Below are positions 1 through 32,378 of a stretch of DNA of 32,378 nucleotides, piece by piece. The DNA is taken from positions 1-32,378 of the forward strand of contig CAIUHP010000027.1 in NCBI GenBank assembly GCA_903899015.1. Reading direction: 5' to 3'. The position numbers and the translations under genes are program-made. The stretch's first letter is position 1, and every line of letters begins with the position of its first letter. The notes below the pieces were generated by a model that worked only from the letters and a program-made list of their open reading frames with translations, was not told where the DNA came from and searched no databases. The DNA comes from an uncultured Armatimonadota bacterium. GTDB lineage: Bacteria > Armatimonadota > Fimbriimonadia > Fimbriimonadales > Fimbriimonadaceae.

Positions 1-1
1 A

Positions 2-88
2 TACGCCAATCCAAAGCACATGATCCTCATGAGCTACCTCATACATGGAAAGCTTGAATTATCACCGGACGCCCTGAGAGCGGGATGA
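2..88 (+). CDS. possible 3' end of an upstream gene (partial)
   Basis: This frame is open from the window edge to a TGA at 86-88 and gives 28 residues, with HMILMSYLIHGKLELSPDAL in the middle and AG at the end. Its stop overlaps the regulator start as ATGA, the usual mark of translational coupling. The piece is too short to assign to a family. It could be a chance open frame, because 28 codons without a stop is not rare. Confidence 0.3.
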   Translation, partial: YANPKHMILMSYLIHGKLELSPDALRAG

Positions 89-1221
89 CTATACAGAGAT
101 GCGTCTACTACTCCTACCCACTCAAAGTGAGAAAGAACCAACCAAACATCAGGACACGGTACCGACAGATTGCATCACAAATACGTGTAAAGATCTTGCA
201 TGGTGAATTGACAGCGGGTGCCCGTGTGGGCTCGGAGCGATCTCTTGGAATTGAGTACCAAGCCCAGCGAAACACCATTCGACAGGCACTTGCCCTCTTA
301 GAACATGAAGGGCATGTCACAAAATCGGCACGAGGGTCTTTCATCGTGCAAGCGCCGATCCCCAAAGCAAATGTCTTTCTACTGATTGTTCATTCTGGAA
401 CTGGTTCCAATCTTTCCACGCTGCTCGAAGGCTTTTCGGCAACGGCAGAACAAGCGGGATTTGAGGTTCGTCGCGTGATCAATGACCCTGCCCCCGACTC
501 AAATTTGAGTCCGGTCCCTGATATTCAAGAGTTACCACGTGAGATTGCGGGCGCGCTCATTTGGCCCCATTTCCCGATTGATACCGCGAGAATTCAACGC
601 ATGATGGATCGGATTCCGGTCGTCTTAGCGGATCGCTGGATCATCGGCTTACCCGCCGACTGTGTTCGTTTTGACGATGTTGAGGGTGGCAAAGCCGTGA
701 CGCGTCACTTAATTGAGCTCGGACATCGCCGCATTGCGTTTTTAACCGACGAGGTCTTCGCAGAAACCGTTCACGGACGGTGGCAAGGTTATATCCTTGC
801 CCACGAAGAGGCAGGCATCGCACATGATCCTCGTTTGAGCCTCTTGTACCAGTTCATTAAGGCGGAGATTTTTGAACGCACCATGCAGTGGCTCCTAACC
901 ACGCCCGATGCGCGACCAACCGCGATTGTTTGCGCAAACGATGTCGTTGCATTTGGCCTCCTCAGATACCTAGCCAGCAAAGGTATTCGCGTGCCGGAGG
1001 ATATCTCCGTGACTGGGTTTGGAGACGCCATACCTGAATACACGGCCGCTGTTTCCCTCACGACGATGTACCAACCGTTCTACGAGGTCGGTCGAGAAGC
1101 GGCACGACTCCTTATTGAAAGAACAAGTCAAACTGAACGCGACACAGTTCTTCAAGATATTGCCCTGCCTGTCCACTTGGTAGCGCGTGGTTCAACTTCC
1201 GAACCTTCAGTCAGAATCTAG
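85..1221 (+). CDS. GntR-type HTH / LacI-type sugar-sensor transcriptional regulator
   Basis: A 378-residue one-component regulator. Residues about 22-88 form a GntR winged helix, seen in RYRQIASQIRVKILHGEL, then the SERSLG...NTIRQALALLEHEG recognition region and a GSFIV wing. Residues about 95-370 form a LacI/RbsB-like ligand domain, with RIQRMMDRIPVVLADR, DDVEGGKAVTRHLIELGHRR, AIVCANDVVAFGLLRYL and VTGFGD. This GntR-plus-LacI arrangement is that of AraR, which binds arabinose, so sugar-responsive repression of nearby glycosidase genes is likely; the ligand is not readable from sequence. The ATG at 85 has GAGAG four bases upstream and overlaps the stop of a possible upstream frame. The first 20 residues are not conserved-looking, so a later start is possible. 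The next gene is convergent. Confidence 0.9.
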   Translation: MTIQRCVYYSYPLKVRKNQPNIRTRYRQIASQIRVKILHGELTAGARVGSERSLGIEYQAQRNTIRQALALLEHEGHVTKSARGSFIVQAPIPKANVFLLIVHSGTGSNLSTLLEGFSATAEQAGFEVRRVINDPAPDSNLSPVPDIQELPREIAGALIWPHFPIDTARIQRMMDRIPVVLADRWIIGLPADCVRFDDVEGGKAVTRHLIELGHRRIAFLTDEVFAETVHGRWQGYILAHEEAGIAHDPRLSLLYQFIKAEIFERTMQWLLTTPDARPTAIVCANDVVAFGLLRYLASKGIRVPEDISVTGFGDAIPEYTAAVSLTTMYQPFYEVGREAARLLIERTSQTERDTVLQDIALPVHLVARGSTSEPSVRI

Positions 1222-1412
1222 GATCTGGTTCAAAAGGTTTTATTCCGGTTGAGAGTCTTTACCGACAGGCGCTTTTGATAATCGAAGCGTCAAGGTTGGT
1301 CGACGAAGCGCCCGAGCAAATAGGCGTCTTACATCCAATTGTTCCCGTGAGCAAGCGCCTCTTAACTGGTCGGGGCAACTTTTAAAAGCACTGTTCACTT
1401 ACTGACTCTTGC

Positions 1413-2399
1413 TCAGCAACCCGCACAGGCACATTCGCAGCATCCGGACCCTAGACATTCGCAACAGTTCATTGCTTCGCAACAGGCGATATCTGAAAGA
1501 CACTCGCAGCAACAATCATCCCAGAAACAAGTTCGACGACGACTTACAGTGACAACTTGCCCTCGCCTCTGTCTTCGGAAAAGCAACGGGTTCAAATTAG
1601 CCCGTAGACGTGCGGTGTAAGCCTGCCTACGAGTATCGTCGATTGGTAATTCGGCAAGGAGGGCAACCATTTCATCCTGCTTCCCGCGAAGTAACTTCCT
1701 CGCCCGCACCGAATGGATTCCGGTTGCCGTGAGCGCATTGAATTCGCCATTCGACGCATCCTGATCGCGATCTTGAATCGCGTCGGCGAGATACGCAATC
1801 TCTCCGAATACCGAACCAAGACGACCCATCGTTTGGCATGCGGACTCGGATGCACCGACCGTCACCGAACCATGTTGAAAAACGAGCCGTGTCGCGCCTG
1901 CCGTCGGTTCGGAAAGGCGCGATAACTGAGGAATTGCTTCTCGTTCGCGCTCACTTTGAAGCGACATGAGCCTCTTCAATTCCGTAAAGGGAAATTGGCA
2001 TTTGCTAAGCGCTTGGCTGGCCATCAGGAACTCCTTAGAATAGGCTCTCACTGCCAGGCCAATCAACTTTGAGCCGGTGTCCGCAACATGATCAAGAAGC
2101 TTGAACTGAGCCAAAACGACGTTTGCCGATGCGGCATATTCAAGCGACCAAGGTATTTGGTGTTCACTTGGAAGGGCGAGACAGTTCTTAGAGGTGTACG
2201 CCTGAGCGAATTGAATCGGCGTTGGCTGTAGATCTCCTAGAATCTCGCCTAAGAACACGGCATCGTAATTAAGGAAGACTCTTGCCTTTTGTCCGTAAAG
2301 TCGCCCGATCGTTTTACAGGTTCCGCAGTAATGCATTCGGCGGAGTTCGCGGTCTTGAGCGCTCTTATTACAGGAGCATGCCTTCATTAAGCCAAACAT
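1413..2399 (-). CDS. DUF5685-like protein with a cysteine-rich C-terminal tail
   Basis: 328 residues, no signal peptide. The N-terminus (MFGLMKACSCNKSAQDRELR, then MHYCGTCKTIGRLYG and LNYDAVFLGEIL) matches my recollection of DUF5685, a family of unknown function whose early cysteines look metal-binding. The middle is alpha-helical and includes QTMGRLGSVFGEIAYLADAIQDRDQD, which resembles the acidic helix of a polyprenyl-synthase-like helical fold; that likeness is weak. The last ~41 residues hold 15 cysteines in clusters such as DDCCCEC, NCCECLG and GCCECACAGC. GGAGG lies 12 bases before the ATG. It is divergent from the GH43 gene, with 147 bases between starts, and convergent with the regulator. 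Function unknown; the tail could bind metal or form a disulfide or lipid-modified anchor. Confidence 0.8.
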   Translation of the reverse strand: MFGLMKACSCNKSAQDRELRRMHYCGTCKTIGRLYGQKARVFLNYDAVFLGEILGDLQPTPIQFAQAYTSKNCLALPSEHQIPWSLEYAASANVVLAQFKLLDHVADTGSKLIGLAVRAYSKEFLMASQALSKCQFPFTELKRLMSLQSEREREAIPQLSRLSEPTAGATRLVFQHGSVTVGASESACQTMGRLGSVFGEIAYLADAIQDRDQDASNGEFNALTATGIHSVRARKLLRGKQDEMVALLAELPIDDTRRQAYTARLRANLNPLLFRRQRRGQVVTVSRRRTCFWDDCCCECLSDIACCEAMNCCECLGSGCCECACAGC

Positions 2400-2546
2400 A
2401 GTGAGTGGTTTCCTCCGAGCATCAGTTTTGATCCCAACTTGTGAGAACCATACCTAACACGATGACGCGCGAAGCCGCAGGATAGGTTTCAGGTATGGCA
2501 ACTTCATTTCCAATAAAACGGGCATTCCTGCGCGCGCCCTCCAACC

Positions 2547-3536
2547 ATGATGCAGAATAGTCGCATGGTACTCGTCGGATCGATCGCCTTGGTGCTAGCC
2601 TGTTTTTCCTCAGTCGTAATCGCAAGTGAGACCCAAGAACCCAAAGCTCCCAAGCCAGCCCTCGATGGATTTACTGCCGACCCCGCGATCCGAGTTTTCG
2701 GTAAGCGGTACTACATCTACCCAACTTCTGATAAGCCGAACTGGCAGACGACCGATTTCTCGGTTTGGTCATCAGACGACTTGATCACATGGAAGAAAGA
2801 TGCCCTCCTCATGGATGTCACGAAAGACTTGAAGTGGGCAAATATTGAAGCCTGGGCACCCGATTGCATTGAGAGAAATGGAAAGTACTACTTCTATTTC
2901 TGCGCTCATGGTCAAATTGGGGTGGCAACCAGTGACTCTCCCACAGGACCGTTTATCGATGCCTTGGGTAAGCCCTTGGTTGCGAAAGGAAGCGTAAAGA
3001 CCTACCCAATCGATCCCTATCCCTTCATTGATGAGGACGGAACGGCCTACCTCTACTTCGGGAACGGCACTCCCACGGTCTACAAACTCGCAAAGGACAT
3101 GATCTCCTTTGACGGTCCGCCAATCCAATTTCCGCTCAAGGAGTTCCGCGAAGGAATTGTTGTCTTCAATCGCAAGGGACTCTACTACTTCATGTGGTCC
3201 ATTGATGACGCTCGAAGCGACGATTATCACGTGGCTTACGGCATTTCGAAAACTCCCTTTGGGCCGGTTGAATTTCCAGAAAACAACGTGGTTATTCGTC
3301 AGCACGGAATCGTCAAAGGCACCGGTCACAACAGTATCGTGAACGTTCCGGGCACCGACCGCTGGTATACCGCTTACCACCGTCATGCAATTCCAGATGG
3401 CAGTGGATTCAAGCGAGAAACATGCATCGCAGAAGTGAAATTCCGCAAAGATGGGACGATCTTGCCCGTCGATGTGATGTCTTCAGTCCATCGCAAAGAA
3501 TTGGTCCGCCACCCACTCAAGTCAAGAGTTGATTGA
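2547..3536 (+). CDS. secreted glycoside hydrolase family 43 protein
   Basis: 329 residues. A hydrophobic leader (VLVGSIALVLAC from residue 8) is followed by a low-complexity linker. VLAC could be a lipobox, so this may be a lipoprotein rather than a freely secreted protein. The five-bladed GH43 propeller follows, and its three catalytic acids can be placed: base D45 in FTADPAI, pKa-modulating D156 in YPIDPYPF, and acid E202 in FREGIVVF. GTGHNSIV near residue 257 is the conserved histidine strand. GH43 enzymes remove alpha-L-arabinofuranosyl, beta-xylosyl or galactosyl units with inversion; the neighbourhood favours arabinose, but subfamily and substrate are not determined. No convincing ribosome site precedes the ATG; ATG codons at 2550 and 2565 also fit. 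The next small gene begins 14 bases after the stop, so they are probably co-transcribed. Confidence 0.88.
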   Translation: MMQNSRMVLVGSIALVLACFSSVVIASETQEPKAPKPALDGFTADPAIRVFGKRYYIYPTSDKPNWQTTDFSVWSSDDLITWKKDALLMDVTKDLKWANIEAWAPDCIERNGKYYFYFCAHGQIGVATSDSPTGPFIDALGKPLVAKGSVKTYPIDPYPFIDEDGTAYLYFGNGTPTVYKLAKDMISFDGPPIQFPLKEFREGIVVFNRKGLYYFMWSIDDARSDDYHVAYGISKTPFGPVEFPENNVVIRQHGIVKGTGHNSIVNVPGTDRWYTAYHRHAIPDGSGFKRETCIAEVKFRKDGTILPVDVMSSVHRKELVRHPLKSRVD

Positions 3537-3549
3537 TAATAGATCCATC

Positions 3550-3953
3550 ATGTCCCAGCGTCAAGACAAAGACAATCCCTATCAGTTACAAACCCCTCCT
3601 GGAACTTCGAGCTATCAAATGTATTTCGACTCCAGGGAGGGAAAAGAAGTGATCGTTTGCGTAGTAGGATCCACGACGCTTCGGTATGACGCTCGGTGTG
3701 TTCAAGACGCAGTAGATATGCTGTCCGCCCATAAGGACTGGATGGATCTCGGCGGAGCCGACGAGCAAAAAAAGCCAAGGTCGGCACTTTTGAAGCCTGG
3801 GGACGTTCGGTAAGTAACCCCATATGTGGGTGGTACGGGCTTAAAAAGGGATTACGCGGAAGGTTTGGAGTATACGTGCCACCTCTCCTTGAGGCGATGG
3901 GTCTTGTGGAATTGACTCACGAACCAAAGAATAATCGCATCAGGGCGAAGTAG
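3550..3953 (+). CDS. small conserved DUF6855-like protein, split by a -1 frameshift
   Basis: The zero frame from ATG 3550 gives 87 residues and stops at 3811-3813 just after a run of seven A. Reading one base back at that run continues into a frame open to TAG 3951-3953 and gives about 134 residues. The zero-frame part has NPYQLQTPPGTSSYQMYFDS, IVCVVGSTTLRYD and KDWMDLGGADEQ. The shifted part has VGTFEAWGRS, CGWYGLKKGLRGRFGVYVPP and NNRIRAK. I recall a small family (named from memory as DUF6855) in which these blocks are continuous in one chain with matching spacing. The zero-frame tail after DEQKK looks non-native. The next gene's AGGG overlaps the distal stop, which supports 3953 as the true end. 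It may be programmed frameshifting, a recent null mutation or a homopolymer error. A TTG at 3529 is an alternative start. Confidence 0.7.
3754..3774 (+). other. candidate -1 ribosomal frameshift signal (A AAA AAG)
   Basis: In the zero frame the codons are CAA AAA AAG, so the heptamer A AAA AAG (3768-3774) sits exactly in the phase needed for -1 tandem slippage, as in E. coli dnaX. A Shine-Dalgarno-like GGAG (3754-3757) ends ten bases before the heptamer, close to the dnaX spacing. A 5-bp stem with a three-base loop (TCGGC 3749-3753, GCCGA 3757-3761) partly covers it. Downstream I see only a weak bulged stem (3775-3780 with 3796-3800), not a strong hairpin or pseudoknot. Confidence 0.5.
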
Positions 3954-3965
3954 GGATGACTGCAA

Positions 3966-4991
3966 ATGCTGCGTTATAGCCTGGGCCAGAAGCAACAGCA
4001 CTTGCGAACTGTTTTGCCTGAAGAGGAAGCGCATGTGAACGCCTTGTTGTCCGCCGCTGAAGCGCGTGTCTCCAAACTTCAGATCCTACTCGCCTTAGGG
4101 GGAGCCGTATTCTTTATCGGTATCGTAACCATGTTCTTACCAAGCGTCACTGGTTACGGTTTCGGCGCGATCATGTTGATTTTTATCGTCATGCCCCGCA
4201 TTGTGCTTGGCTACCGCGACGCCCTTCGTCCTTTACGACTTTTACAACAGTCGGCCCCTTTGTTTTTGGTGGCAGTCTATGGCGATCCTTTCGAACCGGA
4301 CTCCAACGTTCTGCATCCTGATACCGGTTTATTGATTCGTCAAGGAGGCAACCTCGTGAACGCAGTCATTAAAGTCGAAGGTGTCAAAGATGCCGAACCG
4401 CAGACCTATCCCGATGCGGGCTGGTACCCAATAGAACGACAATCGGGACGTGGACTCGACCGTCGGCCCCTTTCCGGAGAGGAACTAAGGGAATTACAGG
4501 TCTTCCGATCTCAATTACCGGTCAAGACGAATGGTTTTCTTCTCATTCCGACTTGGGTGTTTATTGGCGGAATTGTGTCCATATTCGATCCGAAAACCTC
4601 CCTTCCGCCCGTCGTTTCCTGGCTTTGCGTCTTAGGTGGATTGCTTTCAGTTGGTTTGCATATTCGTTGGAACACGCTCTTCATACAGTTTTGGCTTGAC
4701 CGTCGAGCAAAGCAAGTTGTCAGACTGGATTTGGATGGCACGAAAATTGAGTATTTGCCTTACAGTGGAATCATTTGGACCGAAGATGAAAGTCCATCCG
4801 AACTACGCAGGGATGGCACGTTTAGAATCTTTAACCATCAATCCCTCAAACAGAAGAAGAAACAGTCAAGCCAGGAAACCGTTACAGCTTACTCGGGTGA
4901 AGGGCAATTGCCCTCCCCTGAACAAGTTGAGCTCCCAACTGACCGTGAAGAACTGCCAGAGGATGTTGACCATCGACGGACATCTTTGTAG
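3966..4991 (+). CDS. four-helix membrane protein of unknown function
   Basis: 341 residues that I do not recognise. A cytoplasmic-looking N-terminus precedes a helix pair at about residues 38-58 (LLALGGAVFFIGIVTMFL) and 64-82. A soluble stretch of about 100 residues follows (LFLVAVYGDPFEPD, VKDAEPQTYPDAGWYP), then a second pair at about 190-210 and 213-233, and a charged tail rich in K, Q and E. The two-pair layout around a soluble domain is compatible with a membrane sensor or scaffold, but no motif supports a specific role. AGGG lies ten bases before the ATG and overlaps the stop of the frameshifted gene, so GH43, the small gene and this one may form one transcript. The last 110 bases overlap the convergent esterase gene, and the polar tail is the overlapping part. 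Confidence 0.72.
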   Translation: MLRYSLGQKQQHLRTVLPEEEAHVNALLSAAEARVSKLQILLALGGAVFFIGIVTMFLPSVTGYGFGAIMLIFIVMPRIVLGYRDALRPLRLLQQSAPLFLVAVYGDPFEPDSNVLHPDTGLLIRQGGNLVNAVIKVEGVKDAEPQTYPDAGWYPIERQSGRGLDRRPLSGEELRELQVFRSQLPVKTNGFLLIPTWVFIGGIVSIFDPKTSLPPVVSWLCVLGGLLSVGLHIRWNTLFIQFWLDRRAKQVVRLDLDGTKIEYLPYSGIIWTEDESPSELRRDGTFRIFNHQSLKQKKKQSSQETVTAYSGEGQLPSPEQVELPTDREELPEDVDHRRTSL

Positions 4992-6003
4992 GTCCAGCAT
5001 CGGTCAAGTAAGGGTGATTTCCTAAGTCGAGCAGGTAGACCTGCGAATCTGACGGCGCGGCTTTTCGGTAGCCTTTATATCCATCTCTAAGGGACTGTCT
5101 CGAACGACCTGAGAAGGGAACGATTACAAAAATGTGGGTTCGGTGGCTACTCGCTGCACGCAAAGCCGATAATAATTTGGGTACATCTCCCGATTTCGGA
5201 CCTGAGTTCTCACCCATATTAACGTAGATCTCGTCTGGAATCGGAGACAGCTTCCCAGCCACCATGCGCGAGTGCAAGCAGTCGAGCATCGAGTAGAAAG
5301 TCATCAACCCAGGAGTGTGACCATCGGCCGCGGTTCCATTCCAAGAAGCTCCTCCATAGGCAACCACTCCGTACTCGGCCCCTATCCCAGATGCCACAAC
5401 CGATGGGTATCCGATTGACGCATCTTGAGTATCGACTTCGTTGGTAATACCGTGTTCGAAGGTCGCAATATCGTCATCTCCATTCGTAATGCTGTCTCCT
5501 AAAAACAGAACCGCTAACTTCTGAATTTGCCTCTGTCGAACTAATGAAGCGCCTGAGTCGAGTCTGAACCCCGTGACTCGGAGCACATTCACCGGAGACC
5601 AGAAATCCAAGAAGACATATCCCGCAATGTACTCCAGTAAAAGGGTGTGGTCCCCCGCTCGCAACCCACTCGCACAATTGAGAATGTTTGTCGTCGGAGT
5701 CAACTGCACCGCCATTCCCGGTCCACCATCAACCGTATAACGCACGACTGGATAGTGTCCTGCCGGCACCTTAGCCAAAGTCAAGGGCGAAACATCCAAT
5801 CGAACTCCGATACTTGTTCCCGTAAATCCAACCTTTACGTAGGCCCCCGGATTGGGTGACTGAGCATATTCGGATCCAGAAGTAAGCCAGTTATAGGGGC
5901 TGTAAACAATATTGGGGTCCGATACCGTCACATCAGCCTGGGCAAAACCAGCCAGCGAAATGATCGATGCGAGCACGATAACCACGCGAATCAGTGTCTT
6001 CAT
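4882..6003 (-). CDS. secreted CE2-like SGNH/GDSL esterase
   Basis: 373 residues with a signal peptide (LIRVVIVLASIISLAGFAQA). Residues about 25-150 look like the beta-sandwich that precedes the catalytic domain in CE2-type esterases (VKVGFTGTSIGVRLDVS, YTVDGGPG, HTLLLEYIAG). The SGNH hydrolase follows: block I GDSITNG near residue 170, GENSG in the block III region in place of the usual GxND, and the Asp/His box DGQHP with D344 and H347. Such enzymes remove acetyl groups from polysaccharides; the substrate here is inferred. AGGAAA sits four bases before the ATG. It starts 49 bases after the GH127 stop on the same strand, so an operon is likely, pairing deacetylation with arabinose removal. 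Its 3' end, including the Asp/His box, overlaps the convergent membrane-protein gene. Confidence 0.85.
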   Translation of the reverse strand: MKTLIRVVIVLASIISLAGFAQADVTVSDPNIVYSPYNWLTSGSEYAQSPNPGAYVKVGFTGTSIGVRLDVSPLTLAKVPAGHYPVVRYTVDGGPGMAVQLTPTTNILNCASGLRAGDHTLLLEYIAGYVFLDFWSPVNVLRVTGFRLDSGASLVRQRQIQKLAVLFLGDSITNGDDDIATFEHGITNEVDTQDASIGYPSVVASGIGAEYGVVAYGGASWNGTAADGHTPGLMTFYSMLDCLHSRMVAGKLSPIPDEIYVNMGENSGPKSGDVPKLLSALRAASSHRTHIFVIVPFSGRSRQSLRDGYKGYRKAAPSDSQVYLLDLGNHPYLTDAGPTKMSVDGQHPLAVLHGQLGAQLVQGRAIALHPSKL

Positions 6004-6052
6004 GGATTTCCTAGTTTAGCCACCGGAGAAAGGCGACCGACGAATTGTTTCC

Positions 6053-8374
6053 TCACTCGTAAATCTCAACCTCACTCAACTGTGCTGCGTTAGGATATTT
6101 AGGATTGGCTGAGGCGCGAATTGTTAAGCGAACCCTATCCGTTAAAACAGGAGCAAATTTCGCGATCAGAGTTCGCGAATCGTGGTTGTCTTGCGTGCTA
6201 AAGACCGACCTAGGTTGCTTATCAAACCATACGGCAGCTTCAAGACTCACCGGATATCCTGCTGGATCAGCAAAATGAATCACAATCCGGCTGACCCGTG
6301 CTGGCTTCGCAAGGTGAATCTCAACCCAATGGGGATGTTGTGAATTTACGGACGAGTGCCATCGGTTAGAAAAGTCGCCGGGGGTGGAGATCACACTGTC
6401 GATAAGTTTTTGGATACAACCCGGTTCCTTGTCGTATTCGCTATCCGCAGAAGCAGTGGCCCCGTTTGTCGCGAGCGCTAAATCTCGCTTTCGGTCTTCA
6501 ACACGGGGCCGAGGCTGCGGGGGATTGGTCCAAACAGATGCATGTGAAAGGGTTTGCCAGGTTTGGCCGGTGTCGTAAATGGTCGAAAGGTCCAATGTTT
6601 GGGGCAGCCACGTCCGGAAAATGTTCTGCTCGGAGAAAGCGTTGCCGGCCGAAGCATAGTCGCACAACGTAATTCCTGACGTGTCAAATGCCATCCAAGC
6701 TCCAATTCGCTTTGCGGCGGTTGGATTAGGCTTAAGATGAATGCTTTGGCGATTGATGGTGAACTTGCGTTCAGATCGGGCAGTGAGTCGGTTGTCAATC
6801 GCTAATACCACTGGCCCTCGAAGGATGGCGATATGCTCCGATTGGGTCACTACTCGAGCGCGCATATCAAATACGATCGCAACACGATCACCGGCATGCC
6901 AAGTCCGACGAATCTTTGTATAACCGGGCTTCAAAGTTTCGGGATGACCATTGATCGAAACCAGAGTGTGCTTGCTCCAATCTGGGATTCGAAGTGAGAG
7001 GGTAAAGGTTTCTGGCTTCGGCGGAGTCACCTGGATCGTAGCATGATCCGATACCGGATAGTCGCCGATAACATCTAGTTTAATGCCTCCAACTTGAGCA
7101 GATCCACTCGAGTAGAGGTTCACTACTGGCCCATCCGGACCTTCCATGAACGCCCAAGAGGGCGTCAGCATCAATCCTCGTGGTCCGTTGACGACGCAGC
7201 AGCTTAAGTTCACATCGCTATGCTGAACATAGCTTGGGACTCGCACTCCCATCATGCCACCGAAATAGGCCCACCACCTGCCGTCCGGCATCATCGAGCC
7301 AAGGAGGCCATTGTAGAGATTCTTCTCTAATTCATCTGCATAGCGAACCTCTCCGGTTAGTCGCAGGAGTTGCTCGCAGAACTTCATCCACGTCACAGTA
7401 ACGCAGGTTTCCATCGGCTTATTCACGATGCCGGTTTGCTTATTCGCTCCACTAAACCAGACTTCGCCGCTAGTGCCAACTCCGACTAACGTCGTTTCGT
7501 TTTGGAATATTCCATCCGCGATCTTAATAGATGCTTGAAGATATTCCGGCTTACCAGTCGCACGGTACAGCTCACACAAACCCTCGAAGCACGACATCAT
7601 TTCGTAGGCTTTTGGAGCACACATCTGGTCGGGGTGCTTCCCCGCGAGAGCGTCTTCAATAAGGCGCATCCCATTAGGAAGCCGTTGAGACCGCCTACTC
7701 CAACACGAGACAATATAGGTGGCGAAGTCCAGATATTTCCTGTCGAGAGTGCGATCGTACAGGAGAACAATCGGTTCGAGAACCGATGATGCGGGCAACC
7801 CGTTCCACTCACCGACGTCCGCAATATCTACCTTTCCTGGCCCGAGTTCACTGATCAACACGTCACATTCTCGCTTGGCTGCTAGTAGAACAGCGGGATC
7901 GTGACTACGATCGAAGTCGGCGATCAAACCAAGCAGGACGTACTTGCAGCCCCAGACATCCCAACCTTCGAGACGGTGCGCAGGAGTTCTTGTGCCGATG
8001 TATCCATCTTCAGCATGGGTTGCGATCAAGGCTTGAGTTGCCTCAAGTAGCTTGGCCCGGGTTTCGTGCGATGTCCGATAAGAATCGGCCAATGCGAGGG
8101 AGGTGAACCACTTCCCCCAATACTCGCTTCGCCAATCTGCCGAACCGGTCTCAGCCTTTGATCGAAAGGGGGCTACAACGGCTTCAATGTCCTGAGCTAA
8201 CAATCGATTCTTAAGACACACGTCCAACTTGTTGCCAAGAAAACCCTTCAATCGAACCGACCCAGCCGTTGCAGGCTGGAACACGTCTCGATCCACCAGC
8301 TTTTGAGCGAAGACCGAAGCAATACTTAGAACGCTGGCCAACACGATCGTGATCGATTTCGACTGAGAACTCAT
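6053..8374 (-). CDS. secreted GH127-type beta-L-arabinofuranosidase with C-terminal discoidin-like domain
   Basis: 773 residues with a signal peptide ending near SVFAQ. The (alpha/alpha)6 barrel of GH127 (former DUF1680) runs to about residue 420 (LEGWDVWGCKYVLLGL, YEMMSCFEGLCELYRATG). The zinc/nucleophile set of this clan is visible: E322 and C324 in METCVTVTW, and C392-C393 in NLSCCVVN, corresponding by recollection to Glu338, Cys340, Cys417 and Cys418 of HypBA1. Beta-sandwich regions follow (FTLSLRIPDWS, ILRGPVVLAID). The last ~130 residues (DFSNRWHSS, HPHWVEIHLAKPARVSRIVI, QLSEVEIYE) are an F5/8 type C-like carbohydrate-binding domain. It should release terminal beta-L-arabinofuranose with retention, using a cysteine nucleophile. 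First gene of a pair with the SGNH esterase. Confidence 0.9.
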   Translation of the reverse strand: MSSQSKSITIVLASVLSIASVFAQKLVDRDVFQPATAGSVRLKGFLGNKLDVCLKNRLLAQDIEAVVAPFRSKAETGSADWRSEYWGKWFTSLALADSYRTSHETRAKLLEATQALIATHAEDGYIGTRTPAHRLEGWDVWGCKYVLLGLIADFDRSHDPAVLLAAKRECDVLISELGPGKVDIADVGEWNGLPASSVLEPIVLLYDRTLDRKYLDFATYIVSCWSRRSQRLPNGMRLIEDALAGKHPDQMCAPKAYEMMSCFEGLCELYRATGKPEYLQASIKIADGIFQNETTLVGVGTSGEVWFSGANKQTGIVNKPMETCVTVTWMKFCEQLLRLTGEVRYADELEKNLYNGLLGSMMPDGRWWAYFGGMMGVRVPSYVQHSDVNLSCCVVNGPRGLMLTPSWAFMEGPDGPVVNLYSSGSAQVGGIKLDVIGDYPVSDHATIQVTPPKPETFTLSLRIPDWSKHTLVSINGHPETLKPGYTKIRRTWHAGDRVAIVFDMRARVVTQSEHIAILRGPVVLAIDNRLTARSERKFTINRQSIHLKPNPTAAKRIGAWMAFDTSGITLCDYASAGNAFSEQNIFRTWLPQTLDLSTIYDTGQTWQTLSHASVWTNPPQPRPRVEDRKRDLALATNGATASADSEYDKEPGCIQKLIDSVISTPGDFSNRWHSSVNSQHPHWVEIHLAKPARVSRIVIHFADPAGYPVSLEAAVWFDKQPRSVFSTQDNHDSRTLIAKFAPVLTDRVRLTIRASANPKYPNAAQLSEVEIYE

Positions 8375-8680
8375 TCTCAGGTTTTAGCAGGTAATGGCTA
8401 GGGGAATGCGGAACTTGTCGACGAATTGAGGGACACAAGCTACCCCAGCAACTCTAGCCAACGACAGGCTTCGAAGCGAGCCAGATTAGAATTGCCCGTA
8501 ATCTTCATGTATACGCAACAAATCTATACTAATCCTTCTCGATATTCCAAAGGATGGTGAGTTTATTCACGATAAAGAATAGAAACTCCTTTAGAATTGA
8601 TTTACGCCATTTCGAACTATTCACCATTAAATCGTCTAGAATTTGGTTGTACAATAGGGTGCACCGACTCCTAACGATCT
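8375..8680. promoter_or_regulatory. AT-rich divergent intergenic region between GH127 and marR
   Basis: 306 bases without a credible gene; short open frames here are not coding-like. Candidate leftward promoter: TTGGAA (8550-8545), 16-base spacer, TATAGA (8528-8523), leaving a leader of about 140 bases before the GH127 gene. Candidate rightward promoter: TTAAAT (8627-8632), 17-base spacer, TACAAT (8650-8655), about 25 bases before the MarR start. TTAAATCGTCTAG (8627-8639) matches 11 of 13 bases of the dyad in the 14.6-kb promoter read on its other strand; this could be chance in AT-rich DNA. Both promoters are inferred from weak consensus matches. Confidence 0.35.
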
Positions 8681-9139
8681 ATGAGACCCAGTCGAGAGCC
8701 CAGCGTTCAAGCTTACGTTTTGCTTGTTCGATCTGCGGAAACTTTGCATTCAAATGTTAGCCGAGGCCTTGTTGCTGAGGGTCTGACGGATAGCCAATTC
8801 AGTGCCATGGTCTCTCTTAGGCTCAACGGCAAATTAGCGCAACGCGATATTGCGAAGTACATCCTGAAAACAGGCGGAAGCACGACTTCCATGTTGGATA
8901 ACCTTGAGAAGCTCGGGCTTGTAGCGCGAGACCGAGACACCGAGGATCGTCGGATCATTTACGTTAGTCTGACTCCCAAAGGAGTCGACCTTTTTGACCG
9001 AATCTATCCTAACCAACTGCTCCGTATACAGGAGGCAATGGGCGACCTGACCGATGCCGAATACCAACAACTCATTGGCCTTCTGCAACGGATCACCCCT
9101 GAACATAAAGTGTCTTCCGACTCAGATTGCGAAAACTAA
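8681..9139 (+). CDS. MarR-family transcriptional regulator
   Basis: 152 residues, normal MarR length. A dimerisation helix (QAYVLLVRSAETLHSNVSRG) is followed by LTDSQFSAMVSLRLNGKLAQRDIAKYI, the recognition helix region GGSTTSMLDNLEKLGLVAR, the wing signature DTEDRRIIYVSLTPKG, and a C-terminal helix pair. MarR proteins bind DNA as dimers and are usually released by small aromatic ligands or oxidation. The ATG at 8681 gives the full fold but has no clear ribosome site, and the inferred promoter leaves a very short leader. The gene is divergent from GH127. Its stop interlocks with the stop of the halogenase-like gene (4-base convergent overlap), so either neighbour or its own promoter could be the target. 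Confidence 0.88.
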   Translation: MRPSREPSVQAYVLLVRSAETLHSNVSRGLVAEGLTDSQFSAMVSLRLNGKLAQRDIAKYILKTGGSTTSMLDNLEKLGLVARDRDTEDRRIIYVSLTPKGVDLFDRIYPNQLLRIQEAMGDLTDAEYQQLIGLLQRITPEHKVSSDSDCEN

Positions 9140-10884
9140 TCTGATTTCAGAATCCAAGAAACATCTCGGTTCTCGTGCATGATCCGCTCATAGTCCACTT
9201 CAAAGCGAGGCCAACCTTTATATCCGGGGCGCGTTTCTGCGATCACCCAGCCGTCTAGGACTAGGGCTTCCATTGTTTCCACTACCAATCGAGGAAGCCG
9301 AATTCGATCTTCCTGACTCATATCGTGTTGAGTTCGGAACAAGTCTGCGGCACCAATAATCTGCTCGGCTGTTCGCTCTTGAGCGAGTCCATGGGTAAGA
9401 AAGCCGCACACGCCAAGCAGAGGCAACGACTTCCCATTCCGAACATAGCATTCATGTCGGTGGATTCGACCGCCGTAGTAGTTCGCTGCCCATTCCTTGG
9501 TCGCACCTTCCAAATCCAATCGAAAATGGGTTTTGCCAAAGATCTTGTAGTCAACATTCTCGTCGCAGAACGACGCGGTTATGTTTTTAGTGACATATAG
9601 AGCGAACCCTGCAATGTCCGTACTAGACGTACTGTTGTCGATGAATCCACCCGTGCCCAACCAACGCCAAGCTTCGTCAGAAGACAGATTGAGCCCTGAA
9701 TCACTGGAAATCTCACGAGCATAATCCTTGAGGTCACTGAACTGCCCATTTTGGGTGTACCAGAAATCAGCGAAGCGAATATGCTGGCTAATCTGACGGC
9801 GATTGCCGTCGGAATACTGGGCTTTCAGCCATTTGGCACCGATCTCGCCTTTCTCGATTTCAATGATTGTGTAGGCCAGATCACGAGCCCCTTTATGGGC
9901 GAGCGTGAGACCAGCGGCCAAAATTGGGTCGGCAAATCCGGCTGCCTCCCCACATAAAAACCAGTTCCCCCCTGCGAGTCGGGATGCCAAGAACGACCAA
10001 TCTTTCGTTGACTTCAGATTGCCTTCTGCCTGCGCATTTCGAAGGAGGTGACTGACGATCTTGTCGCCTTGGAGCGACTTCTCGTAAAGTTCTGCGGGCC
10101 GAAGCGACTGGTCCTTATAGTAGGAAGCAGGCACGATAAGCCCAACACTGGTGCGATCATTTCCTAGGGGGATATACCAAATCCAGCCATATCCCAAACT
10201 GAGAACTTGAACTCGAGTTCCCTCAATGCCAACGTTAACCGCCCACTCGGCGCCCTTCCAGTAGTCCCAGATGGCAATGTTCTTCAGATTCGTAGGCTGT
10301 TCGACTTCGACTCCAAATACCTTTCTCAAGATCCCGGAGTAGCCAGTGCAATCGATGAAGTATCGGGCTCGAACTTCTGATTCGCCGTCGGGCCCGTTCA
10401 CAAGGATGGAAGTTACGGAATCATCCTGCTTCTCGACTTTGACGACTTCCGATTCTTCAAAAACGATGCATCCCATGGATGCGGCATGGTCAAGGAGGAT
10501 CTCATCGTAAACGGCTCGATCCACTTGAAAAGCCGTTTCCATGCGCTGCCCAGCGTATGTGCCAGGACGCTCGGTCGGTTCGAATTTGCCACGGGATAGA
10601 AATTCAAAATCCCAAAGCTGGTCGCTGCGTCCCCAGCGATAAGTAGCGCCGATTTTGATGGGAAATCCGGCTGCTTCTACTTTTTCCCAGGCTCCCATTT
10701 CGGCGAGGATGCTAGAGATAAAGGGGAGTTGGCTTTCTCCAACATGATCGCGTGGGAAACGTTCCTTTTCGAAAATATGAACGGTAAGGCTTGGATCATA
10801 TTTTCGGAGTAGCGCACCAACCGTCGATCCGGCTGGTCCACCGCCAATAATGGCGACATCGGTGTGAATTTGGCGATCAGCCAT
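9136..10884 (-). CDS. flavin-dependent halogenase-like FAD oxidoreductase
   Basis: 582 residues, cytoplasmic. The FAD-binding GGGPAGS lies at residues 14-20, the second FAD block FLCGEAAGFADPILAAGLTL near 310. The tryptophan-halogenase signature WxWxIP is present as WIWYIP (W234, W236). K77 in FPIKIGATYRWG lies where phenolic/pyrrole-type halogenases such as CmlS carry the lysine that forms the halogenating species; that alignment is by eye and memory. These features favour a flavin-dependent halogenase over a geranylgeranyl reductase or plain hydroxylase. No flavin reductase or biosynthetic gene cluster is nearby, so the substrate is unknown and another monooxygenase role remains possible. 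The C-terminal ~150 residues (HECYVRNGKSLPLLGVCGFL onward) look like an added domain I cannot name. It lies downstream of the pseudopilin and lipoprotein genes on the same strand. Confidence 0.82.
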   Translation of the reverse strand: MADRQIHTDVAIIGGGPAGSTVGALLRKYDPSLTVHIFEKERFPRDHVGESQLPFISSILAEMGAWEKVEAAGFPIKIGATYRWGRSDQLWDFEFLSRGKFEPTERPGTYAGQRMETAFQVDRAVYDEILLDHAASMGCIVFEESEVVKVEKQDDSVTSILVNGPDGESEVRARYFIDCTGYSGILRKVFGVEVEQPTNLKNIAIWDYWKGAEWAVNVGIEGTRVQVLSLGYGWIWYIPLGNDRTSVGLIVPASYYKDQSLRPAELYEKSLQGDKIVSHLLRNAQAEGNLKSTKDWSFLASRLAGGNWFLCGEAAGFADPILAAGLTLAHKGARDLAYTIIEIEKGEIGAKWLKAQYSDGNRRQISQHIRFADFWYTQNGQFSDLKDYAREISSDSGLNLSSDEAWRWLGTGGFIDNSTSSTDIAGFALYVTKNITASFCDENVDYKIFGKTHFRLDLEGATKEWAANYYGGRIHRHECYVRNGKSLPLLGVCGFLTHGLAQERTAEQIIGAADLFRTQHDMSQEDRIRLPRLVVETMEALVLDGWVIAETRPGYKGWPRFEVDYERIMHENRDVSWILKSD

Positions 10885-10898
10885 GGTTCATTTTAGCC

Positions 10899-10944
10899 AC
10901 CCGCGATCGCTAGATGCCGGTTGAGGCACATAGGTATCGCGGGT
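10899..10944 (-). promoter_or_regulatory. branched hairpin in the leader of the halogenase-like gene
   Basis: ACCCGCGAT (10899-10907) pairs perfectly with ATCGCGGGT (10936-10944), and inside the loop TGCC (10915-10918) pairs with GGCA (10925-10928). On the minus strand it lies between the lipoprotein stop and the halogenase start. No T tract follows, so a simple intrinsic terminator is unlikely; it may be a partial terminator, a processing site or a leader structure. Confidence 0.35.
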
Positions 10945-10955
10945 TACTTGTCCTC

Positions 10956-11168
10956 TCAGCGAGCAGCGCCCTCGGCGCCCTTCGAATCTCCGGCCGGTTT
11001 GATTCCCCCGAGAGGAGATTTGGGCGGGCCGGATTGCTTATATGGACTCTTTGGTGGGCGGACCTGCGAGCTAATACTGGAAACTTCAGAATCACCTGAG
11101 CATCCATAAACCGCTCCGATCACAGCCACCGAAGCTGTCACTAACAACCAACGATTCATTCGCTTCAT
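10956..11168 (-). CDS. small lipoprotein with PPKSP repeats
   Basis: 70 residues. A lipoprotein signal (KRMNRWLLVTASVAVIGAVYGC) ends in the lipobox VYGC. The mature part is a short disordered chain with two PPKSP copies and a Gly/Lys/Pro-rich end. I chose ATG 11168 because AGGA lies five bases upstream; this AGGA overlaps the pseudopilin stop, seven bases away, so the two genes are almost certainly co-translated. Nothing identifies a biochemical function. It may be a partner or surface tether for the pseudopilin, inferred only from adjacency. ATG 11174 or 11159 are alternatives; longer frames upstream lie inside the pseudopilin gene and are not credible. Confidence 0.65.
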   Translation of the reverse strand: MKRMNRWLLVTASVAVIGAVYGCSGDSEVSSISSQVRPPKSPYKQSGPPKSPLGGIKPAGDSKGAEGAAR

Positions 11169-11175
11169 GAACATC

Positions 11176-12081
11176 CTAGTTGTTGACGGGCCAACCCTGA
11201 AGATAGAAACCCCAGAACTTGCTGGCGTTCGAACCTTCATAGAAGGTTGTATTCGACCCACCAATTCCAGAATCGTAGTAACAAAGGCTTCCGCTTGGGT
11301 CTTCGTAGAATTTATCTCGCTTAAAGCCCTTTGAGTGACCGTCAGCATATGCAGCGGGCAGACTATTTCCATGAGCTAAGAAAGCACCATAGACCGGAGG
11401 CCATCCATCTGATGTCGCCGAATTAGCAAAGCTACCCACACAGGAGTTGTACCAAGGATCGACATCAACCATTGGGTCGGCGAGGGAAGCACTAAATGTT
11501 GCTACACCTTGCATTGGACCAACAACCGGAATGAAAAGACCTAGTTCGGCAGGATAGTCAACCGCAGTAACGGATCTCGGCGCGATATTGCCAGCCGCAC
11601 CATCCCAAACGTTCAATGCGATATTGTTTGGCAGAATCGTTTCCTCTTTCGACCAGTCGCCCCAAGTTCCCGTGAGCGCACCGTTGACCGGATCAGGCAC
11701 CATTGGAGTTTTGAGCGAAGATGGCTTCGGATTCACCGCTTGCCAGAAAATATCCACGCTCTTGGTATAAGGGAACGTCATCTGCAAAATGCCGACGTAC
11801 TGGTTGGCCGAATACCATGGCTGAGCAGGATCTGCTGGGTGAAGAGTCTGGATAGTCATTGGCCAGACATCGTCGGAATCAGTGGCATAAATTTGAATTC
11901 CAAGAGCAAGCTGCTTGGTATTCGAGATATCGACCGACACCTTCGCCGCGCGCTTTGCTTGCGCAAAGACGGGGAACAGAATGGCCGCAAGTATGGCGAT
12001 GATGGCAATGACAACAAGCAATTCAATGAGCGTGAATCCTCTTGCTTTCAACTTTGATGGAGAGGCATGGCAGTTATTCAT
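11176..12081 (-). CDS. type II secretion/type IV pilus-like pseudopilin (DUF1559-type)
   Basis: 301 residues. A class III signal is cleaved after G15 by prepilin peptidase; mature F16 and E20 are in place ([18 protein letters not shown]), followed by [20 protein letters not shown], a form I associate with Armatimonadota. The globular part includes [17 protein letters not shown] and, near the end, [16 protein letters not shown], like the 'DGHVK' segment of DUF1559 pseudopilins. AGGA lies seven bases before the ATG. A 27-base palindrome lies 54 bases upstream of the start. The gene follows the GH146-like gene and precedes the small lipoprotein. No pilus or secretion machinery is present, so it probably works with machinery encoded elsewhere. 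A role in sugar or polysaccharide handling is suggested only by location. Confidence 0.88.
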
Positions 12082-12134
12082 AGTTCGATCCTAATCTAAA
12101 CGAGATCAAAGACAAGTCGTAAGACAGAAAACAG

Positions 12135-12161
12135 TTTGATATTATATTATATGATATCAAA
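12135..12161. promoter_or_regulatory. near-perfect 27-base palindrome before the pseudopilin gene
   Basis: Arms TTTGATAT (12135-12142) and ATATCAAA (12154-12161) are perfect, and the interior also pairs except for T12143/G12153, around a central T at 12148: 12 of 13 pairs match. The minus strand of the dyad holds two overlapping TATAAT hexamers, but I see no matching -35 box at normal spacing. The AT-only stem and lack of a T tract argue against a terminator. Best read as an operator overlapping a -10 region. Confidence 0.5.
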
Positions 12162-12201
12162 GCAAAATACGAGGGAATATTCTCGGATCGTTCCCATAGA
12201 T

Positions 12202-14541
12202 TCATTTGGCTCGTCGAACAGTCGTAGCGCCCGCAATGATCGGACCAGCATTGTTCGCACTAGGTTCAATTCGAACGCGAATCGTGGACTTCTGTGAAGT
12301 GATTTCAGCCGGCAAGGAATAAATCACTTCGTAGAAGCGATTTTGTGGTCGCGACTGAAGTGTCTCCGATGCCACTTTTATCTTATCCGCAAAAATCCCA
12401 AAGTCGGTACGAGACCGCTCATTTCCCCAGTATGTGACCACCAAGTCAACAGGTTCCTTCGGGTCCACTTTCAAATCGAATTCGAACCAACCACCTGGGA
12501 GAGGCTGACGCGTTCCACGGTCATTCTGAGTTCGCACGTCGTTTCGCTCCGAAGACAAGTGATGGTCTCGCTCAGGCTGCATCTCGCCAATCATGATTGA
12601 GTCAATCGTGCGGGCCTCGATATCTTTGCGATGGGATTCTTCGGCACGATATTCGGCTTCCTTGGCGTCCCACTGAGAAGTCGTGAACCGATCAAAATAG
12701 ACCCCATACCGTTCATGGGTCATGCTGTAGAAGGGCGCAAACGTTAAGTCTGCGGGTTTAGCCGCATTGACGGATTGAAACGCTAACGGCTTGCCTGGAA
12801 TTGGCTTGAGCCAGTTATTAAGAGGACGATCATTGGGTACGAGAACGGGTGTGCGGTACACGGCCGACTGTGAAACTTGCTTTGCTCGGCGATCTGATCC
12901 AGGCCCCATATCGGCAGCCAAAACGATCGGGCCATAGAGAAGCGCTACCTTATTGATATCATCAGGTGTAGTCTCCTCATGCAAACTCATCGGTAATGAG
13001 AATTCCAATCGATCGCCCTTTCGCCACTTCCGCTTGATCGAAACATAAGTCGAAGGTGTCGACGACTTAGCGATGGCTTTACCGTTTACGGAATAAGTGA
13101 TTGGACCACGCGCCCATCCGGGATGGCGTAGGCGCATATCAAAGTCGCGATTGCCATCCAGAATCGTAATCGTCACTCGATTTCCATTCGGGAAAGATGT
13201 CTCCTGGCGCAGACTCGTTTTAGCCTCCTTCCAGTGGAGTTCGGTCGGCATGAACAAGTTCACCCAAAGTGTTGAACCGCCTCCATGAAAGTAGGTTGTA
13301 TCGCCATGCTTTGTGTGATTTTCCATTCCCGAACCGTGGCAACAGGTGAAATCATAAAACGGGTTGCTGTAGCGTCGAAACGAGTTCGTTGCCAACGGAA
13401 CGAAATAAGTAACCATGCCGCTTTCCGGATCCTGCGAGGCAAGGATATGGTTGTAATAAGCTCGCTCGTAGAAGTCCATCTCTTTGGCGTCAGGATGCCA
13501 CTCGAAGAGATGTCGAGTCAGTTTCAGCATGTTGTACGTGTTGCACGTTTCGCACGTATTGGTCGTTAACTTGTCGGCAAGTTTGTCTGGTGTTCCCAGA
13601 TATTCTCCGTTGCTATTCCCACCCATCACATAGGTGTGGTGGTTAACAACAGCATCCCAAAAGAACTCTGCAGTCTTCCGATCTTTTTCTTCTCCGGTGA
13701 CTTCATAAAGTCGGGCAAGGCCAATGATTTTGGGAATCTGGGTATTCGAATGCTTTCCGGCAAGGTTGTCCACTCCCCGAGAAAGCGGTTCGAGCACGCG
13801 GTTATCGTAGAACTTTTGGGCCAACTCCAAATCTCGAGCGTTCTTGGTACGAACGTAGAGTTCGGTCAACGAATCGTTCATTCCGCCATATTCGGTGCCG
13901 AGCATCTTTTGCCATTGATCCGGTGTCAGATCCTTTGTCTCATCGTAAGCCCAATCCGCAAATTTCTGAGCGACCTGCAATGCCTTTGGGCTCGAGCACA
14001 TCGAATTTACGTCAAGCAACCCCGCCAGAACCTTGTGATGAACATACCAAGGCGACCACATGCCATTCAGGTCAAATCCGCCGCTCCTCATCTTGCCTGC
14101 TTTGACATCTGCCCAAATGGCATCAAGCTTCTTCCTATTGAAACCGTCGTTGAAATTAAACGCCGACAAGAAGCCATCGGGCCTAGCCTGTTGGCACTCC
14201 GCTAAGCCGTCTACGATTGCGTCAACTTTGGCTTTGAATCGCTTGTCACCATAGTGGGAATACTCTTGTGCGCATGCTGACAAATAGTGTCCGAGTGAGT
14301 GACCCGCTAACCCACCCGTTTCCCAGCCGCCATAAATCTCGCCCTTGGATGGAAGTCCACTATTGATCCGGAAACCAGCAAGCAATCGATTTGTATCGAC
14401 GGTAAGTAAATACTTCTCGGTTGCACGATGTGCGGTTTCAAATGGACCACCCAAAAGTCGAACATCGGACAAGTCAAACGGTTGGGCAACGATCTTTGGA
14501 GCAGGCATGAAGGCCGCGAGTGCAAGAAGGGTTGATGTCAT
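12202..14541 (-). CDS. secreted GH146-like beta-L-arabinofuranosidase
   Basis: 779 residues with a short leader (STLLALAAFMPAPKIVAQ). The catalytic barrel begins FDLSDVRLLGGPFETAHRAT and contains IYGGWETGGLAGHSLGHYLS and EYGGMNDSLTELYVRT. Zinc/nucleophile residues are E331 and C333 in TCETCNTYNM and C400-C401 in FTCCHGSGMENH. A beta region (RKGDRLEFSLPMSLHEE, VALLYGPIVLAADMG) corresponds to DUF4986, and the last ~150 residues (DSIMIGEMQPERDHHLSSE, GGWFEFDLKV, FGIFADKIKV) to DUF6805. This set is typical of the GH146/GH127 clan, and the enzyme should release beta-L-arabinofuranose from arabinan or arabinosylated glycans. AAGAGA lies about ten bases before the ATG. Divergent from the DUF5695-like gene with a shared promoter region. 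It differs in architecture from the GH127 gene at 6053, so the two may act on different linkages. Confidence 0.9.
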   Translation of the reverse strand: MTSTLLALAAFMPAPKIVAQPFDLSDVRLLGGPFETAHRATEKYLLTVDTNRLLAGFRINSGLPSKGEIYGGWETGGLAGHSLGHYLSACAQEYSHYGDKRFKAKVDAIVDGLAECQQARPDGFLSAFNFNDGFNRKKLDAIWADVKAGKMRSGGFDLNGMWSPWYVHHKVLAGLLDVNSMCSSPKALQVAQKFADWAYDETKDLTPDQWQKMLGTEYGGMNDSLTELYVRTKNARDLELAQKFYDNRVLEPLSRGVDNLAGKHSNTQIPKIIGLARLYEVTGEEKDRKTAEFFWDAVVNHHTYVMGGNSNGEYLGTPDKLADKLTTNTCETCNTYNMLKLTRHLFEWHPDAKEMDFYERAYYNHILASQDPESGMVTYFVPLATNSFRRYSNPFYDFTCCHGSGMENHTKHGDTTYFHGGGSTLWVNLFMPTELHWKEAKTSLRQETSFPNGNRVTITILDGNRDFDMRLRHPGWARGPITYSVNGKAIAKSSTPSTYVSIKRKWRKGDRLEFSLPMSLHEETTPDDINKVALLYGPIVLAADMGPGSDRRAKQVSQSAVYRTPVLVPNDRPLNNWLKPIPGKPLAFQSVNAAKPADLTFAPFYSMTHERYGVYFDRFTTSQWDAKEAEYRAEESHRKDIEARTIDSIMIGEMQPERDHHLSSERNDVRTQNDRGTRQPLPGGWFEFDLKVDPKEPVDLVVTYWGNERSRTDFGIFADKIKVASETLQSRPQNRFYEVIYSLPAEITSQKSTIRVRIEPSANNAGPIIAGATTVRRAK

Positions 14542-14621
14542 TGCGATTGATCTCTTTCAGCGTATGGTTGGAGGAGTTTCGAGGGAACGATTGCCTCGAA
14601 ACTCACCAAAAGGCTCGCTAT

Positions 14622-14649
14622 ACTATAATATTAAACGATTTAACGTCAA
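14622..14649. promoter_or_regulatory. divergent promoter with an internal dyad operator
   Basis: Minus strand: -35 TTGACG (14649-14644), 16-base spacer, -10 TATAGT (14627-14622), driving the GH146-like gene with a leader of about 75 bases. Plus strand: a perfect -10 TATAAT (14624-14629), without a clear -35, about 35 bases before the DUF5695-like start. The palindrome TTAAACGATTTAA (14631-14643) fills most of the minus-strand spacer and covers the expected plus-strand start site, so one bound repressor could silence both genes. The size and shape of the dyad suit a LacI- or GntR-type regulator. Confidence 0.55.
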
Positions 14650-14663
14650 TCGGTTTCCTTTGA

Positions 14664-17393
14664 ATGAGTATCTCTATGCCGATCATCACATTTACCGCTA
14701 CAATTCTGCTAGGATTGCCTTCCCAACGCCAAACTCGGCCAGTACCACCTTCGACATTGGGACTGAATCTCGGCGTCGAGACGATCGAAACTCCCGATTT
14801 CACCCTTAAGATTGGAAAGGCGTCCGGTGTTGCGGTTGGTTTACTACCGCATGGAGGAAACGGTTTTGACTTTCTCCCTTCCGACCGTCTGAATATTCGT
14901 GCTTCCGATGGATTTGTCCATCTTGGAGATATCTCATTCCGGACGCGGTCGGTGGGTGCCTCGGATTGGATTAATTATTCAACTTATGCCAAGCGCGCCG
15001 CCGTCACCACGACCTTTGGCCCCGCCTTGGTGGGAAGCGACCTTTCCGCAACTCTGCCGAGTGACTGTCCACTAAAAGCGGTCCGATCTTGGCGGTGGCA
15101 GAATGGCCATCTTCAACTGATCATCACGATCACCAATCGAAATTCGAGCCCCGTTGAAGTTGGAGCAGTCGGAATCCCGATGCCATTCAACAACATCATT
15201 TCTGATCGCGACCTTGCCCAAGCTCATGCGGTCTGTTCATTCACCGACCCCTACATCGGACAGGACGCGGGATACCTTCGAGTCACGCGTCTGACAGGAA
15301 CTGGGCCGACCATGGTCGTTACACCGGTTGGTCAAACTCCGCTAGAAGCATGGCGTCTTGTAAACGAGCCGATGCGACCCAATCAGACCTTTGAAGGATG
15401 CATGGAGTGGATGGTTCATACAAGGGCCTACGCTGATAAGGAATGGAAAGGCGTTCAGCAGTGGAACGATCCAACCGAGATCATTTTGAAGCCGAATGAA
15501 AGCAGGACGTTCGGAGTTCAATTCACCCTTTCACCTTCGATTCGATCCATCGAAGCAACGGTTGCATCGGTTGGACGTCCGGTTGCAGTCGGAGTCCCCG
15601 GTTATGTTCTTCCCCAAGATCAGAACGGCAAGCTCTTCTTAAAGTACAAGTCTTCGGTTAAGTCGATGGAAGTTGAGCCCAAACAGGCTCTCACTTGGCT
15701 ACCGAATCGAGATGCCAAAAACGGTTGGAGCGGCTACACCGTGCGGGCTAAGGGATGGGGACGAGCGCGACTCACGATTACTTATGCCGATGGACTTCGA
15801 CAAACCGTTAGTTACTACCTCACCAAGCCAGCCGCCCAAGCGGTTTCAGACCTTGGCCACTTTCTGACCACCAAATCATGGTTTACCGACAAAAACGACC
15901 CATTTGGTCGAGCACCGTCAGCGATTACGTACGATAACGAAGCTCACCAGCAAGTTGTCCAAGACAGTCGGGTTTGGATTGCAGGCTTGGGAGACGAAGG
16001 CGGTTCGGGCGCTTGGCTCGCTCTTGGGATGAAAGAGTTCGGCCAGCCCAATAAAGATGAGATCGCGAAATACGACGATTTTATTGATGACGTGTTGTGG
16101 GGCAACCTTCAGTTTAAAGAAGGTCCAGACAAATACGGAGTCCGAAAAGCGGTCTTCTTTTACGAACCCAAGCTCGTGCCTGGCTTCGAATACGATAAGA
16201 ACAAGAATTGGACCAGTTGGACGAGCTGGAATCGCAAGCAAACTGACGACTACGGGCGTGGTTACGACTACCCTCACGTAGTTGCTGCATATTGGTCTAT
16301 GTATCGAGTCGCCCGCAACCACCCCGGATTGACCCGGCACCCTTGGAGTTGGTATCTCGACCAAGCTTATGCAACCACAGAATTCATGACGTCGGTTACC
16401 GTCGACGGCCAAGACCGGGTGGGTTATTGGAGGCTTGGACTCATGGATGGCGACGTATTCGTCAACTTGCTTGACGACCTCCGCCGAGAAGGTTGGACCG
16501 AAAAGGCGAACACCATCGAGAAGCGGATGAACATGCGCGCGGATCGATGGAAGAATGAGGCCTACCCGTTTGGTAGTGAGATGGCTTGGGATTCGACCGG
16601 CCAGGAAGAAGTTTATGCCTGGTGCAAACGGTTTGGTTATGAAGATAAGGCGTTGGTATCGCTCAATTCGATCCTTGCCTACGATCCGACCGTGCCTCAC
16701 TGGGGATACAACGGCAATGCCCGACGCTACTGGGACTTCCTTTACGGTGGCAAGCTTTCTCGTATTGAGCGCCAGCTTCATCACTACGGTTCTGGACTCA
16801 ATGCGATACCGCTACTCACCGAATATCGCCAACATCCCGATGACACCTACCTCCTCAGGGTGGGCTATGGTGGCACGATGGGAGCACTGAGCAACATCCA
16901 CGAAGATGGCTTCGCTTCCGTTGCCTTCCACTCCTATCCCAACACCCTTAAGTGGGATGCCTACGGCGGTGGCGATTACGGCCCCAACTTCTTCGGCATG
17001 GCACAAAATACGGCTGCCTACTTAGTTGAAATGAAAGACTTCGGTTGGCAAGCATTTGGCGGAAACGTAAAGCGAGCAGCAAACACCGTAAGCCTCACTC
17101 CCACGGACGCTTTCCGAACTCGAGTCTATCTTGCGCCTGTCGGGCTCTATCTCACGTTAGACGCGGGAACATTTGAGTCGGTGGAATATGACATTCGAAA
17201 GCACTCTGTCCGTGTGATACTTTCGCCGAAGACGGATGTCACAACGGTTGCCCGACTCAGAATCGAACAACCAGCCCGAATCTCTGGGTTGGGTCGATAT
17301 ACGGTTGCAGGTGCGTTCCAATCGGATGCGGGTGCTCTATCGATACCCCTATCGCAATCCACCACGACGATCCAGCTCAAGCTAAAGCCCTAG
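14664..17393 (+). CDS. large secreted DUF5695-like protein
   Basis: 909 residues with a leader (PIITFTATILLGLPS). I assign it to DUF5695 from memory of that family's look; no catalytic site is established. An N-terminal beta-rich part (about 40-320: LGLNLGVETIETPDFTLKI, GFVHLGDISFRT, VEVGAVGIPMPFNNII) is followed by an Ig-like segment (about 320-400) and a helical region (about 410-760) with GLGDEGGSGAWLALGMKEFG, RGYDYPHVVAAYWSMYR and MAWDSTGQEEVYAW, which resembles an (alpha/alpha)6 glycosidase barrel with acidic candidates. A beta-sandwich closes the protein. Pairing with a beta-L-arabinofuranosidase across one promoter suggests it acts on the same polysaccharide. No clear ribosome site precedes ATG 14664; ATG 14676 also fits. 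Confidence 0.7.
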   Translation: MSISMPIITFTATILLGLPSQRQTRPVPPSTLGLNLGVETIETPDFTLKIGKASGVAVGLLPHGGNGFDFLPSDRLNIRASDGFVHLGDISFRTRSVGASDWINYSTYAKRAAVTTTFGPALVGSDLSATLPSDCPLKAVRSWRWQNGHLQLIITITNRNSSPVEVGAVGIPMPFNNIISDRDLAQAHAVCSFTDPYIGQDAGYLRVTRLTGTGPTMVVTPVGQTPLEAWRLVNEPMRPNQTFEGCMEWMVHTRAYADKEWKGVQQWNDPTEIILKPNESRTFGVQFTLSPSIRSIEATVASVGRPVAVGVPGYVLPQDQNGKLFLKYKSSVKSMEVEPKQALTWLPNRDAKNGWSGYTVRAKGWGRARLTITYADGLRQTVSYYLTKPAAQAVSDLGHFLTTKSWFTDKNDPFGRAPSAITYDNEAHQQVVQDSRVWIAGLGDEGGSGAWLALGMKEFGQPNKDEIAKYDDFIDDVLWGNLQFKEGPDKYGVRKAVFFYEPKLVPGFEYDKNKNWTSWTSWNRKQTDDYGRGYDYPHVVAAYWSMYRVARNHPGLTRHPWSWYLDQAYATTEFMTSVTVDGQDRVGYWRLGLMDGDVFVNLLDDLRREGWTEKANTIEKRMNMRADRWKNEAYPFGSEMAWDSTGQEEVYAWCKRFGYEDKALVSLNSILAYDPTVPHWGYNGNARRYWDFLYGGKLSRIERQLHHYGSGLNAIPLLTEYRQHPDDTYLLRVGYGGTMGALSNIHEDGFASVAFHSYPNTLKWDAYGGGDYGPNFFGMAQNTAAYLVEMKDFGWQAFGGNVKRAANTVSLTPTDAFRTRVYLAPVGLYLTLDAGTFESVEYDIRKHSVRVILSPKTDVTTVARLRIEQPARISGLGRYTVAGAFQSDAGALSIPLSQSTTTIQLKLKP

Positions 17394-17464
17394 TCAGCCT
17401 AGTATTTCTGATATGGTTTTTTGAGTTGCTATAGAGTCCGAACGAGATCGAATGCCCTTGGGTA

Positions 17465-17494
17465 AAGGAAGTTGACGAAAACGCCAACTTCCTT
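17465..17494. terminator. hairpin between convergent genes (possible terminator)
   Basis: AAGGAAGTTG (17465-17474) pairs perfectly with CAACTTCCTT (17485-17494), with two further CG pairs possible inside around an AAAA loop. It lies in the 204-base gap between the converging DUF5695-like and DUF1501 genes. There is no clear T tract on either strand, so it is a weak intrinsic terminator or an RNA-end-stabilising stem. I see no gene in the rest of the gap. Confidence 0.45.
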
Positions 17495-17597
17495 GGCGAG
17501 GCTGGGACCGTATGCTAGCAGCTGTCCGTCTGGCGCTGATTGTTAAAAGCCAGCCAGTTAGACTCGCTTTGGGGATTCACGATCCATCCAATCTCCA

Positions 17598-19019
17598 CTA
17601 GGCAAGGATTGCCTTGGCGACTTCGCCGTGTACGTCAGTAAGTCGATAGTTGCGTCCGCTATGAAAGAAAGTTAGCTTCGTGTGGTCGATCCCCAATAGG
17701 TGGAGCATGGTGGCGTGCAAGTCGTGAACATGGCATTTATCTTCCACCGCGTAGAAGCCATAGTCATCGGTCTTCCCGTATCGAAATCCGCCCTTGACAC
17801 CACCTCCTGCCAAGATGGTTGTAAAGCCATGCGGGTTGTGATCTCGCCCATCGTCGCCTTGCGCAACGGGTGTCCGCCCAAATTCTCCACTAATGACGAC
17901 AAGCGTGTCCTTGAGTAGTCCTCTCGATTTAAGGTCTTTGAGAAGTCCCGCTATTGGCAAGTCAACTTCCGCCGCATTACTGGCATGATCCCGCTTGAGA
18001 TCACTGTGTTGATCCCATTTGTAAGAATGAGTTACTTGGACAAAACGAACACCTTTTTCTGAGAAGCGGCGAGCCAAAAGGCACTGATGACCGAAATTAC
18101 GAGTCTTGGGATGATCCAAGCCATAGAGTTGCTTGGTCGCTTCCGATTCTCCAGCTATTTCCTGCAATTCAGGCGCAGCAAGTTGCATTCGGAATGCGAG
18201 TTCAAAAGAGTTTATTCGTCCCTCAAGTGCAGGGTCCGGCCCAAGATGCGCCAGCTGATCTTGACTCAGATGCTTCAGCAGTTCGATTTCCAACTTCTGC
18301 GCGTCGGGTGGCGTCTCGCTATTCTGAATGAAAGGAATCTTGGCCATCGCCGCATCGACACTCGCATTTCCGATCGGAGTTCCTTGAGTGTACGCAGGGA
18401 GGAAAGCAGAGCTCCAATTGTTAACTCCTCCATGGGTTAATGTCGGGCAAATCGTGAGAAAACCAGGGAGGTTTTGATTCTCAGTTCCAAGCCCATAAGT
18501 CACCCAAGAACCCATTGATGGGCGGACAAACGTGTCGCTTCCGGTATGAAGTTCCAATAGTGCACCACCATGGCGCGAGTTGGAACCATTCATCGAATGG
18601 ATAAAACAAAGGTCGTCCACGCAACTTCCAACGTGCGGAAACAGGTCACTTACCTCAATGCCGCTCTCTCCATAGTGCCGGAATTCCCAAGGACTCTTTA
18701 GCAAGTTACCGGTTGGGCTTGATACGATCCGAGGCATCTCCCCCTTGTATGGCTTGCCATGATCTCGGGTGAGGAGTGGCTTTGGATCAAAGGTGTCCAC
18801 TTGGCTCGGACCGCCATGCAGGAAGACAAAGATCACGCGCTTTGCACGAGCGGGAAATTGGGGATGCTTTGGTGCAAGTGGATTTCGTGGATCGGGTGAA
18901 TAGGCTTGCGCTTGTTCAGCTAAAAGGCTCAAAAGCGCGATGTTTCCAAAACCCAGTGCGCTAGCCTTAAGCAATTCTCGACGAGATAAAAACTCCTTAT
19001 TCCACATATATAAACTCAT
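17598..19019 (-). CDS. Tat-exported DUF1501 family protein
   Basis: 473 residues from ATG 19019. A twin-arginine leader (SRRELLKASALGFGNIALLS, then LLAEQAQA) is followed by RAKRVIFVFLHGGPSQVDTF, the DUF1501 opening, then SSPTGNLLKSPWEF, FIHSMNGSNSRHGGALLELH, LVVISGEFGRTP and GDDGRDHNPHGFT. DUF1501 belongs to the alkaline-phosphatase-like fold (sulfatase relatives). The paired genes are abundant in Planctomycetes and related phyla, but the reaction is not established to my knowledge. The open frame extends to 19097; I prefer 19019 because an upstream start would overlap the preceding gene by 101 bases. With 19019 the overlap is 23 bases, indicating translational coupling with the cytochrome-like partner. 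Confidence 0.88.
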   Translation of the reverse strand: MSLYMWNKEFLSRRELLKASALGFGNIALLSLLAEQAQAYSPDPRNPLAPKHPQFPARAKRVIFVFLHGGPSQVDTFDPKPLLTRDHGKPYKGEMPRIVSSPTGNLLKSPWEFRHYGESGIEVSDLFPHVGSCVDDLCFIHSMNGSNSRHGGALLELHTGSDTFVRPSMGSWVTYGLGTENQNLPGFLTICPTLTHGGVNNWSSAFLPAYTQGTPIGNASVDAAMAKIPFIQNSETPPDAQKLEIELLKHLSQDQLAHLGPDPALEGRINSFELAFRMQLAAPELQEIAGESEATKQLYGLDHPKTRNFGHQCLLARRFSEKGVRFVQVTHSYKWDQHSDLKRDHASNAAEVDLPIAGLLKDLKSRGLLKDTLVVISGEFGRTPVAQGDDGRDHNPHGFTTILAGGGVKGGFRYGKTDDYGFYAVEDKCHVHDLHATMLHLLGIDHTKLTFFHSGRNYRLTDVHGEVAKAILA

Positions 19020-22000
19020 TAGCGGCAATAACTGCCTTACATAAACTTTGCCAAGCGCTAAGTCGCGGATTCTCCGATTTGCTATAGGCGGATTCAAACC
19101 GACTGATGTAGGTCTTTGCTAACGAGACTTCATCAGATGTCGCAAGTCGCCCATAACACGTTCGGTACAGTTGTTGCACCCGCTGATCATCGGATAGGCG
19201 AGAATTCTTGAGGAGCGTTTCCGCTTGAGCTTTCGTGGCTCCCAATACGACTGCGCTGTTCAGCATAAACAACGCTTGCGGAGCGACCGTTGTGCTCGAC
19301 CGATCTCCATTCATAACCGTCGGGTCACCGAAGTCAAAAGCAGTGTAAACGTCGTAAAGAGCAGACCGAATGACCGGTAAATAAACTGCTCGACGGAGGC
19401 TATCGTACTTGATCGGATCCGCGTTGGCGGTGCTCGTTACATACGATCGAGGCTTGAGATTCATGGTAGTGCCTCCCATCTTCCGATCTAGAGTGCCTGA
19501 AACGAAGAGAATGCTATCGCGAATCGCTTCTGCTTCTAGCCGCTGGCGAGGAAATCTCCATAGAAGCCGATTATCCGGATCAAGGTTGGCTGCACGTTGG
19601 TTATAGAGCCCACTCATTTGATAGGTGTTGGTGAGCATCATTCGCTTATGTAGCTTCTTCAGGCTCCAACCATCCTCGCTGACAAATGTCGTGGCGAGCC
19701 AATCGAGTAATTCGGGATGCGAAGGCAAATCGCCCAGCGCTCCAAAATTATCGACGGAAGCAACAATGCCCTTACCAAATCGCCATCGCCATACACGGTT
19801 CACAAAGACTCGTGCAGTAAGTGGGTTCTTTCCATCGGTCATCCATTGAGCAAGCTCCAACCTGCCGCTATGATTGGCGGGCACGGGTGGTTGATTCGGG
19901 CCACAGACTGCAGATGGAAAGCGGCGTGGGCAGTCTTCGCCGAGAGTTAGATAGTTTCCTCGAATGTGAACTTTTAGATCTGTCGGCGTGCCTTCACCAA
20001 CCGCCATAGCCCTGGGTAGCGGCGGCTTCGACTTCTCTAGTTCAGCAATCTTTGCATCAAGAACCTTTAGTTCCTTAGCAATCGGCGCAGGTAAGAATGG
20101 ATCTGCGTTATCTGGTAGTTCGATTTTAACGTCATTCCCATTTTTGATGCGGTCCGCAACATCGCGAACAATGTCCGGAATCAATCGTTGTTCTGAAGCG
20201 ATCAGGCCCAGGCTTTCGGTAGGTAGTTGTCCAGGCCGAGAGATCAATAAAAACTTGTCAATGTGTGGAAAGTAGCTCTCCCTTTCAAACTTGAGGTGAT
20301 TGATTCCCTCATGTAAGAAGAAAACGCCTTCTGCAAACCACTTTTGGTTTTCTGGCTGAAATCCTCCCGTAACTTGCCCTGCCGCATTAGAAAGCACGAG
20401 AGTACCGTTCGCAAAAACCTGAATCGGACGAGGATCGCCAGATGCGTATCGGATGTCCAATTGATACTGTCCAGATTCGGACACCTTAATATCGTATTCC
20501 GTGCGATTAGGAAATTCCCCTCGATTCACAAGAACGCCGATCCCTTTGCCAAAGCCATCCCGATCTTTGGCCACGTTGCCCGATAGATAGTCTTCGGCTT
20601 CTTCCACGATAGCCATTGCCGGTGCCTTACCATTAGGGCTACCAATTACCGGTTGGAGTTCGCTCTTGGTCTTTTCTGTTTCAATCAGCTTCCTGGCCGC
20701 AAGCTCGTAGGCAGACTTTTGGGGTTGAAGTTCTTTTAACAGCTCATCGTCGGCCGCTTCCCGCTTCTTCTTGGCCGACTCTTTGAGAGCTTTGACCTGA
20801 GTCTCAATCTCTGTCAACTTTTGCCGATCCACGGCAGAACCGAGTGGCTGTTCGTTCCATTCGGCCATGTTTTTGTAGTTGAGCATTGTCTTGGTTGACT
20901 TAAATATGCCCGCAAGCGAATAGTAGTCTTTGGCTGGAATTGGATCGAACTTGTGGTCGTGACAGCGAGCACACCCTACCGTTAGTCCCAGAAAAGTCTT
21001 CGTCGTAGTGTCGATCTGCTCATCGATCACATCGAGTTCCTGTTTGACCGGATCGTCCTCCGCGAGCATCTTCGCACCCAAGGAAAGATAGCCCGTGGCA
21101 ATGAGCTCGCTATCACCAGCCCCAGGAAGTAAGTCACCCGCTAATTGTTCTTGGAAGAACCGATTGATTGGCTTGTCAGAGTTGAAGGCGGAGATAACAT
21201 AGTCGCGATATCGCCACGCATTCGGGAAGACGAGGTTCTCATCCAGGCCATTTGAGTCGGCATATCGTGCGACGTCTAACCAGTGACGCCCCCATCGCTC
21301 GCCGTAGGCGGGAGATGCTAAAAGTCGATCAATAACTCGTTCGAACGCATTGGGCTTCTTATCAAAAATGAACGCGTCAATTTCTAGAGGCGTAGCCGGA
21401 AGACCGGTTAGGTCAAAAGTTGCCCTTCGGATGAGCGTCCTACGGTCGGCGACGGGCGCGGGCTTGAGGCCCTGGGCCTCCAACTTGGCAAGGACAAAGC
21501 GGTCAATCGGATTCTGGGCCCACCATCGAGCTTGAACATTTGGCAACGTAGGCCTTTGCGTGGGCACGAAAGACCAGAAGGTTTTCGCCGATTTCGTAGG
21601 CGGGGCCAAGTTAGCGGGCCAAGGTGCTCCCGATTTTGCCCACGCTGTGAGAGCAGCCATTTCGTCGGCTGGTAATTTGCCAGATGGCGGCATTTTGACT
21701 TGGCCCGTGTAGGAAATGGCGTCAACTAACCGCGCGGCAAAATCAACCGAAATGGGTTTATTGAGTCTAAGGCCACCTGAATGTTGTTTGGGACCATGAC
21801 ATCCCACACATTTTGCTTCAAGAACGGGCCGAATTTTAGTTTCAAAAACGGCTATCTGTTCCGGAGAAGCAGAGGTCTTCTGGTTGAGGGAGTGAGATCC
21901 AAAAGCTCCGTATCCTACGAAGATCAGGCTCCCAACAAATCCTGCTTTCGAAACCCAACTTTTGGCCCCAGACTTTCGAGTAACTACTGAGAATCGGGGC

Positions 22001-22050
22001 AACGAAGAGATCTGGTTGTCGTCTCGAGGTCTCGACGCCATAGGATGCAT
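18997..22050 (-). CDS. PSCyt1-DUF1549-DUF1553 cytochrome-like protein
   Basis: 1017 residues. After a membrane or signal segment near 36-50 comes a c-type-cytochrome-like domain with a heme motif C81-x-x-C84-H85 (CVGCHG) and KMPPSGKLPADEMAALTAW. DUF1549 begins at about residue 160 (NPIDRFVLAKLEAQGLKPAP, RRATFDLTGLPATP, GERWGRHWLDVARYADSNG) and carries a second heme motif C360-ARC-H364. A middle insertion has a carbohydrate-binding-module-like part (YQLDIRYASGDPRPIQVFAN). DUF1553 closes it (LELAQWMTDGKNPLTARVFVNRVWRWRFG onward). Usually encoded with DUF1501, as here, and proposed to act in periplasmic redox-linked polysaccharide or sulfate-ester chemistry, which is unproven. ATG 22041 is an alternative start; a TATAAT (22054-22049) sits unusually close to both, so this needs mapping. 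Confidence 0.9.
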   Translation of the reverse strand: MHPMASRPRDDNQISSLPRFSVVTRKSGAKSWVSKAGFVGSLIFVGYGAFGSHSLNQKTSASPEQIAVFETKIRPVLEAKCVGCHGPKQHSGGLRLNKPISVDFAARLVDAISYTGQVKMPPSGKLPADEMAALTAWAKSGAPWPANLAPPTKSAKTFWSFVPTQRPTLPNVQARWWAQNPIDRFVLAKLEAQGLKPAPVADRRTLIRRATFDLTGLPATPLEIDAFIFDKKPNAFERVIDRLLASPAYGERWGRHWLDVARYADSNGLDENLVFPNAWRYRDYVISAFNSDKPINRFFQEQLAGDLLPGAGDSELIATGYLSLGAKMLAEDDPVKQELDVIDEQIDTTTKTFLGLTVGCARCHDHKFDPIPAKDYYSLAGIFKSTKTMLNYKNMAEWNEQPLGSAVDRQKLTEIETQVKALKESAKKKREAADDELLKELQPQKSAYELAARKLIETEKTKSELQPVIGSPNGKAPAMAIVEEAEDYLSGNVAKDRDGFGKGIGVLVNRGEFPNRTEYDIKVSESGQYQLDIRYASGDPRPIQVFANGTLVLSNAAGQVTGGFQPENQKWFAEGVFFLHEGINHLKFERESYFPHIDKFLLISRPGQLPTESLGLIASEQRLIPDIVRDVADRIKNGNDVKIELPDNADPFLPAPIAKELKVLDAKIAELEKSKPPLPRAMAVGEGTPTDLKVHIRGNYLTLGEDCPRRFPSAVCGPNQPPVPANHSGRLELAQWMTDGKNPLTARVFVNRVWRWRFGKGIVASVDNFGALGDLPSHPELLDWLATTFVSEDGWSLKKLHKRMMLTNTYQMSGLYNQRAANLDPDNRLLWRFPRQRLEAEAIRDSILFVSGTLDRKMGGTTMNLKPRSYVTSTANADPIKYDSLRRAVYLPVIRSALYDVYTAFDFGDPTVMNGDRSSTTVAPQALFMLNSAVVLGATKAQAETLLKNSRLSDDQRVQQLYRTCYGRLATSDEVSLAKTYISRFESAYSKSENPRLSAWQSLCKAVIAANEFIYVE

Positions 22051-22128
22051 TATAAGATAGGCGAACCTAAATCATTCGCTTTTTCAGTTGGACTTTGAAT
22101 TCAATCGCCTCGGAAGCTCGGGCCGATG

Positions 22129-22518
22129 TTATTTCTTGGATGTGCCCGAGAAATTATCGAAGTCTGACTGAGCCTTAATGAGTTCCGCGTTGGTGTCGAT
22201 GCACTTTGTGATGTCGGCTTTTTGATACGCAGGGGTGGAATCTTCTATCGGGCCCCCACAGCTTTTCACGACGTTTGTTTTTACCGATTTCAGATGGAAT
22301 TCCAAGTAAGCACCGTTGGCAGCGTGATAAATTCCCGGTCCTACGACACCTAAAACGATTAGAATCACGACCCAAACTCCAACCTTGAGCATCGTGCTCA
22401 CCTTGCCGCGCTTTGCATCGGCGGTCGCTCTTTGTTGGTGACCAAAGGCGACTCCGCACTTTGAACAGCGAACGGCGTCATCAGGATTATGGGTTCTGCA
22501 AACCGAGCAAATGGGCAT
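22129..22518 (-). CDS. zinc-ribbon single-pass membrane protein
   Basis: 129 residues from ATG 22518. An N-terminal zinc ribbon (CSVCRTHNPDDAVRCSKCG: two CxxC pairs 12 residues apart) is followed by a basic linker, one transmembrane helix (VGVWVVILIVLGVVGPGIY) and an extracytoplasmic part of about 75 residues with two cysteines (KSCGGP, ITKCIDT), perhaps a disulfide. I chose ATG 22518 over the upstream GTG 22554 because zinc-ribbon proteins of this type start with MxxCxxC. No enzymatic role is indicated. It is divergent from the GNAT gene. Confidence 0.72.
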   Translation of the reverse strand: MPICSVCRTHNPDDAVRCSKCGVAFGHQQRATADAKRGKVSTMLKVGVWVVILIVLGVVGPGIYHAANGAYLEFHLKSVKTNVVKSCGGPIEDSTPAYQKADITKCIDTNAELIKAQSDFDNFSGTSKK

Positions 22519-22603
22519 GGACCCATAGTCTACGTCGCTTATTCCCTTAACCACCGCTTAAAAGGCCGTTCGACTAAAACTGACCCAAAACAATCTTCGA
22601 TGT

Positions 22604-23224
22604 ATGGTCCAGTACAATACGTTCGTGCTTGATCTCCAGCCCGTCATTCTGCAAAACGAACACGTCGTTTTGGAACCAATGAGCCCTGGTCACGAAGCCG
22701 AGCTGATTGAGGCGACGAAAGACGGTGAGCTATGGAATCTTTGGTTTACGACAGTTCCCGCTCCAGATCAGGTTGGGCAATATATCCAGGTAGCCCTTGC
22801 GGGACAAGAGGCAGGCCACATGCTTCCCTGGGTCGTGAGAGAAAAGAGAACCGGCAAAGTCGTTGGCTCGACTCGGTATCACGATATCGTAGCGGTCGCT
22901 AATCGAGTCGAGATAGGTTACACCTGGTACTCCGCATCGGTGCAACGCTCACACATCAACACGGCATGCAAACTCCTTCTTTTGAGCCACGGGTTCGACA
23001 GTCTCAGATGCGATGTTGTTGGTTTGCGCACTGACAATTTCAATTTCCGCTCTCAGCGAGCCATCGAGGCGCTCGGAGCGAAGAAAGATGGCGTTATCCG
23101 TCACCATACCGTCCGAAAAGATGGCAGCGTCCGAGATACCGTGATGTACAGCATCCTCAAGCACGAATGGCCAGATGTTCAACGTCATCTCAAGCACCGC
23201 CTAGCCCGGCTTGAAACGCGCTGA
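22604..23224 (+). CDS. GNAT-family N-acetyltransferase (RimJ/RimL-like)
   Basis: 206 residues. The start of the fold is VILQNEHVVLEPMSPGHEAELIEA. The acetyl-CoA region is atypical in wording but in the right order: GKVVGSTRYHDI, RVEIGYTWYSASVQRSHINTA, KLLLLSHGFDSLRCDVVGLR, then NFRSQRAIEALGAKKDGVIR, the RimJ/RimL-type pattern. Such enzymes acetylate protein N-termini, amino acids or small amines; the acceptor is unknown. ATG 22604 is used, with another ATG four bases upstream out of frame; the conserved part begins near residue 10. It is convergent with the tandem SGNH gene. Confidence 0.87.
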   Translation: MVQYNTFVLDLQPVILQNEHVVLEPMSPGHEAELIEATKDGELWNLWFTTVPAPDQVGQYIQVALAGQEAGHMLPWVVREKRTGKVVGSTRYHDIVAVANRVEIGYTWYSASVQRSHINTACKLLLLSHGFDSLRCDVVGLRTDNFNFRSQRAIEALGAKKDGVIRHHTVRKDGSVRDTVMYSILKHEWPDVQRHLKHRLARLETR

Positions 23225-23229
23225 TCTTA

Positions 23230-23253
23230 GGGACATTTCACGTTGGTTGTCCC
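23230..23253. terminator. short hairpin between convergent genes
   Basis: GGGACA (23230-23235) pairs with TGTCCC (23248-23253) across a 12-base loop in the 45-base gap between the GNAT and SGNH genes. No T run follows, so terminator function is tentative. Confidence 0.3.
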
Positions 23254-23269
23254 CGATCGATTTGGAAAC

Positions 23270-24694
23270 CTACCGTGCTTTTGGTATTGCGCCTGCTTTC
23301 ACAAGAGCAGATCCCCAAATGGAATAACCTTCGTCAGTCGGATGCGTACCGTCAAACATGATTTCCTTCGCAATAGAGCCATCGGATTGTCTCAACTCTT
23401 GGCCTATGTCCAGAACTGAGTTTTTGGGGTCCTTGAATTTCGTCAATAGAATTCGATTGAGTGCTGAAATCCGGCGGTCCAATTCGTTTCCTTTTTCAAA
23501 TCCCCGAGGAAACACAGCCATAACAAAAATGTTCGCATCAGGACAGCGGGTTCGCAACACTTTAACGATGTGCTCAATTCCAGTAGCGGTTTCTTCGGGA
23601 GTGTTCGTGCGAGCCGTGTCGTCGCCCACCAAATTGTTGGTACCAATATTGAGAACAATACTTCTCGGGTGGAGGCCCATCAATTCTCCGTGGTTCAGCC
23701 GCCAAAGCACATTCTGAGTGCGATCCCACCCGAATCCCATATTGAGAACTCTGACGCCTATAAAGGTCTTTTTCCACGATTTAGGGCCGTTAACGTGGTT
23801 CGCAGAAGGGGATCCTCCCCAGAAATGAGTGATTGAGTCTCCAATCATCACAACATCAGGGTTCGCTTTAGCTTGCTCACTTAATACGTCTGCATGTCTG
23901 TGCAACCAATCGTAAGAGTCACGCTCGAAATTGACCTGTGGATCGATTGCGCTATTTCTGCTTGGACTAAATAACGGATCTCCGAGCGATGCATTCACGG
24001 TTTTCACCCATTCGTCGGCGAGCAACTGTTGCCCAGAAAATGTCGGATGAACTCCGTCCCAAATCCAAGTCTCCGCCGGTGCTCGTTTGCAAGCGTCATC
24101 AAACACATGCTGAAAGGCCACAAATGTGGCCGAATACTTCTTGGCCAACTTGGCGACAATCTCTCGCCGCCTATCAAGCTCAGGTTTGTAGCTTGCCCAG
24201 TTCGCTTTGAACCCTCCCGTTGGCAAACCAAAAGGTTCGCAGAGAACAAGGTGCACCGCCGGCAATTTGGCCATCGTTTCAGCGAGTAGGTGGTCGTATT
24301 GGGCCTCAAACTCGTCGGCTGTCACCCCTCCGTTAAGGTCATTTACTCCGATCAGGATGCTCAGAAAATCTGGATGGATAGCGATGGTGTCGGAATCCCA
24401 CCGTATCTGAAGATCCGATACCTTATTTCCGCTAATTCCTCGATTGAAGAACTTAACCCCTCGTTCAGGATAGGTTGATCCTGCTTTAGCACCGATGATA
24501 AATGCGTAACTGTGTCCCAGCACATGGTTTGGGTCTGCGCTCCTCCCCCGATTCATATCGGTGATGGAATCACCTTGAAAGAGCACCGTGCTTTGAGGAG
24601 TGAAACAGGCGATCTGCTCTTGGCCAAACGAATGAGTGACCAATGCCCCAAGGCCACAAGCCAAAATGACACGGAATAGAGCGGAACGAGGCAT
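23270..24694 (-). CDS. secreted tandem two-domain SGNH/GDSL hydrolase
   Basis: 474 residues with a signal peptide (VILACGLGALVTHSFG). Two complete SGNH domains lie in one chain. Domain 1 has GDSITD (S43), GISGNK, GVNDLNGG and DGVHP (D213, H216). Domain 2 has GDSITHFWGG (S287), NMGFGWDRTQ, NIGTNN and DGTHP (D448, H451). Both sets of catalytic Ser, Gly, Asn and Asp/His blocks appear intact, so both halves may be active. The first resembles rhamnogalacturonan acetylesterase-type GDSL proteins (GVHPTFSGQQLLADEWV). The second resembles PAF-acetylhydrolase-like sugar esterases (DVVMIGDSIT, DEGYSIWGSAL). Likely role: deacetylation of plant polysaccharide outside the cytoplasm, inferred. GGAG lies ten bases before the ATG; the gene is 36 bases downstream of the pirin gene on the same strand. 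Confidence 0.87.
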   Translation of the reverse strand: MPRSALFRVILACGLGALVTHSFGQEQIACFTPQSTVLFQGDSITDMNRGRSADPNHVLGHSYAFIIGAKAGSTYPERGVKFFNRGISGNKVSDLQIRWDSDTIAIHPDFLSILIGVNDLNGGVTADEFEAQYDHLLAETMAKLPAVHLVLCEPFGLPTGGFKANWASYKPELDRRREIVAKLAKKYSATFVAFQHVFDDACKRAPAETWIWDGVHPTFSGQQLLADEWVKTVNASLGDPLFSPSRNSAIDPQVNFERDSYDWLHRHADVLSEQAKANPDVVMIGDSITHFWGGSPSANHVNGPKSWKKTFIGVRVLNMGFGWDRTQNVLWRLNHGELMGLHPRSIVLNIGTNNLVGDDTARTNTPEETATGIEHIVKVLRTRCPDANIFVMAVFPRGFEKGNELDRRISALNRILLTKFKDPKNSVLDIGQELRQSDGSIAKEIMFDGTHPTDEGYSIWGSALVKAGAIPKAR

Positions 24695-24730
24695 CTGCTC
24701 TATTCTCCACTATCGGGCCGATCGGAGAAC

Positions 24731-25603
24731 TTAGGCGGAAGCGAAACTGCCCGATTCGATCATCTTGACCGACTCCTCAATGTCCTCTACCGTGTTCATC
24801 ACGAGTGAGCGATACTGAAGAATCGGCTCGTTGAGAGGTTTGGCACTCACGAACAATGCCCGCGCTCCATCTGAGCCAGCATCGAATTGGACGCTATCAC
24901 CGTCAGAGAGGACCACGAGTTGTGGTGAAATCGCAGACTTCTCGCCCACGGATAAACTGCCATGGATGACGTAAACGAATGCCGCTTCACCAGCAATAGT
25001 TGGAAGCGTTAAGGAAGCGTTGCCATCCAGTCGAATATCCAAAACCGTTGGGTTGACCGCGATCCCCTTGAAAGGACCTTCTGCTCCTTCAAACGATCCT
25101 GCAACCACACGAATCGCTCCACCTTTGATCGCGACCTCCGGAACGGAGTCGGGATTGGCACCAACATAGCGGGGAGCAACCCGTTTGAGAGATTGCGGCA
25201 AGCTGAACCACAACTGAAGAAATTCTGCTCCGTTCGGTCCCGGGATCAACATTTCCTCGTGGAAGATGCCATTCCCGGCTGTCATCCACTGAGATCCGCC
25301 TTCACCTACGGTTCCTTGGTTACCGAGCGAATCTTTGTGACCAACCTCTCCCGAGAACACATAACTAAGGGTTTCGATTCCTCGATGCGGATGTCGAGGG
25401 AAACCGGCAACTTCTGATCCAGCTGCGACGGTCGGATGGTCGAGTAATAGAAATGGATCTAGGATCGCCATGCGATCTCCCCCGATTGCCCGGCGAATCG
25501 TCACTCCCGGTGCCTCATCAACCGATGTAGGAGCAAACATAAATGCAGCGCGACGTAATCCCATAGCTAATCTACGGATCTCAAAGGTAAAAGAATCGCT
25601 CAT
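24731..25603 (-). CDS. pirin-family bicupin protein
   Basis: 290 residues. The N-terminal cupin carries the pirin metal site: H71 and H73 in PRHPHRGIETLSYV, then H115 and E117 in GIFHEE, with spacing that matches the four-ligand set of human pirin (His56, His58, His101, Glu103 from memory). GSQWMTAGNGIFHEE and FLQLWFSLPQSLK are typical. The second cupin covers about 175-260. Bacterial pirins include quercetin-2,3-dioxygenases and redox-linked regulators; which applies is not visible. The N-terminal 20 residues are extra relative to many pirins, and no strong ribosome site precedes 25603, so ATG 25564 is an alternative start. The SGNH gene follows closely; a functional link is not evident. Confidence 0.85.
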   Translation of the reverse strand: MSDSFTFEIRRLAMGLRRAAFMFAPTSVDEAPGVTIRRAIGGDRMAILDPFLLLDHPTVAAGSEVAGFPRHPHRGIETLSYVFSGEVGHKDSLGNQGTVGEGGSQWMTAGNGIFHEEMLIPGPNGAEFLQLWFSLPQSLKRVAPRYVGANPDSVPEVAIKGGAIRVVAGSFEGAEGPFKGIAVNPTVLDIRLDGNASLTLPTIAGEAAFVYVIHGSLSVGEKSAISPQLVVLSDGDSVQFDAGSDGARALFVSAKPLNEPILQYRSLVMNTVEDIEESVKMIESGSFASA

Positions 25604-25844
25604 TTTTGAACGTCAATCCGCAACACATGGACTCGTTTGTTGCCAAACCACTGGGATCTAATTCGTTCAAAATGGCCCTTCAATAAACGTTTTGTGGGGT
25701 TTCCAAAGCCGATGTCAGGCAATTCCTGTCAATTTCCTCACCTGAATCAACCTTCAATGGCTTGCACGAAAGTCCGACTCTTCGTAAAATTAACATATAC
25801 TAAGAACCAGATCTTAATCGAAGAGCACATCAGGAGCCTTAATC

Positions 25845-26093
25845 ATGAAGAACGTAATCAAGAGCCTCGTCGCAGTCGTCACTCTATCCGCAATGGTTGG
25901 AGCCTATGCTCAGAAGCCAAAGGCTTCCGCGCCTAAGACCATGACTTGCCCATCATGCAAGATGCCAATGGGAATGAAGAAGACAAAGGATGCACCTGTA
26001 GCTATCAAAACCAAGACCGGCACCTACTACTGCTGTGCAGGTTGCGAGTCAGGAAAGGCTGCTATGAAAGCCGCTGGCAAGAAGAAGAAATAA
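25845..26093 (+). CDS. small secreted cysteine-rich putative metal-binding protein
   Basis: 82 residues with a signal peptide (VIKSLVAVVTLSAMVGAYA) and a 60-residue basic mature part. Cysteines occur as CPSC near residue 35 and CCAGC near 65, flanked by KMPMGMKK and TYYCCAGCESGK. This resembles YHS/TRASH-type heavy-metal-binding modules (Cu, Zn or similar), with methionines as extra soft ligands; the family call is tentative. AGGAG lies eight bases before the ATG, one of the better ribosome sites in the window. The 241 bases upstream hold no gene that I can support. A strong terminator starts 25 bases after the stop, so this is a single-gene unit. Confidence 0.75.
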   Translation: MKNVIKSLVAVVTLSAMVGAYAQKPKASAPKTMTCPSCKMPMGMKKTKDAPVAIKTKTGTYYCCAGCESGKAAMKAAGKKKK

Positions 26094-26118
26094 GATCTAA
26101 GTCTTAGACTTCAACATT

Positions 26119-26152
26119 TGGCCCACTCTTCTGAAGGAGAGCGGGCCATTTT
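26119..26152 (+). terminator. intrinsic terminator after the small cysteine protein
   Basis: TGGCCC, an A, then CTCTTC (26119-26131) pairs with GGAGAG, a C, then GGGCCA (26136-26148) around a TGAA loop: 12 pairs (one T-G) with one A/C mismatch, followed by TTTT (26149-26152) and a T-rich stretch. It lies between the small cysteine protein and the DinB-like gene and excludes the upstream TTG as a start for the latter. Confidence 0.85.
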
Positions 26153-26183
26153 CATTTCTCATCGTGCAGGTACATTCGAAAAT

Positions 26184-26666
26184 GTGAGCGATTTTTCGAT
26201 TGGCTGGACGCTTTCGCGACAGCGTTTGGTAGACACAATTTCTGACCTGAATGAGTCCCAACTCAATTGGCGCATCTACGACAACGCACTTTCGATCGGT
26301 CAGATGGTGGTGCACGTCGCAGGGGTCGAGGTCCTATTTGCTTCGCAACTACTAGATATCGAACTGGATGAAGAGGGCCAACGCTTGAAGAGTTCGGCAA
26401 CAAGTGGCGTCGTCAATGACAATCCGTTCCCATATTCGAACGAAGAATTGACTCCTCAAAAAGTCCAAGAACTGCTGGATCAATCCAAAGCGTTGGTTGA
26501 ACCAATCATCACGAACCCGAGTCCAGAACTTCTGAGCAAGGAACTCGTGAGCGCCCTCGGACCAATTATCACCGGTGCTGGAGCATTGGCTCGCCTATCG
26601 TTCCACCCCGCCTACCATCAAGGCCAAGCGTATCAAATTCGAAATGCGCCAGGCTTCCCGGCTTAG
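26184..26666 (+). CDS. DinB-like four-helix-bundle metalloprotein
   Basis: 160 residues from GTG 26184. The DinB/YfiT-type histidine triad is visible: H44 in QMVVHVAGVE, then H141 and H145 in SFHPAYHQGQAY, with the HxxxHxGQ pattern close to the C-terminus. The N-terminal helix SIGWTLSRQRLVDTISDLNE is the usual opening. Members bind a divalent metal and include thiol transferases, hydrolases and damage-inducible proteins of unknown activity; this one cannot be narrowed. The open frame extends back to a TTG at 26118, but that lies inside the preceding terminator, so GTG 26184 is preferred. Converges on a strong shared terminator with the sugar-binding gene. Confidence 0.78.
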   Translation: MSDFSIGWTLSRQRLVDTISDLNESQLNWRIYDNALSIGQMVVHVAGVEVLFASQLLDIELDEEGQRLKSSATSGVVNDNPFPYSNEELTPQKVQELLDQSKALVEPIITNPSPELLSKELVSALGPIITGAGALARLSFHPAYHQGQAYQIRNAPGFPA

Positions 26667-26732
26667 CAATTAATTCGGGTTATCGCTGCGGCTATCACCT
26701 TGGTGAATCGTAGGTGTTTTGAGGACCTCGAC

Positions 26733-26773
26733 AAACAAAGTGCCGCATCTCAGACAGATGCGGCACTTTGTTT
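26733..26773. terminator. strong bidirectional intrinsic terminator
   Basis: An 18-bp perfect stem: 26733-26750 (AAACAAAG, then TGCCGCATCT) pairs with 26756-26773 around the loop CAGAC. The A-rich left foot and T-rich right foot provide a U tract in both directions. It separates the convergent DinB-like and sugar-binding genes and ends two bases before the stop of the latter. Confidence 0.92.
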
Positions 26774-26775
26774 CT

Positions 26776-27780
26776 TCAATAGATGGAATCAGGGAAATAG
26801 AACTCTTTCGCGTTCTCAGGAGTGACTTGATCGAGATCAATCACGACGTGGCGGGGCATGTAGCGCTTTGATTTATCTTTTCCACCGTTGAGCATTGCAG
26901 CGGCAGTTTGAATGCCAAAGCCAATAATGCTTGGTGGGTAGGTGATGTCAAACGGATAGAGGGGATCTTTATCCATAACGCGCTTGATAACATCTTTCAT
27001 GCCGCCGCCACCGAGGATCCAGATGTTCTTATCTCGTCCTGCGGCTTTCAAGGCCGATTCAACTCCGAGCGCCATGTCATCATCGGCAGCCCAGATCGCA
27101 TCAAGATGCGGGTTTGAAACAAGCATGTTTTGCATGACCTTTTCTGCCTTCTCGCGATTCCACATGCCCGAATCTTCGGCCACGATTTGAATACCGGGGC
27201 TCGCTTTGAAGACTTCCTTCGCGGCATTGACACGGTCGGTGTTTACCGTACAAGGCACGCCTTCTAGCACCGCGATCTTTCCTTTTCCACCCAGTTTCTG
27301 AACCATGTACTGAGCTGATTTTCGTCCGAAGGACACGTTGTCGCCTTCGATAAAGACATCTGCGACGGGCTTCGTGAATCCGGCGCTTACGTCGATGATG
27401 AGGATTCCCGCAGCCTTGAGTTTTTCTGCGATCGGAGTGATCGGCGCACTTTCAGTGGGAACGATGACCATGGCATCCACACCTTCGGTCTTCATGTTTT
27501 CAAGAGCGCTAATCTGTTCGTCGGGATTCTTCGCGTCCTGGATCGTCCACTCGATATCGGGATATTGCTTCACCGCTTCGTGGGCCCAATAACTCAGACC
27601 GGCAGTCCAACCGTGATCAGCAGCCGGAATCGAAACTCCAACTTTGAGTTTCTTACCAGGCTTGGCAACGGTTCCGGTTGCGGGAGCCGAACCACCACCA
27701 TCCGTCCCGGTTTGGCATCCCACCATGACAACCGCCAGTGCCGCAGCCCCGATGCTACTTAGCGTCTTAAATCTCTTCAT
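26776..27780 (-). CDS. RbsB-like sugar-binding lipoprotein of an ABC transporter
   Basis: 334 residues. Lipoprotein signal with lipobox MVGC at about residues 19-22 and a Gly/Ala/Thr-rich linker. The periplasmic-binding fold of the ribose/galactose type 1 family follows: KLKVGVSIPAADHGWTAGL, NPDEQISALENMKTEGVDAM, VIVPTESAPITPI, GILIIDVSAGF, MQNMLVSNPHLDAIWAADDD and ALKAAGRDKNIWILGGGG. It should capture a monosaccharide or oligosaccharide for import; arabinose or its oligomers would suit the locus, but the ligand is unproven. No permease or ATPase gene is within the window on either side, which is unusual; it could depend on a transporter elsewhere or act as a sensor. AGAAGA lies six bases before the ATG. 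Confidence 0.88.
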   Translation of the reverse strand: MKRFKTLSSIGAAALAVVMVGCQTGTDGGGSAPATGTVAKPGKKLKVGVSIPAADHGWTAGLSYWAHEAVKQYPDIEWTIQDAKNPDEQISALENMKTEGVDAMVIVPTESAPITPIAEKLKAAGILIIDVSAGFTKPVADVFIEGDNVSFGRKSAQYMVQKLGGKGKIAVLEGVPCTVNTDRVNAAKEVFKASPGIQIVAEDSGMWNREKAEKVMQNMLVSNPHLDAIWAADDDMALGVESALKAAGRDKNIWILGGGGMKDVIKRVMDKDPLYPFDITYPPSIIGFGIQTAAAMLNGGKDKSKRYMPRHVVIDLDQVTPENAKEFYFPDSIY

Positions 27781-27930
27781 CTATTCTTCTGTGTCCTCGA
27801 AGCAGTCGAATGCTCCTCGGGAGAATTCTAGTCGAATATTGCCAACCTGACCAGGGTTTTTCCCCGTGTCGGCACGAATGATTCTGAAGTTGGCACAACC
27901 GAAGATGGCTCGTGCTCGTACACTATTCAG

Positions 27931-28392
27931 ATGGATGAGCTTGAGCGCCCAGATCATAACGTTCTCTATATCTGGAAAGCGGAAGTTTTAACGGTCTGGG
28001 GAATTTGGTTTCTCGTCGTTTTGGGCTGCTCCATATTTGCCCTCCTTAAGCTCGACGCCCCCGCTTGGGTGGTTGGGTTCGCGGCGATTCCCGTGATCAT
28101 TGGTGCGTTGAATCTGTTCTTCCTCAACATGCGATGGAATCGGTGGACCTTTCAAATCACACCAAACACGCTGGAAATGAGTCATGGAGTCGTGGTTCGG
28201 CATCGACGAATCGTCGCTCGAAATCGCATCCAACACGTGGATTTCAACTCCGGACCGATTGGTAGGAAATTCGACCTCGTCCACGTCGTTGTTCATACTG
28301 CGGGAGCAACAGTCGGAACAATTCCCGGAGTTCGCACCGCGCGAGCGGAACAGTTAAGAACCGAGTTGATGTCGGGACAAAAATCGCTTTGA
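27931..28392 (+). CDS. YdbS-like membrane bPH2 (DUF304) protein
   Basis: 153 residues. Two transmembrane helices (VLTVWGIWFLVVLGCSIFALL and WVVGFAAIPVIIGALNLFFL) precede a bacterial PH-like domain from about 70, with WTFQITPNTLEMSHGVVVRH and RRIVARNRIQHVDFNSGPIGRKFDLVHVVVHTAG, the hallmark of this family. It forms the first half of a ydbS/ydbT-type pair with the next gene, joined by a 4-base overlap. In Bacillus such pairs are linked to resistance to certain antimicrobials, by recollection; the role here is unknown. No strong ribosome site precedes the ATG. Confidence 0.87.
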   Translation: MDELERPDHNVLYIWKAEVLTVWGIWFLVVLGCSIFALLKLDAPAWVVGFAAIPVIIGALNLFFLNMRWNRWTFQITPNTLEMSHGVVVRHRRIVARNRIQHVDFNSGPIGRKFDLVHVVVHTAGATVGTIPGVRTARAEQLRTELMSGQKSL

Positions 28393-29876
28393 ACCGACTC
28401 CATCCCGCTACGATTATCGTTTCCATTTTGCCCCGCCTCAAAGAGGCCGTTCAGGCTTCACTGCCCGTGATTATCGGTTCGGTGGTTGCCGGCAAGGGTG
28501 GCAATCACGACTGGTTCGCGATCTTTATCGGCTTGATGACCGGTTTCCTGGCGATTGGAACATACGTTACAACTCGATTTTCGATTGAGACGGACCATGT
28601 CGCTCACAAATCAGGTTGGATCTTTCGAAACGATAGGCGCATCCCTCTCGAACAAATTCAGAACGTCAATATCCGACAAAACCTACTCGAACGAATTTTC
28701 AAAGTCGCGACTGTAGATGTTGAAACTGCGATGGGTAAAGGTCGTGACCTCAAGTTAAGCGTGCTCGGTCTCGCCCACGCGGAACGATTTCGAGAGGAAT
28801 TGTTGGGAGCTGCGCACCTAAATCTGGCGGATCGAACTCAGGTTGAGGAGCCTCTAGTCACTCTCAACCAACACGATCTATTCTTGGGAGCGGTTACCGA
28901 GAATCACCTTCAACAAGTCCTTGTTGGCATGTTTACGGTGATCATTCCGGGAGTCGGTTGGATCATTACTCTCGCTTCAAAGCAACGTCCCGAAGTCGCA
29001 GCACTCATGTTTGGGACAGGCATTGTCGTCTTCGTGATTGGCTCATGGCTATGGGGAGTCATCTCCTACTATCTCAAATTCGGTGGCTTCAAGGTCTATC
29101 AAAACGAGCAACTTTTCCGAATCTCGTATGGAATTATCAATCGTGCTCAACTTGCGATCCGACCCGGACGAATTGAGTACATGAACCTGACGACAACCCT
29201 GCCTCAGCGATGGATGAAGCGAGCAAGTCTTCACATCGGAACTGCAGGATCGTTTGGTGAAGCGGGCGTCCTCGCTCCCGTAGCTCTGTTTGTTGACCGC
29301 AAGCGAGCCTACGAAAGTGTCAGCGGCATCTTCCAGGGATTGAATTTAGAGGATCTGGACTGGCAGCCCTTTCATCCGATCTTTTACAGGTCACGGCTGT
29401 ATCGCGGTCTGCTAACCATGGCCCTCTCCGGTGTGGCGGGAGTCTTTCTTGCTTCCCATGCACGCGGTATGGGTCCTTCGTTCATCTACGTGATCCTGTT
29501 TTTCATTCTGATGATCGCAGGGGCGCGCCTCACCGGACTTTTCCTTTCGCGGCCAGAAAATGGTTTCGCCATTACTGATCAGGCGCTCGTCGTTCGGCGT
29601 GGCTATTTTCATCAAACCATTTCTGCCATCCCCATTACGCGCATGGAGAATATGGCGATCACTCAGCCATGGTGGTGGAAGAGATTTGATTGCTCACGGT
29701 TCCAGGTGCAAGGCATGAAACACCGCGTCTTCGTTGGAGGCATGAATTCCACCTCCATAGACCGACTGATTTCCCTTTGGCATATCGACCGTCTGCCTGC
29801 TCCAATCCCCGACTCGGCGACCGAATTGGTGACCGAATCGGAGACCACGGAATCGCAAGAGATCACCCATTCTTAA
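28389..29876 (+). CDS. YdbT-like membrane protein with three bPH2 domains
   Basis: 495 residues. Three copies of a two-helix plus bPH2 unit: helices at about 18-65 then FSIETDHVAHKSGWIFRNDR...PLEQIQNVNIRQNLLERIF; helices at about 175-225 then GFKVYQNEQLFRISYGIINR; helices at about 337-385 then GFAITDQALVVRRGYFHQTI with ITRMENMAITQPWWWKRF. A charged E/T tail ends the protein. The start is TTG 28389, overlapping the upstream TGA as TTGA. I chose it because no ATG follows for a long stretch and the LHPATIIVSILPRLKE opening fits the family. It presumably forms a complex with the YdbS-like partner in the membrane. A phosphoesterase gene follows after 23 bases on the same strand. Confidence 0.87.
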   Translation: MNRLHPATIIVSILPRLKEAVQASLPVIIGSVVAGKGGNHDWFAIFIGLMTGFLAIGTYVTTRFSIETDHVAHKSGWIFRNDRRIPLEQIQNVNIRQNLLERIFKVATVDVETAMGKGRDLKLSVLGLAHAERFREELLGAAHLNLADRTQVEEPLVTLNQHDLFLGAVTENHLQQVLVGMFTVIIPGVGWIITLASKQRPEVAALMFGTGIVVFVIGSWLWGVISYYLKFGGFKVYQNEQLFRISYGIINRAQLAIRPGRIEYMNLTTTLPQRWMKRASLHIGTAGSFGEAGVLAPVALFVDRKRAYESVSGIFQGLNLEDLDWQPFHPIFYRSRLYRGLLTMALSGVAGVFLASHARGMGPSFIYVILFFILMIAGARLTGLFLSRPENGFAITDQALVVRRGYFHQTISAIPITRMENMAITQPWWWKRFDCSRFQVQGMKHRVFVGGMNSTSIDRLISLWHIDRLPAPIPDSATELVTESETTESQEITHS

Positions 29877-29899
29877 CCTCAATTCGCTAGAATTCGACC

Positions 29900-32320
29900 A
29901 TGAAGTCGATAAGGTGGAGTTTGGCGGTCATGTTACTGGGATCGATCGCAATTGGTTCGATCGGAGTTTTCAGTAACCTGCCCGGAGTGGTTTCCAAAGA
30001 CGGTAGCTCCAGAATTCCCAACGGGGAGCGCATCCAACCAGTGGGTCGAAATCACATTGCTTTACGGGGAGACATGCCTTTGGCCATGGTTCCATCTGTC
30101 GATGGCTCAAAATGTTTTGTCGTCACGGGCGGATTTCATGATCATGGCGTGGCTGTCCTCAACTTAGACGATGAAGTATCGGACACATTCGTTTCGACGA
30201 CAAAATGTGCGGGCGGCATTTCACTTCCATCCGAAGGAGCCGCCTATATTGCGGCTGGCGACCTTGGGATTCGAAAGATCCAGGCAACCTCGAATAAAGA
30301 CAACTGGGAGCCCATCGGATTTAAGTTTGCTGCCAACGCATGGATTCAGGGCGTTGCGAAATTGCCGTCCGGGCTTTTAGTCGTCACGGACATCAACAAC
30401 GACCAACTTATCGGGCTGGACCCGGCATCGCTCATTACGAAATGGATCTTGAACGTTGGCCACAAACCCAATCGGATTGTCATAGACCCCAAGAACCATC
30501 GGCTTGCGGTCGCAAACTGGGGTGGAGAAAGCGTCTCAATCGTGGATTTCGAAGGGAAACTTCAATCTCGCGTATCCGTCGGGGTTCATCCAAGCGACCT
30601 AATGTTTGCTCCTGACGGAACACTCTTTGTGTCCAACGCGGGCTCGAATACCATTTCTGTCGTCCGAGAGAAGGCAGTCATTGCAACGGTTTTCACCAGC
30701 CTCTCACCAAAGGACTTAGTTGGATCGACTCCCTGTGGATTGGCGCTTTCACCGGATTCCCGCCATCTATATGTTGCCAATTCGGGCAACAACAACGTGG
30801 CCGTTCTGAACGTTGAGGAACGTTCTCAACCTAAACTCGAAGGATTCATCCCGACCGGGTGGTACCCAACCACCGTGTATGCCGTAAATGATGGCAAAAG
30901 GCTTTTGATCGGCACAGCGAAAGGAATGAAATCCTCTGGCAACTATCCGGGAATTACGCCTGAACAGACGATCACGGATGACGGTAGAAACCGGTACGAC
31001 TATCTTCCAAGTCGCCTCAGCGGCGATGTGATGTTCGTCAATGTGCCTGACAAGGCGACCTTGGCAAAATGGACGGGTATTTGCAAACGGAACGCCGAAC
31101 GTGAGATCACTGAAGAGTTCGCTAAGCGAGAAGAGGCGATGCAGCCGACTCTCAGCAAGATCAAACATGTACTTTATGTCATCCGTGAAAATCGGTCTTA
31201 CGATCAAGTGCTAGGGGACCTCAAAGGAACAAACGCCGATCCGAATCTTTGTATGTACGGTGCAAAAATCACGCCCAATGGGCATCTAATCGCTCGAACA
31301 TTCAAAACATTCGACAACCTTTATTGCGATGGCGAGGTAAGCCAAGACGGACACCAATGGTGTTGCGCTTCCTACTGCACCGACTTCACCGAGAAGATCT
31401 GGCCAACCGGCTACGCCGATCGCGGGCGACCAGATGAGGACGCCACCGTGGCAAGTTCACCAGGGGGTTACCTGTGGGACAACTGTCGAAAGCACGGCGT
31501 CTCCTACCGAAGTTATGGCGAGTTCGCTTCCTTCAAATCCGATAAAGGCAGTTCGCCCAAATTCGACGGAGAGTCGGGATTGGAGGGCCATGCCAGCGAG
31601 AAATGGTCTCTTTCGAAGGCGAGAGACATGGATAAAGTCGATGTCTTCGTCGAAGAGATGAAAGCGGCCGAACAAAAAGGAAATTGGTGGCAATTCATGG
31701 TGATGTCGCTGGGTGAAGATCACACCGCGGGGAGAACCCCTGAAGACTTCACTCCGTTTTCAAAGGTTGCCAGCAATGACGTCGGACTAGGAAAGCTTGT
31801 TGAGGCCATTTCGCACAGTAAGTTCTGGGCCGATACCGCCATCTTTGTCATCGAAGACGATGCACAAGATGGACCGGATCACGTGGATGGTCATCGAACC
31901 GTCGGCTATTTGATTTCTCCATACGTTGAGCGAGGCGGGGTTGATCACACGATGTACAGTACGGCTTCGATGATAAGAACGATGGAGTTGATGCTCGGTT
32001 TACCACCGATGTCGCAACACGATCGGCACGCAACATCCATGATTGCTAGCCTCACTGATAAACCAAACTTGGCGCCGTTTACACATTTATCCGCCCAGAT
32101 CGATCTAGAAGCTCGAAACCCCAAACAAGGTGTTCTAGCGATGGAGTCCTCCAAGCTTGACTTCAGCGCCTATGACAGGGTGGAACCAGACGTACTAAAC
32201 CGAGTTCTTTGGGCCGATGCCAAGCCAGGGGTTCCTTATCCTATCGGGGTCTATGAAGATTTGTGTGGATTCAACCTATGGTTCTGGCCGGATCAGAAAC
32301 GCTGTTTTCCTCTGATTTGA
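29900..32320 (+). CDS. YVTN/YncE-like beta-propeller plus alkaline-phosphatase-fold phosphoesterase
   Basis: 806 residues with an N-terminal hydrophobic segment (SLAVMLLGSIAIGSIGVFS). Residues about 40-360 form a seven-bladed propeller with repeats such as HRLAVANWGGESVSIVDFEG, PDGTLFVSNAGSNTISVV and PDSRHLYVANSGNNNVAVL. Residues about 415-800 are a phosphoesterase of the phospholipase C/acid phosphatase type: ENRSYDQVLGDL (E430), SPGGYLWDNCRKHGVSYR, and VIEDDAQDGPDHVDGHRTVG (E652, D653, D654) with the metal-binding Asp/His cluster. NCBI-style naming is a bifunctional YncE family/alkaline phosphatase protein. It should hydrolyse a phosphomonoester or phosphodiester outside the cytoplasm; the substrate is unknown. 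It starts 23 bases after the YdbT-like stop and is probably co-transcribed. The final codons and stop lie within a 25-base inverted repeat. Confidence 0.9.
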   Translation: MKSIRWSLAVMLLGSIAIGSIGVFSNLPGVVSKDGSSRIPNGERIQPVGRNHIALRGDMPLAMVPSVDGSKCFVVTGGFHDHGVAVLNLDDEVSDTFVSTTKCAGGISLPSEGAAYIAAGDLGIRKIQATSNKDNWEPIGFKFAANAWIQGVAKLPSGLLVVTDINNDQLIGLDPASLITKWILNVGHKPNRIVIDPKNHRLAVANWGGESVSIVDFEGKLQSRVSVGVHPSDLMFAPDGTLFVSNAGSNTISVVREKAVIATVFTSLSPKDLVGSTPCGLALSPDSRHLYVANSGNNNVAVLNVEERSQPKLEGFIPTGWYPTTVYAVNDGKRLLIGTAKGMKSSGNYPGITPEQTITDDGRNRYDYLPSRLSGDVMFVNVPDKATLAKWTGICKRNAEREITEEFAKREEAMQPTLSKIKHVLYVIRENRSYDQVLGDLKGTNADPNLCMYGAKITPNGHLIARTFKTFDNLYCDGEVSQDGHQWCCASYCTDFTEKIWPTGYADRGRPDEDATVASSPGGYLWDNCRKHGVSYRSYGEFASFKSDKGSSPKFDGESGLEGHASEKWSLSKARDMDKVDVFVEEMKAAEQKGNWWQFMVMSLGEDHTAGRTPEDFTPFSKVASNDVGLGKLVEAISHSKFWADTAIFVIEDDAQDGPDHVDGHRTVGYLISPYVERGGVDHTMYSTASMIRTMELMLGLPPMSQHDRHATSMIASLTDKPNLAPFTHLSAQIDLEARNPKQGVLAMESSKLDFSAYDRVEPDVLNRVLWADAKPGVPYPIGVYEDLCGFNLWFWPDQKRCFPLI

Positions 32321-32365
32321 ACCTGCGCATGGGCACTAGAGGTTCAAATCAGAGGAAGAACAGCG
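32300..32365. repeat. long inverted repeat spanning the stop codon
   Basis: Left arm 32300-32324 (25 bases, starting CGCTGTTTTCC) and right arm 32340-32365 (26 bases, ending GAAGAACAGCG) are reverse complements except for one inserted base. The loop is 15 bases. The left arm contains the last six codons and the TGA of the phosphoesterase gene. No T tract follows, so it is not a standard intrinsic terminator, though a stem this long would still protect or stop the transcript. Confidence 0.75.
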
Positions 32366-32378
32366 CCACTCAAATGCG

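Follow-up and report, generated by a model that had tools for sequence, protein, structure and literature searches.

The window (the whole stretch of 32,378 nucleotides analysed here) carries between positions 3550 and 3953 a small gene of the DUF6855 family (Pfam PF21619), whose protein is divided between two reading frames. The features of this locus are the following:

3550..3813, + strand: zero-frame part of the DUF6855 gene (87 aa followed by TAA), of which the family match covers only the first 75 residues.
3754..3757, + strand: GGAG, a Shine-Dalgarno-like sequence 10 bases 5' of the heptamer, coming from the Gly-Ala codons GGA GCC.
3767..3774, + strand: run of seven A's (A7) and a G, holding the in-phase heptamer A_AAA_AAG (3768-3774); site of the putative one-base loss with respect to CAA AAA GAA GCC.
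3774..3953, + strand: -1-frame continuation of the DUF6855 protein (59 codons followed by TAG), with its conserved columns intact.
3775..3854, + strand: place where a stimulatory stem would be expected; no stable structure is predicted (-17.1 kcal/mol, z +1.45).

The zero frame runs from the ATG at 3550 to the TAA at 3811-3813, and the -1 frame is open throughout from the GCC at 3774 to the TAG at 3951-3953. The zero-frame codons around the A7 run (3767-3773, then G3774) are CAA 3766, AAA 3769 and AAG 3772, and the heptamer lies in the phase required for -1 slippage, with a spacer of 10 bases separating it from the GGAG. The ends of both frames, the phase of the heptamer and the position of the GGAG are all as the initial annotation of this locus had given them. 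Against the DUF6855 profile, for which the curated membership cut-off is 27 bits, the zero frame alone scores 95.9 bits (profile positions 3-75) while the two frames, once joined, score 210.4 bits (positions 3-131 of 132). This rise upholds the earlier view of the -1 frame as a natural continuation: the -1 stretch is, far beyond chance, the true remainder of the DUF6855 protein. The single continuous frame of about 132 residues expected for the family is not found in the window copy, which is broken after residue 75. Two separate genes, or translational coupling between them, were considered and rejected, as the -1 part has no ORF of its own of at least 60 aa and completes a single Pfam domain. 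We found no literature on DUF6855. A scan of viral contigs returned no relative, and a viral or mobile origin was rejected on that ground.

The homologues of the genes flanking the locus in the window at 2547-4991 (a GH43-like gene and the gene of the 3966-4991 protein) adjoin each other in the sister genome G016 (C18) with their order swapped, and the DUF6855 gene of G016 lies on a different contig from them. This means that the neighbourhood has been rearranged. The protein encoded at 3966-4991 (341 aa) has no Pfam match and is found elsewhere in the genus only in G016 (46% identity). Farther along the window, at 6053-8374 and 12202-14541, there are two GH127 beta-L-arabinofuranosidase-like genes, accompanied by GH43, CE2-like and GDSL-lipase genes, which together look like a plant-polysaccharide degradation neighbourhood.

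DUF6855 is present in 24 of the 291 genomes of the phylum, the Armatimonadota, and, within the genus, in 9 of 20 (the window genome being counted). In all 23 other phylum genomes which possess it, it is one open frame with no internal stops. The window genome itself has a paralog (G000:C86, 30043-30438; L001:1501-1896) which is unbroken, 78% identical to the window copy, and reads CAA AAG GAA GCG at the break site. Altogether, 97 distinct relatives pass the break point in one frame. Among the 93 loci which one motif made readable at the break site, none has a run of at least six A's there, the longest having five. The A7 version of the DEQ motif is in no other DUF6855 gene located in the 291 phylum genomes; its only other occurrences in the phylum are at places other than the located DUF6855 genes. 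At the lesion column, which is the residue after DEQK, the 97 sequences have P (73), E (15), L (3), D (2), S (2), T (1) or A (1), and never lysine. The initial annotation had asked whether the heptamer and the split are conserved in sister genomes, and had held that unbroken relatives without the heptamer would speak against programmed frameshifting: the alignment shows neither heptamer nor split in any relative, and unbroken relatives are what we found throughout. Among the named relatives are MAGs of Armatimonadetes/Fimbriimonadaceae, Bacteroidota and Proteobacteria, and genomes of Paenibacillus and others. Within the phylum the family has a patchy distribution, yet there are relatives 62-72% identical in many other phyla; this suggests horizontal transfer.

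Some relatives, L008 and its duplicate record L030, read CAA AAA GAA GCC at the site; the window has one base fewer there, with CAA AAA AA GCC. When its single G is taken away, the relatives' sequence becomes exactly the CAAAAAAAGCC of the window. One base was probably lost here recently, most simply the G of the conserved GAA codon. Such a loss would shift the frame and truncate the protein at residue 87; at the same time it would fuse five A's with two into A7 and leave behind the G of GCC, giving the dnaX heptamer in the right phase. Judging from this comparison, a single lesion accounts for both the frame break and the heptamer. Hence, we regard the dnaX-like heptamer as a probable by-product of the lesion. 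The GGAG derives from the GGA GCC of the well-conserved LGGADEQK stretch, and a Shine-Dalgarno-like motif is present at the tested spacing in 56 of the 97 unbroken relatives, as against 14% of random coding sites in the window genome. Since so many unbroken relatives have such a motif there, the GGAG is probably a by-product of glycine codons and not a frameshift signal.

Past the break, the -1 half respects all 31 of the columns which are 95% conserved among the other sequences. Its codons differ from those of the paralog and of two close relatives synonymously at 30-33 places and nonsynonymously at 8-11. With a branch codon model, omega is 0.007 on the window branch, which is not different from the background value of 0.018; omega = 1 is rejected over the whole gene (2dL 6.2) and is not rejected for the post-break half alone (2dL 2.1). 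With synonymous distances at saturation, the codon model gives no dates, and the lesion can be bounded in age only loosely. By these codon patterns, both halves have been under strong purifying selection through most of the history of the gene. This leaves three possibilities for the lesion: that it is recent, that it is not real, or that it is rescued; the same pattern of selection would be expected if full-length protein were still being made by a leaky shift.

An AlphaFold2 model with 50 aligned relatives (m39cc0a731e40; pLDDT 95.2, pTM 0.89) predicts a small beta-rich N-terminal part and then a winged-helix-like domain (residues 46-132). For these latter residues, matches to winged-helix domains were obtained (the best with Z 8.3 and 1.9 A over 64 residues), which may reflect nothing but a common arrangement. 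No convincing solved relative of DUF6855 was found by sequence (best E 0.11), and no significant one by Foldseek (best E 1.1). One might at most guess at a nucleic-acid-binding role. The break corresponds to residue 72-73 of the model. In the winged-helix-like part this is past the first helix (48-59) and ahead of the second (79-84), so that the short product would stop within a fold and not between domains. With some two thirds of the C-terminal winged-helix-like fold missing, it should be non-functional, and we infer that it is dead.

Two readings had been offered for this locus in the initial annotation: programmed frameshifting, or a fresh inactivation or homopolymer error. The latter is supported and the former, the relatives being intact, is not. 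Programmed -1 ribosomal frameshifting of the dnaX type would make an 87-aa and a 134-aa product here. It would agree with the in-phase A_AAA_AAG, with the GGAG placed ten bases 5' of it, with a -1 frame which is the rest of a conserved protein, and with the canonical anti-Shine-Dalgarno sequence of the window genome, GGATCACCTCCTT. But neither the signal nor the split is present in any relative, and no stimulatory structure is predicted. The downstream RNA (3775-3854) folds at -17.1 kcal/mol against a mean of -21.5 kcal/mol for its shuffles (z +1.45), which makes it less structured than shuffled sequence, and instead of a stem-loop about 5-8 bases past the heptamer there is only a weak stem starting about 12 bases downstream; the early doubt about a downstream stem or pseudoknot was well placed. 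The tRNA set is contrary too. In E. coli the shiftiness of A_AAA_AAG is tied to the sole tRNA-Lys, and T. thermophilus, which has two tRNA-Lys, expresses dnaX by a mechanism other than that of E. coli (PMC5009743). The window genome encodes tRNA-Lys(UUU) and tRNA-Lys(CUU), the latter cognate to AAG as noted for T. thermophilus (PMC5009743), whereas in E. coli tRNA-Lys(UUU) alone has to read AAG, and does so weakly. Other genes moreover tolerate the in-phase heptamer: in about 235 kb of coding sequence sampled, it occurs in three other open ORFs (166, 307 and 423 aa), and because these are intact, its presence alone means little. An intact 423-aa ORF on the + strand of L121 (G000:C12) has it at codon 241, directly after AGGGAGG. 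Together with a short product stopping within a fold, these points make programmed shifting very improbable, and we rejected it for its lack of conservation, its lack of stimulatory structure and the contrary tRNA set.

Most probably, the locus is an ordinary copy of the gene that has recently been broken, or else an error of assembly. Of these, we think it probable that the window gene is one of two DUF6855 copies, in which a recent one-base loss broke the frame and made the heptamer, leaving a non-functional truncated product; the intact paralog could supply the DUF6855 function. An assembly or sequencing error, the true gene being unbroken and one base having been lost in an A-rich stretch, is unlikely, though to be reckoned with. 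Both halves look conserved, with undamaged conserved columns after the break, the fault lies within a homopolymer context, and the authors of GeneTack expect sequencing errors behind most singleton frameshifts validated by BLAST (PMC3711429). On the other side, a plain miscount of A8 as A7 would need a lysine at a column where none of the 97 relatives has one, and is for this reason less likely than the loss of the G. The dropping of an otherwise isolated G is not typical of homopolymer errors. In addition, runs of at least seven of one base elsewhere in the window genome (284 kb sampled, N stretches included) are mostly in intact ORFs (up to 741 aa) or between genes, and none of the 23 genes comparable with G016, a small sample, is frame-broken; the genome-wide frameshift rate is a sampled one. 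The window genes checked have largely full-length Pfam matches. All this argues that the assembly is not poor in general, but a single site cannot be cleared in this way. We infer that the lesion is in the DNA of the organism and not merely in the assembly. Lastly, a broken gene might give some full-length protein by unprogrammed, low-level slippage of the ribosome or the polymerase on A7, as a compensated indel. In E. coli, few heptamers are as prone to shift as A_AAA_AAG (PMC4066793; PMC5009743), a Shine-Dalgarno-like site is present, and no decay is seen after the break. However, when stimulators are lacking, the shifting of heptamers in E. coli exceeds a background near 0.05% by no more than about ten times (PMC4066793), tRNA-Lys(CUU) should reduce shifting further (by extension from PMC5009743), seven A's are just under the length for transcriptional slippage (n > 7, PMC3711429), and the intact paralog removes the need. 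Such a leak is improbable; there is equally little chance that the one-base loss in the Lys-Glu stretch made a working heptamer at which -1 slippage yields enough full-length DUF6855 protein to keep the broken gene under selection. If true, the bacterium, with its two lysine tRNAs, would harbour a nascent gene rescued by frameshifting, and the case would illustrate how programmed frameshift sites can arise. The probable reading, that of a recently broken copy, carries a caution: one base lost in Gln-Lys-Glu (CAA AAA GAA GCC) can place a textbook dnaX heptamer just where the frame breaks. Hence, the fact that a gene is broken at a slippery heptamer is, by itself, no evidence of programming.

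With the E. coli dnaX cassette, the window site shares the in-phase A_AAA_AAG and an upstream Shine-Dalgarno-like sequence at a 10-base spacer. It differs by the absence of a downstream stem and of conservation, by the two lysine tRNAs of its genome, and by a break which falls inside a fold. The product of the shift would be the longer one here, whereas it is the shorter one in E. coli dnaX; that short form is a working subunit (PMC5009743), unlike the short product of the window gene, which would end inside the fold. Compared with its own family, the window gene is, when its frames are joined, 61-77% identical to the intact relatives in the genus, but these and the in-genome paralog are in one frame while the window copy appears split by a one-base loss. 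Pseudogene and sequencing error look alike here in the assembled sequence. The window gene also resembles the singleton frameshifted genes, or nascent pseudogenes, of the GeneTack classification (PMC3711429): it occurs only once, it has no conserved frameshift site, and its frame transition is validated both by Pfam and by its relatives.
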